Source: Haloactinopolyspora alba (GTDB lineage: Bacteria > Actinomycetota > Actinomycetes > Jiangellales > Jiangellaceae). Taken from it: 64,000 bases of DNA. Shown here one piece after another: positions 1-64,000 of the stretch. The stretch lies in NCBI RefSeq assembly GCF_003014555.1, contig NZ_PYGE01000011.1, forward strand, positions 1 through 64,000. The letters run 5' to 3'. Numbering within the stretch: the first letter of the stretch is position 1; each line of letters opens with the position of its first letter. The position numbers were made by a program, and so were the translations under genes. The notes below the pieces were generated by a model. The model was not told the origin of the DNA. It searched no databases and worked only from the letters and a program-made list of their open reading frames with translations.

Positions 1-95
1 AGTTTCTGATCCCTGACAAGACAGAAACCTAGAGCGAGAGCGGCGTGCAGCTCTATCAGACGCGCTCACCCACCCACGGAAACGTCACAAGAGCC

Positions 96-155
96 GGAAT
101 TCCATGCGTCACCACCCCTGCAGGCCTCGTGACGCGTGCACACGCCTGGTGGTGG
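96..155. repeat. Dispersed 60-bp repeat, copy 1
   Basis: Sixty bases beginning GGAATTCC and ending GGTGGTGG recur at 34576-34635 with 57 of 60 identical (differences at repeat positions 9, 28 and 33). The unit can fold: GCGTCAC pairs with GTGACGC across about 16 bases, and a CACCACC segment can alternatively pair with the terminal GGTGGTG. It lies just beyond the 3' end of a tetR gene; the other copy also follows a gene 3' end. This fits a REP-like or transcript-end element. No flanking transposase is visible. Confidence 0.75.
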
Positions 156-168
156 CCACGCAGCCGCG

Positions 169-744
169 CTAGGTCGACGGTGACGTCTCGAGGCGCGCTT
201 CCCCGGCCGGGATGTCGTTCGCGGCGATGGCACGTGCCGTTCGGAACGGGGCGGTGTCGCCTTCGTAGCCGGCGGTGACGACGGCGCCGTCGAACAGCAT
301 CATCCACCGGGCGGCGACGTCGTCGGGCGCGTCGACGCCCCGGGAACGGAGGAGTTCCGCCAGATAGGACGTGACCGCCCTTTTGTGCCCGGCGACGAGA
401 TCACGGACGGGATCGTCTGGGTCGGGCATCTCGGCCAACGTGTTCAGGAACGCGCATCCCCGGAACCTGTTCTGCTCGGCGCGTTCGGCCCCTGCGTCGA
501 ACACGGCCAGCGGCTCGTTGCCGAGCTCGGCCACCCGGGTCCGTAGCCAGGAACGGTACTCGTGGTCGTACTCGGCGAGCATCGCCGCCACGAGTTCGTC
601 CTTGCTGGAGAAATGGCGATAGAACGAGGCACGCCCCACGCCGGACTCGTCCAGCAAACGCTCCACGCCGACCCCTCGGATGCCCTCGGCGTAGAACAGT
701 TCGCGCGCCGCGGCGAGTAGTCGTTCCCGGGCCCGTACCGCCAT
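169..744 (-). CDS. TetR/AcrR family transcriptional repressor
   Basis: A 191-residue protein with an N-terminal TetR helix-turn-helix (residues 1-50; the recognition region reads GVGRASFYRHFSSKDEL) and an all-alpha ligand-binding C-terminal part containing GCAFLNTLAEM, typical of this subfamily. Start at 744 is chosen because MAVRARERLLAAA begins the canonical first helix; a longer reading to 885 would run across the operator. It is divergent from the MFS exporter starting at 843, and two palindromes lie between them, so it most likely represses itself and the exporter until an exporter substrate binds. The ligand is unknown. Confidence 0.88.
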   Translation of the reverse strand: MAVRARERLLAAARELFYAEGIRGVGVERLLDESGVGRASFYRHFSSKDELVAAMLAEYDHEYRSWLRTRVAELGNEPLAVFDAGAERAEQNRFRGCAFLNTLAEMPDPDDPVRDLVAGHKRAVTSYLAELLRSRGVDAPDDVAARWMMLFDGAVVTAGYEGDTAPFRTARAIAANDIPAGEARLETSPST

Positions 745-776
745 GCCGTCAAGCGTAGCGTGACTTGACGCCAGAT

Positions 777-821
777 GGAACCGGTCAGTACCGTTCCGGA
801 CTGATGGTACCGATCGGTTCC
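777..821. promoter_or_regulatory. Twin TetR operators between tetR and MFS exporter
   Basis: Two adjacent palindromes fill the divergent intergenic region. The first (777-797) has arms GGAAC and GTTCC, 21 bases in total. The second (806-821) is GGTACCGATCGGTTCC, a 16-base palindrome with one mismatched pair. Both share the GGAAC/GTTCC ends, so they look like two sites for one dimeric repressor, most likely the product of the gene ending at 169. Confidence 0.7.
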
Positions 822-842
822 ATTTTGGTTTGGGGACGAGGG

Positions 843-2090
843 GTGAGGGCGCTGAGTCAAGCGAGCCAGGAGACCGGACGTACACGATCGGAGCGGATGC
901 CCGCCGGCGTCCTCGTGCTCGCGCTGGGGGTGTTCGCCGTCGGGACGGGCGAGTTCGTCCTCGCCGGGCTCATCCCGCTGCTGGCCGACGACTTCGGCCT
1001 CACCGAAGGGGTCGCGGGTCAGGTGGTCACGGCGTTCGCCGTGACGTGCGCGATCTCGGCACCGGTCGGTACGGCACTGACAGCACGATGGCCTCGCAGG
1101 CGGGTGCTCGTCGTGGCGGGTGCGATCTACCTGATGGGAGCGGCTGCCACCGCCCTCGCGCCGGGCTTCGGGCTGCTCCTGGTGGGTCAGGTGGTCGCGG
1201 CTCTCGGCGCCGGCGTGTTCGTCCCCAACGCCTCCGTCACCGCCGCCTCGCTGGTGTCGCCCGCCGCCAGCGGGCGGGCGATCGCCACCGTGGTGAGTGG
1301 ATTCACGATCGCTGTGGCCTTCGGTGCTCCCGCCGGGACCGCCATCGGTGCGGCGTCCGGATGGCGGTCGACCATGTGGCTCGCCGCTGCCGTCGCCGCA
1401 CTCGGGGTAGCCGGGATCGCGCGACTGGTCCCGCGCGAGACATCGATCGGCAACCCCGGCGGACTACAAGAGCGGCTCAGGCCCCTGGCCGAGCGGAGGG
1501 TCCTCGCTCTGCTGGCCACCACGCTGGTGGCCTTCACCGCGGTCTATATTCCCTACACCTACATCGGCGCCATCTTCGCCCCGGCCACCGGAGACGACGG
1601 CGTGCGTCTCGCCGTTCTCATGCTCACCCTCGGCATCACCGGCGCTGCTGGCAACCTCGTCGCCGGGCGGCTGGCCGACCGGCACGAGGGCTCAGCGGTC
1701 GTCACGGTCGCGTTGGTGTGGCTGATCTCCAGTTTCGCGGTGATCGCCGCAGCCCACAGCGCCTATGGGTCGGCGCTGGCCGCCATCGGGTTCTACGGTG
1801 TGGCCGCCTTCGCCATCACCACGCCGCAGCAGCACCGGCTGATCTCGCATGATCCGGAACGTGCTTCGGTGCTGGTCGCGCTGAACCAGGCCGTGCTGTA
1901 CCTCGCCATCGGTGTCTCCGGGGTGGTCGGCGCCGTCGGTCTCGACATCGTCGGGCCGGGAGATCTGGTCTGGATCGCCGCCGCACTAGCAGCTGTCGCG
2001 ATCGCGCTCTCGTCCCTGGGTCGCCCCAAGGCGCCTGCGCCAGACTCCGAAACACGCGCCGGCGAGCCACGAACCGAACGGATCCCATGA
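843..2090 (+). CDS. MFS efflux transporter (DHA1 type)
   Basis: A 415-residue, 12-helix major facilitator protein of the drug:H+ antiporter-1 type. The N-terminal half begins with VLALGVFAVGTGEFVLAGL, characteristic of AraJ/CmlA-like sugar or drug exporters, and has the loop 2-3 motif-A region (TARWPRRRVL). GTG at 843 is preferred because ggggacgag lies directly upstream; ATG at 897 has a Shine-Dalgarno-like GGAG only three bases away. It is divergent from a TetR repressor with two operators between, so it is probably substrate-induced. Substrate cannot be told; the next gene region is a macrolide-resistance methyltransferase. Confidence 0.85.
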   Translation: MRALSQASQETGRTRSERMPAGVLVLALGVFAVGTGEFVLAGLIPLLADDFGLTEGVAGQVVTAFAVTCAISAPVGTALTARWPRRRVLVVAGAIYLMGAAATALAPGFGLLLVGQVVAALGAGVFVPNASVTAASLVSPAASGRAIATVVSGFTIAVAFGAPAGTAIGAASGWRSTMWLAAAVAALGVAGIARLVPRETSIGNPGGLQERLRPLAERRVLALLATTLVAFTAVYIPYTYIGAIFAPATGDDGVRLAVLMLTLGITGAAGNLVAGRLADRHEGSAVVTVALVWLISSFAVIAAAHSAYGSALAAIGFYGVAAFAITTPQQHRLISHDPERASVLVALNQAVLYLAIGVSGVVGAVGLDIVGPGDLVWIAAALAAVAIALSSLGRPKAPAPDSETRAGEPRTERIP

Positions 2091-2148
2091 AGCTCGCAGG
2101 TCGTGCGGCGGGCTCGGCCGCCGCTGACGCAGCACGGCTCAGGCCCGG

Positions 2149-2313
2149 CTACCCGGCACGCCCGGGGAGCGGGAACGACGCCAGCTCCGTCCCGTACATG
2201 CCCCAGGTCGCCTTGCCGTTCGGGAGCACCTGTTCGCCGTCGACGTGCGCCGGCAGCGGCTGCTGTGGACGGTCCGGACTGACGTCCAGTCGTCGCAGCC
2301 GCCGAGCGGGCAC
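2149..2313 (-). pseudogene. Orphan coding fragment, C-terminal end of an unknown protein
   Basis: Read on the minus strand, 54 codons from a GTG at 2313 to a TAG at 2149 end in LPNGKATWGMYGTELASF followed by PLPGRAG. Nearly every third codon base in the last 35 codons is G or C, as in real genes of this window. No good start, ribosome site or upstream domain is visible, so I read it as the 3' remnant of a gene whose front has been lost. Function unknown. The rest of 2091-2372 shows nothing recognisable. Confidence 0.35.
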
Positions 2314-2372
2314 AGCGGCCCGCGCGTTGCGGCGGGCGGCCGCAGGGGCGGTGTGGCCGGCGTGAAATCCGG

Positions 2373-2402
2373 TGGCGCCGCCGACGACAGCCCCGTTACG
2401 CT
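2373..2402 (+). promoter_or_regulatory. Putative promoter of the erm leader transcript
   Basis: A -10 box TACGCT (2397-2402) ends seven bases before the A of the leader ATG at 2410, the spacing seen for leaderless actinobacterial mRNAs. Upstream, a weak -35 (TGGCGC, 2373-2378) lies 18 bases away and is preceded by an AT-rich GAAAT patch, which loosely resembles WhiB7-type promoters. The -10 spacing is the firm part; the -35 and WhiB7 idea are inference. Confidence 0.4.
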
Positions 2403-2409
2403 GCTCCGC

Positions 2410-2469
2410 ATGGGTTCGATAGGCATTTTCGTGGCGTTCTGGCGGCCCCGCCAGTCCGCCACGGCGTAG
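2410..2469 (+). CDS. Erm leader peptide (macrolide-sensing), 19 aa
   Basis: The peptide reads MGSIGIFVAFWRPRQSATA. The staphylococcal ErmC leader, as I know it, is MGIFSIFVISTVHYQPNKK: the same length, the same MG start, and the same I-F-V at residues 6-8, the core of the ErmCL drug-dependent stalling sequence; residue 9 is Ala here instead of Ile. Codons ATA and ATT are rare in this G+C-rich DNA, suggesting the amino acids are under selection. It lies 141 bases upstream of the erm start and a strong hairpin overlaps codons 7-18. No Shine-Dalgarno is seen; translation is probably leaderless from 2410. Confidence 0.6.
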   Translation: MGSIGIFVAFWRPRQSATA

Positions 2470-2580
2470 CCCTGTCCGCGGCCGGATAGTCCGTCACCGG
2501 CCGCCGGGAGCGCCGTGAACCGCGCCTGTCCCTGGTGAGTTCACCCAGGTCGACGGCGCGGTTCGTCATGTCCGGATGAC
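2430..2580 (+). promoter_or_regulatory. Putative erm attenuator: stacked RNA hairpins
   Basis: Hairpin 1 (2430-2463) has outer arms CGTGGCG/CGCCACG and inner arms CTGGCG/CGCCAG with a GCCC loop; its 5' arm covers leader codons 7-9. Hairpin 2 (2478-2504) pairs GCGGCCGG with CCGGCCGC. Hairpin 3 (2517-2564) pairs GAACCGCGCC with GGCGCGGTTC around an inner CCTGG/CCAGG stem. Hairpin 4 (2565-2580) is GTCAT/ATGAC. A ribosome stalled at codon 9 would open hairpin 1 and free CGCCAG (2449-2454) and CACGG (2460-2464) to pair with CTGGTG (2532-2537) and CCGTG (2513-2517), breaking hairpin 3. A second mini-ORF MNRACPW (2515-2538) overlaps hairpin 3. Confidence 0.55.
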
Positions 2581-2602
2581 GCCTCCCGTGCCCTGATCGG
2601 TC

Positions 2603-3433
2603 GTGATTCCCATGTCCCGGCGACGCTCTCGCCCTGCCCACTCGTCCAACCACACCGACCCGTCCAACCGGAAGACCCCGGCCGACCGGTCCGGGATCCA
2701 CCTGCTGAAGGACCCGTCGGTGGCGCGCCGGCTGGCCCGCTCGTCCGGGGTCGGCCCCGGTGATCTCGTCGTCGAGTTCGGCGCCGGAACCGGCGTCCTC
2801 ACCACGGTCCTCGCGGCCTCCGGCGCCCGGGTCGTCGCGGTTGAGCGGCACCCGCGGTTCGTGGAACGGCTGGAACGGCGTTTCGGCGACGACACCGGAG
2901 TCCGGATCGTCTCCGCCGACGCCAGGTCGGTGCCGTTGCCGCGCCGGAGTTTCACCGTGGTCGCGAACATTCCGTACGCGATCTCGACGCCGTTGTTACG
3001 GCGGCTGCTCGGCCCGGACCGGACACCGGTCACCGGTGCCGATCTGGTCGTCGAATGGGGATTCGCAAAGCGAATGACGGCGGATGTTCCGCGTGATGCC
3101 GAAACCGCGTGGTGGCGGACGCGGTTCGACCTGCACATCGCCGACCGGATCCCGGCCGGCCGGTTCGACCCGGCGCCGTCGGTCGACTCCGCGCATCTGG
3201 TCGTCCGCCGGCGCAACGGCATGTCGCCGCGCGCCGCTCGCGCCGCCGGTGAGCTGTTACGTGCCCGCTCGCGTGCGCCGCACAGGCCGGCCAAGGAGGT
3301 TCTGGGCGCGCATGTACCCAAGAAGCGCGCACACCGGTTGCTCACGTCGACGGGGATCGATCCGCCGGCTCCGGCCGGATCGGTGCCGATCGCCCTCTGG
3401 CTACGGCTGGCTGAGAAAATCGAAAACGAGTAA
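2603..3433 (+). CDS. erm: Erm-family 23S rRNA adenine-N6 methyltransferase
   Basis: A 276-residue Rossmann methyltransferase of the Erm/KsgA family, which methylates A2058 of 23S rRNA and gives macrolide-lincosamide-streptogramin B resistance. Visible: GIHLLKDPSVARRL (31-44, the QNFL-type entry motif), SAM motif I VVEFGAGTG (56-64), acidic motif II VAVERHP, and the catalytic NIPYAIST (122-129; Erm usually NIPYxIST). The C-terminal helical rRNA-binding part has FDPAPSVDSAHLVVRR. GTG 2603 or in-frame ATG 2612 could be the start; neither has a clear ribosome site, in keeping with control by the upstream leader and hairpins. An inducible resistance gene is the simplest reading. Confidence 0.85.
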   Translation: MIPMSRRRSRPAHSSNHTDPSNRKTPADRSGIHLLKDPSVARRLARSSGVGPGDLVVEFGAGTGVLTTVLAASGARVVAVERHPRFVERLERRFGDDTGVRIVSADARSVPLPRRSFTVVANIPYAISTPLLRRLLGPDRTPVTGADLVVEWGFAKRMTADVPRDAETAWWRTRFDLHIADRIPAGRFDPAPSVDSAHLVVRRRNGMSPRAARAAGELLRARSRAPHRPAKEVLGAHVPKKRAHRLLTSTGIDPPAPAGSVPIALWLRLAEKIENE

Positions 3434-3549
3434 ACGCGACAGAAGCTGACTAATGTCCTTTCTTGTTGTCCTCAATATGAGACATTCGCTTGCGCGATCA
3501 CTGGGTGTCGGCGACTTTGGTGATCAACGTTGGTCCCGGCGGCAGGGGC

Positions 3550-3693
3550 ATGGCGATGAGCGAGAAACTTGCTAAACGGTCCGTGATCGCCGTAGGGCTC
3601 GGCCTGGTGCTGGCCCTCATTTTCGACCACTCTGCGCTCGGCTTCGCCGTGGCGTTCGGGGTCGTGTTCGGTGGTGGCCTGGCCGCGGAGTGA
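3550..3693 (+). CDS. Small membrane protein, function unknown
   Basis: From ATG 3550 (preceded by GGCAGGGG) the product is 47 residues: a charged MSEKLAKR start followed by a mostly hydrophobic stretch with two possible short membrane helices (VIAVGLGLVLALIF and GFAVAFGVVFGGGL). A longer reading from 3490 exists but adds non-hydrophobic sequence without a ribosome site. It stands alone between erm and the epimerase module. No family recognised. Confidence 0.5.
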   Translation: MAMSEKLAKRSVIAVGLGLVLALIFDHSALGFAVAFGVVFGGGLAAE

Positions 3694-3731
3694 CCGCCGC
3701 CGACGTCACACACATGAGTGCGCACCGCAAC

Positions 3732-3770
3732 TTGACAGCCTCGTTCGCGCGAATTACGGTCTAGACCGTA
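3732..3770 (+). promoter_or_regulatory. Promoter with overlapping palindromic operator
   Basis: TTGACA (3732-3737), 17 bases, then TACGGT (3755-3760) form a near-consensus sigma-70 type promoter. The -10 box is the first half of the perfect 16-base palindrome TACGGTCTAGACCGTA (3755-3770), so a dimeric repressor bound there would block the promoter. It drives the epimerase/aldolase pair at 3797-5850. The regulator is not identified; the winged-helix protein at 5875-7113 is the nearest candidate. A GTCTAGACC core also occurs near 7213. Confidence 0.7.
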
Positions 3771-3796
3771 AGTAGCGGCGGAGAGGGGCAACGCAC

Positions 3797-4810
3797 GTGC
3801 GCACGGTCGAAGAACTCGACGACAGGCTGTCCACGCCACGGCCGGCACTGGTGGACGATCTGCGTGACATCGGCGACATCATGGTGCTGGGAGCCAGCGG
3901 CAAGCTCGGGCCCAGCCTGGTGCGCCTGGCCGTCCGCGCGATCGAGCAGGCGGGGACGGGCGCGCGGGTGACCGCCGTGTCCCGCTTCAGCACGCCCGGC
4001 TCGGCCGATGCCATGCGCGCCACCGGCGCCGACGTGATCGCCGCCGACATCACCGACGACGATCAGCTGGCGGCGCTCCCGGACGCCCCGAACATCGTCT
4101 TTCTCGTCGGCGCGAAGTTCGGTAGCGCCGGCAACGAGGCCGCGACCTGGCAGACCAACGCCTACCTTCCCGGACGGGTCGCACAACGCTTCGCGTCGTC
4201 CCGGATCAGCGCGTTGTCCACCGGCAACGTCTACCCCCTCGTCCCGGTGGGAGGCGGCGGCGCCACCGAGGCGACGGCACCCGAACCGGTCGGGGAGTAC
4301 GCGATGTCGTGCCTCGGCCGCGAGCGCGTCCTCGAGGCGGCCGCACGGACACACGGCACCCCGACGGCGACGATCCGGCTCAACTACGCGGTGGAGATGC
4401 GCTACGGGGTGCTCATGGACATCGCACGGACGATCGCCGCGGGCGAGCCGGTGGACCTGACGACCGGATACGCCAACGTCGTGTGGCAGGGCTACGCCAA
4501 CGAGGTGACGCTGCGTGCGCTCCGGCACGCGGCGGCGCCGCCGTTCGTGCTCAACCTGACCGGCCCGGAGACGGTGTCCGTCCGCCACGTCGCCGAGGAA
4601 CTCGCCGCCGCCCTGGACAAGCCCGTCACGTTTTCCGGCACCGAGGCGCCGACGGCGCTGCTGTCGAACGCGTCCCGCTGCCACGGGCTGTTCGGCTACC
4701 CGGACGTCACGCTCTCCGAGCTGATCGAGGCGACGGCGGCGTGGGTGCGTGCGGGGCTACCCACACACGACAAGCCGACCAAGTTCCAGCAGCGCGACGG
4801 GAGGTTCTGA
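3797..4810 (+). CDS. NAD-dependent epimerase/dehydratase family protein
   Basis: A 337-residue extended short-chain dehydrogenase. The nucleotide-binding glycine motif is GASGKLG near residue 32, after an unusual 28-residue N-terminal extension (MRTVEELDDRLSTPRPALVD). The STGNVYP segment sits where the catalytic Ser/Thr is expected, but the usual YxxxK reads YAMSC, so the lysine is missing. The GTG start follows ggagaggggc. Its stop overlaps the ATG of the DapA-like gene (TGATG), implying one operon and a shared pathway, probably catabolism of a sugar or sugar acid. With the altered active site, dehydratase, epimerase or a non-catalytic role all remain possible. Confidence 0.75.
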   Translation: MRTVEELDDRLSTPRPALVDDLRDIGDIMVLGASGKLGPSLVRLAVRAIEQAGTGARVTAVSRFSTPGSADAMRATGADVIAADITDDDQLAALPDAPNIVFLVGAKFGSAGNEAATWQTNAYLPGRVAQRFASSRISALSTGNVYPLVPVGGGGATEATAPEPVGEYAMSCLGRERVLEAAARTHGTPTATIRLNYAVEMRYGVLMDIARTIAAGEPVDLTTGYANVVWQGYANEVTLRALRHAAAPPFVLNLTGPETVSVRHVAEELAAALDKPVTFSGTEAPTALLSNASRCHGLFGYPDVTLSELIEATAAWVRAGLPTHDKPTKFQQRDGRF

Positions 4811-5850
4811 TGCCGTCTCCGCAGCTGCAGAGCTTCCGGGCCGGCGGCGTCGTCCCCGCCCATCCGCTCGCACTCGACCGCGACCGCAAACTCGACGAGC
4901 GCCGACAACGCGCGCTGACGAGGTACTACGTCGACGCCGGTGCCTCGGGACTGGCCGTCGCGGTGCACACCACCCAGTTCGAGGTGCACGAACCGGCACG
5001 CGGCCTGCTCGCTCCGGTGCTCGAGCTCGCCGCGACGACGGCGGCCGAGTCGAGGGCCGAACGTCCAGTCCTGGTCGCAGGGGTCGTCGGACCCACCGAG
5101 CAGGCGGTCGCCGAGACCGAGCTGGCCGCCTCCCTCGGCTACGACCTGGTGCTGCTCACGCCGTACGGCACCGGTGACCTCGACGAGGACCAGCTGCTCG
5201 AGCGCGCCCGCGCGGTCGGCACCGTGCTGCCGGTCATCGGGTTCTACCTGCAGCCGGCCGTCGGCGGGCGCCCACTGAGCCGCGAGTTCTGGCGTCGCCT
5301 GGCCGAGCTGCCGAGCGTCATCGGCATCAAGGTCGCGCCGTTCGACCGTTACGCCACGCTGGACGTGGTGCACGGCGTCGGACGGTCGGGACGGGCCGAC
5401 GAGATCGCCCTGTACACCGGGAACGACGACAACATCGCCGGTGACCTCGTGACGGCCTACCCGCTCGCCGACGGCGGCAGCGTGCGGATGGTCGGTGGCC
5501 TGCTCGGACAGTGGGCCGTCTGGGTCCGCCGCGCGGTTCAGCTCATGGAGCTCGCGGAGCAGGCTCGCGGCGGCGACGACGCCGCGCTGCGCCGGGTGGT
5601 CGAGCTCGACCCGGCCATCACCGACGCGAACGGCGCGCTGTTCGACGCCAGCAACGGCTTCCGTGGCAGCGTGCCCGGCATCCACGAGGTGCTGCGCCGG
5701 CAGGGCCTGCTGGAGGGCGTCTGGTGCCTCAACGAGAACGAGACGCTGTCGGCGGGCCAGCTCGAGGAGATCGACCGGGTCTGGGACGCGTATCCGCAGC
5801 TGCGCGACGACGACTTCGTGCGAGAGAACCTGGACCGCTGGCTGAGCTGA
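4810..5850 (+). CDS. DapA/NanA-type aldolase-dehydratase (dihydrodipicolinate synthase family)
   Basis: A 346-residue class I (Schiff-base) lyase of the dihydrodipicolinate synthase/N-acetylneuraminate lyase superfamily. The Schiff-base lysine lies in IGIKVAPFDRY and the conserved tyrosine region in GFYLQPAVGG. It is about 50 residues longer than DapA, with an extra C-terminal helical tail (LSAGQLEEIDRVWDAYPQL). It overlaps the upstream epimerase by one base, so both probably act on one substrate. A role in lysine synthesis is unlikely: the context is not biosynthetic and a second, distinct paralogue lies at 8972-9931. A 7-bp hairpin GACCGCT/AGCGGTC (5849-5876) follows the stop. Confidence 0.78.
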   Translation: MPSPQLQSFRAGGVVPAHPLALDRDRKLDERRQRALTRYYVDAGASGLAVAVHTTQFEVHEPARGLLAPVLELAATTAAESRAERPVLVAGVVGPTEQAVAETELAASLGYDLVLLTPYGTGDLDEDQLLERARAVGTVLPVIGFYLQPAVGGRPLSREFWRRLAELPSVIGIKVAPFDRYATLDVVHGVGRSGRADEIALYTGNDDNIAGDLVTAYPLADGGSVRMVGGLLGQWAVWVRRAVQLMELAEQARGGDDAALRRVVELDPAITDANGALFDASNGFRGSVPGIHEVLRRQGLLEGVWCLNENETLSAGQLEEIDRVWDAYPQLRDDDFVRENLDRWLS

Positions 5851-5874
5851 CCGCTCAGGGCTCCACCGCAGCGG

Positions 5875-7113
5875 TCAAATGGTCAGCTGGTACAGCGTGA
5901 GGGGCCGCCCGATGGTGCCGGAGTCGGCGTTGCCGGACCGTTCGGCGTAGCCGGCCATCTCGAGGCGCTGCAGGATCCGGCGCGCCGTACGCAGCTGGAT
6001 GCCGAGGCCGTCGGCGATGTCGCGGGTGGTGAGCGCGCGATCGCCGGCCGCGGTGGTCACCTCGCGCAGCCGGTCCAGCGTGTCGGCCGAGAGCCCGACC
6101 CTGCTGGCGACGACGGCACGGCTCTGCTCGGGCGCACCGTCCTGGGACGCGCTGTCGGCGTCCAGCGTGATGTCGACGTCGTTGCGCAGCGACACGACGG
6201 CCGCGACGGGTCCGTGGCTGCGTGCACGCGACAGCGCCCGGCGGGCGAGCCGTTCCGCCTCGGCGCCGCTGTGGCCCAGGCCGAAGCCGATCCGGACGGT
6301 CTCGTGCGCCCGGCCGAGGCGACGCAGCATCGGCAGCGCGGTGAAACCGTTCGTGGCGTCGTGCAGGGGCCCGCGAGTGGTGACGATCATCGAGGTCGTG
6401 GGGGAGTAGTGCGACAGCGACGCCCCCAGCGCTCCCAGTTCGCGCGTCAGGTCCGAGGCGACCGACTCGCTGCGGGCCGTGGGGTCGATCTCCACCAGGC
6501 CGAGAGCGACCTGGGCGTCCTCCTGGATCTGGTTCGTCGACGTCAGGAGCAACTGGCGCAGCGCCATGCGTACCGACTGCGGCAGCGGCGCGAGCCGCAG
6601 CACCGGGATCGTCCCGCTCAGCTCGTCGTGCACCGACGCCACGCAGGTGATGGCGACGGTGGCGGCGCGCCGGGCGGCGTAGCGGCGGTGGAACGCGGCG
6701 AACTCCTCGGACGTGGCTCCCGGGCGGTACGGCATGGCGCGGACGTCGTCGGTGGACACCCCCGCCTCGGCGAGGGTGTCGGTGACCTGGCGTGAGTCGA
6801 GCGTGTCGATGGACAGGTGGGCGACGTCACGGCCCTCGCGCAGCAGCCGGACCAGCGCCTGCAGCAGCGTCGCGCCGCTGTAGTCGACGAACGTCGCCGG
6901 CCGGGTCAGCGCGTCCTGGGCGATGGTGTAAGGCACGATGCCGGTGAACAGCCACCCGTCCACGCCGGTCGCGTGCGTGGTGACGAGGTCGGTGGCCTGC
7001 GACTCGTGGTCGTAGTCGAATCGGTGCACACGCACGCCCGGCTGCTCCTCGCAGACAGCGGCGACGCTGTCGACGAGGTCGTGGGGCCCGACGACCCCGA
7101 TCGAGGTGTCCAT
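5875..7113 (-). CDS. Transcriptional regulator: sensor with degenerate cyclase-like domain and C-terminal winged helix
   Basis: A 412-residue protein. The C-terminus carries a winged helix-turn-helix (ALTTRDIADGLGIQLRTARR, then ILQRLEMAGYAE). Residues about 235-310 contain HYSPTTSMIVTTRG and VRIGFGLGHSGAEAERLARR, the pattern of the GGDEF-like/GTP cyclohydrolase III fold, without obvious catalytic acidic residues. The N-terminus (GVVGPHDLVDSVAAVCEE) looks like an alpha/beta sensor region. It is convergent with the epimerase/DapA operon and lies downstream of thyX on the same strand. It may control the nearby operator at 3755, but that is inference. Confidence 0.6.
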   Translation of the reverse strand: MDTSIGVVGPHDLVDSVAAVCEEQPGVRVHRFDYDHESQATDLVTTHATGVDGWLFTGIVPYTIAQDALTRPATFVDYSGATLLQALVRLLREGRDVAHLSIDTLDSRQVTDTLAEAGVSTDDVRAMPYRPGATSEEFAAFHRRYAARRAATVAITCVASVHDELSGTIPVLRLAPLPQSVRMALRQLLLTSTNQIQEDAQVALGLVEIDPTARSESVASDLTRELGALGASLSHYSPTTSMIVTTRGPLHDATNGFTALPMLRRLGRAHETVRIGFGLGHSGAEAERLARRALSRARSHGPVAAVVSLRNDVDITLDADSASQDGAPEQSRAVVASRVGLSADTLDRLREVTTAAGDRALTTRDIADGLGIQLRTARRILQRLEMAGYAERSGNADSGTIGRPLTLYQLTI

Positions 7114-7214
7114 GGTCCGCCCTCCGTACCGAACAAACCTGTGCCGACCACGACCAGTTTACGGCCAGGACCGATTCGCTGCGGGGATACGCGGTCGGCC
7201 GGCCGGGTTCACGT

Positions 7215-8042
7215 CTAGACCTTCCGCCAGCCCGGCACCCACGCGCCGTCCTCGACGGTGTAGTCGCCGAACAGCGCCGGCGCCTCCTTGACCATCAGCT
7301 CACCGACCTTGCCCAGTACGAGACGGATCTCCTCCTCGGCGCCGGGAGCGGTGCGGTGCTCGATGACGTGCCGCAGGGTCCGCACGTTCGCCGTCCACAC
7401 CAGGCCGGTGGCCAGCCCTTCCGGCGCGAACCGGCGCATGAACGAGGTCTTGGCCTTCTTCTCGCCGAACTTCACACCTTCGTCGTCCAGCCCGAAGTGC
7501 TCGGCCATCCAGGTCTGGAACGACTCCATCTGTTCCAGCAGCTCCGTCGCCCGCTGCATGAGCTCGGGGTCCTCGCGTGCCCACTCGGGGAACCAGAACG
7601 GCAGGTCGTCGAGGCGGACGAAGCGCAGCGACTCCTGCGAGACCGCCACGCCCGCGCGATGGCGCACCAGCTCGTGCGTGGTGACCCGGCTGACGTTGTG
7701 CAGCACGAACGAGAAGCTCACGTGCTCGAGGACCGAGCCGTGCGCGCTGGACAGGATGTTCTGCAGGTACTGGCCCTGGTCGGTGCGCACCCTGCTGACG
7801 TTCGGGTTGAGGCCGGGCTCCCACGACCGGTAACAGATCCGCCCGGCGAACTCGGCGATGTTCTGGGCGTCGTCCAGGTCGCCGCGGTCGACGCGCTCGA
7901 GCCAGCTCTCGCCACCGACCTCGGCGAGATACCGGGCGACCTCGTCGTAGTCGAAGTCGGGACGGGCGACGAGGTGGACCTCGGGTTCGACGGTGCGCAA
8001 CTTGACCTCCGGAGCAGACGTGTTCGCGGCCCAGTCTGCCAC
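7215..8042 (-). CDS. thyX: FAD-dependent thymidylate synthase ThyX family
   Basis: A 275-residue ThyX-type flavoprotein that makes dTMP from dUMP using methylene-tetrahydrofolate and NADPH. Recognised by SSAHGSVLEHVSFSFVLHN (about 98-116) and by RHRAGVAVSQESLR (127-140). In classical ThyX the signature is RHR-x7-S; here the serine is one residue further (RHR-x8-S), a variant shared, from memory, with a subset of actinobacterial proteins. The start is GTG at 8042. It lies 34 bases after the epimerase at 8077-8823 and upstream of the regulator, possibly one transcript. Whether it is the sole thymidylate synthase of the cell cannot be judged here. Confidence 0.82.
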   Translation of the reverse strand: MADWAANTSAPEVKLRTVEPEVHLVARPDFDYDEVARYLAEVGGESWLERVDRGDLDDAQNIAEFAGRICYRSWEPGLNPNVSRVRTDQGQYLQNILSSAHGSVLEHVSFSFVLHNVSRVTTHELVRHRAGVAVSQESLRFVRLDDLPFWFPEWAREDPELMQRATELLEQMESFQTWMAEHFGLDDEGVKFGEKKAKTSFMRRFAPEGLATGLVWTANVRTLRHVIEHRTAPGAEEEIRLVLGKVGELMVKEAPALFGDYTVEDGAWVPGWRKV

Positions 8043-8076
8043 CGGTCACCGCCGCCGGCTCACCGCCGTCACCGGC

Positions 8077-8823
8077 TCACAGGGTCCGCGACGGCCGCCA
8101 GCCGAGCACCTCGGAGGTGTCGTCCGGCAGCACCGACACGCCGGCGACGTCGGCGGTCACGGTGAACGGCCGGTACGGCCCGCGATAGGTGGCCGCGGCC
8201 TCGAACGCGGCCGCCAGGTCGGCGGCGGCCAGGGCCGGGATCGCGCTGCCGCGTCCGTCGCGCATCGCCATCTCCGCCGGCGGGCGCCCGTCCGGCGGCC
8301 GCCACGCCGGCCAGTCCTCGTCCGGGGTCGGGAAGACCAGCCGCAGCGAGCACGCCGACAGGTCGAAACCGGGCGTCAGCGCCGCACACACCTGCTCGCC
8401 GAGCCGCTTGGTGAGCCCGTACCCGCTCGCCGAGTCCGGCGCCTCGGTGGTGTCCACCACCCGCGTGAAGTAGTCGGCGAACACCGACATGGTGCTGACG
8501 TGCACGAACGAGCTGACGCCCGCCGCGGCGGCGAGCGTCAGCGCGAGATGGACCGAGCCGACGTTGACGTCGAACGCGGCCCGGACGGTCTCGGGCTCGT
8601 GCACGTCTCCGCGCGGCACGACCGCGGCCATGTGCACCACCGTGTCCGCCCCCGCCACGGCCGCGGCCACGTCGTCGGCGGACCGGGCGTCGCCGACGAC
8701 GGACTTCACCCCGGGAATCTCCGACGGCCGGGTGTCGAGCACGCGCACCCGATGCCGTCCGGTGAGGTGTGCGGTGCTGTGCGAGCCGACCAGCCCCGCG
8801 CCGCCGATGACCACGATGTCCAT
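8077..8823 (-). CDS. NAD-dependent epimerase/dehydratase (second copy)
   Basis: A 248-residue extended SDR with MDIVVIGGAGLVGSH at the start, STMSVFA as the Ser region and an intact YGLTK (YxxxK). ATG 8823 is chosen because GGGAGATCGC precedes it; a longer frame to 8952 would overlap the divergent promoter. It is shorter than typical GalE-like enzymes (about 310), so the C-terminal substrate domain is reduced. Divergent from the DapA-like gene at 8972, it forms a second epimerase/aldolase module parallel to 3797-5850. Likely a sugar- or uronate-type dehydrogenase or epimerase; substrate unknown. Confidence 0.8.
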   Translation of the reverse strand: MDIVVIGGAGLVGSHSTAHLTGRHRVRVLDTRPSEIPGVKSVVGDARSADDVAAAVAGADTVVHMAAVVPRGDVHEPETVRAAFDVNVGSVHLALTLAAAAGVSSFVHVSTMSVFADYFTRVVDTTEAPDSASGYGLTKRLGEQVCAALTPGFDLSACSLRLVFPTPDEDWPAWRPPDGRPPAEMAMRDGRGSAIPALAAADLAAAFEAAATYRGPYRPFTVTADVAGVSVLPDDTSEVLGWRPSRTL

Positions 8824-8971
8824 GCGATCTCCCGTCCCGTACGTGCGGCCCCGTGCGCGGTGCCCGGAACCGCGTGCCAGTATGACCGACCGACTGCCAG
8901 GGCCCGAATGCGCGGCACCCCGAACGGCCGCTTTGCGATGCCGTCGGCCCACGGCTCGATACGCTGCCCGT

Positions 8972-9931
8972 GTGGCGAACTCGCGGGACCTGACTCACGT
9001 GACCGAACGGCTCCGGTGGTCGCTCGTGGCCGCGCCCGCGACGCCGATGCACGCGGACGGCAGTGTCGACGTCGACGTCTACGGCGCCTACGTCGACCAC
9101 CTCGTCCGCACCGGAGCGGGCGGGCTCGCCGTCGCGGCACACACGGGGCGCGGGGAACGGCTGCCGACCGAGCTGAAGGCCGGGCTCGTGCGCCGGGCCG
9201 CCGCGACCGGCGTCCCGGTGATCGCGGGCGTCGGTAGCACCGGCCCGGATGCCGACGCCGCCGAGCAGGCCGAATGGGCCGCCGCCGCTGCCGCCGCGGG
9301 CGCCGAGGCGCTGATGGTGTTCCCGCCGGCCGACGTCGCCGACGTCGCGTCGGTGCTGGCCCAGCACGACCGGCTCGCCGAAGCCGGCGGACTGCCATTG
9401 CTGTGCTTCGACCTCTACACCCGCCCGTACCCCTACGACGTCCTGACCCGGCTGCTGGACCACCCGGGCGTGGTGGCGTTCAAGCCGGCCCGGCTGTACG
9501 ACGCGATCGCGTGCCAGGCCGGCATCGCCGCGGCGCGCGCCCGTGGGCGGCTGGTGCTGACCGGTGAGGACCGGATGCTGGGCCCGTCGCTCATGTGGGG
9601 CGCCGAGGGTGCGCTGCTCGGTATCGCCGCGGCCGCGGTCCCGGTGACCGCCGCCGCCGTCGAGACGTTCGCCGCCGCCGTGCACACGTCCGCCCGCGAC
9701 GCCGCCGCACGCTTCCTCGAGGTCTCCGCCGTGGTCGACGAGCTCGCCCGGGTGTCCTTCCGGCCTCCGTACGACGGGTACGTGCAGCGGATGCTGTGGG
9801 TCGCCGCCGACGAGGGCGCCATCCCGGACGAGTTCGCTGTCGACGCGTACCGGCCGCCGGACGTCGACGACGGCGAGCGCGCGGAGGTGCTGCGCGTGGT
9901 GCGCCAGTGTCTCGAGCAGGTACGGCGGTGA
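8972..9931 (+). CDS. DapA-family aldolase-dehydratase (second copy)
   Basis: A 319-residue member of the dihydrodipicolinate synthase superfamily. The Schiff-base lysine is in VVAFKPARLYD and the tyrosine region in CFDLYTRPYPYD; the C-terminus (FRPPYDGYVQRMLWVA) resembles deoxyglucarate-dehydratase-like or unassigned relatives more than lysine-pathway DapA. The GTG start at 8972 is set by a -10 box TACGCT at 8960-8965 only six bases upstream, so the mRNA is probably leaderless. It diverges from the epimerase at 8823, and both likely act in one catabolic route. Confidence 0.78.
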   Translation: MANSRDLTHVTERLRWSLVAAPATPMHADGSVDVDVYGAYVDHLVRTGAGGLAVAAHTGRGERLPTELKAGLVRRAAATGVPVIAGVGSTGPDADAAEQAEWAAAAAAAGAEALMVFPPADVADVASVLAQHDRLAEAGGLPLLCFDLYTRPYPYDVLTRLLDHPGVVAFKPARLYDAIACQAGIAAARARGRLVLTGEDRMLGPSLMWGAEGALLGIAAAAVPVTAAAVETFAAAVHTSARDAAARFLEVSAVVDELARVSFRPPYDGYVQRMLWVAADEGAIPDEFAVDAYRPPDVDDGERAEVLRVVRQCLEQVRR

Positions 9932-9966
9932 CGGCATGCGCCGGCAGGAGACGTAGGGTCGACGTC

Positions 9967-10008
9967 ATGGCCCGTCACACCACCGAGTGCGCCCGAAAGC
10001 GAGCGTGA
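9967..10008 (+). CDS. Short leader ORF ([13 protein letters not shown]) coupled to rarA
   Basis: A -10 box TAGGGT (9954-9959) lies seven bases before ATG 9967, the leaderless arrangement. The ORF encodes 13 residues, [13 protein letters not shown], and its TGA stop (10006-10008) overlaps the GTG (10005) in frame with rarA. Translational coupling would explain why rarA has no clear ribosome site of its own. It may be only a coupling device rather than a functional peptide. Confidence 0.4.
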
Positions 10009-11393
10009 CCGCGCCGATGGAGCAGGAGGGCCTGTTCGGCGACGCACCCAGCCCCGCGGCTCCCGCCGTTCCCGCGGGGGCGCTGGCCGGCGCCGGTGAC
10101 GAGTACGCCGGGCAGCCGCTTGCGGTACGGATGCGCCCGCGCACCCTGGACGAGATCATCGGCCAGCAGCACCTGCTCGACGGCGGCGCGCCACTGCGCC
10201 GGCTGGTCGAGGAGGACCAGCCGATGGCCCTGGTGCTGTGGGGACCTCCCGGCACCGGCAAGACCACGCTGGCCTACGTCGTCAGCCGTGCCACGCAGCG
10301 CCGGTTCGTCGAGCTGTCCGCGGTGACCGCCGGGGTCAAGGACGTGCGCAACGTGGTCGACGGCGCCCGTCGCGAGCTCGTCCGCTCCGGGGTCGGGACG
10401 GTCCTGTTCGTCGACGAGGTGCACCGTTTCTCCAAGACCCAGCAGGACGCGCTGTTGCCCGGCGTCGAGAACCGGTGGGTCTCTCTCGTCGCGGCGACCA
10501 CCGAGAACCCGTACTTCTCGCTGATCAGCCCGCTGCTGTCGCGGTCGCTGCTGCTCACGCTCGAGCCGTTGACCGAGGAGTCCGTCAGCGACGTCATCCA
10601 CCGCGCCCTCACCGAGGAACGCGGCCTCGGCGGCGCCGTCACGATCACCGACGACGCGCACGAGCACCTCGTCCGGCTGGCCGGTGGCGACGCGCGGCGC
10701 GCGCTGACCTACCTGGAGGCCGCCGCCGGCGCCGTTGCGGGCCAGGACGACGCGGCCATCACCGTCGACGTCGCCGAGAAGGCCGTCGACCGGGCGGCGG
10801 TGCGCTACGACCGCGACGGTGACCAGCACTACGACGTCACCAGCGCCATGATCAAGTCGATCCGCGGCAGCGACGTCGACGCCGGCCTGCACTACCTCGC
10901 CCGGATGGCCGAGGCGGGGGAGGACCCGAAGTTCCTGGCCCGGCGGCTGGTCATCCTCGCCAGCGAGGACATCGGGATGGCCGACCCCACGGCATTGCAG
11001 ACGGCGGTGGCCGCCGCCCAGGCGGTGCAGCTGATCGGATGGCCCGAGGCGCAGATCACGCTGGCGCAGGCCGTCATCGCGCTGGCTCTCGCGCCGAAGT
11101 CGAACAGCGTCGTCAAGGCCATCGGCGCCGCCGTCGGCGACGTCCGCGACGGCAGGGCCGGCGCCGTCCCGCCGCACCTGCGCGACTCGCACTACGCGGG
11201 CTCGAAGTCACTCGGGCACGGCACCACGTACGCCTACGCCCACGACGACCCCCGCGGCGTGGTGCGCCAGCAGTACGCGCCCGACACGGTCGCCGATGCG
11301 CGCTACTACGAGCCCGGCACCCGGGGCGCCGAACGCGACTATGCCGAACGCTACGAACGCCTCCGCGCCATCATCCGCGGCGACGCGGACTGA
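10005..11393 (+). CDS. rarA: Replication-associated recombination protein A (RarA/MgsA AAA+ ATPase)
   Basis: A 462-residue AAA+ ATPase related to clamp-loader subunits and RuvB, acting at stalled replication forks. Walker A is GPPGTGKTT (80-88), Walker B is [12 protein letters not shown], followed by [10 protein letters not shown] and [10 protein letters not shown] typical of RarA, and the C-terminal tetramerisation domain has the conserved EDIGMADP and RLRD-like [21 protein letters not shown] 10005 overlaps the stop of a 13-codon leader ORF; GTG 9987 and ATG 10017 are alternatives in the same frame. Full family length. It stands upstream of the alaS operon as in many actinobacteria. Confidence 0.93.
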
Positions 11394-11443
11394 CGACGCG
11401 AGGCGCTGGACAACCGCAGCCGAGCGCTGGGCAGTGCGATCCA

Positions 11444-11522
11444 TAGACAACTGAGCGCTGGATAGACAACTCAGCGACGGATACGGACCCGAAACCGCTC
11501 ACATTCGGCGCTCAATTGTCTA
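11444..11522. repeat. Cluster of direct and inverted TAGACAAC..AGCGC repeats
   Basis: TAGACAACTGAGCGC (11444-11458) recurs directly as TAGACAACTCAGCG (11463-11476) and inverted as GCGCTCAATTGTCTA (11508-11522; one mismatch). Further GCGCTGG/GCGCTGAG words flank it at 11403, 11423 and 11527. The 342-base gap between rarA and the DUF948 gene holds this cluster plus a probable -10 TAGGGT at 11686-11691 for the next operon, and no gene. It may be a small mobile-element relic or protein-binding array. Confidence 0.5.
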
Positions 11523-11735
11523 TGCGGCGCTGAGATGTACCTCGAGCACGCTGACGACGGCCCCGGGCAGGTGGAGTGGATCGGTGCCGGCCTTCGCCCA
11601 CGGCTCGTACCTCGCCGCCGCCGGACCGAACCCCTGGCCGGCACGATCCACTCCACCACACCACCGGGGACCGTCGCGGCGCGGTAGGGTCGGACGCTTG
11701 AGACGACCGTCCACCGTAGAGAGGCTTTCGCACCC

Positions 11736-12122
11736 ATGTCCGTAGGCGAGATCGCCGGGCTGCTGGCCGCCGTAGCCCTCGTGGCGCTCGTCGGCATCAT
11801 CGCTGTGCCGATCATCAAGCTGGGCCGGACCGTCGACGAGTTCACGCGCGTCGTCCGCGACCTGCGCAACGAACACGTCGCGAAGACGGCCACCACGGTC
11901 GACGAGACCAACGAGCTGCTCGCCTCCACCAACGCCCAGCTGCAGCGTGTCGACGCCATCACGTCGAACGCGCAGACCGTGACCACCAACGCGGCCGCAC
12001 TGTCGTCGCTGTTCTCCGCGACGCTCGGCGGGCCGCTGGTGCGTACGGCGGCGTTCACCTACGGCGTGCGGCGGGCCATCACCGGCCGGCGCGACGGCGG
12101 CCGGCGGGGGAGCAGGCGATGA
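11736..12122 (+). CDS. DUF948 domain-containing membrane protein
   Basis: A 128-residue protein with one N-terminal membrane helix (IAGLLAAVALVALVGIIAVP) followed by a long amphipathic coiled-coil-like region rich in Thr and Asn, as in the DUF948 family found in Gram-positive bacteria. It is the first gene of the alaS operon and overlaps the next gene by four bases (ATGA). The function is unknown; the location is conserved in actinobacteria. Start ATG 11736 follows gagagg. Confidence 0.8.
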   Translation: MSVGEIAGLLAAVALVALVGIIAVPIIKLGRTVDEFTRVVRDLRNEHVAKTATTVDETNELLASTNAQLQRVDAITSNAQTVTTNAAALSSLFSATLGGPLVRTAAFTYGVRRAITGRRDGGRRGSRR

Positions 12123-12427
12123 AGCGGGTATTCTGGATCGCACTGGGAGCGACGGCAGGCGTCCTGGTGGTCCGCCGGGTGACCCGTGCGGCCGAGAGCC
12201 TCACCCCGGAGGGCGCCGCGGACAGGGTCTCCGCCGGGCTGGGCCAGCTCGCCGAGTCCGTCCGCGAATTCACCGAAGAGGTCCGGGCCGGCATGACCGA
12301 ACGGGACGCCGAGCTGCGCCAGGCTCTGGGCATCACCGGCGACGGCAGCGGCGCCGGCCCGCGCGGTGAGGCCGACCTGCAGGCCGTCGACGACATCGTC
12401 CGCACCACACCGAGAGGCACCCACTGA
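12119..12427 (+). CDS. DUF6167-like small protein of the alaS operon
   Basis: A 102-residue protein starting MKRVFWIALGATAGVLVVRR, a single short membrane or signal-anchor helix, then a charged helical region (SVREFTEEVRAGMTERDAEL). Proteins of this size and form lie between the DUF948 gene and alaS in many actinobacteria. Start overlaps the DUF948 stop (ATGA); alaS begins two bases after its stop. No biochemical role known. Confidence 0.7.
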   Translation: MKRVFWIALGATAGVLVVRRVTRAAESLTPEGAADRVSAGLGQLAESVREFTEEVRAGMTERDAELRQALGITGDGSGAGPRGEADLQAVDDIVRTTPRGTH

Positions 12428-12429
12428 TC

Positions 12430-15111
12430 ATGGAGACCGCCGAGATCCGGCGCCGCTTCCTCGACCACTTCGAAGCCAACGGTCACACCGTCGTCCCCAG
12501 CGCACCGCTGATCTCGCCGGACCCGTCGTTGCTGTTCACGGTGGCCGGAATGGTCCCGTTCATCCCGTACCTGACCGGCCAGCAGCCCGCGCCGTGGCCA
12601 CGGGCCACCAGCGTGCAGAAGTGCATCCGCACCCAGGACATCGAAGAGGTCGGCAAGACCACCCGGCACGGCACGTTCTTCCAGATGAACGGGAACTTCT
12701 CGTTCGGCGACTACTTCAAGGAAGGCGCCATCGCGCACGCCTGGGAGCTGGTCACCGGGTCGCAGGACGATGGCGGGTACGGCTTCGACCCGGGGGCGAT
12801 CTGGGTCACGGTGTACCAGGAGGACGACGAGGCCGCCGACCTGTGGCGCAAGATCGCCGGGCTGCCCGACGAGCGCATCCAGCGGCGCGGGCGCAAGGAC
12901 AACTACTGGCACACCGGCCAGGCCGGCCCCGGTGGCCCGTGCAGCGAGATCTACGTCGACAGAGGCCCGCAGTACGGACCCGACGGGGGCCCCGTCGTCG
13001 ACGAGGACCGCTTCCTCGAGATCTGGAACCTCGTCTTCATGGAGTACGAGCTCACCGACGTGAAGAGCAAGGAGGACTTCACGATCGTCGGCGAGCTGCC
13101 GTCGAAGAACATCGACACCGGCATGGGCATGGAGCGGGTCTCGTACCTGCTGCAGGACGTCGACAACATGTACGAGATCGACCAGGTCTACCCGGTCATC
13201 GCGCACGCCTCGGAGCTGTCGGACAAGCGCTACGGCGCCGACCACGGCGACGACGTACGGATGCGTGTCGTCGCCGACCACGTGCGCAGCTCGCTCATGC
13301 TCATCGGCGACGGCGTCACGCCGTCCAACGAGGGCCGCGGTTACGTGCTGCGGCGGTTGCTGCGCCGCAGCGTGCGGGCGATGCGGCTGCTGGGCGTCCA
13401 GGACCGGGTCCTGCCGGAGCTGCTGCCGGTCAGCCGCGGCTGCATGCAGGCCGCCTACCCGGAGCTGGAGTCCGACTTCGACCGCATCTCGTCGGTGGCC
13501 TACGCCGAGGAGGACGCGTTCCGCAAGACGCTGCAGACCGGGACGCAGATCTTCGACCTGGCGGTCGGCGAGACCAGGGCGACCCAGCGCAGCGTGCTGC
13601 CCGGCGAGACGGCGTTCAAGCTGCACGACACCTACGGCTTCCCGATCGATCTCACCCTCGAGATGGCGTCGGAGCAGGGGCTCACGGTCGACGAGGGCGA
13701 GTTCCGGCGGCTGATGGAGGAGCAGCGCGAGCGCGCCAAGGCCGACGCCCGTGCGAAGAAGGCCGGCAGCTCGGCCACCGCCGCCTACCGCGAACTGCGC
13801 GAGACCGGGCCCACCCCGTTCACCGGCTACACCGAACTCGAGACCGAGAGCCGGGTGCGCGGGCTGATCCGGGACGGCGAGTCGGTGCCCGGCGCCGGTG
13901 AGGGCGAGATCGTCGAGGTCGTCCTGGACCGGACTCCCTTCTACGCCGAGTCCGGCGGGCAGGACAGCGACGCCGGCCGCATCCGCGGCGACGGGTTCGA
14001 GCTCGAGGTGCTCGACGTGCAGCGCCCGATGAAGGGCCTGATCGTGCACCGGGTCCGGGTCCGCGACGGCGAGGTGGCCTCCGGCCGCACCGTCCACGCC
14101 GCGGTCGACCAGGAATGGCGTATCGGCGCGTGCCAGGCGCACTCGGGCACGCACGTCGTGCACGCGGCGCTGCGTGAGGTCCTCGGCCCGCAGGCGCTGC
14201 AGAGCGGCTCCTACAACAAGCCCGGCTACCTGCGGCTGGACTTCTCCTGGGGGCAGGCGCTCGGTGCGGCCACCCGCAGCGAGGTCGAGGAGGTCGCGAA
14301 CCTCGCCATCCGCCGCGACTACCCGGTGTCTGCGGCCTACATGCCGCTGGAGAAGGCCCGCGAGATCGGCGCGCTGGCGCTGTTCGGCGAGACCTACGAC
14401 GAGGAGGTCCGTGTCGTCGAGATGAACGGCGAGTGGTCGCGCGAGCTGTGCGGCGGCACCCACGTGCAGCACTCGTCGCAGGTCGGGCTGGTCACGCTGA
14501 CCGGCGAGAGCTCCGTCGGCGCGGGCTCGCGCCGGGTCGAGGCGTTCGTCGGCATCGAGGGTTTCCGGCATCTCGCCACCGAGCGTGCGCTGGTCACCCA
14601 GCTGGCCGACCTGCTCAAGGTTCAGCCCGAGCAGCTGCCGGACCGGGTCGAGCGGCTGGTGACGCAGGTCCGCGACGCCGAGCGAGAGCTGGCGAAGACG
14701 CGCGCGGCGGCCCTGGGCTCGCGAGCCGGCGAGCTGGCCGGCTCGGCGCGTGACGTCGCCGGTATCGGCTTCGTCGGCTTCGCCGCCCCGGTCGGGTCCG
14801 CGGCGGACGACCTGCGCACGCTGGCACTGGACGTGCGTGGGCGCTTCGGCGCCGACCGTCCTGCGGTCGTGGCCGTGGCCGGCACCTCCGACGCGGGCCG
14901 CCCGAGCGTCGTCGTCGCGGTGAACGAGGCCGGCCGCGACCGCGGGCTGAAGGCCGGTGACCTGGTGAAGGTCGCCGCTCAGACCCTCGGCGGCGGAGGC
15001 GGCGGCAAGGACGACGTCGCCCAGGGTGGCGGGTCCGACCCGGAGGCCGTCGACGCGGCGCTGGCGAAGGTGGAGCAGGCCGTCGGCGAGACCGCGACAC
15101 GCGGTTCGTGA
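12430..15111 (+). CDS. alaS: Alanyl-tRNA synthetase
   Basis: An 893-residue class II synthetase charging tRNA-Ala. The N-terminal catalytic core shows PDPSLLFTVAGM and KTTRHGTFFQMNGNFSFGDYF. The editing domain has the zinc-binding HSGTH (about residue 568) and CGGTHVQHSSQVG (about 673), and the C-terminal C-Ala/DHHA1 region has the glycine-rich GGGGGGKDDVAQGGG (about 855-869). Length and order match the full AlaX-containing enzyme. ATG 12430 is the first codon of the conserved ETAEIRRRFLDHFEANGH. It overlaps ruvX by four bases (GTGA). Confidence 0.97.
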   Translation: METAEIRRRFLDHFEANGHTVVPSAPLISPDPSLLFTVAGMVPFIPYLTGQQPAPWPRATSVQKCIRTQDIEEVGKTTRHGTFFQMNGNFSFGDYFKEGAIAHAWELVTGSQDDGGYGFDPGAIWVTVYQEDDEAADLWRKIAGLPDERIQRRGRKDNYWHTGQAGPGGPCSEIYVDRGPQYGPDGGPVVDEDRFLEIWNLVFMEYELTDVKSKEDFTIVGELPSKNIDTGMGMERVSYLLQDVDNMYEIDQVYPVIAHASELSDKRYGADHGDDVRMRVVADHVRSSLMLIGDGVTPSNEGRGYVLRRLLRRSVRAMRLLGVQDRVLPELLPVSRGCMQAAYPELESDFDRISSVAYAEEDAFRKTLQTGTQIFDLAVGETRATQRSVLPGETAFKLHDTYGFPIDLTLEMASEQGLTVDEGEFRRLMEEQRERAKADARAKKAGSSATAAYRELRETGPTPFTGYTELETESRVRGLIRDGESVPGAGEGEIVEVVLDRTPFYAESGGQDSDAGRIRGDGFELEVLDVQRPMKGLIVHRVRVRDGEVASGRTVHAAVDQEWRIGACQAHSGTHVVHAALREVLGPQALQSGSYNKPGYLRLDFSWGQALGAATRSEVEEVANLAIRRDYPVSAAYMPLEKAREIGALALFGETYDEEVRVVEMNGEWSRELCGGTHVQHSSQVGLVTLTGESSVGAGSRRVEAFVGIEGFRHLATERALVTQLADLLKVQPEQLPDRVERLVTQVRDAERELAKTRAAALGSRAGELAGSARDVAGIGFVGFAAPVGSAADDLRTLALDVRGRFGADRPAVVAVAGTSDAGRPSVVVAVNEAGRDRGLKAGDLVKVAAQTLGGGGGGKDDVAQGGGSDPEAVDAALAKVEQAVGETATRGS

Positions 15112-15575
15112 CGGTGCGCAACGGCAGCCGGCTGGGCGTCGACATCGGAAGCGTCCGCATCGGCGTCGCATCGTGCGACCCCGGCGGCGTCATCGCGACA
15201 CCGGTCGAGACCGTCAAGCGAGGGAAGGGTGACCTGCGACGGCTCGCGGATCTGGCCCGCGACCGTGAGGTCATCGAAATCGTGGTCGGATTGCCGCGTA
15301 CGCTCGAAGGAGGGGAAGGGATCGCCGCCGGCGAGGCACGCGTGTTCGCTGCCGATTTGGCGCGACATGTGGCACCATGCCCGGTGCGTCTGGTTGACGA
15401 GAGGCTGACCACGGCGGTAGCAACCCGGAGCATGCGAGCCAGCGGAGTCTCGTCCCGGGCCGGCCGCCCCACGGTCGACCAGGCAGCGGCGATGGTGATC
15501 CTGCAGGACGCACTGGACACCGAACGAACGGCCGGGCAGCCGCCCGGAGAGGTGCTGGCGGTGACGCATGAGTGA
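15108..15575 (+). CDS. ruvX: Putative pre-16S rRNA nuclease / Holliday junction resolvase-like RuvX (YqgF)
   Basis: A 155-residue RNase H-fold protein with LGVDIGSVRIGVASCD (first catalytic Asp), IVVGLPRTLEGGEG and VRLVDERLTT (Glu), and a last conserved Asp in TVDQAAAMVILQ. E. coli YqgF processes the 5' end of 16S rRNA; a resolvase role has also been proposed. GTG 15108 overlaps the alaS stop and gives the standard N-terminus. It is followed by mltG, the usual actinobacterial order. Confidence 0.93.
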   Translation: MTVRNGSRLGVDIGSVRIGVASCDPGGVIATPVETVKRGKGDLRRLADLARDREVIEIVVGLPRTLEGGEGIAAGEARVFAADLARHVAPCPVRLVDERLTTAVATRSMRASGVSSRAGRPTVDQAAAMVILQDALDTERTAGQPPGEVLAVTHE

Positions 15576-15654
15576 GGCCGGCGGGCACGACGACGAGCCG
15601 ACGGACGATCACGGTGGCCCGGCGTGGCCGGCGAGGTCTCCGCGGAGTGAGTGA
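15568..15654 (+). CDS. Short ORF between ruvX and mltG, possibly the displaced mltG N-terminus
   Basis: ATG 15568 overlaps the ruvX stop and opens a 28-residue acidic reading frame (MSEAGGHDDEPTDDHGGPAW...) ending at TGA 15652-15654, five bases past the GTG chosen for mltG. Actinobacterial MltG proteins commonly start at this position with an acidic cytoplasmic segment. It could be the true N-terminus of MltG, put out of frame by an indel near 15640, or simply an overlapping ORF. Confidence 0.35.
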   Translation: MSEAGGHDDEPTDDHGGPAWPARSPRSE

Positions 15655-16822
15655 GCGGACGAGCGTGACCAGGATCAGCGACACCGACACCGACGAGGTC
15701 GTGCGGCCGCGTCGGCATCGTCGTCGGCGGCGGCGCAAGAGCCGGTTCGGCTCGTTCGTCGCCGTGTTCGCTTCGCTCGCCGTCATCGGCGGGGTGCTCG
15801 GCGGGATCTACTACGGCGGCAACGCCGTCATCGACAGCATGTCCGGCCTGTTCGGCGAGGCCGAGGACTACCCGGGACCCGGAACCGGCGAGGTCGAAGT
15901 GACCATCGAGCCCGGTGCGTCGCTGCGATCCATGGGCGCGACGTTGCACGACGCCGGCGTGGTCGCCAGCCAGGATGCGTTCGTCACCGCGGCCGACGCC
16001 AACCCGGACGCCACCAGCATCCAGCCCGGGACGTACGTGCTGCGCAACGAGATGCGTGCAGCCGACGCCGTCGCCGCCCTGGTCGAGGGCGAGAACGTAC
16101 AGAACCGCCTGACCATCCCGGAGGGATACCGCGTCCGCCAGGTGCTGGCCACCGCCGCCGAGGAGACCGGCATCCCGATCAAGCAGTTCCGCCGGGCCGC
16201 CGAGTCCGCGCAACTGCCCGAGTACGCCAACGGCGACCCGGAAGGCCTCCTGTTCCCGGCGACGTACGATCTCGCCACCGACGCGAGCGCCGAGTCGCTG
16301 GTGAACTCGATGATCACACGATTCCAGCAGGCGGCGGAGTCCGTCGGCCTCCTGAACGGCGCGCAGGCGCTGGGCCGCACCCCACGTGAGGTGTTGACCG
16401 TCGCGAGCATCGTGCAGCGTGAGGTCAGCGTCGCCGAGGACATGCCGCAGGTGGCCGAGGTGATCTACAACCGGCTGTCCGGCGCGTGTGCGTCCAACGG
16501 GGTTCCGGAACGCCGCCTGCAGATGGACTCCACCGTCCACTACGCCGTCGACGACTACTCCAGCGTCTACACGAGCTCGGAGATGCGCGAGAGCGACTCC
16601 CCGTACAACACCTACCGGGTCTCGGGCCTGCCGCCGGGTCCGATCGCCTCACCCGGCGAGGCCGCCATGACGGCCGCGCTGAACCCGACGTCGAACGGCA
16701 GCTGCTACTTCGTCACCGTCAACCTCGAGACGGGGGAGACCAGGTTCGCGACCACGGCGGCCGAGCACGCCCGGAACGAGGACCTCCTCGAGAAGTACTG
16801 CCAGCAGAGTGACCGATGCTGA
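15647..16822 (+). CDS. mltG: Endolytic murein transglycosylase MltG
   Basis: A 391-residue bitopic membrane protein that cuts nascent peptidoglycan glycan strands. Order: basic cytoplasmic segment (RRHRRRRRRKSR), one membrane helix (FGSFVAVFASLAVIGGVLGG), a LysM-like linker, and the YceG domain with GLLFPATYDL, the catalytic-glutamate segment TVASIVQREV, and VIYNRLS...LQMDSTVHYA and NTYRVSGLPPGPIASPG. GTG 15647 has GCGGAG nearby; GTG 15572 is an alternative. See the short acidic ORF at 15568, which may belong to its N-terminus. Confidence 0.92.
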   Translation: MSERTSVTRISDTDTDEVVRPRRHRRRRRRKSRFGSFVAVFASLAVIGGVLGGIYYGGNAVIDSMSGLFGEAEDYPGPGTGEVEVTIEPGASLRSMGATLHDAGVVASQDAFVTAADANPDATSIQPGTYVLRNEMRAADAVAALVEGENVQNRLTIPEGYRVRQVLATAAEETGIPIKQFRRAAESAQLPEYANGDPEGLLFPATYDLATDASAESLVNSMITRFQQAAESVGLLNGAQALGRTPREVLTVASIVQREVSVAEDMPQVAEVIYNRLSGACASNGVPERRLQMDSTVHYAVDDYSSVYTSSEMRESDSPYNTYRVSGLPPGPIASPGEAAMTAALNPTSNGSCYFVTVNLETGETRFATTAAEHARNEDLLEKYCQQSDRC

Positions 16823-16828
16823 GGACCC

Positions 16829-17668
16829 GTGAGCACGCCTGACCCCGAACGCCGGTGCGCCGTGCTCGGTTCACCGATCGCGCACTCGCTGTCGCCGGCC
16901 ATCCACCGCGCCGCGTACCGGCACCTCTGTCTCGCCTGGCGCTACACCGCGCACGAGGTCGACGAGACCGCTCTCGCGGGTTTCCTGGCCGGCCTCGGCC
17001 CGGACTGGCTCGGGCTCTCGCTGACGATGCCGCTCAAACGGGTCGCACTGGAGCTGTCCGACGACGCCTCCGACGTCGCGCGCGCGGTGGGTGCGGCGAA
17101 CACGCTGATCCGCGACGACGACGGCCGGTGGACGGCGGCCAACACCGACGTGCCCGGGATCGTCGACACCGTGACCGAGGCGGGCGGCGACGTCGCCGCT
17201 CCGGTGTGCGTGTGGGGCGGTGGAGCCACCGCCGCCAGCGTGCTGGCCGCGCTCGCGCTCATGGACGCCGGACCGGCTCACGTGCACGCCCGTTCGGCCG
17301 AACGGGCCGGCCCGGCATTGGCGGTGGCCGCGGCGCTGGGGCACCCGGCCGAGCCGGTCTCGTGGACCGTCGGACCGTCCTGCCGCGACGCCGCCGTGAC
17401 GATCAGCACCGCGCCGGCCGGGGCCGTCGACGATCTCGCGGACACGCTCGCCGAAGGCGCGTCCGGCAGGCTGCTGTTCGACGTCGTCTACGACCCGTGG
17501 CCGACGACCGCGGCGGCGGCCTGGATGGCGGCCGGGGGAACGGTGGCCAGTGGTCTCGATCTGCTCGTCCACCAGGCCGTCGGTCAGCTACGCCTGATGA
17601 CCGGCGCCGACGTGCCGGTCGCCGTACTGCGCTCCGCTGCGCACGCGGCGATCGGCGCCCGGACGTGA
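16829..17668 (+). CDS. aroE: Shikimate dehydrogenase
   Basis: A 279-residue NADP-type enzyme reducing 3-dehydroshikimate in aromatic amino acid synthesis. Seen: GSPIAHSLSPAIHRAAY (substrate binding), LSLTMPLKRVALE with the catalytic lysine, GAANTLI, AANTDVPGI (catalytic Asp region), the WGGGATAAS nucleotide motif, and the C-terminal LVHQAVGQLRLMTG. The GTG start follows the mltG stop by six bases. Its stop overlaps the next start (GTGA), so it is co-transcribed with the alaS block. Confidence 0.92.
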   Translation: MSTPDPERRCAVLGSPIAHSLSPAIHRAAYRHLCLAWRYTAHEVDETALAGFLAGLGPDWLGLSLTMPLKRVALELSDDASDVARAVGAANTLIRDDDGRWTAANTDVPGIVDTVTEAGGDVAAPVCVWGGGATAASVLAALALMDAGPAHVHARSAERAGPALAVAAALGHPAEPVSWTVGPSCRDAAVTISTAPAGAVDDLADTLAEGASGRLLFDVVYDPWPTTAAAAWMAAGGTVASGLDLLVHQAVGQLRLMTGADVPVAVLRSAAHAAIGART

Positions 17669-18357
17669 CCGCGGCCCTGGCCGCGGCCGGGCTGCTGGCC
17701 GGCGCCCTGCTGCCATGGGTGATCGCCCGCATCCCGGACCGTGCCCCCGCCGACGGCGACCCCGCGCCGACCCCTTACGCCGAGCTCGCCACCGCACCGC
17801 GTCTGGCGCTGCTGCTCGGAGTCGCGGGCGCGGTCGTGTGGGGCCTGATCGGTCTCACCGGCCTGGACCCGGTCGAACTGCCGGCGTACCTGCTGGTCGC
17901 GACCCTGGGCGTGGCCATGGCCTACATCGACCTGCGCGAGCACCGGCTGCCCGACTGGCTGACGCTGCCGTCGCTGGCCGGCGCCGCGGTGCTGCTGGCG
18001 ATGGCCGCCGCGACCGGGCCGGAGTGGACCGGGTACGGACGCGCCTGGGCCGCGGCGGGCGTGTGCTTCGCCTTCTTCCTCGTGCTGGCCATTCTCCGGC
18101 CTGCTGATCTCGGCCTCGGCGACGTCAAGCTCGCGGCGGTACTGGGCCTGCTGCTCGGCTGGGTGAACTGGTCGACGGTGCTGCTCGGCATGTTCTGCGG
18201 ATTCCTGGTCGGCGGCATCGGCGGTGTCGCGCTGCTGGTCACCGGCCGTGCGACCCGGCGCAGCAGCATCCCGTTCGGGCCGGCCATGCTGGTCGGAGCC
18301 CTGGTCGCGCTGCTCTGGGTCGAGGTGACGACGGCCGGGGCCGCGCCGCTCGGCTGA
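17665..18357 (+). CDS. Prepilin peptidase (A24 family)
   Basis: A 230-residue polytopic membrane aspartyl protease lacking the N-terminal methylase domain of PilD. Both GxGD-family aspartates are visible: AYIDLREHRLPDW and LGLGDVKLAAVLGLLLG. The GTG start overlaps the aroE stop. A24 peptidases cleave type IV/Tad/Flp-type prepilins; no pilus genes lie in this window, so its substrates are elsewhere. The usual continuation aroC-aroK-aroB is absent downstream. Confidence 0.88.
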   Translation: MTAALAAAGLLAGALLPWVIARIPDRAPADGDPAPTPYAELATAPRLALLLGVAGAVVWGLIGLTGLDPVELPAYLLVATLGVAMAYIDLREHRLPDWLTLPSLAGAAVLLAMAAATGPEWTGYGRAWAAAGVCFAFFLVLAILRPADLGLGDVKLAAVLGLLLGWVNWSTVLLGMFCGFLVGGIGGVALLVTGRATRRSSIPFGPAMLVGALVALLWVEVTTAGAAPLG

Positions 18358-18415
18358 GGCCGAAGGTCATAGCTCCACACCGCTGTGCCGCCGGCCGGCT
18401 GTAGCGTGGTCGCCC

Positions 18416-19255
18416 ATGACGGTCCTGATCGTGGGCGGTAGCGGGTTTCTCGGCGGCGAAATCGTGCGGCAGTCGCTGACCTCGGGCCGTCGGGTGGCGG
18501 CCACGTACCTGACCCGCCCCGGCGACGCGGACGCGGTGTCGTGGTCGGCTGTGGATGTCCGGAACCGCGAGCAGATCGACGACCTGGTGGGCACGGTGCG
18601 GCCCGACGTCGTCATCAACGCCGCATACCGGCAGGACGACTGGGCCAGCACCGCCGACGGTGCCGCGCACGTGGCCGTCGCAGCCGCGGCGGCCGGCGCG
18701 CGGCTCGTTCATGTTTCCAGCGACGTGGTGTTCTCCGGATCGGCGGTCCGTTACGACGAGACGTCGATCCCGGACCCGATCACGCCCTACGGCGCCGCGA
18801 AAGCCGCGGCCGAGACCGTGATCAAGTCTGTCAGTCCGACCGCGGTGATCGCCCGCACCTCGTTGATCATCGGCGACGGCGGCTCTCCGCAAGAACGCCG
18901 CGTGCATGCCCTGGTGACAGGCGAGACCACCGGAGTGCTGTTCACCGACGACGTGCGCTGCCCCGTCCACGTCGCCGACCTTGCGGCCGCGCTGCTGGAG
19001 CTCGCCGCGTCCGGCCGTGCCGGCGTTCACCACGTCGCCGGAGCCGACGCGGTCAGCCGCTACGAACTGGGGACGCTGATCGCCGGACGGGACGGCCTCG
19101 ACGTAGCCGCGTTGCCCTCGGGCCGCCGAGTCGACACCGACCTGTCCGGGCCGCTCGACGTACGCATGGACTGCACCATCACCCAGCAGCGGCTAGGCAC
19201 CAGACTGCGCGGCGCCCGCGAGTTTCTGAAGGCCCCAGAACCAGAGGTCAGGTAA
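18416..19255 (+). CDS. RmlD-like sugar-nucleotide reductase / NAD-dependent epimerase family
   Basis: A 279-residue extended SDR resembling dTDP-4-dehydrorhamnose reductase: VLIVGGSGFLGGEIVR, VVINAAYRQDD, HVSSDVVFSG and the YGAAK catalytic pair (PYGAAKAAAE). There is no rhamnose cluster nearby, so the substrate is uncertain. A -10-like TAGCGT (18402-18407) lies eight bases before the ATG, suggesting a leaderless transcript of its own rather than read-through from the prepilin peptidase gene. Confidence 0.8.
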   Translation: MTVLIVGGSGFLGGEIVRQSLTSGRRVAATYLTRPGDADAVSWSAVDVRNREQIDDLVGTVRPDVVINAAYRQDDWASTADGAAHVAVAAAAAGARLVHVSSDVVFSGSAVRYDETSIPDPITPYGAAKAAAETVIKSVSPTAVIARTSLIIGDGGSPQERRVHALVTGETTGVLFTDDVRCPVHVADLAAALLELAASGRAGVHHVAGADAVSRYELGTLIAGRDGLDVAALPSGRRVDTDLSGPLDVRMDCTITQQRLGTRLRGAREFLKAPEPEVR

Positions 19256-19299
19256 GCGCGCGCTGCCGGAAGGACGGCGTTCACTACAGTGCTCGGCCG

Positions 19300-20925
19300 T
19301 CAGACCAGGCGGTGCTGGTAGGCGAAGGCCGCCGCGGCTGTCCTGGAGCCGACGTCGAGTTTGGCGAAGATGTTGGACACGTGCCGGGCCACGGTCTTCT
19401 CGGACAGAATCAGCTCGGCTGCGATCTCGGGGTTGCTTCGGCCCGCTGCCACCAGTCGCAGTACCTCCACCTCGCGAGGACTGAGTCCGCCTGGCGCCGC
19501 CTGGCCGAGGAGCTCGGCCACCTCCCGCTCGGCCGGCGCGGCGCCGAGGTCTACGAACGTTCGTCGCGCCGCGGCGAGATCGCCCACCGCGGACGCCTCG
19601 TCACCCATAAGTCGCAGAGCCGTCCCGAGCAGCGCCCGGCAGCGGGCCGCCTCGTACGGCGCCTCCAGCCGGGTCCACCCGTCGAGCCCGGCCCGCGCCG
19701 GGGCAAGCGCTGCGGCGCCGTCACCCTGGGCGAGCGCTACCCGGGCCGAAGCGCCGCCAGCGGCGGCGAGCAACGCTGAGCACCCGAACGAACGCGCCAG
19801 CTCGGCCAGCTCCTGCACGGCCGCCGCGCCCGCCTCGACGTCACCGGCCGCCACAAACACCTCGACCACCGCAGGCTGCAGACCGGACCGGTGGACCGGG
19901 TCCGCGACCTCCGCGAGCAGCCTGTGGGAGGTCACCGCCGCCTGCTCGACCCGGCCCTGACCCAGCCAGAGCAGGGCCCGGCCGGGCTGCGCCGGGTGGC
20001 CATGCGCGGCTGCCTTTTCGTACGCCGCGTCGGCCGCGTCGTACTCGCCGCGGAGCCGGTGGGTCTCCCCGCGCTCGTAGCAGGCCAGCGCAACCGCCGG
20101 GTGGCCGCCGGCGGCGGCGTATCTGGCGGCCGCCCGGTCGAGCTCGGCCAGTGCCTCGGTGTACGCGCCGTGCAGCCGCATCAGCTGACCGCGGTGCACG
20201 GCGCACTGACCGGTAAATGCCACCAAGCCGGGCTGGGACTCACACCAGGTGCTGAGAGCGTGCGTCCACTCACCGGCCCGACCGAGATCCGAGACCTCCT
20301 GGCAGGCCTCGATTGCCGAGCAGTACACCAGGCCGGAATACACGGGCGAGACCTCGCCGCCGAGCACTCCCACCATTGCCTCATCGAGCAACCGCAGCCC
20401 GTAGGCCACCCGCCCGGAGTAGATCGCGAGCCGTCCCTCGAAGGCCAACCCCACGGCAAGCAGGTCCGGGTCGTGGAACCGTCGCCCGTAGTCGGTGACC
20501 TGCGGTGCGCGGTCCACGGCCTTCGTGAGCTCGCCCTTGACGATCAGTTCGAGCTGCTGCAATTGGAGCAGGTAGCCGCGCTCGACCACATCACCCTCGA
20601 CCGCATCCAGCAGCCGTTGCGCCCGAGCCACCCATCCGCCCCCGATGGCAACCTCGCCGCCCTCGAAGAGCACCGTGGCGAGCCAGAGCGCGGAGCGAAC
20701 CGCAGCGAACACCTTTCCCTGGTCAACGTTGGCCTGGTAGGCCCTCTCCGTCGCCTGGATGCAGTCGTTGCGCCGCCCGAGAAGGTACGCCGTGGTGGCC
20801 AGCGCGGTGAAGTCGCCAGCGGCAAGCCCGGACTCGTCCAGGTCCGACAGCGTCCGGTACGCCGAGACCCACTCGCGCCGCTCATAGGCATCCCGGGCCC
20901 GGCGCAGCTCGTCGACCATGCCCAT
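19300..20925 (-). CDS. LuxR-family regulator with TPR-like sensor region
   Basis: A 541-residue protein. The last 65 residues are a LuxR/GerE helix-turn-helix ([20 protein letters not shown] through [13 protein letters not shown]). The rest is alpha-helical with repeated AxxxYxxA/GRAxxWLG patterns of tetratricopeptide type. Unlike the large LAL/MalT regulators it has no ATP-binding domain. It is adjacent to and in the same direction as the flavin monooxygenase at 20978-22087, with 52 bases between, so it may regulate that gene. Ligand unknown. Confidence 0.85.
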
Positions 20926-20977
20926 CGCGCATCATCCCCACTGCTGACGATAGTGGCTGCGGATCGCGGGGATGGGT

Positions 20978-22087
20978 TCAGGCCGCGGCCCGGTACCGGT
21001 TGCGGTTGCGGTCCGCGATCCTGCCGGCAACGTAAGCCGCGTCCCGGCCGATCCCGGGCAGCACCATCGAGCTGAACGAGTATTGGAATACCAGCCCGCA
21101 GAAGAAGAGCCCGGGTGCCTCCTGGACGGCTCCGCGGTACTCGTGTGGCCAGCCCTGCTCGTCGAAGACCGGCAAGTCGATCCACTCGAAGTGATGCTCG
21201 AAGCCCGTGCACCAGATGACTGTCGTGACGTCCGCGACGGTGCCGTCGGCCAGCACGGGCTTCCCGTCCTCCGACACCCCGGTCACGCGCTGCTCCAGCC
21301 ACCGCACGCCGCGCTCGGCCAGGTGAGGTCGCTTGATCCGCGCCATCGGGGCTCCATGGTGCGGACCGCGCACATAACGCATCACCTTGCGTCCCAGCGG
21401 GGTGCGGCGCGTCAGCGCATGCCTCGCGGCCAGCACCAGCAGCGGCATGAAGATCCGATCCGCCCCCGATCCGGGCGTGAACGGCTCCTTCCCGGTGTAG
21501 CGGCCGCACAGCGTCACCGGCCGATCCTCGGCAAGCTCGTAGGCGATCTCACAGCCACTGTGCGACGCTCCGACCACGAGCGTTGGTCCATTGTTGAGCT
21601 GGGACGGGCGCCGGTACTCGGTGGAGTGCAGCTGCCGGATGGACGGTGCCAGGTCCCGCGCGAATCCGGGCACGTGCGGCGTGCGGCCCCGGGTGCCGGT
21701 GGCCACCACCACGTTGTCGCTCGTCATCGACCCGGCACCCAGCTGCGCCGTGAAGCCGCCTTCCCGCCGCGCCTCGATCCGGTCGACCCGGGTCTGCAGT
21801 CGCACCGGCAGGTCCATCTCGAGGGCATAGGCCTCTAGATAGTCGGCCACGTCATCCTTGCCGGGCAACGACCACCGATCACCAGGGAACGGCATGCCCG
21901 GCAGCCCGTCGTACTTGGCCGGCGTGAACAACTGGAGCGAGTCCCAATGGCAGCGCCAGTTGTCGCCGACCCGCCGGTTGCCGTCCAGGATGAGGAACGG
22001 CCGGTCGAGCCGCGCGAGGTGGTGGCCGGTGGCGAGGCCGGCCTGTCCGGCCCCGATGATGAGGGTTTCGATGTGCTGGATGGTCAT
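20978..22087 (-). CDS. Flavin-containing monooxygenase-like NAD(P)/FAD-dependent oxidoreductase
   Basis: A 369-residue two-dinucleotide-binding-domain flavoprotein: FAD motif IIGAGQAGLATGHHLA at residues 10-25, NADPH motif VVGASHSGCEIA around 170-181, and the ATGTRGRTPHVPG and WCTGFEHHFEWI segments seen in YUCCA/CzcO-like monooxygenases. Proteins of this kind oxidise small nucleophiles or act as putative Baeyer-Villiger enzymes. ATG 22087 is preceded by GAAGGAGGTGTGCC (minus strand), a strong ribosome site. Substrate unknown. Confidence 0.85.
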   Translation of the reverse strand: MTIQHIETLIIGAGQAGLATGHHLARLDRPFLILDGNRRVGDNWRCHWDSLQLFTPAKYDGLPGMPFPGDRWSLPGKDDVADYLEAYALEMDLPVRLQTRVDRIEARREGGFTAQLGAGSMTSDNVVVATGTRGRTPHVPGFARDLAPSIRQLHSTEYRRPSQLNNGPTLVVGASHSGCEIAYELAEDRPVTLCGRYTGKEPFTPGSGADRIFMPLLVLAARHALTRRTPLGRKVMRYVRGPHHGAPMARIKRPHLAERGVRWLEQRVTGVSEDGKPVLADGTVADVTTVIWCTGFEHHFEWIDLPVFDEQGWPHEYRGAVQEAPGLFFCGLVFQYSFSSMVLPGIGRDAAYVAGRIADRNRNRYRAAA

Positions 22088-22201
22088 GGCACACCTCCTT
22101 CAGGTAATCAAGACGCTAGGAACGCGCCGCCCAGGGCGCATCGGGCTGGATACCCACTGCGTGCCAACCCGGATGGGTAGACCGAACCACCGAGCTCCGG
22201 A

Positions 22202-22228
22202 TGTCGAGAATGTGGTGCCGGCGCCGTC
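22202..22228 (+). promoter_or_regulatory. ECF42-type promoter, TGTCGA-N17-CGTC
   Basis: TGTCGA at 22202-22207 and CGTC at 22225-22228 are 17 bases apart and lie 53 bases upstream of the first gene of the VOC-PNPOx-DGPF-sigma operon. The published ECF42 consensus is TGTCGA in the -35 and CG(A/T)C in the -10 region. The last gene of this operon is an ECF42-type sigma factor, so this is probably an autoregulatory promoter. Two further TGTC..-N17-CGTC sites are at 60128 and 61698. Confidence 0.65.
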
Positions 22229-22280
22229 CCAGGGACACCAGCGGCCACGACGGGCCGCGCGACGAAGGAGGAGAGCCCTC

Positions 22281-22721
22281 GTGACGATTCAACGGATGGA
22301 CAACGTCGGCATTGTCGTCGACGACCTCGAGGCTGCTGCTGCGTTCTTCGTAGAACTCGGCATGGAGCTGGAGGGCAAGGCGCAGATCGAAGGCCCTTGG
22401 GCGGACCGGACCGTCGGACTCGATGGCGTCCGCTGCGACATCACGATGATGCGGACCCCGGACGGCCACGGCCGGCTCGAGCTGGCGAAATACCTCACGC
22501 CAGCGGCGATCGGCGCCGGAGAGCGCAACCCGCCGCACAACACGCTGGGCATGCATCGCGTCATGTTCGCCGTCGACGACATTGAGGACGTCGTTGCCCG
22601 CCTGCGCACTCACGGCGCGCAACTCGTCGGTGAGGTGGCGCAGTACGAGGACAGCTACCGGCTCTGCTACGTCCGCGGCCCCGAGGGAATCATCGTCGCC
22701 CTGGCCGAGCAGCTGAGCTGA
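22281..22721 (+). CDS. VOC/glyoxalase-superfamily protein
   Basis: A 146-residue vicinal-oxygen-chelate fold protein: paired beta-alpha-beta halves starting NVGIVVDDLEAAAAFFVELG and HRVMFAVDDIEDVVARLRTH, ending in RGPEGIIVALAEQL. Candidate metal ligands are the first His/Glu positions, but His is replaced early (MDNVGI), so metal binding is not assured. GTG 22281 follows GGAGGAGAG; ATG 22296 is an alternative. First gene of an apparent four-gene operon ending in an ECF42 sigma factor. Confidence 0.82.
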   Translation: MTIQRMDNVGIVVDDLEAAAAFFVELGMELEGKAQIEGPWADRTVGLDGVRCDITMMRTPDGHGRLELAKYLTPAAIGAGERNPPHNTLGMHRVMFAVDDIEDVVARLRTHGAQLVGEVAQYEDSYRLCYVRGPEGIIVALAEQLS

Positions 22722-22799
22722 CGGCCCGTCGCGGCCGACCTGCGACCAACCAGAACGATCCGCTTGGATGGACCGTTGACGACAACGGAAGGAACTGCC

Positions 22800-23297
22800 G
22801 TGCAACCGAACGAGATCACCGAGGTTCTGAACCGACCGATCAGCCGAGAACTGTTGGCGCGGGACCTGACCCGCTTGGCCTACGTCGCCGGGGACGGCAC
22901 ACCGCGCAATGTCCCGATCGGGTTCGTCTGGAACGGATCGCAGATCGTCATGTGCACCACGACGAACGCGCCCAAGCTCCCGGCCCTGCGCCAGAACCCG
23001 GCGGTTGCCCTGACAATCGACACCGAGGTGCACCCACCCCAGATCCTGCTCATCCGTGGACGCGCCGAGCTGGACGTGGTCGACGGCATCCCGGACGAGT
23101 ACTTCGAGGCCAGCGGCACCTACCGGATGACACCTGAGCAGCGGGTCGCGTGGGAGGCCGAGGTGCGTTCGCTATACGACGGCATGGTCCGGATCGTCGT
23201 GACCCCGACCTGGGCGAAACTGATCGACTTCGAGACGACTCTGCCGAGCGCGGTCGAGGAACTGGTCCGGCAGCGGGACGAGCGTCAGCGCGCCTGA
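22800..23297 (+). CDS. Pyridoxamine 5'-phosphate oxidase-fold (FMN/F420-binding) protein
   Basis: A 165-residue split-barrel flavin or F420-binding protein: RDLTRLAYVAGDGTPRNVPIG at the start of the barrel, TTTNAPKLPALRQNPAVALT in the middle. This pattern is typical of actinobacterial PNPOx-like stress proteins rather than true PdxH. GTG 22800 is preceded by GGAAGGAAC. It is the second gene of the ECF42 operon, 78 bases after the VOC gene. A reductase or quinone/toxin-detoxifying role is plausible but not shown. Confidence 0.8.
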   Translation: MQPNEITEVLNRPISRELLARDLTRLAYVAGDGTPRNVPIGFVWNGSQIVMCTTTNAPKLPALRQNPAVALTIDTEVHPPQILLIRGRAELDVVDGIPDEYFEASGTYRMTPEQRVAWEAEVRSLYDGMVRIVVTPTWAKLIDFETTLPSAVEELVRQRDERQRA

Positions 23298-23340
23298 AAC
23301 CACGGCCACGATGGGCCGTACCGCAACGAAGGAGAACATG

Positions 23341-23748
23341 ATGGCCAAGTATCTGCTGCTCAAGCACTACCGGGGCGCGCCCGCACCGGTCAACGACGTG
23401 CCGATGGACCAGTGGACGCCGGAGGAGATCTCGGCCCACGTGCAGTACATGCAGGACTTCGCCGCCCGGCTCGAAGGCACTGGCGAGTTCGTCGACAGTC
23501 AGGCACTCTCTCCGGAAGGCACGTTCGTCCGCTACGACGGCGAGGGGAAGCCGCCGGTCACGGACGGCCCGTTCGCGGAGACCAAGGATCTGATCGCCGG
23601 CTGGATGGTGATCGACGTCGAGACCTACGAGCGGGCGCTCGAGCTCGCCGGTGAGCTGTCCGCGGCGCCGGGCGCGGGCGGGAAGGCGATCCACGAGTGG
23701 CTCGAGGTGCGCCCGTTCATGGGCGAACCCGAGACCATCACCGAGTGA
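23341..23748 (+). CDS. DGPF/YCII-related protein, ECF42 partner
   Basis: A 135-residue YCII-fold (DUF1330/DGPF) protein with the diagnostic TDGPFAETKDL at about residue 75. DGPF proteins are the standard neighbours of ECF42 sigma factors. ATG 23341 rather than 23338 has the better spacing from AAGGAG. Its stop overlaps the sigma factor start (GTGA), implying translational coupling. The molecular role of DGPF proteins is unknown; a dimeric ferredoxin-like fold with possible small-molecule or regulatory function is likely. Confidence 0.85.
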   Translation: MAKYLLLKHYRGAPAPVNDVPMDQWTPEEISAHVQYMQDFAARLEGTGEFVDSQALSPEGTFVRYDGEGKPPVTDGPFAETKDLIAGWMVIDVETYERALELAGELSAAPGAGGKAIHEWLEVRPFMGEPETITE

Positions 23749-24911
23749 CGCACGTGGACGAGGCACTGCTGCGGTCCCTCACGCCCGCTGTGATCGGCAC
23801 CCTCGTCCGTCGCGGAGCCGACTTCGCGGCGGCCGAGGACGCCGTTCAGGAGGCCCTGGTCGAGGCGGTGCGGGTGTGGCCGGACGAGCCACCGCGCGAC
23901 ACCAAGGGGTGGCTGACCACGGTGGCCTGGCGCAAGTTCCTCGACGCCGTCCGTGCCGACACGTCCCGGCGGCAGCGCGAGGAACGCGTCGATGCCGAGC
24001 CCGCGCCCGGCCAGGGCGAGGCGGTGGACGACACGCTCCAGATGTACTTCCTGTGCGCGCACCCGTCGCTGACACCGGCCTCGGCCGTCGCGCTCACGCT
24101 GCGGGCGGTCGGCGGCCTGACGACGCGCCAGATCGCGCAGGCCCACCTCGTGCCGGAGGCGACCATGGCCCAGCGCATCAGCAGGGCCAAGCGGACCGTC
24201 TCGTCGGTTCGATTCGACCAGCCCGGTGACGTCGCCACCGTGTTGCGGGTGCTCTACCTGATCTTCAACGAGGGGTACTCCGGCGACGTCGACCTCGCCG
24301 CCGAGGCGGTCCGGCTCACCCGTCAGCTGGCAGGCAGGATCGACCACGAGGAGGTCGCGGGCCTGCTCGCGTTGATGCTGCTGCACCACGCGCGGCGCCC
24401 GGCACGCACCGCACCCGACGGCCGGCTCGTCCCTCTCGCCGAGCAGGACCGCAGCCTGTGGAACACCCGCCTGATCGCCGAGGGTGTCGACGTGCTCCAG
24501 GCCGCCCTCGGCCGCGACCGGCTGGGCGAGTTCCAGGCCCAGGCCGCCGTCGCCGCGCTGCACGCCGACGCCCCGACAGCCGACGAGACCGACTGGGTGC
24601 AGATCGTCGGGTGGTACGACGAGCTGGTGCGCCTCACCGACAGCCCGGTGGTGCGCCTGAACCGCGCCGTCGCGGTCGGTGAGGCCGACGGCCCACGGGC
24701 CGGCCTGACCGCCCTGGGGGAGCTCGACCCCGCCCTGCCGCGTCATGCCGCCGTCGCGGCGTACCTGCACGAGCGTGACGGCGACGCGGTCACCGCGGCG
24801 CGTCTGTACGCCGAAGCCGCCCGGTCGGCGCCGAACCTGCCCGAACGCGACCACCTGACGCGGCGGGCGGCACGGCTCAACGCGCAGCTACGCGAGACCG
24901 ACGATTCGTAG
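23745..24911 (+). CDS. ECF42-group RNA polymerase sigma factor with C-terminal TPR-like extension
   Basis: A 388-residue sigma-70 family protein. Sigma-2 is near the N-terminus (AAAEDAVQEALVEAV, GWLTTVAWRKFLDAVRAD) and sigma-4 follows (LTTRQIAQAHLVPEATMAQR). The long C-terminal extension contains YLIFNEGYSG, LLALMLLHHARRPAR, LVRLTDSPVVRLNRAVAVGE and tetratricopeptide-like helices, as in ECF42, a group that lacks a classical anti-sigma factor. It is the last gene of a VOC-PNPOx-DGPF operon with an ECF42-type promoter at 22202. GTG 23754 is an alternative start. Confidence 0.9.
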   Translation: MTHVDEALLRSLTPAVIGTLVRRGADFAAAEDAVQEALVEAVRVWPDEPPRDTKGWLTTVAWRKFLDAVRADTSRRQREERVDAEPAPGQGEAVDDTLQMYFLCAHPSLTPASAVALTLRAVGGLTTRQIAQAHLVPEATMAQRISRAKRTVSSVRFDQPGDVATVLRVLYLIFNEGYSGDVDLAAEAVRLTRQLAGRIDHEEVAGLLALMLLHHARRPARTAPDGRLVPLAEQDRSLWNTRLIAEGVDVLQAALGRDRLGEFQAQAAVAALHADAPTADETDWVQIVGWYDELVRLTDSPVVRLNRAVAVGEADGPRAGLTALGELDPALPRHAAVAAYLHERDGDAVTAARLYAEAARSAPNLPERDHLTRRAARLNAQLRETDDS

Positions 24912-24946
24912 TCCGGATTCCTTCGTCGCCCGGATTCGGGTGTGCG

Positions 24947-25426
24947 TCAGGTGCGGCCGTGGCGTTCCTGCGCGGCGTACAGGACCGGCGTCCGGCTTCC
25001 CCAGTCCACCTGCCGGACCTCGAAACCGGCTTCCCGCGCCGCCGTGCACACAGCGGGGTCGTCGTCGACGAGCAGCGCCACGGAGCGCTGCGCGGCGAGG
25101 CGCTTCAACACACCGATCTTGAACAGCCGTGCCGGCCGGCGGTCGTCGTCGGGACGCAGCATCACTCGGCCGGTCGGCGCCTTGTGCGTGGCCAGCCAGG
25201 ACTGCGTCACCGCGCGGGTGCGCTCCGGGCGGCCGCTCAGGTAGACGATGGTGTGATCCGCGGCGAGCTGCGCGGCCATGTCCAGGCCCTCGGTGTACGG
25301 CGGGTCCGAACCCATGCTGGCGAAGAACCCGGCCCAGTTCTTCGGCCGCCCACGCAGGTGGTGGATGCGGTGCTCGACGTCGGCCAACACGCCGTCGATG
25401 TCGATGACGGCCAGCGGTGGCGTCAT
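24947..25426 (-). CDS. HAD-family phosphatase (polynucleotide kinase 3'-phosphatase-like)
   Basis: A 159-residue HAD-superfamily protein. Motif I is AVIDIDGVLADVEHR (nucleophile and acid Asp), motif II is VYLSGRPER, and motif III/IV is LLVDDDPAVCTAAREAG. The compact form without a cap domain matches the phosphatase half of T4 polynucleotide kinase-like or acid-phosphatase proteins. Its start overlaps the stop of the polysaccharide deacetylase gene by four bases, so both are on one minus-strand transcript. The natural substrate is unknown. Confidence 0.8.
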   Translation of the reverse strand: MTPPLAVIDIDGVLADVEHRIHHLRGRPKNWAGFFASMGSDPPYTEGLDMAAQLAADHTIVYLSGRPERTRAVTQSWLATHKAPTGRVMLRPDDDRRPARLFKIGVLKRLAAQRSVALLVDDDPAVCTAAREAGFEVRQVDWGSRTPVLYAAQERHGRT

Positions 25427-26238
25427 GCGCCCTCACCCGGGAGCTCGTAGCGGTAACCGGCCGTGTCGAGACCGTCGAGAATCCGCTCGAGCGCCGCCAC
25501 CGTCTGGGAACGATCACCGCCTCCGTCATGCAACAAGACGATCGCTCCCGGCCGAACCTCACTCAGCACGTCCTGAACAATAGACGCCGTACCCGGTTGC
25601 GACCAGTCCCGGGGGTCGACGGTCCAGTCGAGCGGCCGGTGTCCGGTGCTGTCGAGCACGGAAACGATCCGCGGTTGCACGTACGTGTTGGGCTGGCGGA
25701 AGTACGGGACCTCGACGTCACGGCCGACGGCCGCCGTGATCGCGGCGTTGGTCTCGCTGATCTCGGACTCGACCGCAGCCTGATCGCGCCGGCCGAGTTC
25801 GTCGTCGTGGCTGAACGTGTGGTTGCACAGCGCGTGTCCCTCGGCGACCGTGCGCCGGACCAGCTCGGGGTGCGCCCGCACCCGTTCGCCCACGACGCAG
25901 AACACCGCAGTCGCGTCGTGCTCGGCCAGTATGTCCAGGATCTGCGGGGTGTAGGTCGGATGCGGGCCGTCGTCGAACGTGAGGGTCAACGCGTAGTCGC
26001 TGTTCGGGTTGCCCGTCGTGCCCGAGCCGCCGTCCTCCGGCGCGCCGTCGCCGGAACCACCGGCATCACCCGCACCGGCGCCGTCGGCGCGCGCCGGGGG
26101 AGTCGCCTCGCCGGCCCCGGCTTCCGGCCCGGCGGCGGTGCCCTGCTCGCGCTGGTCGACGGTGCGGTCGGCCGCGGCGAAGCCCATGCCGAGCAGGACA
26201 CCGATGAGAATGCATGCAGGCCAGGACAGGTTGTTCAT
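25423..26238 (-). CDS. Secreted polysaccharide deacetylase (NodB domain)
   Basis: A 271-residue protein with an N-terminal signal/anchor helix (WPACILIGVLLGMGFAAA), a low-complexity Gly/Ala/Pro/Asp linker (about 35-80), and a NodB catalytic domain: TFDDGPHPTY (catalytic and metal Asp), HTFSHDD (metal His pair), YFRQPN and IVLLHDGGGDR. It should remove acetyl groups from peptidoglycan or another extracellular N-acetyl-sugar polymer. It is co-transcribed with the HAD phosphatase. The linker suggests it works at the cell wall. Confidence 0.9.
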   Translation of the reverse strand: MNNLSWPACILIGVLLGMGFAAADRTVDQREQGTAAGPEAGAGEATPPARADGAGAGDAGGSGDGAPEDGGSGTTGNPNSDYALTLTFDDGPHPTYTPQILDILAEHDATAVFCVVGERVRAHPELVRRTVAEGHALCNHTFSHDDELGRRDQAAVESEISETNAAITAAVGRDVEVPYFRQPNTYVQPRIVSVLDSTGHRPLDWTVDPRDWSQPGTASIVQDVLSEVRPGAIVLLHDGGGDRSQTVAALERILDGLDTAGYRYELPGEGA

Positions 26239-26503
26239 CGCCGCGTCCCGGCCGTCTCGTCGCGCGCACTCACCGAATCATGATCATATGGTCAGTTGAC
26301 AGGCCGTGGAAGGCGCGCCGCGACACGAGAACCGAAGAAGCTGACGTTCCGGAACCCGCCGGATGTCGCCCACCGGCCCGTCTCCCACGCACATGTCCGC
26401 GGCCGGGCGCTCGTCCGGGATCGCCGCCGGCACGATGCCGGCGGCAGCGTTGCTGGACCATCCCGGCGCGCGGTGCCGGCGGGGCGTCGGTGATGCTGTG
26501 GGC

Positions 26504-27343
26504 ATGGAGTACGTGTCCAGAGTGCCGCGACCGCCGCTGGACGGGCTGATCGACGACCTTTACTACTTGGAGGGTGCGGCGCCGTACGCCCGGCTGATGC
26601 TGCCGCCGATGCCGGCGGCGTTGCTCATCGTCAACCTCGGGGCGCCGTTCCGCATCCGCGCCGGCACCGACATCGAGACGGCCGAGTACGCCGACGGCTG
26701 CGTCGTCACCATGCCCACCCGCGCGTTGGAGTTCGGCTACCCACTCCGGACCCGGTCCGTCGGCGTGCACTTCAAGCCGTGGGGCCTGGCGCCGTTCCTG
26801 CCGATGCCCGCGGCCGAGCTGCGTGATCGGCCGGTGACGGTAGAGCAGGTTTGGGGCCGGCCCGCCATTGCTGAACTGCGAGACCGGCTGACCACGGCGG
26901 ACGGACCGCACGAGATGCTGACGCTGCTCGAGGAGGAGCTGATGCGACGGCTGTGCGAGACCGCCGGCCTGGGGCTGGTCCGCCATACGAGCAGCGTCGT
27001 CGCGGCGAGCAGAGGGGCGGTGGCGATCGGCGACCTGAGGGTGGCAGCCGGTGTCAGCAGCACTCATCTGGCGCAGCGGTTCAAGGAGCTCATCGGCGTC
27101 ACGCCGAAGCGGCTGGCTCGCACCCACCGCTTCTTCGCCACCGTGTTCGCGATCAACTTCGCCGGACCGATCGACTGGGGCGACCTCGCCGGTGGCGGAG
27201 GCTACTTCGACCAGGCCCACTTCGGCCACGAGTTCCGGGAGTTCACCGGGCTCACGCCGACCCGGTACGTCGAAGTCCGGCGGCGGTTCCTGCGCGAACA
27301 TCCCGGCCACGCCCTGGACAGCTGGCCGCTGCCGGCCGATTGA
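26504..27343 (+). CDS. AraC-family transcriptional regulator
   Basis: A 279-residue regulator with an N-terminal beta-rich effector domain (DDLYYLEGAAPYARLMLPPM, VGVHFKPWGLAPF) and a C-terminal AraC double helix-turn-helix: IGDLRVAAGVSSTHLAQRFK and YFDQAHFGHEFREFTGLTP. The domain form is that of the DUF6597/AraC group. ATG 26504 begins the conserved sequence; no clear ribosome site precedes it. The RibD-like reductase gene 73 bases downstream is a likely target. The 265-base region upstream to the deacetylase gene contains no gene. Confidence 0.85.
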   Translation: MEYVSRVPRPPLDGLIDDLYYLEGAAPYARLMLPPMPAALLIVNLGAPFRIRAGTDIETAEYADGCVVTMPTRALEFGYPLRTRSVGVHFKPWGLAPFLPMPAAELRDRPVTVEQVWGRPAIAELRDRLTTADGPHEMLTLLEEELMRRLCETAGLGLVRHTSSVVAASRGAVAIGDLRVAAGVSSTHLAQRFKELIGVTPKRLARTHRFFATVFAINFAGPIDWGDLAGGGGYFDQAHFGHEFREFTGLTPTRYVEVRRRFLREHPGHALDSWPLPAD

Positions 27344-27415
27344 TTTCTTACAAGAGCAACAGCTCACGACACGCTAATTTGAGGGCACCCCAAAGCAAAG
27401 GAAGAGGAGAGCCCC

Positions 27416-27997
27416 GTGGGCAAGGTGGTCATGTACAACGTGGTGTCGGTGGACGGCTTCGTCGCGGACGAGCACGACCGGCCCGGACCGCTGTTCGACT
27501 GGTACCTCAACGGTGAGGTCCCGTTGGACGAGAGTGGCGAGCTGAAGGTGTCGCAGACGTCCTACGACTACATCCGGCCGTACTGGGACCAGATCGGGGC
27601 GTCACTCTTCGGCCGCCACGTGTTCGACATGACGGGCGGCTGGGGCGGGAAGCCTCCGGGCGAGGTCGATCACGCGGTCATCGTGACGCACCGGCCGGCA
27701 CCCGAGGGCTGGGACCCCGAGGCGCCGTTTCACTTCGTCGACGGCGTCGAGGCAGCCATGGCCAAGGCGCAGGAGCTTGCGGGTGACCGAGTGGTCAACG
27801 TCGCCGCCGGCGACGTCGGTGGTCAGGTGCTTGCCGCGGGCCTGGTCGACGAGGTGCGCATGGACGTCGTACCCGTGGTGTTCGGGTCCGGCAAACGCTA
27901 CTTCGGGTCGGTCCACGCGCAGCACCTGTTGGACGATCCTGACGTGGTGATTCAGGGCAACCGGGTGCTTCACCTGCGCTATCAGGTGCGCCGTTGA
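27416..27997 (+). CDS. Dihydrofolate reductase-fold (RibD C-terminal-like) reductase
   Basis: A 193-residue NADPH-dependent reductase of the RibD-C/DHFR-like superfamily: VVMYNVVSVDGFVADEHDRPG at the N-terminus, LFGRHVFDMTGGWGG, VVNVAAGDVGGQVLAAGLVDE and VVPVVFGSGKRYFG. Stand-alone proteins of this type act on pteridine- or uracil-like substrates, mostly unassigned. GTG 27416 is preceded by GAAGAGGAGAG. A short inverted repeat (TTTGAGGG/CCCCAAA, about 27379-27396) upstream may be an operator. It follows an AraC regulator, probably its activator. Confidence 0.83.
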   Translation: MGKVVMYNVVSVDGFVADEHDRPGPLFDWYLNGEVPLDESGELKVSQTSYDYIRPYWDQIGASLFGRHVFDMTGGWGGKPPGEVDHAVIVTHRPAPEGWDPEAPFHFVDGVEAAMAKAQELAGDRVVNVAAGDVGGQVLAAGLVDEVRMDVVPVVFGSGKRYFGSVHAQHLLDDPDVVIQGNRVLHLRYQVRR

Positions 27998-28121
27998 CCG
28001 ATCTGAGCGACGGGTGAGCGGAATGCGCTGGTGGTAGTCGATGATCGCCGGGTTCGCCTTCAGTGCGGTCGCCTCTGCCGGGACGTCCTCCAGCTCGCCG
28101 AGCGGGCGCGCTGACGGCCGG

Positions 28122-29798
28122 TCAGCAGTTCGGACGGCACTGCCGCTCGATCATCGCCTGCGCGAACACCTGCTGGATCTCCCGCGGATCCCTGGCCTGG
28201 TAAGCGGTGGTCCCGGTGGCCTCAGAGATCTGGCGCAGCGCGTCCATGTCGGCCTCCGGCCCCATGCCGATGGTGATGACCGGCACCGGCTCCGCCGGGT
28301 CGAACTGTGCCGTCAGCGTCGTCAGCAGGGTCGCGAGGTCGATGCCGTCGGGGTCGTCCTCGTTCCGGCCGTCGGTGAGCAGCACCACCGAGTTCACCTT
28401 GCCCGGCTGGTAGCTCGACCGGACCTCCTGGAACGCGGCGAGCACGGTGTCGTACAGGCCGGTGCCGCCCTCGGCCCGGTCGGGCAGCGACTCCAGCGCG
28501 CCCACGAGGGTGTCGTAGCGGGTGGTCCCGTCGCCGACCTGCTCGTCGAGAGGGCCGACGTCGACGAGCTCGACATGGTCGCGCGGCGGGTCCTGCAGGA
28601 TCGAGAACGCCCACAGGCCGACCGACGACGACTTGGGGAACAGCCGCACGGCTTCGAGAGCGGCGTCGCGCGTCAGTTCGATGCGGGTGCTGCCGTCGCC
28701 GACCTGTTCGAGCATGGACCCGGAGACGTCGATCACCGCCAGCATCCGCATGTCGAGTGTCAGCGCCGCCCACTGCCGGTCGAGCTCGGCGACGGCCGCC
28801 GGTTCCGGGTCCGGCAGCAACGTCGGCATGCCGGCCTGGATGCCCTCGACGATGCCCGACACCTCGGCGGCAGCGCCGTCCGGAGCGCGAAACCCGGCGT
28901 CCTTGATCGTCTCGAGGGCCCGGGAGCCTCCGAGGAACACCACGAAGTCCGACACGGCCGAACGCACGGTCTCGTCGGTCCCGCTCGCCTGCCCGCCCGG
29001 CGCCAGCGCGGGATAGTCGAAGGCGAGGGTGCCCTCGCTCGGGTAGAGCGCCACCACCGGACTCTGTGGCGCGTCCCGGTTGTGTGCGACGACGTCACGT
29101 TCGAGGGCCGTGAACGCGCCGATCGGGCCGCCGTCGGCCACCGTTTCGAAGGCGGTGTCGACGCTGGGAAGCACCGACTGCGAAGCCGCACTCATCATCT
29201 GCACCATCTCGGCGCGTTCCACCTGGTCACCGAGCGCGGTTCGGATCGCGACGAGGCTCGCCAGCCCTTCGGGCGTCGCCGCCGGATCGGCCAGCGCGCC
29301 TGATCCGCCGTCGAGCACGTCGCGCCACGACAGCTGCACTTCAGGCCATCCGAGCTCGGACGCCGCGGCTCGCGGCATCGCGACCACCAGCGGGGACAGC
29401 GCGACACTCGCGAGGCGTTCGACGTTGGCGGCGCCGCTGGAACGCGCGATCAACTCGCTGCCGGGCACCCACAGGTCGGGCGCATCGTCGGTGCCGAGCG
29501 TCGGCAGCACATCCGACGGTGCGGCGGCCGTCACGTCGATCTCGACACAGCGGTCGCCCGCCGCCGGCTGCGCCTCGGTGTAACCGTCGGCGAGCTCGGA
29601 CAGGACGGGCTCGATACCCGGGTCGGCCGCCACCGTCACCGGCAGGGTCGAGTCACAGCCTCCGCTACCGGGCTCGACCACCGACACCACGCCCAACCCG
29701 GCCGCGCCGAGGGTCGCCACGGCGACCACCGCCAGGCCGAGGCGCTTCGGCCACGGCGAGGACGGCGACGCCCTGGCCGAGGCGTGTCGTCCTGGCAT
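28122..29798 (-). CDS. Hybrid solute-binding / von Willebrand factor A domain protein, membrane-anchored
   Basis: A 558-residue protein. A basic N-terminus and one membrane helix (about 20-42) precede a periplasmic-binding-like region (LPVTVAADPGIEPVLSELAD, DLWVPGSELIARS, YPSEGTLAFDYPALAPG) spanning about 50-340. A vWA domain follows with a complete MIDAS: DVSGSM, the Thr in DGTTRYDT, and Asp in VLLTDGRNEDD. It probably binds a ligand outside the membrane in a metal-dependent way. No partner transporter genes lie beside it. A single cysteine-rich tail (RQCRPNC) may form a disulfide. Confidence 0.8.
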   Translation of the reverse strand: MPGRHASARASPSSPWPKRLGLAVVAVATLGAAGLGVVSVVEPGSGGCDSTLPVTVAADPGIEPVLSELADGYTEAQPAAGDRCVEIDVTAAAPSDVLPTLGTDDAPDLWVPGSELIARSSGAANVERLASVALSPLVVAMPRAAASELGWPEVQLSWRDVLDGGSGALADPAATPEGLASLVAIRTALGDQVERAEMVQMMSAASQSVLPSVDTAFETVADGGPIGAFTALERDVVAHNRDAPQSPVVALYPSEGTLAFDYPALAPGGQASGTDETVRSAVSDFVVFLGGSRALETIKDAGFRAPDGAAAEVSGIVEGIQAGMPTLLPDPEPAAVAELDRQWAALTLDMRMLAVIDVSGSMLEQVGDGSTRIELTRDAALEAVRLFPKSSSVGLWAFSILQDPPRDHVELVDVGPLDEQVGDGTTRYDTLVGALESLPDRAEGGTGLYDTVLAAFQEVRSSYQPGKVNSVVLLTDGRNEDDPDGIDLATLLTTLTAQFDPAEPVPVITIGMGPEADMDALRQISEATGTTAYQARDPREIQQVFAQAMIERQCRPNC

Positions 29799-29944
29799 CG
29801 TCGGCGGCTCCGGGTATGTCGGGAATGTGCAGAATAACCGGGCCCGAACCGTTTCCGGTACCCCGGAAGCCGCTGATCATCCACGAAAAGGCGTTCTTCA
29901 CCCGCGGCACGGCCCCGTTCCGGCCGTGCCGCCCCGCCCGGCAG

Positions 29945-30145
29945 TCACCGTCCGGAGGACGCTCCTGCCGGCTCGACGTGGGCGTCGGGGCCCGGGTACA
30001 CGAGGCATTCGGCTCCGTCGGACCAGCGGACGAGGAACGGCGGCTCGCCGTGCGAACCGTGCGTCTCGATGACCTCGCCCTCGCGCCGGGGAGAGCCGAC
30101 CTTCGCCCCTTCGACCACCAGATGGTCTCCGTCGTGTGCGCGCAC
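29945..30145 (-). CDS. DUF1918 domain protein
   Basis: A 66-residue protein starting VRAHDGDHLVVEGAKVG and containing GEPPFLVRWSDGAECLVYPG, the pattern of DUF1918, a small beta-barrel (SH3-like) domain common in actinobacteria. The GTG at 30145 is preceded on the minus strand by AAGGAGG at proper spacing, which fixes the start; a longer frame toward 30628 is not real. Function unknown, probably nucleic-acid or protein binding. Confidence 0.8.
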   Translation of the reverse strand: MRAHDGDHLVVEGAKVGSPRREGEVIETHGSHGEPPFLVRWSDGAECLVYPGPDAHVEPAGASSGR

Positions 30146-30234
30146 GTCAGCCTCCTTCGTCACAGCGGTCGTCGTGGCGGACAAGTCGCACTCCCAGCGT
30201 CTCTCGATGCGGGCCCGACGGCAACAGCCTCTGC

Positions 30235-31101
30235 TCATCGGCTCAGCCGCTGATACCTCCGGACGGCCAGCGGCACGAAGACGGACAGCAGGAGCAGCGG
30301 CCACGCCACCGCCAGCAGGATCGCGTTGTCGGCCGCCCAGGAGTCGCCACCGAGGCCCGGGTTGCCGAACAGCTCGCGCGCGGCCGCCACCGTGGACGAC
30401 AGCGGGTTCCACTGCGCGACCGCGCTCAGCCACCCGGGCATCAGTTCCGGCGCGACGAACACGTTGGAGAGCGCCGTGAGCGGGAACGCCGCCGGGAAGA
30501 CGATGACGCTGACCGTGTCCGGGTTGGGCACGAGCATGCCGAGGAAGATTCCCGCCCAGGTGATCGCGGCCCGCAGCAGCAGGATCAGCGCGACCGCCAG
30601 GATCGCGTTGCCCACGCCGTCGTGCCACTGCCAGCCCACCAGCAGCCCGCAGACCAGCAGCGTCGCCATCTCGAGCAGCGCGCGGAACAGGTCGGCGAGG
30701 CTCCGGCCGGTCACCAGAGCCGACCGTGCCACCGGCATGGACCGGAACCGGTCGACCACGCCGCGCCCCACGTCCATGGCGATGCCGGTGGCCGTGGCGC
30801 CCAGGCCGTAGAGCATGGTCATGACGAACACGCCCGGCAGCAGGAACTCGCGGTAGGCGTCGCCCCCGTCTCCGCCGGGCACGGACATGCCGCTGCCGAA
30901 CACGTAGCCGAACACCAGCACGAACATGATCGGCAGCGTGAAGTAGATGATCACTTCCTCGGGCGCGCGGACGACGTGCGCCATGTTCCGCTTGGTCATC
31001 ACCCAGCCGTCCGCGACGGCCCAGCGCAGCCGAGCCGACGGGGTAGCGGCCGGTGCGGGGTGAGCGCGATGCCCGGGACGTACGGGCGCTTCGGTGGTCA
31101 T
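30235..31101 (-). CDS. ABC-2 type exporter permease (DrrB-like)
   Basis: A 288-residue integral membrane protein with about six helices of the ABC-2 family: VIIYFTLPIMFVLVFGYVFG, FLLPGVFVMTMLYGLGATATG, FRSMPVARSALVTGRSLADL (the conserved cytosolic loop) and VIVFPAAFPLTALSNVFVAP. It pairs with the ATPase encoded immediately upstream; its start overlaps the ATPase stop by four bases. DrrAB-like transporters export hydrophobic drugs or antibiotics. A divergent TetR repressor controls the pair. Confidence 0.9.
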   Translation of the reverse strand: MTTEAPVRPGHRAHPAPAATPSARLRWAVADGWVMTKRNMAHVVRAPEEVIIYFTLPIMFVLVFGYVFGSGMSVPGGDGGDAYREFLLPGVFVMTMLYGLGATATGIAMDVGRGVVDRFRSMPVARSALVTGRSLADLFRALLEMATLLVCGLLVGWQWHDGVGNAILAVALILLLRAAITWAGIFLGMLVPNPDTVSVIVFPAAFPLTALSNVFVAPELMPGWLSAVAQWNPLSSTVAAARELFGNPGLGGDSWAADNAILLAVAWPLLLLSVFVPLAVRRYQRLSR

Positions 31102-32063
31102 GCGGGTACCTCCTGGTCGGTTCGGTGCCCGGTCAGGTACAGGAACGCCTCGTCCAGCGTGGGCCGGCGCACCCCGATGTCCTCGACGACGACACCGGCT
31201 TCGCGCAGCCGCTGGACCACCTCGCCGAGTGCGGTGACGCGCTCGCGCACGGACGCGCTGACGCGTCGCGTGTCCGGGTCGACATCGGCGGCGCTGGCGG
31301 CGACCGAGCCGACGACCTCCGCGGCCGCGGCAAGGTCGGCACCGTCGCGCACGACGACTTCGACCCGGTCGCCGCCGATCCTGGACTTCAGCTCGTCCGA
31401 CGTGCCCTCGGCAACCACGCGCCCGGTGTCGATGACGGAGATCCGTTCGGCGAGATGGTCGGCCTCTTCGAGGTACTGGGTGGTGAGCAGCACGGTCGTC
31501 CCGTCGGCGACCAGCGCGCGCACGGCGTCCCACACACCGTTGCGGCTGCGCGGATCCAGGCCGGTCGTCGGCTCGTCGAGGAACAGCACGTCCGGCTGGA
31601 GAATCAGGCTGGCCGCGAGATCGAGCCGGCGGCGCATCCCGCCGGAGTACTGCGCGGCGGACTTTCCCGCGGCGTCGGTGAGATCGAACTGTTCCAGCAG
31701 CTCGTCCGCCCGCCGGCGCGCGTCGCGGATGCCGAGGTGGAACAGCTGCCCGAACATGACGAGGTTCTGCCGCCCGGACAGCACTTCGTCGACGGCCGCG
31801 TACTGGCCGGTCAGGCCGATGCGCGCGCGCACCTCGTCCGGCTGTTCCACCACGTCGAACCCGGCGACGTGTGCGCGGCCGGCGTCGAAGCGCAGCAGCG
31901 TCGCGAGCGCGCGCACCGTTGTGGTTTTACCTGCTCCATTGGGCCCGAGCAGCCCGTGCACCGTTCCCGCCGGCACGGACAGGTCGACTCCGGCCAACGC
32001 CTCGGCCGCGCCGTAGCGCTTGCGCAGGCCCTCGGCCAGCACGGCGATTCCGTCCGGTATCAC
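31098..32063 (-). CDS. ABC transporter ATP-binding protein (DrrA-like)
   Basis: A 321-residue ATPase of the daunorubicin-resistance DrrA type. Walker A is GLLGPNGAGKTTTVRAL, the signature is QYSGGMRRRLDLA, Walker B is DVLFLDEPTTGLDP, and the switch histidine is replaced in VLLTTQYLEEAD, where Gln precedes Tyr, as is usual in the DrrA group. The extra C-terminal regulatory domain ends with RRPTLDEAFLYLTG, a DrrA hallmark. It forms an exporter with the permease at 30235. A large operator lies 14-54 bases upstream of its start. Confidence 0.92.
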   Translation of the reverse strand: MIPDGIAVLAEGLRKRYGAAEALAGVDLSVPAGTVHGLLGPNGAGKTTTVRALATLLRFDAGRAHVAGFDVVEQPDEVRARIGLTGQYAAVDEVLSGRQNLVMFGQLFHLGIRDARRRADELLEQFDLTDAAGKSAAQYSGGMRRRLDLAASLILQPDVLFLDEPTTGLDPRSRNGVWDAVRALVADGTTVLLTTQYLEEADHLAERISVIDTGRVVAEGTSDELKSRIGGDRVEVVVRDGADLAAAAEVVGSVAASAADVDPDTRRVSASVRERVTALGEVVQRLREAGVVVEDIGVRRPTLDEAFLYLTGHRTDQEVPA

Positions 32064-32076
32064 TCAACACCTCCAA

Positions 32077-32117
32077 AACTGTGTACGCTATATACTCTGT
32101 ATATGTTGTACACAGTT
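32077..32117. promoter_or_regulatory. 41-bp nested palindromic TetR operator
   Basis: Outer arms AACTGTGTAC (32077-32086) and GTACACAGTT (32108-32117) are perfect complements, and inner arms ATATAC (32090-32095) and GTATAT (32099-32104) are too, all centred on TCT. Read another way, GTGTAC-gct-ATATAC and GTATAT-gtt-GTACAC are two mirror-image operator sites. The stretch is far more A+T-rich than its surroundings and lies between the drrA-like gene and the divergent tetR at 32166. Confidence 0.8.
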
Positions 32118-32165
32118 CTACGATGGGTGTCAACGAGCCAGACCACACCGTCAACAGGGGAGTGC

Positions 32166-32969
32166 ATGGCAGCACGCGACGAGCGCCGCGATCCGCACCG
32201 CACGGTCGACCTGCTCTGGGGCGACGCGTCGGCGCCCGCCCGGGGGCCGAGACCGGCGCTGAGCCTGGACCAGATCATCTGGGCGGGGGTCGAGGTCGCC
32301 GACGCCGAAGGGCTGACCGCGGTCTCGATGCGGCGGGTGGCCGAGAAGCTCGGCTTCACCACGATGTCGCTCTACCGGTACGTCCCGAGCAAGGGCGACC
32401 TGCTGGACCTGATGGCCGACGCCGTGGTCGGCCCACCTCCGGCCGACGTCGTGGCTTGCGACGACTGGCGCCACGCGCTGGTGCACTGGGCGCGCAACAC
32501 CATGCTGATGTACCGCGAACGGCCATGGGTGCTGGAGGTCCCGCTCAACGGGCCACCCATGGGACCCAACCACCTGCGGTGGATGGAGGCCGGCCTGTCG
32601 GCCATGACGGACAGCGGCATGGACCCCGGCGACATGATCGGCGCGCTCATGTTGCTCAGCGGCTACGTCCGCGGGCACGCGCAGCTGACGTCCTCGCTGT
32701 CGCAGGTCGAGTCGCGTACCGGCGTGTCCGTGGGCCAGTGGGACGCCGCCTACGCGCGGACCCTGGAACGCGCGGTCACCGACGGTCAGCACCCTGCCCT
32801 GGCGAAGGTCGTGCAGGCTGGGGTGTTCGACGAGCCCGACGCGCCGGAGTGGCTGGGTTACGACTTCGAGTTCGGACTCGCCCGCATCATCGACGGCATC
32901 GAGGTGCACGTCCGCGGGCGCGCGCCGGTCGCCGGGCAGTCGGACGAGTTGAGCGCAACGCTCGAGTGA
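32166..32969 (+). CDS. TetR-family repressor of the DrrAB-like exporter
   Basis: A 267-residue TetR protein of the class with a TetR_C-type ligand domain (as in TetR itself). The DNA-binding domain lies at about 35-85 with TMSLYRYVPSKGDLLDLM. A 30-residue N-terminal extension includes DLLWGDASAPARGPRPALSL, a form shared with the TetR at 36583 (AVLWGRERPPRATTGPRLGR), so the two are paralogues. ATG 32166 follows AGGGGAG. It is divergent from the ABC exporter across a 41-bp operator, so it most likely represses both. Confidence 0.9.
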   Translation: MAARDERRDPHRTVDLLWGDASAPARGPRPALSLDQIIWAGVEVADAEGLTAVSMRRVAEKLGFTTMSLYRYVPSKGDLLDLMADAVVGPPPADVVACDDWRHALVHWARNTMLMYRERPWVLEVPLNGPPMGPNHLRWMEAGLSAMTDSGMDPGDMIGALMLLSGYVRGHAQLTSSLSQVESRTGVSVGQWDAAYARTLERAVTDGQHPALAKVVQAGVFDEPDAPEWLGYDFEFGLARIIDGIEVHVRGRAPVAGQSDELSATLE

Positions 32970-33118
32970 CGCCCGCGTGACACCCGGCAGGTGTGCACGG
33001 CCGCACCCCGACCGGGGATACTGGTGCTCGGCCGACCGGCGCCTCGACGCGGGCGCCCGTCGGCCGGTGACCGTGCCCCGACAAGTCCCGACCACCGCAC
33101 ACAGGAGATGAGCAGCAG

Positions 33119-34558
33119 ATGGCTGGAACGGCACAGATCGGCGTCAGCGGACTGGCGGTCATGGGCCGCAACCTCGCCCGGAACTTCGCCCGGCACGGCT
33201 ACACGGTCGCGCTGCACAACCGCTCCGCCGAGCGCACGCACGAACTGGTCGACCAGTTCGGCGACGAGGGGACGTTCGTGCCGGCGGAGTCCGCCGAGCA
33301 GTTCGTCGCCGCCCTCGAACGTCCGCGCCGCCTGGTCGTCATGGTCAAGGCCGGCGGGCCGACCGATGCCGTCATCGACCAGTTCGCCCCGCTGCTCGAG
33401 TCCGGCGACATGATCATCGATGGCGGCAACGCGCACTTCGCCGACACCCGCAGGCGTGAGGCCGCGCTGCGCGAGAAGGGCATCCATTTCGTCGGCACCG
33501 GCATCTCCGGGGGAGAGGAGGGCGCGCTCAACGGCCCCAGCATCATGCCCGGCGGCTCGCCCGAGTCCTACCAGGCGCTCGGTCCGCTGCTCGAGGACAT
33601 CTCGGCCAAGGCCGCCGACGGATCTCCGTGCTGTGCCCACGTGGGCGCGGACGGCGCCGGGCACTTCGTGAAGATGGTGCACAACGGCATCGAGTACGCC
33701 GACATGCAGCTCATCGCCGAGGCCTACGACCTGCTGCGCCATGCCGCCGGGCTCGAGCCCGCCGCCATCGCCGACACGTTCCGCCGCTGGAACACCGGCC
33801 GCCTGGACTCCTACCTGGTCGAGATCACCGCCGAGGTGCTGGCGCACACCGACGCCGCCACCGGACGGCCGTTCGTCGACGTCGTCGCCGACGAAGCGGA
33901 GCAGAAGGGGACCGGGCGCTGGACGGTGCAGATCGCGCTGGAGCTGGGTGTGCCGGTCAGCGGGATCGCCGAGGCGGTGTTCGCCCGCTCCGTCTCCGGG
34001 CACACCGACCTGCGTGCCGTCGGAGGCCGGCTGTCGGGCCCGGGACGAGCAGCGCTCGGCGCCGACGAGGCCGCGGCCTTCGTCGACAAGATCGAACACG
34101 CACTCTACGCCTCCAAGGTCGTCTCGTACACGCAGGGTTTCCACCAGGTCCAGGCCGCCGGGGCCGAGTACGGCTGGACCCTCGACCTCGGCGCCGTCGC
34201 CGGCATCTGGCGCGGCGGCTGCATCATCCGTGCCGCGTTCCTCGACCGCATCACCGCCGCGTACGCCAAGGACCCGCAACTGCCGAGCCTGCTGGCCGAC
34301 GACGGGTTCGCTGCCGAGATCGCCGAGGCCCAGGACGCGTGGCGCGACGTCGTCGCCACCGCCGTGCGGCTCGGCGTCCCGGTGCCGGGCTTCTCGACGG
34401 CGCTGGCCTACTACGACGCGCTGCGCGCCGAGCGCCTGCCCGCCGCACTGACCCAGGGGCAGCGCGACTTCTTCGGCGCGCACACCTACCGGCGCGTCGA
34501 CCGCGACGGCGTCTTCCACACCCTCTGGTCCGAGGACCGCACCGAAGAACAGCAGTAA
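33119..34558 (+). CDS. gnd: 6-phosphogluconate dehydrogenase, decarboxylating (NADP-type)
   Basis: A 479-residue oxidative pentose phosphate enzyme converting 6-phosphogluconate to ribulose 5-phosphate with NADPH. Seen: GVSGLAVMGRNLARN (dinucleotide motif; NRS-type residues after the second strand favour NADP), DGGNAHFADT, GTGISGGEEGALNGPSIMPG, and HVGADGAGHFVKMVHNGIEY with the catalytic Lys and His; the family signature continues in YADMQLIAEAYDLL. Full length for the dimeric long form. ATG 33119 follows AGGAG. It stands alone between TetR and a WYL regulator. Confidence 0.96.
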   Translation: MAGTAQIGVSGLAVMGRNLARNFARHGYTVALHNRSAERTHELVDQFGDEGTFVPAESAEQFVAALERPRRLVVMVKAGGPTDAVIDQFAPLLESGDMIIDGGNAHFADTRRREAALREKGIHFVGTGISGGEEGALNGPSIMPGGSPESYQALGPLLEDISAKAADGSPCCAHVGADGAGHFVKMVHNGIEYADMQLIAEAYDLLRHAAGLEPAAIADTFRRWNTGRLDSYLVEITAEVLAHTDAATGRPFVDVVADEAEQKGTGRWTVQIALELGVPVSGIAEAVFARSVSGHTDLRAVGGRLSGPGRAALGADEAAAFVDKIEHALYASKVVSYTQGFHQVQAAGAEYGWTLDLGAVAGIWRGGCIIRAAFLDRITAAYAKDPQLPSLLADDGFAAEIAEAQDAWRDVVATAVRLGVPVPGFSTALAYYDALRAERLPAALTQGQRDFFGAHTYRRVDRDGVFHTLWSEDRTEEQQ

Positions 34559-34575
34559 ATGACCACGTTCACCAT

Positions 34576-34635
34576 GGAATTCCCTGCGTCACCACCCCTG
34601 CAAGCCTGGTGACGCGTGCACACGCCTGGTGGTGG
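34576..34635. repeat. Dispersed 60-bp repeat, copy 2
   Basis: Matches 96-155 at 57 of 60 positions. In this copy the stem is longer: GCGTCACCA pairs with TGGTGACGC (9 bp) around a 12-base loop, and two of the three differences between copies affect or lie beside this stem (Cys-like changes aside, position 33 is G here and C in copy 1, which shortens the stem there). It lies 17 bases after the gnd stop, between convergent genes. Confidence 0.75.
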
Positions 34636-34677
34636 ACGGGCTACCCCGCGCCGAGCCGAGAGCTGACGCGACGGGGT

Positions 34678-35634
34678 TCACCCGTCCACCGAGGCGCGCA
34701 AGGACGCCACGTGCGCCCGTACGGCCTCGACCAGAGCCTCCGGCCCCCGCACCGCGAAGCGCCACGGCAGTGACGCCAGCGCTCGGGCCATCCCGGACAG
34801 GTCCTCGACGCCGCTGACCACCACCACGCCGCCGTCCGGGCAGGCATGCAGCTCACCGAAGGTCGACGGCAGTTGATGCCGCGCCTCGTCGACCGTGGTG
34901 TCCAGCCAGACCTCGGTGCGGTGTGTCCACGCACCGAGGGTGAGCCCCTGCCGCACGTGCTCCACCGGATCGAAGCCGGCCGGAACGACGAAGCGATGCG
35001 GCAGCTCGGCGGCGCGACCGATCCGGTCGGCACGGAACATCCGCACGTCGGTTCGCAGATGGTCGTGCCCGACCAGGTACCAGCGCCGAGCGTGCACGAC
35101 CAGGCCGTACGGGTCGACGTCGCGTGTCGTGGCGCTACCGTCCGCCCGGACATGCTCGATACGCACGCGCCGCCGCTGCCTGACGGCCGTGCCGAGTGTC
35201 AGCGTCACCTCCGGGTCCGGTGTCACCGAAGCGCGCCCGTCCGGCAGCACGTCGGTGACCTCGAGCATCGCGTTCACTCGCTGCCGCAACCGCATCGGCA
35301 GCACGCGGTTCAGCTTGACCAGCGCCTGATCGGTCGGTGACGGCACATCCGCAGCGGCCGCGCGGCTGGCGGCCGCCAGCGCCACGGCAGCCGACACCGC
35401 CTCGTCGTCGCTGAGCATCAACGGTGGCAGCCGGTAGCCGTGGGCGAGCCGGTACCCGCCGTAGCGGCCACGGGTGGAAGTCACGGGGATGCCGAGCTCA
35501 CGCAACGCGGCAACGTACCGGCGCACCGACCGTGGATCGACGTCGAGCCGTTCGGCGAGCTCGTCGGCGGGCACCTGGCCGCGATCCTGCAGCAGTTCGA
35601 GCAAGGTCAGAACGCGAGTCGCGGGCCGGGACAT
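34678..35634 (-). CDS. WYL-domain transcriptional regulator (YafY type)
   Basis: A 318-residue regulator with an N-terminal HTH-11 winged helix (ATRVLTLLELLQDRGQVPAD, DPRSVRRYVAALRELG, TRGRYGGYRL), a central WYL domain (DPYGLVVHARRWYLVGHDH and RADRI) and a C-terminal WCX extension. ATG 35634 begins MSRPATRVL, the family start; the longer frame to 35670 would remove the promoter. It is divergent from the alpha/beta hydrolase at 35741 and likely controls it. Relatives act as small-molecule-responsive repressors or activators. Confidence 0.9.
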   Translation of the reverse strand: MSRPATRVLTLLELLQDRGQVPADELAERLDVDPRSVRRYVAALRELGIPVTSTRGRYGGYRLAHGYRLPPLMLSDDEAVSAAVALAAASRAAAADVPSPTDQALVKLNRVLPMRLRQRVNAMLEVTDVLPDGRASVTPDPEVTLTLGTAVRQRRRVRIEHVRADGSATTRDVDPYGLVVHARRWYLVGHDHLRTDVRMFRADRIGRAAELPHRFVVPAGFDPVEHVRQGLTLGAWTHRTEVWLDTTVDEARHQLPSTFGELHACPDGGVVVVSGVEDLSGMARALASLPWRFAVRGPEALVEAVRAHVASLRASVDG

Positions 35635-35651
35635 GATTCGTACTTTAAACC

Positions 35652-35666
35652 GGACGGAAACCGTCC
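35652..35666. promoter_or_regulatory. Palindromic operator between WYL regulator and hydrolase
   Basis: GGACGGAAACCGTCC is a perfect 6-bp inverted repeat with a three-base centre, 18 bases from the WYL regulator start and 75 bases from the hydrolase start. Its place between divergent genes suggests the WYL protein binds here. The binding is inferred from position only. Confidence 0.45.
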
Positions 35667-35740
35667 ACATAGGACTCTACGGTGACGGCGTCGGCCGCCC
35701 GGACGAGACCGGCGGCACCCGTCGAAAGGAGCAACTCGGC

Positions 35741-36463
35741 ATGTCCACGATCGTTCTGGTCGGTGGCTCGTTCCTCGGGGCGTGGGCGTGGGAGCGTGTC
35801 ACGCCCGCCCTCGTCGAGGCGGGCCACGACGTCGTCCCGCTCACCCTCACCGGGTTCGGCGACCGCGCGCACCTGGCCACTCCCGAGACGGCGCTGTCGA
35901 CGCACGTGACCGACATCACCGCCGCCATCGAGACGGCCGACCTGCGCGACGTCGTGCTGGTGCTGCACTCGTACGCGGGCGTGCCCGGAACCGTCGCCGC
36001 CACCCGTGTCGACGCCCGCATCGCCCGGATCGTCTATGTCGCAGCCGCCCTGCCGACGCCGGGGAAGTCCGTGTTCGACACCTCACCGCCACAGATGGAA
36101 CAGATGATGCGGCAGCTCGCCGACGCCCAAGGTGACGGCTGGCGGGTCCCGGTGATGAGTGACGAGATCCTCGACACGTTCTACGGCGAACACGGCCTCG
36201 GAGCCGAGGATCGCGCGTGGCTACGGGCACGCGCCGTCGGGCACCCGATCGCCACGCTCCGCGAGCCGGTGCCGTCGGACCTGAGCCTGCTCGAGCGGAT
36301 CGACCGCACGTACGTCGTGTGCACGGGCGACCCGGGGGAGCCGCCGGTGGCCGACGACACCCCCGGGTTCGACGTCGTCGCCCTGGAGAGCGGGCACTGG
36401 CCGATGATCACGGCGCCGGTGTCGCTGGCCGGCCTGATCGACCGGATGGCCAGCCGCCGATGA
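35741..36463 (+). CDS. Alpha/beta hydrolase (esterase EstC-like)
   Basis: A 240-residue alpha/beta hydrolase of the salicylate-esterase/hydroxynitrile-lyase-like branch: TIVLVGGSFLGAWAWERVTP with the oxyanion region, the nucleophile serine in VLVLHSYAGVPG, an acid in VVCTGDPGE and the histidine in ALESGHWPMI. ATG 35741 follows AAAGGAG. It is divergent from a WYL regulator and followed by a separate TetR unit. Probable ester or amide substrate unknown. Confidence 0.85.
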   Translation: MSTIVLVGGSFLGAWAWERVTPALVEAGHDVVPLTLTGFGDRAHLATPETALSTHVTDITAAIETADLRDVVLVLHSYAGVPGTVAATRVDARIARIVYVAAALPTPGKSVFDTSPPQMEQMMRQLADAQGDGWRVPVMSDEILDTFYGEHGLGAEDRAWLRARAVGHPIATLREPVPSDLSLLERIDRTYVVCTGDPGEPPVADDTPGFDVVALESGHWPMITAPVSLAGLIDRMASRR

Positions 36464-36485
36464 CGCCGTCACCAGCGGAATCAGC

Positions 36486-36531
36486 ATTCTCGTATCCGAT
36501 ACGGAAATGTTCTCGTACGGCATACGAGAAT
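36486..36531. promoter_or_regulatory. 46-bp TetR operator with two embedded sites
   Basis: Outer arms ATTCTCGTAT (36486-36495) and ATACGAGAAT (36522-36531) are perfect complements. Inside, CGTATCCGATACG (36491-36503) and CTCGTACGGCATACGAG (36512-36528) are separate palindromes, so two dimers could bind side by side. It lies 52 bases upstream of the tetR at 36583 and most likely is its autoregulatory operator. Confidence 0.75.
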
Positions 36532-36582
36532 GTACGATCATGGTGCGGCCGGAGCAGTACGGCCGCGACGGGAGACTCGACG

Positions 36583-37389
36583 ATGACCACCGACGGCCAC
36601 GCGGCCGGCACCGACCGGCTCATGGCCGTGCTCTGGGGTCGCGAGCGTCCGCCGCGCGCGACCACCGGACCGCGGCTGGGCCGCCGGCCGGCACTGACGA
36701 TCGACGACGTCGTCGTGGCCGGTGTCGACCTGGCCGACGCGGAGGGCCTCGACTCGCTGTCGATGAGCCGGCTCGCACGCAGGCTCCGCGTCGGCACCAT
36801 GACGCTGTACACGTACGTCGGGTCGAAGGCGGAGCTGGTCGCACTGATGGTCGACGAGGTCCTCGCCGAGCGCGCCCTGCCCGGCGCCGACGAGCCGCGT
36901 CCCGCGGGCTGGCGCACCCGGCTCGAGCTCTACGCCGAGCGCACCCGGGGGATGTTCGGCGCGCACCGGTGGCTGCACTCCGGCGCGTCCGTGCAGCCAC
37001 CGCTCGGCCCGGGCCTGACCGACGGCAAGGAGTACCTGCTGTCCGCCCTGGACGGCACCGGGCTCACCGCGCGCCGGCGCAACGCCGTCGCCGGAGCCGT
37101 CGCGTTCTTCGTCGACGCCGCGGCGGCGTCGGAGTCATCGTCGCCGGATGCCACCGCGTCGCCGAGCGACGACGGGGGAGACGGGGACGGATGGTGGCAG
37201 GACGCGTTCGACCCGGCCCGGTACCCGGCGACGGTCGACGTGTGGCGCCACGGCGGGTTCGACGTGCCCGCCGACAACCTGGCGGAGTTCTCGTTCGCGT
37301 TCGGCTTCGCCCGGCTCCTCGACGGCATCGAGGCGACCATGATGACCCGGCGGCCCGGAACCGCCGAGCCGGCGCCGGTCGCGGGCTGA
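36583..37389 (+). CDS. TetR-family transcriptional regulator
   Basis: A 268-residue TetR_C-type repressor, paralogous to the one at 32166: the N-terminal extension has DRLMAVLWGRERPPRATTGP, and the DNA-binding region has RLRVGTMTLYTYVGSKAELV. A low-complexity acidic insert (SPSDDGGDGDGW) interrupts the ligand domain. ATG 36583 follows GGGAG. It sits downstream of its own operator and upstream of an MMPL exporter/two-component operon, which is a plausible target although a terminator-like hairpin lies between. Confidence 0.87.
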   Translation: MTTDGHAAGTDRLMAVLWGRERPPRATTGPRLGRRPALTIDDVVVAGVDLADAEGLDSLSMSRLARRLRVGTMTLYTYVGSKAELVALMVDEVLAERALPGADEPRPAGWRTRLELYAERTRGMFGAHRWLHSGASVQPPLGPGLTDGKEYLLSALDGTGLTARRRNAVAGAVAFFVDAAAASESSSPDATASPSDDGGDGDGWWQDAFDPARYPATVDVWRHGGFDVPADNLAEFSFAFGFARLLDGIEATMMTRRPGTAEPAPVAG

Positions 37390-37400
37390 GACACGGGGTA

Positions 37401-37425
37401 GCGCTCCTCCCTGAAGAGGAGGCGC
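37401..37425 (+). terminator. Hairpin terminator after tetR
   Basis: GCG-CTCCTC, a six-base CCTGAA loop, and GAGGAG-(G)-CGC form a nine-pair stem with one bulge, 12 bases after the tetR stop. There is no T-run, as is usual for actinobacterial terminators. It would separate tetR from the MMPL operon. The rest of the gap to 37571 contains nothing recognisable. Confidence 0.5.
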
Positions 37426-37570
37426 GGCCACGGCTGTGAGCCCGGCTACTGCGGACGCATCAGGCACAACTTGATGCACCGCGGCGACGCGCAGAAGGGC
37501 CGTCACCAGGGATTCTTCATTGAGCGGGCGCGGCCCGCCCGTTCTTGCAGATTTCCCGATCGGAGTAGTG

Positions 37571-39832
37571 ATGGCCACCCTTCTTTATCGAATCGGACGA
37601 TGGACCTTCCGGCGACGCCGGCTGGTCGGCTCGCTGTGGCTGGCCGCCCTGATACTCGTCGGCGCGGCCGCCATGACGGCGGAGTCGGGTCCTGAAGCCG
37701 AGCTGTCCATGCCGGGCACCGAGTCGCAGGAGGCGTTCGACCTGCTCAACGAGCGCTTCCCGGAGGCGGACGCGGAAGGAGCCGAGGCCCGCATCGTCTT
37801 CCGCGCCCCCGAAGGGCAGCAGGTCACGGCACCGGAGCACCAGGAGACGATCCAGGACACGATCACCGAGCTGGCCGAGAACGACCAGGTCGCGTCGAGC
37901 ACCGACCCGTTCGCCACGGACGCGGTCAGCCAGGACGGCACCACGGCCTACGCCACCGTCACCTACACCGAGCAGACCGCGGGCCTGGACGAGGCGACGA
38001 TCGCCGCGTTGGAGGAAGTGGCGGCAGTGAACGCGGACTCCGAACTGACCGTCGAGGTCGGCGGCTCGGCGCTGGAGGCCGAGGAGAGCATGGGCGGCAC
38101 CTCGGAGCTGATCGGCCTGGCCGTGGCGGCCGTGGTGCTGATCATCACCTTCGGGTCGCTGATCGCGGCGGGCCTGCCGCTGCTGACCGCACTGATCGGG
38201 GTCGGCGCAGGGCTGCTGTCGATCTCGGCGCTCGCCGCCCCGCTCGGCCTGTCCTCGACCTCCTTCATCCTCGCGATGATGCTGGGCCTTGCCGTCGGCA
38301 TCGACTACGCGCTGTTCATCGCCACCCGCTATCGATCCGAACGCGCCGAAGGACGGGCGCCGGAAGAGGCCGCCGGACGCGCGGTCGGCACGGCGGGTTC
38401 GGCCGTCGTCTTCGCCGGCCTGACCGTGATCATCGCGCTGGCCGGGCTCGCGGTCATCGGCATCCCCATCCTGACCAAGATGGGTATGGCCGCGGCGGGC
38501 ACCGTCGCCCTGGCCGTGCTCGTCGCCCTGACCCTGGTTCCCCCGTTCCTCGGCTTCTTCGGGCGCCGGATGCTGCCCCGCTCCATGCGCAAGTCCGGCG
38601 CCACCACCGCCACGACCGCCACCGCTGACGCCGCGACCGGCACGACCGGTGCCCCGAGCGGCCGCGGCCGGCAGGGTCTTGGTGTGCGTTGGGCACGCCT
38701 CGTGCTCCGCCGTCCCGTGGCCGTGCTGGTGACGGCCGTGTTCGGCCTTGGGGCCGTGGCACTGCCCGCGACGAGCCTCGAACTCGGGCTTTCCGGCGAC
38801 GAGTCGCTGTCCACCGAGACCACCCAGCGCCGCGCCTACGACCTGCTCTCCGAGGGATTCGGTCCTGGCTTCAACGGCCCGCTGACCGTGGTGGTCGACA
38901 CGCAGGACGCCGCCGACCCGCAACTCGCCGGCGACCGGACGGCCGAGACGATCTCCGGCATGGACGGCGTCGTCTCGGTGACCGAACCGGCCTTCGACGA
39001 GGCCGGGGACACCGCCACCCTGACGGTCGTTCCCGAGACCGCGCCCAGCGACTCCGAGACGAGCGACCTGGTCCACACGATCCGCGACGAGGTCGACCGC
39101 ATCGAGGCGGACACGGGCGCCGAGGTCCTGGTGACCGGCACCACCGCGATGAGCATCGACGTCTCCCAGGCACTGAGCGACGCGCTGATCCCCTACCTGG
39201 CGGTCGTGGTCGGCCTGGCGTTCCTCCTGCTGACGGTCGTGTTCCGCTCGCTCCTGGTCCCGCTCAAGGCCACCCTGGGCTTCCTGCTGTCGGTCGGCGC
39301 CGCGCTGGGCGTGGTGGTCGCGGTCTTCCAGTGGGGCTGGGCGGCGGACCTGTTCGGCGTCGGTCAGACGGGCCCGGTCGTGTCGCTGATGCCGATCTTC
39401 ATGATCGGCGTGGTCTTCGGCCTGGCCATGGACTACGAGGTCTTCATGGTCAGCCGGATGCGTGAGGCGTACGTCCACGGCGAGAGCCCGAACCAGTCGA
39501 TCGTCAGTGGTTTCCGCCACAGCGGGCGAGTGGTGGCCGCGGCGGCGATCATCATGATCAGCATCTTCGCCGGCTTCATCGGCTTGTCCGATCCGATCAT
39601 CAAGACCCTGGGCGTGGGCCTGGCCGCCGCGGTCGCCTTCGACGCGTTCGTCGTCCGCATGGCCATCGCGCCCGCCGTCCTGCGACTCCTCGGCCATCGC
39701 GCCTGGTGGCTACCGCGTAGTCTGGATCGCATGCTGCCGAACGTCGACGTCGAGGGCGAGGCCCTGGACCGCGCACAGCACGCGGCGACGCCGGCCGACG
39801 AGACACAGCAGCCCGCGCCCACCGGGAGCTGA
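37571..39832 (+). CDS. MMPL-family RND transporter
   Basis: A 753-residue, 12-helix MMPL exporter in two similar halves, each with one helix, an extracellular domain, then five helices. MMPL-specific segments: LGLAVGIDYALFIATRYRSE in half one and GVVFGLAMDYEVFMVSRMRE in half two, both with the proton-relay Asp, and GSAVVFAGLTVIIALAGLAV. MMPL proteins export lipids, pigments or drugs using proton force. ATG 37571 follows GGAG. It is immediately upstream of a NarL-type two-component pair, probably co-transcribed (seven bases apart), and downstream of a TetR gene. Confidence 0.93.
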   Translation: MATLLYRIGRWTFRRRRLVGSLWLAALILVGAAAMTAESGPEAELSMPGTESQEAFDLLNERFPEADAEGAEARIVFRAPEGQQVTAPEHQETIQDTITELAENDQVASSTDPFATDAVSQDGTTAYATVTYTEQTAGLDEATIAALEEVAAVNADSELTVEVGGSALEAEESMGGTSELIGLAVAAVVLIITFGSLIAAGLPLLTALIGVGAGLLSISALAAPLGLSSTSFILAMMLGLAVGIDYALFIATRYRSERAEGRAPEEAAGRAVGTAGSAVVFAGLTVIIALAGLAVIGIPILTKMGMAAAGTVALAVLVALTLVPPFLGFFGRRMLPRSMRKSGATTATTATADAATGTTGAPSGRGRQGLGVRWARLVLRRPVAVLVTAVFGLGAVALPATSLELGLSGDESLSTETTQRRAYDLLSEGFGPGFNGPLTVVVDTQDAADPQLAGDRTAETISGMDGVVSVTEPAFDEAGDTATLTVVPETAPSDSETSDLVHTIRDEVDRIEADTGAEVLVTGTTAMSIDVSQALSDALIPYLAVVVGLAFLLLTVVFRSLLVPLKATLGFLLSVGAALGVVVAVFQWGWAADLFGVGQTGPVVSLMPIFMIGVVFGLAMDYEVFMVSRMREAYVHGESPNQSIVSGFRHSGRVVAAAAIIMISIFAGFIGLSDPIIKTLGVGLAAAVAFDAFVVRMAIAPAVLRLLGHRAWWLPRSLDRMLPNVDVEGEALDRAQHAATPADETQQPAPTGS

Positions 39833-39839
39833 ACCCGGC

Positions 39840-41105
39840 ATGTGGACAGTGCAGGACATCCGCGGCGCGTGGGCACACCACCCGAGGTGGCGAGAGGCGA
39901 CGATCACGGCGGTGGCAGCCGCGCTGTACCTACTCGGCGCCAGCCTCGACCCCGATGCCGAGACACTCGTGGCCCCTCCGGCCTCGGCCTACCTCGTCGC
40001 CGCGCTGTCCTGCGCTGTCCTGCCCATCCGACACCGGAGCCCCCGAACGACCATCGCCGTGGCCACCGGCGGCGCTTGCCTGGGCCCGGCGCTGGACTTC
40101 CAGGTCAGTCCGCTACTGCTGGCGCCGGTCATGATCGCCGTCTTCTCGCTCGCAACGCGCTCGGAACGACGCGAAACGGTCATCCCCGTCGCCCTGGCCA
40201 TGGGCCTCCCGGCCGCCTCCGCCATGCTGTTCGCGGCGCAGCCCTGGCAGGAAGCGGGCACCGCCGTCACCCTCGCCTTCTTCCCGGTGTTGGCCGCCGT
40301 GCTCGGCACCTCCGTGCGCAACCGGCGCGCCGTCATCGAGGAACGGGCTCGGCGGGCCGAGATGACCCGGGAGAACGAGGCACACCGGCGCGTGGTCGAA
40401 GAGCGGATGCGCATCGCGCGCGACCTGCACGACGTGGTCGCCCACCACATCACTCTGGTGCACGCGCAGGCCTCGGTCGCGTCCCTGTTCTTCGACTCCA
40501 GCCCCGACAAGGCCCGCGAGTCGCTCGACCAGCTCACCGAGAACACCAGCGACGCGCTCAACGAACTACGCGCCACTGTCGGCCTGCTGCGCCGCTCCGA
40601 AGACCCCGACACACCCCTCGATCCGGCTCCGGGTCTGGCGGACCTGCCCGCGCTCGTCGAGTCGTTCCAGCGGGCGGGCCTGACGGTGTCGGTACACCGC
40701 AACGGCCCGACGAAGCCGCTGTCACCCGGCGTCGACCTCACCGCCTACCGCATCGTGCAGGAGGCACTGACCAATGTCACCAAGCACGCCGGCACCGCCA
40801 CGGCACGGGTGGACCTCACCTACGCACACGACGGCCTGACCCTCACGGTCACCGACGACGGAGGGCACACGACCCCGGCCGGCTCCGACGATTCCACCGG
40901 ACACGGCCTGACCGGCATGCGCGAGCGGGCCACGGCCGTCGGCGGCCGACTGTCCGCGGGGCGCCGCCCGGAAGGCGGCTACCGCGTCACCGCGGAGCTG
41001 CCGATGCCGGCGTCCCGGAACGCCGCCACGACCGGCAGCGCGAGCGAAGACCACAGACCGGAACCGGACGGCGAGGACGTCGCCGGAGGGAGGACGCCCT
41101 CGTGA
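39840..41105 (+). CDS. NarL-type sensor histidine kinase
   Basis: A 421-residue membrane kinase with about five N-terminal helices and no large extracellular domain, then the HisKA_3 dimerisation segment with the H-box RIARDLHDVVAHHITLVHAQ, and an HATPase domain with N-box IVQEALTNVTKHAG and G-boxes VTDDGGHT and GHGLTGMRERA. Such intramembrane-sensing kinases commonly respond to cell-envelope or antibiotic stress. It begins seven bases after the MMPL stop and its stop overlaps the response-regulator start (GTGA). Confidence 0.93.
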   Translation: MWTVQDIRGAWAHHPRWREATITAVAAALYLLGASLDPDAETLVAPPASAYLVAALSCAVLPIRHRSPRTTIAVATGGACLGPALDFQVSPLLLAPVMIAVFSLATRSERRETVIPVALAMGLPAASAMLFAAQPWQEAGTAVTLAFFPVLAAVLGTSVRNRRAVIEERARRAEMTRENEAHRRVVEERMRIARDLHDVVAHHITLVHAQASVASLFFDSSPDKARESLDQLTENTSDALNELRATVGLLRRSEDPDTPLDPAPGLADLPALVESFQRAGLTVSVHRNGPTKPLSPGVDLTAYRIVQEALTNVTKHAGTATARVDLTYAHDGLTLTVTDDGGHTTPAGSDDSTGHGLTGMRERATAVGGRLSAGRRPEGGYRVTAELPMPASRNAATTGSASEDHRPEPDGEDVAGGRTPS

Positions 41106-41836
41106 CGATCACGGTGCTGCTCGCCGAGGACCAAGCCCTCCTGCGCGAGTCCTTCCGAATGATCATCGACTCCGCCGACGACATGACCGTCGTCGGCGAG
41201 GCGGGCGACGGCCGGGAAGCGCTGCGGTTGACCCGCGCGCTGCGGCCGGACGTCGTCATCATGGACATCCGCATGCCGGAGATGGACGGCCTTGCCGCCA
41301 CGAACGAGATCTCCGCCGACCCGGACCTGAGCGGCAGCCACATCCTCATCCTGACGACGTTCGAGATCGACGAGTACGTGGCCCGAGCGCTGCGCGCCGG
41401 AGCCGGTGGCTTCATCGGAAAGGGCATCGCCGTCGGCGACCTGCTGTCCGCCATCCGCACCGTCGCCAGCGGCGACGCCCTGTTGTCTCCCACCGCCACC
41501 CGTGCTCTGGTGAGCCGCTTTCTGGCCGCGCCGGACGGCACCCAGGCGAGCGATGCCGTGAACGAGCCTCCGGAGCTGGACGTGCTCACCGGACGCGAAC
41601 GCGAGATGGTGGCGCTGGTCGCCACCGGTCTGTCCAACGACGACATCGCCGCCCGGTTGGTCCTCAGCCCGTACACGGTCCGCACCCACGTGCACCGCGC
41701 CATGATGAAGCTGGACGCCCGCGACCGGGCGCAGCTCGTCGTCATCGCCTACCAGTCGGGCCTGGTCCGTTCGCGGGCCGAGGGAGACAGGGGAGCGCCG
41801 AGCCGTCAGTCGGACGCAGCCGAGGGCCCGCCGTAG
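41102..41836 (+). CDS. NarL/FixJ-family response regulator
   Basis: A 244-residue regulator: receiver domain with LLAEDQALLRE (acidic pair), phosphorylation Asp in VVIMDIRMPEMDG, and Lys in GFIGKGI; then a LuxR-type helix-turn-helix (LTGREREMVALVATGLSN, LSPYTVRTHVHRAMMKL). It is the partner of the kinase upstream and probably controls the MMPL operon. The last 31 bases overlap the convergent tetR gene that ends at 41806, so the C-terminal tail (SRQSDAAEGPP) is encoded antisense to that gene. Confidence 0.93.
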   Translation: MTITVLLAEDQALLRESFRMIIDSADDMTVVGEAGDGREALRLTRALRPDVVIMDIRMPEMDGLAATNEISADPDLSGSHILILTTFEIDEYVARALRAGAGGFIGKGIAVGDLLSAIRTVASGDALLSPTATRALVSRFLAAPDGTQASDAVNEPPELDVLTGREREMVALVATGLSNDDIAARLVLSPYTVRTHVHRAMMKLDARDRAQLVVIAYQSGLVRSRAEGDRGAPSRQSDAAEGPP

Positions 41837-42399
41837 CGCAGTCCGTCGACGAGCAGGCTGATCGTGCGGCGGGTATAGGCGTCGTCGTCCGCAGCGGCGA
41901 TGCCGCTGACGGCCCGCAGCAGGTCGTACGGGACGACGTCGGCACGGATGTCGCCGGTCGCGGCGGCGGATTCCAGAAGGTGCGTCACGGCGGGGACGAA
42001 CCGCTCCATGAAGTACGCGGGCAGGCTTTCGAAGGCGGGATCGCCGGAATGCATGGCGGTCTTGAGTCCGCGCTTGTCGGCGACGAACCGCGCCAGCCGC
42101 TGCAACCACCGCTCCAGGGCCTCGACCGGCTCGTGCTGCTCCGCCAGGGCGGAAGCGGCCTCGGCGCACGCGTCGACCTCGTGCCGGAACACCGCGGTGA
42201 TGAGGTCCGAGCGCTGCGGGAAGTGACGGTAGAGCGTGCCCGCCCCCACACCGGCCTTGGCGGTGATCCGTCGCACCGGCGCGTCCACCCCGTCCGTGGC
42301 GAAGACCTCGGATGCGGCGGCCAGCAGGGCATCCAGACTGCGCTGGACGTCGGGCCGCACGCGGCGGGCAGTGGACGCTTCGGTGGTGCTGTCGGACAT
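41806..42399 (-). CDS. TetR-family repressor
   Basis: A 197-residue TetR protein: DALLAAASEVFATDGVDAPV, ITAKAGVGAGTLYRHFPQRS, and a C-terminal domain with LARFVADKRGLKTAMHSGDP as in the TetR_C_34/SbtR-like group. ATG 42399 begins MSDSTTEAS; longer readings are excluded by the operator at 42425. It diverges from the aldo/keto reductase and probably represses it and itself. Three-prime overlap of 31 bases with the response regulator gene. Confidence 0.9.
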   Translation of the reverse strand: MSDSTTEASTARRVRPDVQRSLDALLAAASEVFATDGVDAPVRRITAKAGVGAGTLYRHFPQRSDLITAVFRHEVDACAEAASALAEQHEPVEALERWLQRLARFVADKRGLKTAMHSGDPAFESLPAYFMERFVPAVTHLLESAAATGDIRADVVPYDLLRAVSGIAAADDDAYTRRTISLLVDGLRYGGPSAASD

Positions 42400-42424
42400 C
42401 CGGCGTGTGCTCCCTTGACGCGAC

Positions 42425-42463
42425 GGAACAGTGTTCCATATTCTCGGTGCTGAACGGTGTTCC
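42425..42463. promoter_or_regulatory. Twin TetR operators upstream of aldo/keto reductase
   Basis: GGAACAGTGTTCC (42425-42437) is a perfect 13-base palindrome and GAACGGTGTTCC (42452-42463) is a related second copy 14 bases further on. Both lie between the divergent tetR (42399) and the reductase (42514). GGAACA-type half-sites are common TetR-family operators. Confidence 0.75.
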
Positions 42464-42513
42464 GCTTTTAGTCTAGCGGGCACGCGACCACCAGTCCACG
42501 CATGAGGAGAACC

Positions 42514-43551
42514 ATGCAGTACCGCACTCTCGGCCGCACCGGCATCAAGGTCAGCCCGTACGGGCTCGGCGCCCTGATGCTCGGCGCGTCCATCGGCAAC
42601 CCCGACCACGACGACTCGATCAAGATCATCCACAAAGCGCTGGACGCGGGGATCAACCTCATCGACACCGCCGACGCGTACTCCCAGGGCGCGTCCGAAG
42701 AGGTCGTGGGCAAGGCGCTCAAGGGGCGCCGGGACGACGTCGTCCTGGCGACCAAGTTCGGCCTCCCGGCGGGGGACGATCCCAACCGGCGGGGCACCTC
42801 ACGGCGCTGGATCATGACCGCGGTCGAGAACTCACTGCGCCGCCTGCAGACCGACCACATCGACCTGTACCAGATCCAGCGCCCGGACCCCGACACCGAC
42901 ATCGATGAAACGCTGTCGGCGCTGTCCGACCTGATCCGCAGCGGGAAGGTCCGTGCCATCGGGTCGTCCACGATGCCGGCCTCGGACCTCGTCCAGGCAC
43001 AGTGGGTGGCCGAGCGGCGCGGCCTGGAACGGTTCCACACCGAGCAGCCTCCCTACTCGATGCTCAACCGCGGCATCGAGAGCGAGGTGCTGCCGGTCGC
43101 GCAGCGCTACGGGATCGGCACGCTGGTGTGGGGGCCGCTCGGACAGGGAATGCTCACCGGCCGCGCCCGCAAGGGTCAGCACAGCGACCTCGTCCGCGCC
43201 CAGATCCCGTTCATGACGGCCATCCGGAACGAGAGCCGGCTCGACGTGGTCGAGCAGCTCATCCGGCTCGCCGACGAGGCGGGCCTGCGGATGACCCACC
43301 TCGCGATGGCGTTCGCCATCTCTCACCCCGGCGTGTCCAGCGCGCTCCTCGGCGCGCGCACGATGGAGCACCTCGACGACCTCCTGGCCGGGCTCGACGT
43401 CACCGTGACCGACGAGATCCTGGACCGGATCGACGAGATCGTCCCGCCCGGCACCGACGTCGGCGGCAGGCTCGACCAGGCGTACGTACCACCGGCCCTG
43501 CAGCGCTCGGACCTGCGTCGCCGCCCCGACGGCGAGCGCCTCGCCGCCTGA
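42514..43551 (+). CDS. Aldo/keto reductase
   Basis: A 345-residue NADPH-dependent (beta/alpha)8 reductase of the YajO/PdxI-like AKR branch. Catalytic tetrad candidates: Asp in LIDTADAYSQ (with Tyr), Lys in VVLATKFGLPAG, and His replaced in DLYQIQRPDPDTD, where Gln stands where most AKRs have His; NADPH-binding segments LVWGPLGQGMLTG and SSALLGARTMEHL are present. ATG 42514 follows GAGGAG. Regulated by the divergent TetR; likely induced by a reactive carbonyl or xenobiotic. Confidence 0.9.
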   Translation: MQYRTLGRTGIKVSPYGLGALMLGASIGNPDHDDSIKIIHKALDAGINLIDTADAYSQGASEEVVGKALKGRRDDVVLATKFGLPAGDDPNRRGTSRRWIMTAVENSLRRLQTDHIDLYQIQRPDPDTDIDETLSALSDLIRSGKVRAIGSSTMPASDLVQAQWVAERRGLERFHTEQPPYSMLNRGIESEVLPVAQRYGIGTLVWGPLGQGMLTGRARKGQHSDLVRAQIPFMTAIRNESRLDVVEQLIRLADEAGLRMTHLAMAFAISHPGVSSALLGARTMEHLDDLLAGLDVTVTDEILDRIDEIVPPGTDVGGRLDQAYVPPALQRSDLRRRPDGERLAA

Positions 43552-43583
43552 GCACTCCGCGGGGGAGCGGAGCACGTACACCG

Positions 43584-43625
43584 CGCTGGAGACCTGCCGT
43601 CGTGCGTGCGGGCAGGTCTCCAGCG
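43584..43625. terminator. Strong stem-loop terminator
   Basis: CGCTGGAGACCTGCC (43584-43598) and GGCAGGTCTCCAGCG (43611-43625) form a perfect 15-bp stem with a 12-base loop, 32 bases after the aldo/keto reductase stop. A smaller CTCCGC/GCGGAG hairpin lies just upstream (about 43556-43571). It insulates the reductase from the tetR unit at 43705. Confidence 0.8.
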
Positions 43626-43668
43626 GCGTGCACCGAAGATCCGGCACACCCGCGACCCGGGAACTGAG

Positions 43669-43697
43669 TTGCAGTGCGTGCAAACAATGCGTAATCT
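43669..43697 (+). promoter_or_regulatory. Near-consensus promoter with operator, leaderless tetR
   Basis: TTGCAG (43669-43674), 17 bases, TAATCT (43692-43697), then exactly seven bases to ATG 43705: an excellent promoter for a leaderless mRNA. TTGCA-gtgcg-TGCAA (43669-43683) is a palindrome over the -35 box and is the likely autoregulatory operator. Confidence 0.7.
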
Positions 43698-43704
43698 GCA
43701 CGGC

Positions 43705-44313
43705 ATGGTTCCCGACACCGGCCGTACGCCGCACGCGGGTACCGACCTGCGCGAGCGACGCCGGTTGTCCACCCGCCGCGAGATCACCCGCCAGGCCGTG
43801 GACCTCGTCCTGGAGCACGGGCTCGCCGAAGTGACCGTCGAGGACATCGCCGGCGCCGCCGGCATCTCGCCGCGGACGTTCTTCAACTATTTCCCGTCCA
43901 AGAAGGCGGCTCTGGTGTGCGGCCCGGAGCCGTTGTCCGACGACATCGTCGAGCAGTTCGTCGCCGACCGCGAGACGCCGCTGCTCGACGCGTTGCAGGC
44001 ACTCTTCGTCGAGAACGGCGCATTGAGCCCGGACATCCGCGACGGGGTCCGGTCTGTGCAGCGGCTGCTCGCCCGGTATCCGGAGCTGATGCCGGCGCTG
44101 CACGAGAGCATCGCCGAGTTCGAGTCCACGGTCGCCGGCGCCGTCGCGCGCCGCCTCGGCGTGGACGAACACGACGACCGTCCCGTCGTCGCGGCGGCCG
44201 TCTCGTCCGCGCTGCTGCGCGTGGCGGTGACCAAGCACAGCGGCGAGACGGAGTCGCCGCTCGAACAGGACATCGCCGACTCCTTCACCGCGTTGCGTGC
44301 CGTGATGGCCTGA
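43705..44313 (+). CDS. TetR-family repressor of the DHA2 exporter
   Basis: A 202-residue TetR protein: STRREITRQAVDLVLEHGLA, VEDIAGAAGISPRTFFNYFP (the FFNYF form common in exporter repressors), and SKKAALVCG. The start at 43705 is set by the promoter, whose predicted transcription start coincides with the ATG. The DHA2 exporter begins 91 bases downstream on the same strand, so the two probably form an operon under one repressor. Confidence 0.9.
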   Translation: MVPDTGRTPHAGTDLRERRRLSTRREITRQAVDLVLEHGLAEVTVEDIAGAAGISPRTFFNYFPSKKAALVCGPEPLSDDIVEQFVADRETPLLDALQALFVENGALSPDIRDGVRSVQRLLARYPELMPALHESIAEFESTVAGAVARRLGVDEHDDRPVVAAAVSSALLRVAVTKHSGETESPLEQDIADSFTALRAVMA

Positions 44314-44404
44314 ACCGCCACCGGCCCGCAGCCGTCCCGACGATCCACTCGACGTCCACGACCCGGCGCACCCCTGCGCCTCGACCCCAACCTGGAGTGC
44401 CTGG

Positions 44405-45925
44405 ATGACCACTGTGCCCGATCCGCCGGAGGCCCAACGCGGTCTCGACGCCGGCGTCATCAAGATCGCCGGCGTCGTCGTGCTCGGCGCGATCATGTCG
44501 ATCCTCGACATCACCGTCGTCAGCGTCGCGCTGCCGACGTTCCAGACCGAGTTCGGCGCCAACTACGCCACCGTCGCGTGGACGATGACCGGCTACACCC
44601 TCGCTCTGGCCACTGTGATCCCGCTGACCGGGTGGGCCGCTGATCGGTTCGGCACGAAGCGGCTGTACATACTGGCACTCGTCCTGTTCGTCGCCGGATC
44701 GGTGCTGTGCAGCTCGGCCTGGGACATCTCGTCCCTGATCGCCTTCCGTGTCCTGCAGGGACTCGGCGGCGGCATGCTGATGCCGCTGGGCATGACCATC
44801 CTCACCCGTGCCGCCGGACCGGACCGCATCGGTCGCATCATGGCCCTGCTGGGCATCCCGATGCTGCTCGGCCCGATCGGCGGACCGATCCTGGGCGGAT
44901 GGATGATCGAGAGCCTCAGCTGGCACTGGATCTTTCTGATCAACCTGCCCATCGGTCTCATCGGGATGGCGGCCGCGGCGAAGATCCTGCCCAAGGACGC
45001 GCCGACACCCAGTGAGTCGTTCGACTGGACCGGCATGCTGCTGATGTCGCCCGGGCTCGCTCTGTTCCTGTTCGGCGTCTCGTCGATCCCGGAGGAGGGG
45101 ACCGCCGCGTCCACCCGTGTGCTGGTGCCGATGGCCATCGGCGCCGTGCTGATCGCCGCGTTCGTCCGGCACGCGTTCCGCCCCGAACACCCGTTGATCG
45201 ACCTCCGGTTGTTCAAGAACCGCCAGTTGACCACCGCCGTCATCACGCTCACCCTGTTCGCCATCGCGGTCATGGGCGCGATGCTGCTGATCCCCAGCTA
45301 CTTCCTGCAGGTCCGTGGCGAGTCGACGTTGCAGGCCGGCATCCTCGTCGCGCCTCAGGGCCTGGGAGCGATGCTGACGATGCCACTGGCCGGCCGGCTG
45401 GTCGACCGGACCGGGCCCGGCCGCATCGTGCTCAGCGGCCTCGTCTTCGTGGCCGTTGGTCTCGGAGTGCTGACCCAGGTGGGCGCCGACACGTCCTACG
45501 TCGTCGTGCTGGGTGCGCTGTTCCTCATGGGTATGGGCATGGGCGCCACGATGATGCCGACCATGACCGCGGCGCTGCAGACACTGACCGATCACATGAT
45601 CGCCCGCGGCTCGACCATGATGAACATCGTCCAGCAGGTCGCGACGTCCATCGGCACCGCGGTCATGTCCGTCGTGCTGAGCAGCCGGCTCAACGACTCG
45701 GAACTGGCCCGGCCGGCCATCGCGTCGCAGTCGAATCCCGCGATCGCCGAGCAGATGCCGCCCGGGGCGATCGACCAGGGTCTCTCCGACGCCGCGTCCG
45801 GCTTCGGCACCACGTTCACGGTCGCCGTCGTCCTGGTGGTGCTCACGTTGGTGCCGGCGGCGTTCTTCCCGCGCCGCAAGACCGCCGCGCAGGGGGAGGG
45901 GACCAGCGCGATGCCGGTGCACTGA
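44405..45925 (+). CDS. DHA2-family MFS exporter (EmrB/QacA type, 14 helices)
   Basis: A 506-residue proton-driven drug exporter with 14 predicted helices. Characteristic segments: SILDITVVSVALPTFQTEFG in helix 1, WTMTGYTLALATVIPLTGWA, DRFGTKRLY (motif A), FRVLQGLGGGMLMPLGMTIL, and the antiporter motif C region LLGPIGGPILGGWMIE. ATG 44405 follows TGGAGTGCC. It is downstream of a TetR gene with a palindromic operator. Typical substrates are lipophilic antibiotics or dyes; the actual one is unknown. Confidence 0.93.
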   Translation: MTTVPDPPEAQRGLDAGVIKIAGVVVLGAIMSILDITVVSVALPTFQTEFGANYATVAWTMTGYTLALATVIPLTGWAADRFGTKRLYILALVLFVAGSVLCSSAWDISSLIAFRVLQGLGGGMLMPLGMTILTRAAGPDRIGRIMALLGIPMLLGPIGGPILGGWMIESLSWHWIFLINLPIGLIGMAAAAKILPKDAPTPSESFDWTGMLLMSPGLALFLFGVSSIPEEGTAASTRVLVPMAIGAVLIAAFVRHAFRPEHPLIDLRLFKNRQLTTAVITLTLFAIAVMGAMLLIPSYFLQVRGESTLQAGILVAPQGLGAMLTMPLAGRLVDRTGPGRIVLSGLVFVAVGLGVLTQVGADTSYVVVLGALFLMGMGMGATMMPTMTAALQTLTDHMIARGSTMMNIVQQVATSIGTAVMSVVLSSRLNDSELARPAIASQSNPAIAEQMPPGAIDQGLSDAASGFGTTFTVAVVLVVLTLVPAAFFPRRKTAAQGEGTSAMPVH

Positions 45926-45964
45926 CCGGCCGACCCACGTGCCGTGCGGGTGCGGTCAGCGCGC

Positions 45965-46639
45965 TCAGGTGCGGCCGTAAGCAGCCAGGAAGACCCGCAC
46001 GCCCTCGTCGGCGTAGTGCCGCATTTCCGCGGCGGTGAACCCGGTGTCACCGCCGCGGAACATCGCCGCATTCAACGGGATCGAGAGGATCAGCCAGTTG
46101 AAGTGCTGAGCGGCGAGCGTCGAGTCGTCGACACGCAGCAGTCCGCGGTCCGTCAGCGCGCGGAACTGTTCGGCGAGGACGGCATGAGCACGTTCGGGCC
46201 CGCTGGCGTACCACGTCCGGGCCAGCTCCGGGAAGCGCTCGGCCTCGGCGATGATGATGCGCCGCATCCGGATCAGGTGTGGCTGCGTGACTTCGACGAT
46301 GTGCCGACGCGCGAACTGCCGTAGATCGGTCTCGACGTCGCCGCTGCAGCCGAGGGCGGCCACCTGTTCGTGGGTGAGCCGCTCGGCAGCGCTGATGTCG
46401 GCGGTGACGATCGCCGTGAACAGCCGCTGCTTGTCGTCGAAGTGCTTGTACACGGTCTGTTTGGACACCGCTGCGAGCGCCGCCACGTCGTCCATGCTGG
46501 CGCCGGCGTAGCCGTCCCGGAGGAACACCGTCCGAGCCGCCTGCATGATGGCCTGACGTTTCAGTGCCGACCGCCCTTCCGGCGGGGTGCCGGTTCCGGC
46601 CTCGGGATCCGCGTCCGTCACGCGGTTCTCTGCGCTCAT
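45965..46639 (-). CDS. TetR-family repressor
   Basis: A 224-residue TetR protein: KRQAIMQAARTVFLRDGYAG, ASMDDVAALAAVSKQTVYKH, FDDKQRLF, and an AefR-like C-terminal domain (RRIIIAEAERFPELARTWYA). ATG 46639 is preceded by GGAGGTGTC on the minus strand, which fixes the start. It diverges from the alpha/beta hydrolase at 46730 across a 45-bp inverted repeat and should repress both genes. Confidence 0.92.
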   Translation of the reverse strand: MSAENRVTDADPEAGTGTPPEGRSALKRQAIMQAARTVFLRDGYAGASMDDVAALAAVSKQTVYKHFDDKQRLFTAIVTADISAAERLTHEQVAALGCSGDVETDLRQFARRHIVEVTQPHLIRMRRIIIAEAERFPELARTWYASGPERAHAVLAEQFRALTDRGLLRVDDSTLAAQHFNWLILSIPLNAAMFRGGDTGFTAAEMRHYADEGVRVFLAAYGRT

Positions 46640-46665
46640 GACACCTCCTCCGTCTCGCCTTGAGC

Positions 46666-46710
46666 GTACTAGACGGTTCAGTACTAATCGAGTACTGTAC
46701 CGTCTAGTAC
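46666..46710. promoter_or_regulatory. 45-bp TetR operator with 19-bp arms
   Basis: The arms (46666-46684 and 46692-46710) are 19 bases each with one mismatch around a seven-base centre, TAATCGA. The outer parts GTACTAGACGGT and ACCGTCTAGTAC are perfect complements, and GTACT words repeat in the middle, so two dimers may bind. It fills the divergent promoter region of tetR and the hydrolase. Confidence 0.85.
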
Positions 46711-46729
46711 CAACCGGAGGGAGAGCATC

Positions 46730-47524
46730 ATGCCGAGCACGGAGTACGTGACGTCGGCCGACGGGACGCCGATCGCCTTCGACCGCCACGGCGCGGGGGA
46801 GCCGGTCATTCTGATCGGCGGCATCCTCTGTGACCGTCAGACGACCTTGCCGTTGGCGCAGCAGCTCGCAACGCGCGTCGGAGTGGTCAACTACGACCGC
46901 CGGGGCAGGGGAGACAGCAAAGACACCGCTCCGTACACGGTCGAGCGAGAGATCGACGACCTCGCCGCGCTGATCGACGCGGCCGGAGGCGTGGCCGCGG
47001 TGTACGGGCATTCCTCCGGCGCCGGCCTCGCGCTGCGCGCCGCCGCTGCCGGACTCGCGATCTCGAGACTCGTGCTGCACGAACCGCCGTACGGCGCCGC
47101 CGACGAGCAGAGCAAGCGCGACGCCCGTGAGCTCGCCGGGAACGTCCGCGACGCCGTCGAGGAGGGGCGCCACGGTGACGCCATCGCGCGGTTCCTCACC
47201 GAAGCGGGAATGCCGCCGGAGATGGTCGAGCAGGCGAGTACCAACCCCTCGATGCAGGCCATCGCGGTGACGATGCCGTACGACTTCGACGTCATGGGGG
47301 ACTTCGACCGCGGTGGCGCGGTCCCGGAGGAGCTCGTGCGCGCCGTGCGTATCCCGACCCTCGTGATCTCGGGCGGGGCGAGCCCGGACTTCTTCCGCGA
47401 CGCGGCCGCGCACATCACCGAACTACTCCCGAACGGGATTTCCGCCGTCCTCGAGGGGCACGATCACGGCGCCCCTGCGGACGTCGTCGCGCCGGTGGTG
47501 GCGGACTTCCTCGACGCCCCGTGA
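46730..47524 (+). CDS. Alpha/beta hydrolase
   Basis: A 264-residue alpha/beta hydrolase: VILIGGILCDRQTTLPLAQQ, NYDRRGRGDS, the nucleophile elbow VYGHSSGAGLAL, an acid near IPTLVISGGASPDFF, and the histidine in LEGHDHGAPADV. ATG 46730 follows GGAGGGAGAG. The gene is controlled by the adjacent TetR through a 45-bp operator. Such TetR-hydrolase pairs often deal with xenobiotic esters or lactones; the substrate is not known. Its stop lies one base from the convergent sigma gene. Confidence 0.88.
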   Translation: MPSTEYVTSADGTPIAFDRHGAGEPVILIGGILCDRQTTLPLAQQLATRVGVVNYDRRGRGDSKDTAPYTVEREIDDLAALIDAAGGVAAVYGHSSGAGLALRAAAAGLAISRLVLHEPPYGAADEQSKRDARELAGNVRDAVEEGRHGDAIARFLTEAGMPPEMVEQASTNPSMQAIAVTMPYDFDVMGDFDRGGAVPEELVRAVRIPTLVISGGASPDFFRDAAAHITELLPNGISAVLEGHDHGAPADVVAPVVADFLDAP

Positions 47525-47525
47525 C

Positions 47526-48434
47526 TCAGCGGCTCAGCGTGGTCTCGTGCCGCATTCGTGACAGCTTTTCGGGGTTGCGGACGGCGTAGAGCCCGGTGAC
47601 GAGGCCGTCGTCGATCCGCACCGCCACGACGCTGTCGAGTTCGCCGTCGAGTCGCATGATCAGCGCCGGGTAGCCATTCACCTGCACCGGTTCGAACGAC
47701 ATCTGAGATCCCAACCTGTCCAAGCCGGCGGCCAGCAGCCGGCCCACCTTGTCGGCCCCCACGACGGGCCGCGGTACGGCCTGCTTGACGCCACCGCCGT
47801 CGCCCACGAGGACGACGTCCGGCGCGAGAATGTCGAGCAATGGCTGCAGGTCGCCGGTTTCGGCGGCCCGTTTGAAGGCGTCGAGCGCGGCTCGGGACTC
47901 GGCCGGGGAGACGACGTCGCGCGGTCGACGCGCGGCCACGTGTTCCCGCGCCCGGTGGGCGGTCTGGCGCACGGCGGCGGGGGTCTTGCCGACGGCGTCG
48001 GCGATCTCGTCGTAGCCGAGGTCGAACACCTCACGCAGCACGAACACCGCCCGTTCCATCGGCTTGAGCGTCTCCAGCACGAGCAGCATCGCCATCGAGA
48101 CGCTCTCGGCCAGCTCGACATCCTCGGCAACGTCGGGCGCGGTCAGTAACGGCTCGGGCAACCAGGAACCGACGTAGGACTCCTTGCGGCGTCCAAGGGT
48201 GCGTAGCCGGGTCAGCGCCTGACGGGTGGCGATCCGGACCAGGTACGCACGCGGGTCACGCACCGTGTCCAGATCGACGCCGGCCCAGCGCAGCCACGTC
48301 TCCTGCAGCACGTCCTCGGCATCGGCAGCCGACGCCAGCATCTCGTAGACCACCGTGAACAACAGCTTGCGGTGCGCCACGAACACCTCGGTTGCCGGGT
48401 CGACGCGGGCGTCCTCGTTCGTGCCGCTGACCAT
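47526..48434 (-). CDS. sigJ: ECF41-group sigma factor with fused SnoaL-like regulatory domain
   Basis: A 302-residue sigma factor: sigma-2 (DAEDVLQETWLRW), the ECF41 linker motif WLPEP at 91-95, sigma-4 (LGYDEIADAVGKTPAAVRQT), then a SnoaL-like C-terminal domain with DGGG at 212-215, another ECF41 signature. In this group the C-terminal domain takes the place of an anti-sigma factor. ATG 48434 follows CAGGAGCCGCCC. A promoter of exact ECF41 form lies 43 bases upstream, so it probably transcribes itself. The usual carboxymuconolactone-decarboxylase partner is absent here; a cytochrome b gene is divergent instead. Confidence 0.92.
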   Translation of the reverse strand: MVSGTNEDARVDPATEVFVAHRKLLFTVVYEMLASAADAEDVLQETWLRWAGVDLDTVRDPRAYLVRIATRQALTRLRTLGRRKESYVGSWLPEPLLTAPDVAEDVELAESVSMAMLLVLETLKPMERAVFVLREVFDLGYDEIADAVGKTPAAVRQTAHRAREHVAARRPRDVVSPAESRAALDAFKRAAETGDLQPLLDILAPDVVLVGDGGGVKQAVPRPVVGADKVGRLLAAGLDRLGSQMSFEPVQVNGYPALIMRLDGELDSVVAVRIDDGLVTGLYAVRNPEKLSRMRHETTLSR

Positions 48435-48476
48435 GGGCGGCTCCTGTCTCTTCGCTCTCGACCGTGTCACCCATAG

Positions 48477-48503
48477 GACGCCTGGCAACACCGTTTTGTG
48501 ACA
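48477..48503 (-). promoter_or_regulatory. ECF41-type autoregulatory promoter
   Basis: On the minus strand TGTCACA (48503-48497), 16 bases, CGTC (48480-48477): identical to the published ECF41 promoter consensus. It points to the ECF41 sigma gene starting at 48434. Confidence 0.75.
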
Positions 48504-48532
48504 TCCCCGTGGCGTCCGTCATCCGGCAGCAC

Positions 48533-48559
48533 TGTCACAAGGATCGTTTCGCCGGTGTC
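48533..48559 (+). promoter_or_regulatory. Second ECF41-like promoter toward cytochrome b
   Basis: TGTCACA (48533-48539), 16 bases, then TGTC (48556-48559), one mismatch from CGTC. It faces the cytochrome b gene starting at 48596, 36 bases further on. The identical -35 box and identical spacing make control by the neighbouring ECF41 factor plausible; the -10 mismatch leaves doubt. Confidence 0.5.
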
Positions 48560-48595
48560 TCATGTACGACCGGCCGACTGCGGGGAGCGCAGAGC

Positions 48596-50284
48596 ATGAG
48601 TATCACGACCAAGAAACCGGATCTCCAGAACGGACGCGTGCGCAGCCTGGCCACCCGCCTGGTGCGTCTGGTGGACGGGGACTCCCCGTCGTCCACCGGG
48701 TCGGCGCACGGTCTTCGACGCACGTTCCCAAATCGCTGGTCACTGCTGTTCGGCCATATCGCGTCGTTCAGCTTCCTGCTGATCATCGTGTCCGGCGTCT
48801 TCCTGACGTTGTGGTTCGAGCCCTCGATGGCCACGGTCACCTACAGGGGCGACTATCTTCCGCTGCGCGGTGTCGAGATGTCCGAGGCGTACGCCTCCAC
48901 CTTGGAACTGTCCTTCGAGGTCCGCGGGGGCCTGCTGATGCGCCAGATCCACAACTGGGCGACGCTCGTGTTCGTCGCCGCGCTGTCCGCCCACATGCTG
49001 CGCATCTTCTTCACCGGCGCGTTCCGCCGGCCGTGGCGGCTCGCCTGGCTGATCGTGCTGGGCCTGCTGGTGCTGGGCATGGTGGCGGCGTACACCGGCA
49101 ACGCGTTGCCCGACGATCAGTTGACCGGGACCGGCTTGCGCGTGACCGAGGGCGTCATCCTCGCGGTCCCGGTCATCGGCACGTATCTGTCCTCGTTCCT
49201 GTTCGGTGGCGAGTTCCCAGGCGACGACATCATCGCCCGGTTGACCTTCGTCCATGCCCTGGTGCTGCCCGTACTGATGGTCGCACTGTTCGCCGTGGGG
49301 GTGGCACACGCCCGGCGTCGGCAGCCGGCACTGCGGACCGCAGGAGGAGACATCGGCAAGGCCGCCCACGAGCCGAACGTCGCGGTCGCGTCCGGTCTGG
49401 ACCGAACGGTCAGAGCTGGCGGCCTCATGCTCATCGTTTTCGGTGTCATCGTCCTGATGGCCGCCACCATCCAGATCAATCCGGTCTGGCTCTGGGGACC
49501 GTTCGACGCGGCGCAGGCCACTGCCGGCAGCCAGCCGCCCTGGTACTTCGGTTTTCTCGACGGGGGACTGCGGCTGATGCCTCCGTGGGACGTCGACCTG
49601 TTCGGACACGAACTGACGTTGAGCGTGCTCGTCCCAGCCATGGTGATGCCGGGTCTGATGCTGACCGCGCTGGCCGTGTACCCGTGGATCGAACAGCGGG
49701 CAACCGGCGTCCGGCCCGACGACCACACGCTGGATCGGCCGCGGAACATGCCGGTACGCACCGGCCTCGGGGTCGCGTTCATCGTCTTCTACCTCGTGCT
49801 GTGGATCGCCGGCGGCAACGACATACTCGCCACGGTCCTCCAGGTTCCGCTGAACTGGATCACCCGATTCCTGCAGGTCAGCCTCATCGTCATGCCTCCG
49901 TTGGCGTTCTGGATCACGAAACGGATCTGTTTGGGGCTGCAACTGCGTGACCGCGACATGGTGCTGCACGGACGGGAGTCCGGCGTCATCGTGGCGAGTT
50001 CGAACGGTGCGTTCTCCGAGTTGCGCACACAGCTCTCAGCACTCGATGCCGAGCTTCTGACGTCGCATCCGCAACGGATGCCGTTCGACCCGGGACCACC
50101 CGCCGACGCCAACGGGGTACCGAATCCGAACTATCGGGCGGATCGACGTCGCGCGCGGATCTCGCGGTTCTACTTCGCCGACGTCGTACAGACGTACGCC
50201 TCAGGCCAGGATCACCACCGTGAGGGTCACCACGCTCGGCAGCACGAAGACCGACAGCGCGAAGAAGAGCGTCAGCGCGGCTGA
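48596..50284 (+). CDS. Orphan cytochrome b (QcrB-like)
   Basis: A 562-residue membrane protein resembling the cytochrome b subunit of actinobacterial bc1 complexes. Helix II has H119-x13-H133, the normal heme pair. In the fourth-helix position H220 is present but the expected partner (residue 234/235) is Val/Gly; the next His is H238. A PPWYFGFLDGGLRLMPPWD segment replaces the usual PEWY Qo loop. ATG 48596 follows GGGGAG. No qcrA, qcrC or cytochrome oxidase genes are near. The last 84 bases run convergently into the J-domain gene and encode a charged tail without homology. Divergent from an ECF41 sigma gene. Confidence 0.82.
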   Translation: MSITTKKPDLQNGRVRSLATRLVRLVDGDSPSSTGSAHGLRRTFPNRWSLLFGHIASFSFLLIIVSGVFLTLWFEPSMATVTYRGDYLPLRGVEMSEAYASTLELSFEVRGGLLMRQIHNWATLVFVAALSAHMLRIFFTGAFRRPWRLAWLIVLGLLVLGMVAAYTGNALPDDQLTGTGLRVTEGVILAVPVIGTYLSSFLFGGEFPGDDIIARLTFVHALVLPVLMVALFAVGVAHARRRQPALRTAGGDIGKAAHEPNVAVASGLDRTVRAGGLMLIVFGVIVLMAATIQINPVWLWGPFDAAQATAGSQPPWYFGFLDGGLRLMPPWDVDLFGHELTLSVLVPAMVMPGLMLTALAVYPWIEQRATGVRPDDHTLDRPRNMPVRTGLGVAFIVFYLVLWIAGGNDILATVLQVPLNWITRFLQVSLIVMPPLAFWITKRICLGLQLRDRDMVLHGRESGVIVASSNGAFSELRTQLSALDAELLTSHPQRMPFDPGPPADANGVPNPNYRADRRRARISRFYFADVVQTYASGQDHHREGHHARQHEDRQREEERQRG

Positions 50285-50812
50285 CACGCGGGTGCCACCA
50301 CCACGATCATCGCCGCCGGTCCTTTTCGTCCGCCAGAGCGCGAGTAGCCCGGTCACCATCGCCGCCGGCCAGAGCAGGGGTCCGAGCAGCGCGAGCACCA
50401 CGGTCACGACCGCCCATGGATTCGATCCGGCTGGGGCAGGGGAGACGGACGCCGGACGCGGGTCGGTTCGAGGGCCGCCGCCGGCCGAATCGCGCGGCTG
50501 ACCAGACATCCCGCGACCGAACGACGACGGTGGTGCACCACGGCGTGTGGTGCCGCGGAACTCACGATCCATCCGCCCGGGCCGGCGCGCCGCGTCGTAG
50601 GCGATGCGGCGCCGGGGATCGAGCAGGATGTCTCGGGCACGTGTCAACTGGCGGAACGTGCTGTCGTCGCCGCCGGCATCGGGGTGTCCGCCTCGAGCGG
50701 CACGCCGCCGGTACGCCCGAACCACCTCGTCGTCACTCACGTCCCGCTCGACGCCGAGGACGGCGCGCGGATCGCGCCCGTCCAGTTCCGTGAAGTCACT
50801 GTTCACCGGCAC
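50201..50812 (-). CDS. J-domain (DnaJ-like) membrane protein
   Basis: A 203-residue protein. An N-terminal J-domain at about 9-75 (DPRAVLGVERDVSDDEVVRA, intact HPD in RGGHPDAGG, and RARDILLDPRRRIAYD) is followed by a Gly/Pro/Ser linker and two C-terminal membrane helices (PWAVVTVVLALLGPLLWPAA, LTLFFALSVFVLPSVVTLTV). It may recruit Hsp70 to the membrane. GTG 50812 is chosen because GGAGGG lies seven bases before it; GTG 50806 is in frame. It overlaps the 3' end of cytochrome b by 84 bases. Confidence 0.75.
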   Translation of the reverse strand: MPVNSDFTELDGRDPRAVLGVERDVSDDEVVRAYRRRAARGGHPDAGGDDSTFRQLTRARDILLDPRRRIAYDAARRPGRMDREFRGTTRRGAPPSSFGRGMSGQPRDSAGGGPRTDPRPASVSPAPAGSNPWAVVTVVLALLGPLLWPAAMVTGLLALWRTKRTGGDDRGGGTRVSAALTLFFALSVFVLPSVVTLTVVILA

Positions 50813-50910
50813 ACCACACCCTCCCGCGCCACGGACACGTCGTTGCTGCACATACGACGCCGCGCGGGACAGGAATGTGACACGCCGCGGTCGCTCCCGA
50901 AGACGCCGGC

Positions 50911-51520
50911 TCAGACGCGTGCGGAGCTGTCCAGCACGTCGGCGAGGGACAGGGGAGCGGTTCCCGTGATACGGCGGACCTCGTCCGAGACGGTGTCCCA
51001 GCGCTGCTCTCGGACAGACGCGAACATCGTCGAGAAGGCTTGGGTCCACCACGCGTCCGCACCCGAGTTCGCGAGTTCGGCGACGTGCGTGCGAGGTTCG
51101 ACGTCGACGTACCGCACCGGTTCGGGTGACGTGCGCGTGACCACGTCGGCCACCGCGTCCATGCTCAACGCCGCCGGCCCGGTGATGTCGTGGTGCAGAC
51201 CGGTGGGGGCCGACGTAGCGAGGATCGCCAGGCAACGCCCCGCATCCTCGCGTGAGACGAGCGAGATGCGTCCGTCCCCGGCGGGCACGCGCAACGTCAC
51301 CGTCGCTGGACACGAAGACCAGGACGTCGACGTCTCGCAGCGCCGAGCGCAGCGACGCAAGGTCGTCGTAGTCGGCACGCACGGGGAGGACGGCCTCGTG
51401 TGGCCGGACGGCTGCCGGCCGGCGCGCCAGTGCGACGATTTCATGGGCGGACGTGGCCGCCAGCACGTCCACGACCTGCCCGCCCACCGAACCCGTGGCC
51501 CCGGTCACCGCGATTCTCAC
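50911..51520 (-). pseudogene. NmrA-like NAD(P)-binding protein, internally deleted and frameshifted
   Basis: The 5' part reads MRIAVTGATGSVGGQVVDVL through to DVDVLVFVSSDGDV in one frame. The 3' part, PAGDGRISLVSREDAGRCLA to the stop at 50911, continues in another frame. In intact NmrA/SDR_a5 proteins about 80 residues separate these motifs; here they abut near 51295-51315. So the gene has lost its middle and its frame. The C-terminal half is otherwise intact, suggesting recent decay. It would have been a quinone or nucleotide-sensing reductase-like protein. Confidence 0.75.
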
Positions 51521-51540
51521 CGACGCCCTCCACCTTCGCT

Positions 51541-51921
51541 TCAGCAGACATCGAACTCGTTACCCTCAGGGTCGGCCATGGTGACGTGGTCGTGGTCGAA
51601 TTCAGCGAGCACGCTGGCGCCGAACGCGCTCAGTCTGTCCACCTCGTCGCGGATCCGCTGCCACTGCTCGTCCGGTGAGCCGTCGCCGGCGACGTTCAGG
51701 TCGAGGTGCATGCGGTTCTTCGCCGTCTTGGGCTCAGGCACCTCGATCAGAGCCAGGTGCGGGCCCACACCATTCGGATCCATCAGCCAGGCGAACCCGC
51801 GGCCGGGACCCTGGGTAGGAGAGTGGTCGACGTATCCCAATGCCTGCGTCCAGAACGCCGCGAGGCTTGGCGCATCGGCGCAAGCCATCGCGATTTCAAC
51901 CACTGGGGGCATCACCGTCAC
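51541..51921 (-). CDS. Glyoxalase-like (VOC) protein
   Basis: A 126-residue Glyoxalase_6-type protein: EIAMACADAPSLAAFWTQAL, GFAWLMDPNGVGPHLALIEV, NRMHLDLNVAGDGS and VTMADPEGNEFDVC. The single VOC unit with HLDL and a terminal EFDVC follows a common actinobacterial family linked to bleomycin-resistance-like folds, mostly without known substrate. It is beside, and on the same strand as, the NmrA-like pseudogene. Confidence 0.85.
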   Translation of the reverse strand: MTVMPPVVEIAMACADAPSLAAFWTQALGYVDHSPTQGPGRGFAWLMDPNGVGPHLALIEVPEPKTAKNRMHLDLNVAGDGSPDEQWQRIRDEVDRLSAFGASVLAEFDHDHVTMADPEGNEFDVC

Positions 51922-52071
51922 GTCAGACGTTCCTGGGCCAGCAGACTGAACACGAAGCTAGAGCCCGGGTGGTCATCTATCAATGGTCATGGCCGGGACC
52001 TTCACGCCGGAGTTCCATGATCGTCGGATTGCGGCCAGACGCTGACCTAAACGCCTCGTAGCGTGGCCTCC

Positions 52072-52899
52072 ATGGAGATGTTCAGGACCTACCCCGAAGG
52101 CGTCACCTCGTGGGTCGACGTCGAACACGCAGACCTGGAGGCCGCGCGCGAGTTCTACTCGCGTCTCTTCGGGTGGAACTACATCGAGGCCGTGGGAGCG
52201 GACGGCGCTGTGCCTTATGTCATCGCGCAACTGGGCGGTCAGGCCGTTGCCGGCCTGGGCCGGTCCGACGAACGCTCAACCGGCTGGAGCACGTACGTCG
52301 CAGCCGATGACGTAGACCGGGTAGCGGCCCGCGTCGAGGCGGCGGGCGGACGCGTCGTGCTGCTATCGGAGGTCGGCGACGCCGCCCGCATCGCCTGGTG
52401 CGAGGATCCGTCGGGCGTGCCGTTCCGTCTCTGGGAGGCCACGCGGCAGCCTGGCGCCCAGCTGGCCAACTCACCGGGTGCGTGGAACTTCAGCGACCTC
52501 CATGCCGCCGACACCGCGGCCGCGGCGGCGTTCTACGGCGAGGTGTTCGGCTGGGAGTTCGACGACGTCGGGTTCGGCGCCATGATCCGCCGACCCGGGT
52601 ACGGCAACCACCTCGCCGCTACCGTCGATCCCGGTATCCGCGAGCGCCAGGCCGAGGTTCAGGCGCCTCCCGGCTTCGCCGATGCGATCGGCTGGCTCGC
52701 GCCGGCCGCGCCGGACGAGCGGACGCACTGGCACGTCACCTTCACGGTCGCGGACCGGGATGCCAGCGTCGCCACGGTCGAGCGCATCGGCGGCACTGTG
52801 CTGGATACCGAGGACACCGAGTGGACCCGCCATGCCCGCGTGCGCGACCCGCAAGGTGCGACGTTCACGGTCAGCCAGTTCACACCGCAGGCCGGCTAG
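52072..52899 (+). CDS. Two-domain glyoxalase/VOC protein
   Basis: A 275-residue protein with two VOC modules: GVTSWVDVEHADLEAAREFY / LFGWNY (first) and WNFSDLHAADTAAAAAFYGE / VFGWEFDDV (second), each with LFGW/VFGW as in CFP-30-like hydroxylase-related glyoxalases. ATG 52072 is favoured over GTG 52063 because a -10 box TAGCGT (52059-52064) ends seven bases before it, giving a leaderless mRNA. Likely a detoxifying or binding role. Confidence 0.87.
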   Translation: MEMFRTYPEGVTSWVDVEHADLEAAREFYSRLFGWNYIEAVGADGAVPYVIAQLGGQAVAGLGRSDERSTGWSTYVAADDVDRVAARVEAAGGRVVLLSEVGDAARIAWCEDPSGVPFRLWEATRQPGAQLANSPGAWNFSDLHAADTAAAAAFYGEVFGWEFDDVGFGAMIRRPGYGNHLAATVDPGIRERQAEVQAPPGFADAIGWLAPAAPDERTHWHVTFTVADRDASVATVERIGGTVLDTEDTEWTRHARVRDPQGATFTVSQFTPQAG

Positions 52900-52931
52900 C
52901 CGACCTTTGACGGTCTGTTTAGCATCGCCGG

Positions 52932-54275
52932 ATGCTGCCTTCGTTCCACCGGCCGGTGTTGTGGCGTCTCGATCACCTCCCTGATCGGGACGACGTCCTG
53001 CCGCTCCTGGAACTCGAGGCCGCCGAGTTCACCGCAGTGCTCGGCCAGCCGGTGCGTTTTCACCGTGCTGACGACGGCGACCGCGAAACCGATGTCTGGG
53101 ACGTGGCCGTCGCCCCGGACGTGGGTTCGCCGCGTCTGGAGTGCGATCCGGAATCGCGCCGGCTCGCTCTGACCGTGCCTGATCCCTCGGCATTCGGCGA
53201 CGGCGTGAACCTGCTGCACAGCCTGGCTCACTCGGCGTCGACCATGGTGTCCGACACGGAGACGAAGACGTGTGCCGACGCCTTCGACCGGATCCACGCC
53301 GAGGTGGCGAACATCTATCCGTCCTTCGGGTTGCGCGACCTCGATTGGGGAGTCATCACTGAGCGGTACGAATACGTCCGTGACCTCGACGGGGACGAAT
53401 TCTGGGCGCACGCGGCACGGTGGGTGGCCGAGCTCGGTGACGCGCATACTCAGCTGATCTTTCCGGGGCCACGGTTCCACCCGCCGTACGTCGCCGAGAT
53501 GATTCACCCGGACGGCGCCGTGCTGCGGAAGGTGCCGGAGGACAGCGCGGCATGGGCTGTCGGCGTGCGGCCGGGGCACACGATGGTGGTGGACGATCCG
53601 GCCGCCTGGCTCCGAACAGTCGGTGCATCACCACAGCAGCACGCGCTGATCGCGGCCAGGCGCTTCATGGCGATGTCGGCCAAGACCCGCGACTTCACCG
53701 CCACGGCGTCCGACGGCACCGAGCGTTCCTGGACCGAAACACGGCGAGCCCGTCCCAGCGTGGCGGCCGACGGCAACTGGATCCGGATCGCGGCGTTCAC
53801 GCCGGACGTGCCGGAACAGCTCCACGAGGCATTGGCGGGCGCGCACCCGGACGGGGAGCTCACCCTCGATCTCCGGGGGAACACCGGTGGCAGTCTGGTG
53901 GCCGCTGCACAGGCCCGCAGACTGTTCGTCCGGGACGAGACGCCCTTCGGCTCGGTCGCCTTCACCACCGGCCGTGGTGATCTCGCGGCGGCGGTAGATC
54001 TGCGGACGTCACCTGACCCCGACGCCTGGCCCGGCACCGTGCGAGTCCTCGTGGACGCGATGACGTACTCCGCAGCCGAGGACTTCCTGCATCCGCTCGT
54101 CGGGGCGCCGCATGTCTCGATAGCCGGCGGACCGACCGGCGGCGGTTCCGGCCGCCCGCACACCAGGCTGCTCAAGGACGGAGCGCGACTCGCCGTCAGC
54201 ACCGCGATCACCTACACCCGCGACGGCCGGCCGATCGAGTACCGGGGAATCCAGCCGACGCGCTCGTTGCCGTAG
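52932..54275 (+). CDS. S41 (tricorn/IRBP-like) peptidase-family protein
   Basis: A 447-residue protein. The N-terminal half contains a helical cap with ELGDAHTQLIF, the conserved histidine motif of the tricorn/IRBP-type S41 group. The catalytic core has LTLDLRGNTGGSLVAAA and the serine motif VDAMTYSAAEDFLHPL, then the GGPTGGGSGRP turn. The CtpA-type catalytic lysine is absent, consistent with the Ser-His-Glu S41B branch. No signal peptide or PDZ domain is clear, so it is probably cytoplasmic. Peptidase activity is inferred. Confidence 0.72.
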   Translation: MLPSFHRPVLWRLDHLPDRDDVLPLLELEAAEFTAVLGQPVRFHRADDGDRETDVWDVAVAPDVGSPRLECDPESRRLALTVPDPSAFGDGVNLLHSLAHSASTMVSDTETKTCADAFDRIHAEVANIYPSFGLRDLDWGVITERYEYVRDLDGDEFWAHAARWVAELGDAHTQLIFPGPRFHPPYVAEMIHPDGAVLRKVPEDSAAWAVGVRPGHTMVVDDPAAWLRTVGASPQQHALIAARRFMAMSAKTRDFTATASDGTERSWTETRRARPSVAADGNWIRIAAFTPDVPEQLHEALAGAHPDGELTLDLRGNTGGSLVAAAQARRLFVRDETPFGSVAFTTGRGDLAAAVDLRTSPDPDAWPGTVRVLVDAMTYSAAEDFLHPLVGAPHVSIAGGPTGGGSGRPHTRLLKDGARLAVSTAITYTRDGRPIEYRGIQPTRSLP

Positions 54276-54401
54276 GGATGCCGTATCGTGCCGCCAAAGC
54301 AAGTCAGAGACCGGCGCGACAAAGTAGACGGCCGCCGAACGGGCCGTCGGGCCAAGGTTCAACCTCTATTTTGGGGCTCAAGGCCAAGCATCGGCGGAGG
54401 T

Positions 54402-55097
54402 ATGACAGCAACCGACTACGACGACTTCGCGGACGCCTACTCGGCAGAGAACGAGTCCAACCTTTTCAACGCCTACTACGAGCGCCCCGAGATACTGCGC
54501 CTCGCAGGTGACGTCTCGGGCCGCCGAATCCTGGATGCGGGCTGCGGATCCGGGCCGCTGTCGGCAGCGCTGCGCAGCAAGGGTGCCGCCGTCACCAGCT
54601 TCGACGTGAGTGCAGCTATGGTCGACTTGGCTCGCCAGAGGCTGGGTGAGGACGCCGACCTGCACGTGGCCGACCTCGGTGGGCCGCTGCCGTTCGCCGA
54701 CGCCGAATTCGACGACATCGTCGCATCCCTGGTCCTGCACTACCTGGAGGACTGGGCCAGCCCGCTGGCCGAGCTGCGACGTGTGCTGAAGCCCGGCGGT
54801 CGCCTGATCCTCTCGGTGAACCATCCCAGCGCCTACGCGATCGTGTATCCCGACGCCGACTACTTCGCGGTCACTCGGTACTCGGAGGACTACGTCATGG
54901 ACGGGCAAACTGTCATCCTGACCTTCTGGCATCGACCGTTGCACGCCATGGCGGACGCCTTCGCCGCAGCGGGATTCCGCATCGCGGCTGTCAGCGAACC
55001 GCCGCCAGCCGCGAACACTCCTCAGGAGCTGCTCCCTCCTGACTTGTATGGCCGGTCCTTCATGTGCTTCCTCTTCTTCGTCCTCGAGCTCGCCTGA
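54402..55097 (+). CDS. SAM-dependent methyltransferase (UbiE/type 11)
   Basis: A 231-residue class I methyltransferase: motif I ILDAGCGSGPLSAAL, post-I acidic loop SFDVSAAMVDLARQRL, motif II FDDIVASLVLHYLED, and RVLKPGGRLILSVNHPSAY. The ATG lies one base after CGGAGG, unusually close for a ribosome site, so the exact start is unsure. Substrate not predictable. Confidence 0.83.
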   Translation: MTATDYDDFADAYSAENESNLFNAYYERPEILRLAGDVSGRRILDAGCGSGPLSAALRSKGAAVTSFDVSAAMVDLARQRLGEDADLHVADLGGPLPFADAEFDDIVASLVLHYLEDWASPLAELRRVLKPGGRLILSVNHPSAYAIVYPDADYFAVTRYSEDYVMDGQTVILTFWHRPLHAMADAFAAAGFRIAAVSEPPPAANTPQELLPPDLYGRSFMCFLFFVLELA

Positions 55098-55289
55098 GAC
55101 CGAACGCTCCCATCGGATCAAGGGTGTTGTCAGCAGGGATGACACAAGGGGCAACAATTGCCGCTCATGTCACCGCCTTCCTACACAACGGCAAGCACAT
55201 CCGCCTGGCCGGAGAACGGGCGCCGACAGACGACCGTCAGACCCGGCCCGAGGTTCACCGGAGGAGGGGCCCCGAAACGCTTACTTAAC

Positions 55290-55303
55290 ATAATGTACAT
55301 TAT
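55290..55303. promoter_or_regulatory. A+T-rich perfect palindrome
   Basis: ATAATGTACATTAT is a perfect 14-base palindrome inside a short A+T-rich island (CTTACTTAACATAATGTAC) in otherwise G+C-rich DNA. It stands at the front of an integrase-like remnant. It could be a promoter/operator or a recombination-site relic of an imported element. Confidence 0.35.
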
Positions 55304-55549
55304 CGGCGTTATCGAGCTCAGCGAGCTGCAGCAGGACCATCTCGATGCGTGGCTTGCCAGCGGACCGAGCACACGCCGACTGGTCGACCGACACGCCTGG
55401 GCACGCTGCATGAGTTCACCAAACTCGGTCCAGTGCCGATCATCGCCGATACGCTCGGCTATCACTCGCGATCCACGATCGAGTGTCACGCAATCGGCTC
55501 AGCGAGCGCCTATGCCGAGTACATCGCGGCCAAGCGCGAATTGAGTTGA
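55294..55549 (+). pseudogene. Remnant of an actinobacterial tyrosine integrase-like gene
   Basis: One frame gives MYIIGVIELSELQQ and then DHLDAWLASGPSTRRLV, like the core-binding region of actinobacterial phage-type integrases. A second frame (55349-55549) gives LHEFTKLGPVPIIADTLGYH and ends SAYAEYIAAKRELS, like their C-terminal end. The catalytic middle is missing and the frame changes, so it is a dead deletion derivative. The 519-base gap between the methyltransferase and kinase genes holds only this. The assignment rests on short motifs. Confidence 0.4.
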
Positions 55550-55616
55550 CTCGGCGAGGGCTCAGACCGAGTGTGCCACCCCGCGTGCTGGGATGTTGCG
55601 CATGGAGGAGACACAC

Positions 55617-56594
55617 GTGCCCAAGTTGGAGATGTTGTGGGAAGCGCACGACCCACAGACCGCGCTCGCGGAACGGTTCGGCTTCCGGGACGCCGTATCG
55701 GCCGGTCGCTGGGTCACAATTACCGTTCACGAGCACTGGGGCATCCACATCGACTCTTGCGAGCGGATCGTGATCAGCGGCCGCAATGCGTTGGCCTGGG
55801 TCACGAGCCCGTCCGGTCAACTGCTCGCGAAGTGGTCGGTCGCCCCAGAGCGGTTCGCACGCCTGTCGCAGATCGCTCGACTCACGCAGTGGCTTGACGG
55901 GAAAGAGCTGCCAGTGTCGTCGCCCGTTCAGTCATCTACCGGTCAACCTCAGGTGGAGGTTGACAAGGCTTCTATGTGCCTCCAGCGTGTTATCCAGGGC
56001 GATCTCCTCGACGTTGACGACGACGATCAGGTACGAGCCGCTGGCGCGGCGCTAGCCCAGCTTCATCAAGCGCTCGACGGATATCCGGACGCCGATCAGG
56101 TAGTCCCGCACCAGGCGCGACCGCAACCGTTGGCGGTCCGTGTCACCGACTGGATCGACTCCGCTGGCGATCATGTCCCAAAGCCGGCTCGCGACGCCCT
56201 GGGGCGGCTCGTCGCCGGCGCACCAGCTGACAGGCTGCCCACACAGCTCGTCCACGGCGACTTCCGCTCGTCGAACGTCCTGTGCGCCGGCTACAAGATC
56301 GCCGCGGTGATCGACTTCGAGGAGGTCAGAGTCGACCACTGCATCGACGAGATCGCTCGATCGGCCGTCATGCTCGGGACACGGTTTCGCGACTGGGGGC
56401 CTGTGTCCGCAGAGGTCCGCGCAACGTTCCTATCCGGCTACCAGTCTGTACTGCAGCTGACGCCGGTCGAGAAGAGCTGGTGGGCCGTCCTCGTGCTCTG
56501 GTACGCCATGGCACTCGTGCCGCCTGGCGACGACCCAACAGGGTGGGGCTCATCAGCGCTGAGCCACCTTGCGGAACTCGCCTTGGACGCGTGA
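55617..56594 (+). CDS. APH-fold phosphotransferase
   Basis: A 325-residue kinase-like protein of the aminoglycoside phosphotransferase/homoserine kinase II fold: catalytic loop QLVHGDFRSSNVL (Brenner motif HGDxxxxN) and the metal-binding VIDFEEVRVD. The N-terminal 90 residues have HEHWGIHIDSCERIVISGRN. GTG 55617 follows GAGGAGACACAC; ATG 55593/55602 are alternatives. Many such proteins phosphorylate sugars, choline or antibiotics; the context gives no clue. Confidence 0.8.
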   Translation: MPKLEMLWEAHDPQTALAERFGFRDAVSAGRWVTITVHEHWGIHIDSCERIVISGRNALAWVTSPSGQLLAKWSVAPERFARLSQIARLTQWLDGKELPVSSPVQSSTGQPQVEVDKASMCLQRVIQGDLLDVDDDDQVRAAGAALAQLHQALDGYPDADQVVPHQARPQPLAVRVTDWIDSAGDHVPKPARDALGRLVAGAPADRLPTQLVHGDFRSSNVLCAGYKIAAVIDFEEVRVDHCIDEIARSAVMLGTRFRDWGPVSAEVRATFLSGYQSVLQLTPVEKSWWAVLVLWYAMALVPPGDDPTGWGSSALSHLAELALDA

Positions 56595-56707
56595 ACTCCC
56601 GGCTCACGAGCTCCCGATCCCCTGCCAGTTAAGCCACGAAGTGGAAGTAGATGCAGGCACTCTGCCAAAACGTGGCGTGGGCGGGACGGTTGCGCGAGAC
56701 TGCCTCT

Positions 56708-57463
56708 ATGGCTGCTGAGTACACCCAGAGTGACCAGTTCCGTGGTGCCCGCATCCACCTGTGTGACCTGGCGGGCCTCGAGATCCGCGATTGCGAGGTC
56801 AGCGGTCTGAAGATCGTCGACTGCTACGGGAGCGACATCTACCTAGGTGGTGCCTTCGAGCGTCTCGTCGTCAACGACGTCGACGTCACCGACTACGTCG
56901 AGAGCGAGCTCGACCGGCAGCAACCGACGCGGGTGCTGGCGCGTGACGCGGAGTCCCCCGACGACTATCGGGCTGCCTGGGATGCCGTCGAGGCCTTGTG
57001 GGCAGCGACGCTCGACCGAGCCGGGCTCTTGCCCGAGGCCAAGCTGCACGAGCAGGTCGACGGCGAGTGGTCGTTCGTCGAGACGCAACGGCACCTGCTG
57101 ATGGCCAGCGATGCCTGGCTCGGTAATGCCGTCCTCGAGGAGGACGCGCCCTACCACCCGCTAGGCCTTCCATACGGCGGGATGCCGCCCGACGAGTCGG
57201 CGAAGCTCGGGCTCACCCTCGACGCCACCCCGACGCTCGACGAGGTGCTCGCGCCGCGGCGCGCCCGCATGGCCACGATGCGGCGTGTCGTCGACGGGCT
57301 CACCGGGCTGAAGCTCGATCGCGTGTGCGGTCGGAAGCCGGCGGACCCGTATCCCGACCAGGAGTACGTCGTGCGCCGCTGCCTCAAGGTGGTGCTGAAG
57401 GAAGAAGCCGAGCATCACCGATATGCGGTGCGCGACCTCGCCGTGCTCGAGGCCGGTGCGTGA
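56708..57463 (+). CDS. DinB-family protein with pentapeptide-repeat-like N-terminus
   Basis: A 251-residue protein. Residues about 8-55 have the right-handed beta-helix pattern FRGARIHLCDLAGLEIRDCE, then LKIVDCYGSDIYLGGAF. Residues 75-245 form a four-helix DinB_2 bundle with metal-ligand candidates in VETQRHLLMASDAWL (His) and EEAEHHRYAVRDL (His pair). DinB-fold proteins include mycothiol-dependent enzymes of actinobacteria. ATG 56708 is chosen as the start of MAAEYTQSDQFRG. Confidence 0.75.
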   Translation: MAAEYTQSDQFRGARIHLCDLAGLEIRDCEVSGLKIVDCYGSDIYLGGAFERLVVNDVDVTDYVESELDRQQPTRVLARDAESPDDYRAAWDAVEALWAATLDRAGLLPEAKLHEQVDGEWSFVETQRHLLMASDAWLGNAVLEEDAPYHPLGLPYGGMPPDESAKLGLTLDATPTLDEVLAPRRARMATMRRVVDGLTGLKLDRVCGRKPADPYPDQEYVVRRCLKVVLKEEAEHHRYAVRDLAVLEAGA

Positions 57464-57690
57464 ACTGGGGTGAGGGCGCGCGTCAGCGACACCGAAGTAC
57501 TTGAGCAACACCGGCCGCTGGTGTCTGGCAGCACGGCGCCGGCCACGCCCGCCAAGCAGCAGGTCGCTGACCCGACGGGATGACTTCCAGCCGGATGCGT
57601 GATGCTACTCCCGGCTCATCTAACTCCCGTGCCTGCCAATTGCGGCGAGACCGTGTCGTGTGAACCGGCTGCGTCGCCATTTCGAGGCGG

Positions 57691-58116
57691 TCACCCGTTC
57701 GTGTCTCGGACTGCGACGCCTTCTGCTTGCCACGCCGAAAGCAGTCGGACGTCGCCGGAGGCGGCGACGAGCTCAGCGTCGTTCGCCGCAACTGCTGCGG
57801 CGCAATGAGTCGCGTCGTACCCCCGTAGTCCATGCGCGACGGCTAGCCTGGCCGCCTCGGACATCAGCAGCTCGTCGAGCTCGATCACATTCACAACCGG
57901 CCAGAAATCGTCGAGGATGGATTGGCCGCCTCGCGCCTGTTCTTCGGTGACCCTGCCCAGCCGTTCAGCCATCGCTAAAGCGGCCACGGTCTCGATGTAG
58001 GCGAGCCGTGTGACCGTGACGCTGTCGGCCCCGTCCCAAAGTTCACCGCAGGCCTCCGACGTCGGCTCCTTGATCAGAAGCGGCACCAGCGCAGAGGTGT
58101 CAACGTAGAGGATCAA
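57691..58116 (-). CDS. vapC: PIN-domain toxin, VapC type
   Basis: A 141-residue PIN ribonuclease: first acid in ILYVDTSALVPLLIKE, Glu in TRLAYIETVAALAMAE, and Asp residues in LRGYDATHCAAA and ELVAASGDVRLL. Length and motif order fit VapC. Start overlaps the antitoxin stop by four bases (ATGA), the standard toxin-antitoxin arrangement. The target is probably a tRNA or rRNA, as for characterised VapC toxins. Confidence 0.9.
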   Translation of the reverse strand: MILYVDTSALVPLLIKEPTSEACGELWDGADSVTVTRLAYIETVAALAMAERLGRVTEEQARGGQSILDDFWPVVNVIELDELLMSEAARLAVAHGLRGYDATHCAAAVAANDAELVAASGDVRLLSAWQAEGVAVRDTNG

Positions 58117-58367
58117 CGACGCTGCTGGTCGACGAGGTCGCTGACAGCGCCAGCCGTCTCGATGGGTGCGGGCCGCTTTCCTTTCCGGCGGCTCGCCCGC
58201 TTGACCTTGCCCTCGTCAATCAGCTGCTCCAGCCTGGTGGGAACGCCCGCAGGAATGATCCGCGCCACGGGGCGCCCGTGATCGGTAACGGTGATGGTGT
58301 GTCCCTCGCGGACGCTGGCCAGGTGCCTGCTCAGGCCGTCGCGCAGCTCGCGAACCCCGACGTCCAT
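58113..58367 (-). CDS. vapB: Phd/YefM-type antitoxin, VapB partner
   Basis: An 84-residue antitoxin: VGVRELRDGLSRHLASVREG, TITVTDHGRPVARIIP, the Phd/YefM DNA-binding fold, and a basic C-terminal tail (KVKRASRRKGKRPAP) that should bind the toxin. ATG 58367 is preceded by GGAGG on the minus strand. It lies directly upstream of vapC; direct repeats at 58386-58420 are candidate operators. Confidence 0.9.
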   Translation of the reverse strand: MDVGVRELRDGLSRHLASVREGHTITVTDHGRPVARIIPAGVPTRLEQLIDEGKVKRASRRKGKRPAPIETAGAVSDLVDQQRR

Positions 58368-58385
58368 GTCAGGCCTCCGTTCCCT

Positions 58386-58420
58386 TGTAGCCATAACTGA
58401 CCCCTCTAATGTAGCCATTA
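58386..58420. promoter_or_regulatory. Direct-repeat operator of vapBC
   Basis: TGTAGCCATAA (58386-58396) and TGTAGCCATTA (58410-58420) are direct repeats 24 bases apart, 18 bases upstream of the antitoxin start, in a comparatively A+T-rich stretch. This is where Phd/VapB antitoxins normally bind to repress their operon. Confidence 0.55.
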
Positions 58421-58460
58421 TGACAGTCGACCCGTCCCGGTTCAACACATCTCGTTACCA

Positions 58461-58682
58461 GTCCATGCAGCGGTACGCCGCTCCCCCGCTCAGATATGGC
58501 TGGCCCTGCCGCGCGCCGACGTCGCAAGCGCGACCGCCGTCGCCGTCGACCTCGCCGTGGTGCACATACCCGGACGGATCCGCTCGCCGCGCATCCCTGA
58601 CGAACACCCGCTCGGCCGGCGCGAACGGTTCGGCGCCCGGGTGGACCGGCTGATCCGCCGGTCCACCCCGCGCGACGATTGA
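58461..58682 (+). pseudogene. Orphan 3' gene fragment of unknown function
   Basis: One plus-strand frame reads IWLALPRADVASATAVAVDL, then AVVHIPGRIRSPRIPDEHPL and ends RLIRRSTPRDD at TGA 58680-58682. Third codon positions are almost all G or C, as in true genes here, but no start codon, ribosome site or complete domain is present. I take it as the C-terminal end of a lost gene. It occupies most of the 411-base gap between vapB and the methyltransferase. Confidence 0.35.
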
Positions 58683-58778
58683 CGCCCGCAGCTGACGTGG
58701 GCCGGACCCTTGACACCGTGCGGCTCGATCACGAAGCTGTCGCCGTTCACGGACGCGACGACGAACGGGTGGCTGCTG

Positions 58779-59441
58779 ATGACTGAGCCGGACGACGACG
58801 TGCGTCGTGGCGCTGCTGTGTACAGCAAGCGCGTCCTCGGTTTCTACGACCTTCTCGTCGTACACCTGTCCAACACGTACGTGTGGCGTTGCCACCGGGA
58901 CCGGATCGTCGAGCTCTACAACCAGAACGTCCGCACGCGACATCTCGATGTCGGCCCTGGGACCGGCTGGTATCTCGCCCGTGCGCGTATGCCGCCGGAC
59001 GCGACCATCACGCTCATGGACCTCAACGCCAACAGCCTGGCCAGCGCGAGTGCACGTCTCGCCGATTCCGGACCAGACACTCTGGTTGCCGATGTGCTCG
59101 AACCCCTGCCGGACGACGTCGGTCCCTTCGACTCGATCGGGGCGAACTACGTGTTCCACTGTGTGCCGGGCGCCTGGGCCGACAAAGGGGCCGCCTTCGG
59201 CCATCTCGCCGCGCGCCTCGCCCCCGAGGGGGTGCTGTTCGGCGGCACCATTCTCGCGCGCGGCGTGCGGCACAACGCTGCTGGACGCAGGCTGATGTCC
59301 GTCTACAACAACAAAGGCATCTTCCACAACGGCGACGACGACGCCCACGGGCTCGAACGTGCTCTCCGGCCGCATTTCACCGACGTGACCGTCGACGTCG
59401 TCGGCACCGTCGCGCTGTTCCGTGCCTCGCGCCCGATCTAG
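58779..59441 (+). CDS. SAM-dependent methyltransferase (type 12-like)
   Basis: A 220-residue class I methyltransferase: AAVYSKRVLGFYDLLVVHLS at the N-terminus, SAM motif I HLDVGPGTGWYLARAR, acidic strand TLMDLNANSLASAS, and SIGANYVFHCVPGAWADKGA. The YSK..FYD start is typical of a group of small lipid or quinone-like methyltransferases. ATG 58779 is assumed; a longer frame from 58710 is open but has no family-like sequence. Confidence 0.8.
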   Translation: MTEPDDDVRRGAAVYSKRVLGFYDLLVVHLSNTYVWRCHRDRIVELYNQNVRTRHLDVGPGTGWYLARARMPPDATITLMDLNANSLASASARLADSGPDTLVADVLEPLPDDVGPFDSIGANYVFHCVPGAWADKGAAFGHLAARLAPEGVLFGGTILARGVRHNAAGRRLMSVYNNKGIFHNGDDDAHGLERALRPHFTDVTVDVVGTVALFRASRPI

Positions 59442-59466
59442 TGGATGGCCGCGATCCGTCCGCTGA

Positions 59467-59949
59467 TCAGTCGGCCGCGGCGAACGTGCCGGGCTCGTAG
59501 GAACCGCCCGGGTTGCGCACGATGACATTCATCCGAGTAGCGGCATTGATCATGGCGACCACGCAGACGAGCGCGCCGATCTGATCGTCGTCGTAGTGCT
59601 TGCGCACCTGGGCCCAGGTGTCGTCGGAAACGCCGTGGTTGGCATCGGCGAGCCGGGTGCCCTCCTCGGTCAGCGCCAACGCGGCCCGCTCTGCCTCGGT
59701 GAACACCGTGGACTCGCGCCAGGTGGCGACCAGATGGAGCCGGACGGCGGTTTCGCCGGCGGCCGTGGCTTCCTTGGTGTGCATGTCGACGCAGAAACCG
59801 CAGCCGTTGATCTGGCTGGCGCGAAGCATCACCAGTTCCGCCAAGTTCTTCGGCAGACTCGAGTTTTCCAGGACCTGCGAGGCGTTGGCGAACCGCTTGG
59901 AGAACTTCGCGGCGGTCGGACTGTCGAACAGGTTGAAACGAGGTTCCAT
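59467..59949 (-). CDS. Carboxymuconolactone decarboxylase / AhpD-like alkylhydroperoxidase
   Basis: A 160-residue AhpD-fold protein with the redox motif NGCGFCVDMHTKEA (CxxC and the conserved His) around residue 50 and SLPKNLAELVMLRASQING before it. Such proteins reduce peroxides or act on ring lactones. ATG 59949 begins MEPRFNLFDSP. It is divergent from the DGPF/ECF42 pair at 60191, and its paralogue at 62272 is frameshifted. Confidence 0.88.
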   Translation of the reverse strand: MEPRFNLFDSPTAAKFSKRFANASQVLENSSLPKNLAELVMLRASQINGCGFCVDMHTKEATAAGETAVRLHLVATWRESTVFTEAERAALALTEEGTRLADANHGVSDDTWAQVRKHYDDDQIGALVCVVAMINAATRMNVIVRNPGGSYEPGTFAAAD

Positions 59950-60127
59950 GACTTCGTCCTCACTCGTGAAGTCGCGTGCCGCGCGGATCGTTCCACACGG
60001 CGTCGGTACGAACATGGAGATGCCACCGATCCGATCCATGTGACGGGGTGGTGATATGACGTGCGTCACCGGCCGTGGCTCCCCCATACCCCCGTCGCGA
60101 TCGTCGTGAAATTCTGACTGCCAACGG

Positions 60128-60154
60128 TGTCCCATCCGCAGACGCTCGTTCGTC
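60128..60154 (+). promoter_or_regulatory. ECF42-type promoter, TGTCCC-N17-CGTC
   Basis: TGTCCC (60128-60133), 17 bases, CGTC (60151-60154), located 37 bases before the DGPF gene at 60191. Same TGTC core, same 17-base spacing and same CGTC as the sites at 22202 and 61698. Probably read by the ECF42-type sigma factor encoded two genes downstream. Confidence 0.6.
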
Positions 60155-60190
60155 GTGCCGGTGAGAACCCATTGCCCTGGAGGTCACACG

Positions 60191-60529
60191 ATGCAGTACG
60201 CCCTGATGATCTACGCCGATCCCGGCTCGCAGGAGGCGCTGTCGGATGCGGAACGTGCTGCGGTGTTCGAGGAGTATTCGGTGTTGGCCGACGATCCTCG
60301 CCGCGTCGGCGGCGCCCAGCTGCAGTCTGCCGAGACGGCGACGAACGTTCGGGTCGACGGCGGCCGGACGCTGATGACCGACGGCCCGTTCGCGGACACC
60401 AAGGAGGTGCTCGGCGGCTTCTTCCTGATCGAGGCGGCCGACCTGGACGAGGCGCTCGAGTTCGCCGCACGGATCCCGGCCGCCCGCCTCGGCGGCGCGG
60501 TGGAAGTCAGACCGGTCGTGCAGGGCTGA
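60191..60529 (+). CDS. DGPF/YCII-related protein, ECF42 partner
   Basis: A 112-residue YCII-fold protein with MTDGPFADTKEVLGGFFLIE at about 65-84, the DGPF signature. It begins MQYALMIYADPGSQEALSDA; ATG 60191 follows GGAGGTCACAC. The sigma gene starts two bases after its stop. It is shorter than the DGPF protein at 23341 but has the same partner arrangement. Confidence 0.88.
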   Translation: MQYALMIYADPGSQEALSDAERAAVFEEYSVLADDPRRVGGAQLQSAETATNVRVDGGRTLMTDGPFADTKEVLGGFFLIEAADLDEALEFAARIPAARLGGAVEVRPVVQG

Positions 60530-60531
60530 GC

Positions 60532-61689
60532 GTGCTCGACGACGTATTCCGCGACGAGTGGGGCCGGGTCCTCGCTTCGCTGGTCGGGTTCATCGGTGAT
60601 TTCGACAAGGCCGAGGACGCCGTCCAAGAGGCGTTCGCGATCGCCGCGGAGCGCTGGCCGTCGGCGGGCATGCCCGACAACCCGGGTGCCTGGCTGGTGA
60701 CGACGGCCCGCAACCGAGCGATCGACCGGATCCGCCGCGAGCGCACCCTGGCCGAAAAGATTCACCTGCTACCGCCACCCGAGGCCACCGTGGACGAGAT
60801 CGACGACAGCGTGATCAAGGACGAACGGCTCGAACTGATCTTCACCTGCTGCCACCCTGCCCTGCCGCTCGAGGGACAGGTCGCGCTCACACTACGAGCC
60901 CTCGGCGGCCTGGAGACCGCCGAGATCGCCCGTGCCTTCCTGGTCTCCGAAGAGACCATGAAACGCCGCCTGTCCCGCGCCAAGACCAAGATCAAGGCGA
61001 CCGGGATCCCGTTCTCGGTTCCCGACGCCCACCGGCTTCCGGAGCGCCTGGACGCGGTGCTGGCCGTCGTCTACCTGATCTACAACGAGGGCTACCGCGG
61101 CCGCGTCGACCTCGGCGCCGAAGCCATCCGTCTAGGACAGGTGCTCACCGCACTGATACCGGACGAACCGGAGGCGCAGGGGCTGCTCGCGCTGATGATG
61201 CTCCACCACGCCCGGCGACACGCCCGGTTCTCCGGTGAGGACCTCGTCCTGCTCGATGATCAGGACCGGTCGCTGTGGGACATGCGCCAGATCTCGGCAG
61301 GGCGGGCGGTGCTCGACAAGGCGATCGCACTGGGCGGCCGCGGCGCCTACGTCGTCCGGGCCGCGATTGCTTCGCTGCAGACGAGCGAGCACGTGGACTG
61401 GCCACAGGTCGCCACGCTGTATCGGCGGCTGGCCGAGCTGACCGGCTCACCAGTCGTGGAGCTCAACCGTGCCGTGGCGCTCGCCCAGGCCGGTGATCCG
61501 GCCACGGCACTGCTCGCCGTCGACCGCCTCGACCTCGACGGCTACCTGTACTTCCACTCGACCCGCGGCGAGCTGCTGCGTCGTCTCGGCCGCGACGACG
61601 AGGCCCGGGCCGCTTACCGGCGAGCGCTCGACCTGGCCACGTCGACCCCCGAGAAGCGGTTTCTGACTCGGCGACTCGAAAATCTCTGA
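60532..61689 (+). CDS. ECF42-group RNA polymerase sigma factor
   Basis: A 385-residue sigma factor with sigma-2 (KAEDAVQEAFAIAAERWP, NPGAWLVTTARNRAIDRIRR), sigma-4 (GLETAEIARAFLVSEETMKR) and the long ECF42 C-terminal extension: YLIYNEGYRG, LLALMMLHHARRHARF, LAELTGSPVVELNRAVALAQ, ending in TPR-like LRRLGRDDEARAAYRRALDL. GTG 60532 is close to the DGPF stop. It is preceded by an ECF42-type promoter and followed by a second one before the SnoaL-like gene. Confidence 0.9.
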   Translation: MLDDVFRDEWGRVLASLVGFIGDFDKAEDAVQEAFAIAAERWPSAGMPDNPGAWLVTTARNRAIDRIRRERTLAEKIHLLPPPEATVDEIDDSVIKDERLELIFTCCHPALPLEGQVALTLRALGGLETAEIARAFLVSEETMKRRLSRAKTKIKATGIPFSVPDAHRLPERLDAVLAVVYLIYNEGYRGRVDLGAEAIRLGQVLTALIPDEPEAQGLLALMMLHHARRHARFSGEDLVLLDDQDRSLWDMRQISAGRAVLDKAIALGGRGAYVVRAAIASLQTSEHVDWPQVATLYRRLAELTGSPVVELNRAVALAQAGDPATALLAVDRLDLDGYLYFHSTRGELLRRLGRDDEARAAYRRALDLATSTPEKRFLTRRLENL

Positions 61690-61697
61690 CCCGGACC

Positions 61698-61724
61698 TGT
61701 CCCCCGGCCGGGCTCTCCTTCGTC
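61698..61724 (+). promoter_or_regulatory. ECF42-type promoter before the SnoaL-like gene, TGTCCC-N17-CGTC
   Basis: TGTCCC (61698-61703), 17 bases, CGTC (61721-61724), beginning nine bases after the ECF42 sigma stop and ending 40 bases before ATG 61765. Exact same boxes and spacing as at 60128. It predicts that the SnoaL-like gene, and perhaps the AhpD-like gene after it, belong to the ECF42 regulon. Confidence 0.6.
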
Positions 61725-61764
61725 GTTCAGGTGTGAGCGACATTTCCGACCGAAGGGGCCCGAC

Positions 61765-62193
61765 ATGTCAACGGCCGAAGAAACAGCCAACAAAGCGACG
61801 TTCACTCGCGTCGTCGACGCCTGTAACAGCCACGACGAGGAGCTGTTCACGGCGACCATCGACGAGGCATTCCGCCCGGACCTGCTGTTCACTGCCCCGG
61901 CGCCGACCGAGGCGACCGGTGCGGAAGCCATCAAGGAAGTGTTCGCGCGGCTCTGGCTGGCCTTTCCGGACCTGCACATCAGTGTCGACGACATGATCGC
62001 GGAGGGCGACAAGGTCGTCAGCAAACACACGGTCACGGGGACCCACCAGGGCGAGTACATGGGTCTCGCACCGACCGGCGGGTCCGTCACGTACAGCGAG
62101 ATGTTCATGCTCCGCTTCGCCGACCGTCGAATCGCCGAGACCTCCGGGGTCGTCGACGTCGCCGCGCAGATGAAACAACTCGGCCTGATCTAG
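61765..62193 (+). CDS. SnoaL-like polyketide cyclase / ester cyclase family protein
   Basis: A 142-residue NTF2-fold protein: FTRVVDACNSHDEELFTATI, EVFARLWLAFPDLHISVDDM, VSKHTVTGTHQGEYMGLAPT and IAETSGVVDVAAQMKQLGLI, all standard SnoaL positions including the His and Asp residues. No polyketide genes are present; such stand-alone proteins are often stress-induced. It has its own ECF42-type promoter. Confidence 0.87.
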   Translation: MSTAEETANKATFTRVVDACNSHDEELFTATIDEAFRPDLLFTAPAPTEATGAEAIKEVFARLWLAFPDLHISVDDMIAEGDKVVSKHTVTGTHQGEYMGLAPTGGSVTYSEMFMLRFADRRIAETSGVVDVAAQMKQLGLI

Positions 62194-62271
62194 GCCCGGC
62201 ACACGACCGCATCCGAACACACCGGCAACACACGCCACCCGTACGTCCGAGAAACACCAGGGAGAAGATTC

Positions 62272-62744
62272 ATGGACGCTCGTCTCGACCTCTTCGAGAA
62301 CACGATCACCACGAAGAGCTTCAACACATCGTCTCCGCGAACCGGGTCGTCGCCGACACGGCCCTGCCTGCCACCACGGTGGAGCTCGTCAACCTCCGGG
62401 CCAGCCAGATCAACGGCTGCGCGGTCTGCACCGACATGCACACCAAGGACGCCATGCAGGCCGGTGAGACCTGGCTCCGACTGAACCTGGTCGCGGCCTG
62501 GCGGGAGGCGACGGTCTTCACCGAAGCCGAGCGGGCCGCACTGGCACTGGCCGAAGAGGGCACCCGCCTCGCTGACGCGGCCGGCGGCGTCAGCGACGAA
62601 GTCTGGGCGAACGCGGCCAAGCATTACGACGACGACGAGCTCGGCGCGCTCGTCGCACAGGTCGCGCTGATCAACGCCTGGAACCGGTTCAACGTCATCA
62701 CTCGGCAGCCCGCCGGCGACTACCAGCCCGGTCAGTGGGGCTGA
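62272..62744 (+). pseudogene. AhpD-like alkylhydroperoxidase, frameshifted near the 5' end
   Basis: ATG 62272 (after GGGAG) starts MDARLDLFENTITTKSF, but the expected continuation LQHIVSANRVVADTALPATT lies in the +1 frame from about 62319. From there the product is normal: VELVNLRASQINGCAVCTDM with CxxC and His, ending GDYQPGQWG. A single-base indel around 62315-62322 explains it. A shortened product from GTG 62379 would keep the redox motif. Could be a sequencing error. The 3' end overlaps the convergent sigma gene by 13 bases. Confidence 0.7.
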
Positions 62745-63979
62745 CGACCCCCACGCGCCGCGGGAAGACTCGCCACCCGGGAACGCAGATGCTCGGCCTG
62801 GGCAACGTTCATGTCCAGGCCGAGCGCCTGCTCGTAGGCGGAGCGGGCTTCGTCGTCGTGGCCGAGGCGGCGCAAGAGCTCCGCCCGACTTGCGTGCCAC
62901 CACGGGTACATCGTGAGGCCGTCCACCTCGTCGACCAGCGCAAGCCCGGCGGCTGATCCGTCGCGTTCGCCGACAGCCACGGCCCGGTTGAGCCTGATCA
63001 CGGCCGTGTCGTGCACGGAGAGCAACACGTCGTACCAGGAGATCACCGCGTCCCAGTCGGTCTCGGCGTAGGCCGGGGCCAGCGCGTGACACGCCGCGAT
63101 GGCCGCCTGCACCACGTAGGCGTCCGGCCGCTCCGGCGTGCGCCGCAGAGCCGCACCGACCAACTCGACACCTTCCTCGATCTTCACCCGGTCCCAACGG
63201 GACCGATCTTGATCCGGCAGCAGGACGAGCTGGTGGTCGTCGCCGGTGCGCGCCTCGCGCCGGGCGTCCTGCAGGAGCAGGAGCGCCAGCAGACCCAACG
63301 CGGTGGGCTCGTCGGGCATCAGCTCGACCAGCAGACGCGCCAGCCGGACCGCCTCGTCCGTCAACGCCACCCGGACCAGGTCGGCGCCAGCCCCGGCCGC
63401 GTACCCCTCGTTGAAGATCAAGTAGACGGTGGCGGCGACGCCGGCCAACCGGTCCGGCAGTTCCGCGGCCTCCGGCACGCGGTACGGGATGCGCGCCTGT
63501 GCGATCTTCTGTTTCGCTCGGGTCAGCCGCTTGGCCATGGTCGCCTCGGAAACCAGCAGCCCGCGGGCGACCTCCGCCGTCGTCAGCCCGGCAAGTGTCC
63601 GAAGCGCGAGGGCGACCTGCGCGTCGGCCGACAGCGCCGGGTGGCAGCAGGTGAACACCAGCCGCAGCGTGTCGTCCCGGACCGCGTCAGCGGGTTCGGC
63701 AGAAGGCTCGAAGAGCGTCATCGCTTCGGCCTCCTTCCCCGAGCGCCGGGACTCCCTGCGGATGAGGTCGATCGCGCGCCGCTTCGCGGTGACGGTGAGC
63801 CAGGCACGAGGACTTTCCGGGACGCCGTCGTGCGGCCACCGTTCCAAGGCCCGTACCACGGCGTCCTGGACCGCGTCCTGAGCGAGGTCCACATCTCCCG
63901 TGACGCGGATCAGCGTCGCCAGGACGCGTGCGCCTTCCTCGCGCACGACCTGCTCGGCCGCACCGTCGCCCGTCGCCAT
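62732..63979 (-). CDS. ECF42-like RNA polymerase sigma factor
   Basis: A 415-residue sigma factor with sigma-2 (DLAQDAVQDAVVRALERWPH, SPRAWLTVTAKRRAIDLIRR), sigma-4 (GLTTAEVARGLLVSEATMAK) and the DUF6596/TPR extension (VYLIFNEGYAAGAG, ALLLLQDARREARTGDDHQL, AVIRLNRAVAVGERDG, LLRRLGHDDEARSAYEQALG). It is the third protein of this architecture in the window. The start at 63979 is 21 bases from the window end, so its promoter and possible DGPF partner are out of view. Confidence 0.9.
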   Translation of the reverse strand: MATGDGAAEQVVREEGARVLATLIRVTGDVDLAQDAVQDAVVRALERWPHDGVPESPRAWLTVTAKRRAIDLIRRESRRSGKEAEAMTLFEPSAEPADAVRDDTLRLVFTCCHPALSADAQVALALRTLAGLTTAEVARGLLVSEATMAKRLTRAKQKIAQARIPYRVPEAAELPDRLAGVAATVYLIFNEGYAAGAGADLVRVALTDEAVRLARLLVELMPDEPTALGLLALLLLQDARREARTGDDHQLVLLPDQDRSRWDRVKIEEGVELVGAALRRTPERPDAYVVQAAIAACHALAPAYAETDWDAVISWYDVLLSVHDTAVIRLNRAVAVGERDGSAAGLALVDEVDGLTMYPWWHASRAELLRRLGHDDEARSAYEQALGLDMNVAQAEHLRSRVASLPAARGGRQPH

Positions 63980-64000
63980 GGGTCAGACTCCGAGAGACGA

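Follow-up and report, generated by a model that had tools for sequence, protein, structure and literature searches.

ECF41 sigma factors are widespread. In the 64-kb window (the whole stretch of DNA analysed, 64,000 nt from Haloactinopolyspora alba), the gene of an ECF41 sigma factor lies divergent from a cytochrome b gene, which raises the question of whether such a sigma factor controls a membrane cytochrome here, and what kind of cytochrome that would be. The features of the locus were as follows.

47526–48434, minus strand: gene encoding the ECF41 sigma factor of 302 aa (regions 2 and 4, WLPEP, DGGGVK, NPEKL, family models)
48477–48503, minus strand: ECF41-type box of the sigma gene, TGTCACA-N16-CGTC (pattern search)
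48533–48559, plus strand: ECF41-type box of the cytochrome b gene, TGTCACA-N16-TGTC (pattern search)
48596–50284, plus strand: orphan QcrB-like cytochrome b gene, 562 aa, type-1 clade (family model, alignment, tree)
48755–48757, plus strand: codon 54, His; the QN-site Glu in canonical QcrB (alignment)
49298–49300, plus strand: codon 235, Gly; the second helix-D His (heme bH) in canonical QcrB (alignment)
49535–49546, plus strand: PPWY replacing PDWY, the quinol-oxidation motif (alignment)
50201–50812, minus strand: DnaJ-like gene, convergent with that of the cytochrome b; J domain followed by a C-terminal part judged hydrophobic by eye
50856–50882, minus strand: third ECF41-type box, TGTCACA-N16-CGTC, preceding the DnaJ-like gene, 2.3 kb away

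An ECF41 sigma factor gene and three ECF41-type boxes

The sigma protein scored over the cut-offs of the SigX4 (TIGR02957) and SigJ (NF007214) models. Sigma regions 2 and 4 were present with WLPEP in the linker, and region 4 ended near residue 166 of 302, followed by a C-terminal extension long enough for the ~100 aa expected of ECF41. The protein also contained DGGGVK and NPEKL, which we take to be motifs of the ECF41 C-terminal extension; no Pfam SnoaL match was found at E 0.001. WLPEP, a C-terminal extension and the promoter are given as ECF41 features in the available passages of Wecke et al. 2012 (PMC3426412). Judged from the linker motif, the extension, the family models and the promoter together, the protein is an ECF41 sigma factor, as the first-pass annotation had it.

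No obvious anti-sigma gene was present next to the sigma gene, whose immediate neighbours were an alpha/beta hydrolase gene and the cytochrome b gene, and a COE partner gene (carboxymuconolactone decarboxylase, oxidoreductase or epimerase) was absent from the adjoining position, occupied instead by the cytochrome b gene. An adjacent COE partner is usual, not universal, 34% of ECF41 loci being solitary in Table 4 of Wecke et al. (PMC3426412). A close orthologue of the sigma in one Jiangella genome (G004) adjoins a CMD-family gene, and another genome (G014) looks alike. Counting this sigma, the H. alba genome contained eight ECF41-like sigma matches of almost full length, seven of them with WLPEP.

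The sigma and cytochrome b genes are separated by a 161-bp gap. The TGTCACA-N16-CGTC that the first-pass annotation had placed on the strand of the sigma gene was found running from 48503 to 48477 (minus strand), 42 nt upstream of the ATG at 48434, and the TGTCACA-N16-TGTC said to face the cytochrome b gene was found at 48533–48559 (plus strand), 36 nt upstream of the ATG at 48596. The third box, before the DnaJ-like gene, was absent from that annotation. TGTCACA occurred three times in the window (shuffles: mean 5.2), in all three cases with YGTC 16 bases beyond it. Across the H. alba genome TGTCACA-N16-YGTC gave nine sites versus one for the reversed pattern, and three of the nine fell inside one 2.4-kb stretch, the sigma/cytochrome b/DnaJ-like locus. 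The other six preceded two NAD-epimerase genes, an NmrA-like gene, an ECF41-like sigma gene, a DoxX_2 gene and one uncertain ORF.

Directly upstream of the DnaJ-like gene (50911–51520, minus strand), an NmrA/epimerase-like ORF was spread across two frames and apparently lacked its middle part, giving it the look of a COE-type gene in decay.

The divergent pair and its boxes in Jiangellaceae

Twenty-two Jiangellaceae genomes were compared, the 12 genomes of genus g4 being taken as Jiangella by genome number and kinship. After duplicate records of the same genes had been merged, 40 QcrB-like matches were counted. Of these, 19 were Rieske-less and 20 Rieske-linked; the remaining one (L149 on G018:C4, a distant match of 41% beside a Rieske-like gene) was assigned to neither group.

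The first-pass annotation had named conservation of the pair and of both boxes as the check on its proposal, and this was borne out in four of the 22 genomes, from two genera: in H. alba, a MAG (G001), Phytoactinopolyspora alkaliphila (G016) and P. endophytica (G017) the two genes diverge and each has a box of its own. On the sigma side the -35 element was TGTCACA in all four pairs, with C, T, C or A preceding GTC. On the cytochrome b side it was TGTCACA, CGTCACA, CGTCACA and TGTCACG (one deviation in three of the four), always with N16 and with T or G preceding GTC; cytochrome b-side boxes in general are weaker than the ECF41 consensus. The two -35 elements were 29, 50, 53 and 53 bases apart, indicating that the geometry of the pair is not rigid. 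Other neighbours of the pair mostly differed among the four genomes, a DnaJ-like gene downstream being common to H. alba and G001.

In each of the 12 Jiangella genomes a box preceded the gene of a second QcrB, which was Rieske-less, and no ECF41 sigma match was detected in the 11–20 kb surrounding it. The link between box and cytochrome b is therefore wider than the local pair proposed at first: the 12 Jiangella keep the box while the sigma orthologue is elsewhere or was not found. In 11 of these 12 loci (L135–L146) between one and three serpin-like genes and a kinase-cluster gene lay downstream of the orphan qcrB, joined in 10 loci by a response regulator (one representative of each cluster was Pfam-confirmed; the twelfth contig ends at the locus).

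A different Rieske-less QcrB (type 2), also with a box, was present in G017, G018 and G020. In G017 (L151, G017:C3:162500-182400) the boxed type-2 gene was convergent with an epimerase–ECF41 sigma operon having its own box, so that a sigma gene beside a QcrB paralogue was found in a second arrangement. In G020 the sigma convergent with the type-2 QcrB had no WLPEP.

Boxes were searched for from 200 bp upstream to 30 bp into each gene, with 300 rounds of shuffling. A loose pattern was matched upstream of 19/19 Rieske-less paralogues (shuffles: mean 0.5, maximum 3), a fit partly by construction since the pattern was widened after variants had been seen; the fairer count is that of exact TGTCACA, found at 16 of the 19 (shuffle mean 0.04). 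Exact TGTCACA plus C/TGTC was found at five (shuffle mean 0.01). Three Jiangella gene starts were assumed too far upstream, which put the box at the assumed start and left its position unaffected. Columns outside the search read GTCnTA, with T in 17 and A in 14 of 18 cytochrome b boxes (Jiangella L143, with a 17-base spacer, being excluded) and with T and A each in 10/10 DnaJ boxes. That all these boxes are chance matches is extremely improbable: a seven-base core with a four-base partner was sought, and the reversed controls gave one and seven sites, but the shuffles and the occurrence of boxes throughout the family argue against chance.

Ordinary qcr control was set aside as an explanation of the boxes, 0/20 Rieske-linked QcrBs having a box directly upstream, where the region searched lies inside the operon. 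The whole canonical operon was covered in H. alba only, and contig C17 had no TGTCACA-N16-YGTC site.

In a tree, 16 of the 19 Rieske-less paralogues formed one clade (100/100) and the other three another (100/100), the latter (type 2) grouping with the canonical QcrBs of the family; the tree was midpoint-rooted for drawing only, and seven Jiangella rows were of unusual composition. As boxes were found in both clades, two separate paralogue lineages appear to have the same promoter type.

A box does not name its sigma, because the H. alba genome has other ECF41-like sigmas. A serious, though clearly less probable, possibility is that the boxes are real ECF41-type promoters at which one or more other ECF41 paralogues drive cytochrome b, the divergent sigma being a passenger in four genomes. 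The eight ECF41-like matches in H. alba would allow this, and so would the 12 Jiangella genomes that keep the box with no ECF41 sigma within 11–20 kb and the four of 16 genomes with type-1 cytochrome b (G006, G008, G009 and G012) in which the best sigma match was just 55–58%, none being above 58%. Against it, in four genomes of two genera whose other neighbours differ, sigma and cytochrome b share one intergenic region that holds a box for each of the two genes. It is also opposed by co-occurrence: a sigma orthologue of at least 68% was present in 12/16 genomes with type-1 cytochrome b and in 0/6 without it (P = 0.003, or 0.014 without two incomplete genomes; shared ancestry uncorrected).

A DnaJ-like gene and a wider candidate regulon

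Homologues of the DnaJ-like gene had a box in 10/10 loci examined, 33–106 bases before the aligned start. Exact TGTCACA was found at eight of the ten (shuffles: mean 0.003, maximum 1) and the loose pattern at all ten (shuffles: mean 0.1, maximum 2); five weaker homologues align mostly over the J-domain half. A further DnaJ-like match, on G016:C1, was boxed too.

In G001, G016 and G010, TGTCACA-N16-NGTC gave 29 sites versus seven for the reversed controls. Families recurring downstream of the 38 sites in four genomes were NAD-epimerases (six, Pfam-confirmed), ECF41-like sigmas (six), DnaJ-like proteins (four) and DoxX_2 proteins (two). Four of the 38 sites were without a good ORF downstream, and several others overlapped predicted genes or preceded doubtful ORFs. 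The DoxX_2 membrane proteins behind ECF41-type boxes were at L009 1084–1467 (minus strand) and L228 1578–1916 (plus strand), in two genomes; DoxX_2 is a possible further non-COE target.

The cytochrome b as a modified QcrB

The cytochrome b protein scored over the cut-off of the QcrB family model and was modelled with a QcrB fold (pLDDT 71). It is 61% identical to a separate, Rieske-linked QcrB of the same genome (G000:C17). Within the 64-kb window the gene is an orphan, in agreement with the first-pass annotation: the best match to the genome's own QcrA had E = 0.93 over 43 aa and the best QcrC-like match E = 0.86 over 60 aa, both at chance level (the second query, assumed to be QcrC, was an ORF that directly precedes qcrA and has two CxxCH motifs).

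Residues of the 16-member clade were compared with 20 canonical, 12 other actinobacterial and three type-2 rows. From bc1 knowledge we take the first histidines to be ligands of heme bL and the second to be ligands of heme bH. Both heme-bL histidines were kept, each in 16/16; the second helix-D histidine (heme bH) was lost in 15 of the 16, being kept in P. alkaliphila, and the second helix-B histidine was lost in five. At the QN and QP sites, whose residues are named in section 6 of PMC8616580, the QP-site (quinol-site) Asp was replaced by Pro in 16/16 and the QN-site (quinone-reduction-site) Glu by His, Gln or Pro in 16/16. The H. alba protein thus has three of the four heme-ligand histidines of a QcrB, with Gly as the second helix-D residue, PPWY in place of a Qo motif with an acidic second residue (PDWY in the relatives), and His for the QN-site Glu. 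HMMER alignments to the QcrB of C. glutamicum and M. tuberculosis likewise put Gly opposite His.

Kao and Hunte in 2014 reportedly described variation of the Qo motif. The motif position varies in the available text of PMC9162462, so that Pro need not abolish activity, and D-to-P by itself was dropped as proof of quinol-site loss for this reason. Searched as an exact degenerate DNA motif only, PPWY turned up in 16 genomes out of 393; these belong without exception to the 22 of the family, and 0/371 others of the class had the motif.

At positions invariant across the other 35 rows, 24/57 were changed in the cytoplasmic half versus 7/62 in the periplasmic half (Fisher p 1.5e-4), a position counting as changed if altered in at least 12 of the 16 and the halves being split by the helix ends of a moderate model (mean pLDDT 71.1). 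The three type-2 rows had changes at 6/128 positions invariant in the canonical and other rows.

Open reading frames were intact in 16/16 clade members. dN/dS was about 0.21–0.29 in four close orthologues (canonical QcrB about 0.14–0.22) and 0.15–0.33 in four Jiangella pairs (canonical QcrB about 0.09–0.14), and by these sequence comparisons the gene is under purifying selection. It is very unlikely that the gene is a decaying, functionless QcrB duplicate with boxes left over: cofactor-site residues have been lost and dN/dS is somewhat above that of canonical QcrB, but dN/dS is well below 1, all frames are open, and D-to-P, the bL histidines and the box are each present in 16/16.

Its residues mark the protein as a modified QcrB that is no ordinary subunit of a bc1 complex. 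The first-pass view of a membrane b-type cytochrome as an unusual ECF41 target keeps its point in that the candidate target is a non-COE membrane protein, and needs amending in that this is a modified QcrB without several defining bc1 residues rather than a plain b-type cytochrome.

The Rieske and cytochrome c subunits dock on the periplasmic half of cytochrome b, and in the paralogue 55/62 invariant positions of that half are kept. This would suit a rather unlikely alternative, in which the paralogue takes the place of QcrB in the bcc-aa3 supercomplex, or forms mixed dimers with it, as a regulatory subunit not working alone. Streptomyces coelicolor QcrB3 co-purifies with supercomplex parts according to the available text of PMC7931247, but QcrB3 probably keeps the canonical motifs, as judged from aligned Streptomyces loci other than SCO7236 itself. 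More speculative, and considerably less likely again, is a natural half-dead cytochrome b that would join canonical QcrB in a mixed bcc dimer, the electrons of its heme bL leaving only via the heme bL of the partner; a heme bL–heme bL bridge is reported for engineered bc1 dimers in the available part of PMC4330944. Were such a mixed dimer real, an ECF41 sigma would adjust, during redox stress, how far the respiratory chain pumps protons or leaks electrons.

A proposed ECF41 regulon with non-COE targets

The reading we favour, with a probability of about 0.68, is an autoregulated ECF41 regulon that extends beyond COE genes and includes a QcrB derivative working by its periplasmic half. The sigma would be governed by its own C-terminal extension, without an anti-sigma, and would be released through a conformational change of that extension, as described in the available passages of PMC8999054. 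It would then start transcription of the cytochrome b and DnaJ-like genes as well as of the sigma gene itself. Promoters of the form TGTCACA-N16-NGTCnTA may define a family-wide Jiangellaceae regulon comprising an orphan QcrB paralogue, a J-domain protein and probably a DoxX-like membrane protein, plus NAD-epimerases.

In the QcrB paralogue the periplasmic half is preserved, with both heme-bL ligands and most positions on the quinol side, and much of the cytoplasmic half is lost, namely the quinone-reduction site and heme-bH ligation. The protein probably binds heme bL on the periplasmic side and would be unable to complete a Q cycle. Most likely it is a stress-induced membrane redox or respiratory-complex-modifying protein using heme bL without a Q cycle, the oxidoreductase-type genes in its company being suggestive of a redox role at the membrane. 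The protein could function by itself or as part of the respiratory supercomplex, as suggested for S. coelicolor QcrB3. Control of Rieske-less QcrB by ECF41-type sigmas is well supported; promoter activity of the boxes, their use by this particular sigma and not by one of its paralogues, and the redox role are our inferences.

In the available text of Wecke et al. 2012 (PMC3426412) COE genes were the only detectable ECF41 targets, and S. meliloti RpoE9 had a single target too in that of PMC6180224. Among the titles in a literature search of incomplete coverage, none linked ECF41 with cytochrome b or with DnaJ, and in the one paper found to mention both ECF41 and cytochrome b, other sigmas own the cytochrome b-like gene. 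An ECF41 regulon whose conserved targets include non-COE genes, among them that of a half-degenerate QcrB, would appear to be new. Its further conserved targets (a modified cytochrome b, a J-domain protein and perhaps a DoxX-like protein) point to membrane redox or quinone-linked stress as an ECF41 theme, and supply promoters open to assay. A QcrB clade without the cytoplasmic heme ligand and quinone site, and yet under selection, lets a cytochrome b without a Q cycle be tested.

Comparison with known systems

The cytochrome b resembled canonical actinobacterial QcrB of bcc-aa3 (C. glutamicum 7Q21, M. tuberculosis 7E1V) in sequence family, fold and heme bL ligands, and differed from it in the loss of one heme-bH ligand, the QN-site Glu and the QP-site Asp and in having no Rieske gene in the window.

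Like QcrB2 and QcrB3 of S. coelicolor, it is a QcrB paralogue encoded away from qcrCAB (PMC7931247, available passages). Unlike the PPWY clade, 18/18 Rieske-less Streptomyces loci (among the best 80 of 144) had PDWY and four His, and five of the 18, used in the tree, stood apart from the Jiangellaceae paralogues. Common descent with the Streptomyces-type orphan was considered and dropped, the tree giving it no support. An upstream box was found in one of these 18 loci (among the best 80 of 144), an orphan qcrB of S. candidus (L064) with TGTCACA-N16-CGTC 116 bases before the cytochrome b match; this box is possibly real and possibly due to chance. The comparable sequence of S. spiroverticillatus (L073) has CCTCACA.

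The locus shared with ECF41 of B. licheniformis and R. sphaeroides, as described in the available part of PMC3426412, the WLPEP linker, a long C-terminal extension and TGTCACA-N16(±1)-CGTC promoters, and the divergent arrangement with boxes is one of the contexts listed there. It differed from those two systems in its partner, here a QcrB paralogue and there a carboxymuconolactone decarboxylase, oxidoreductase or epimerase, and in having several conserved candidate targets, compared with the single target given in the same passages (PMC3426412).
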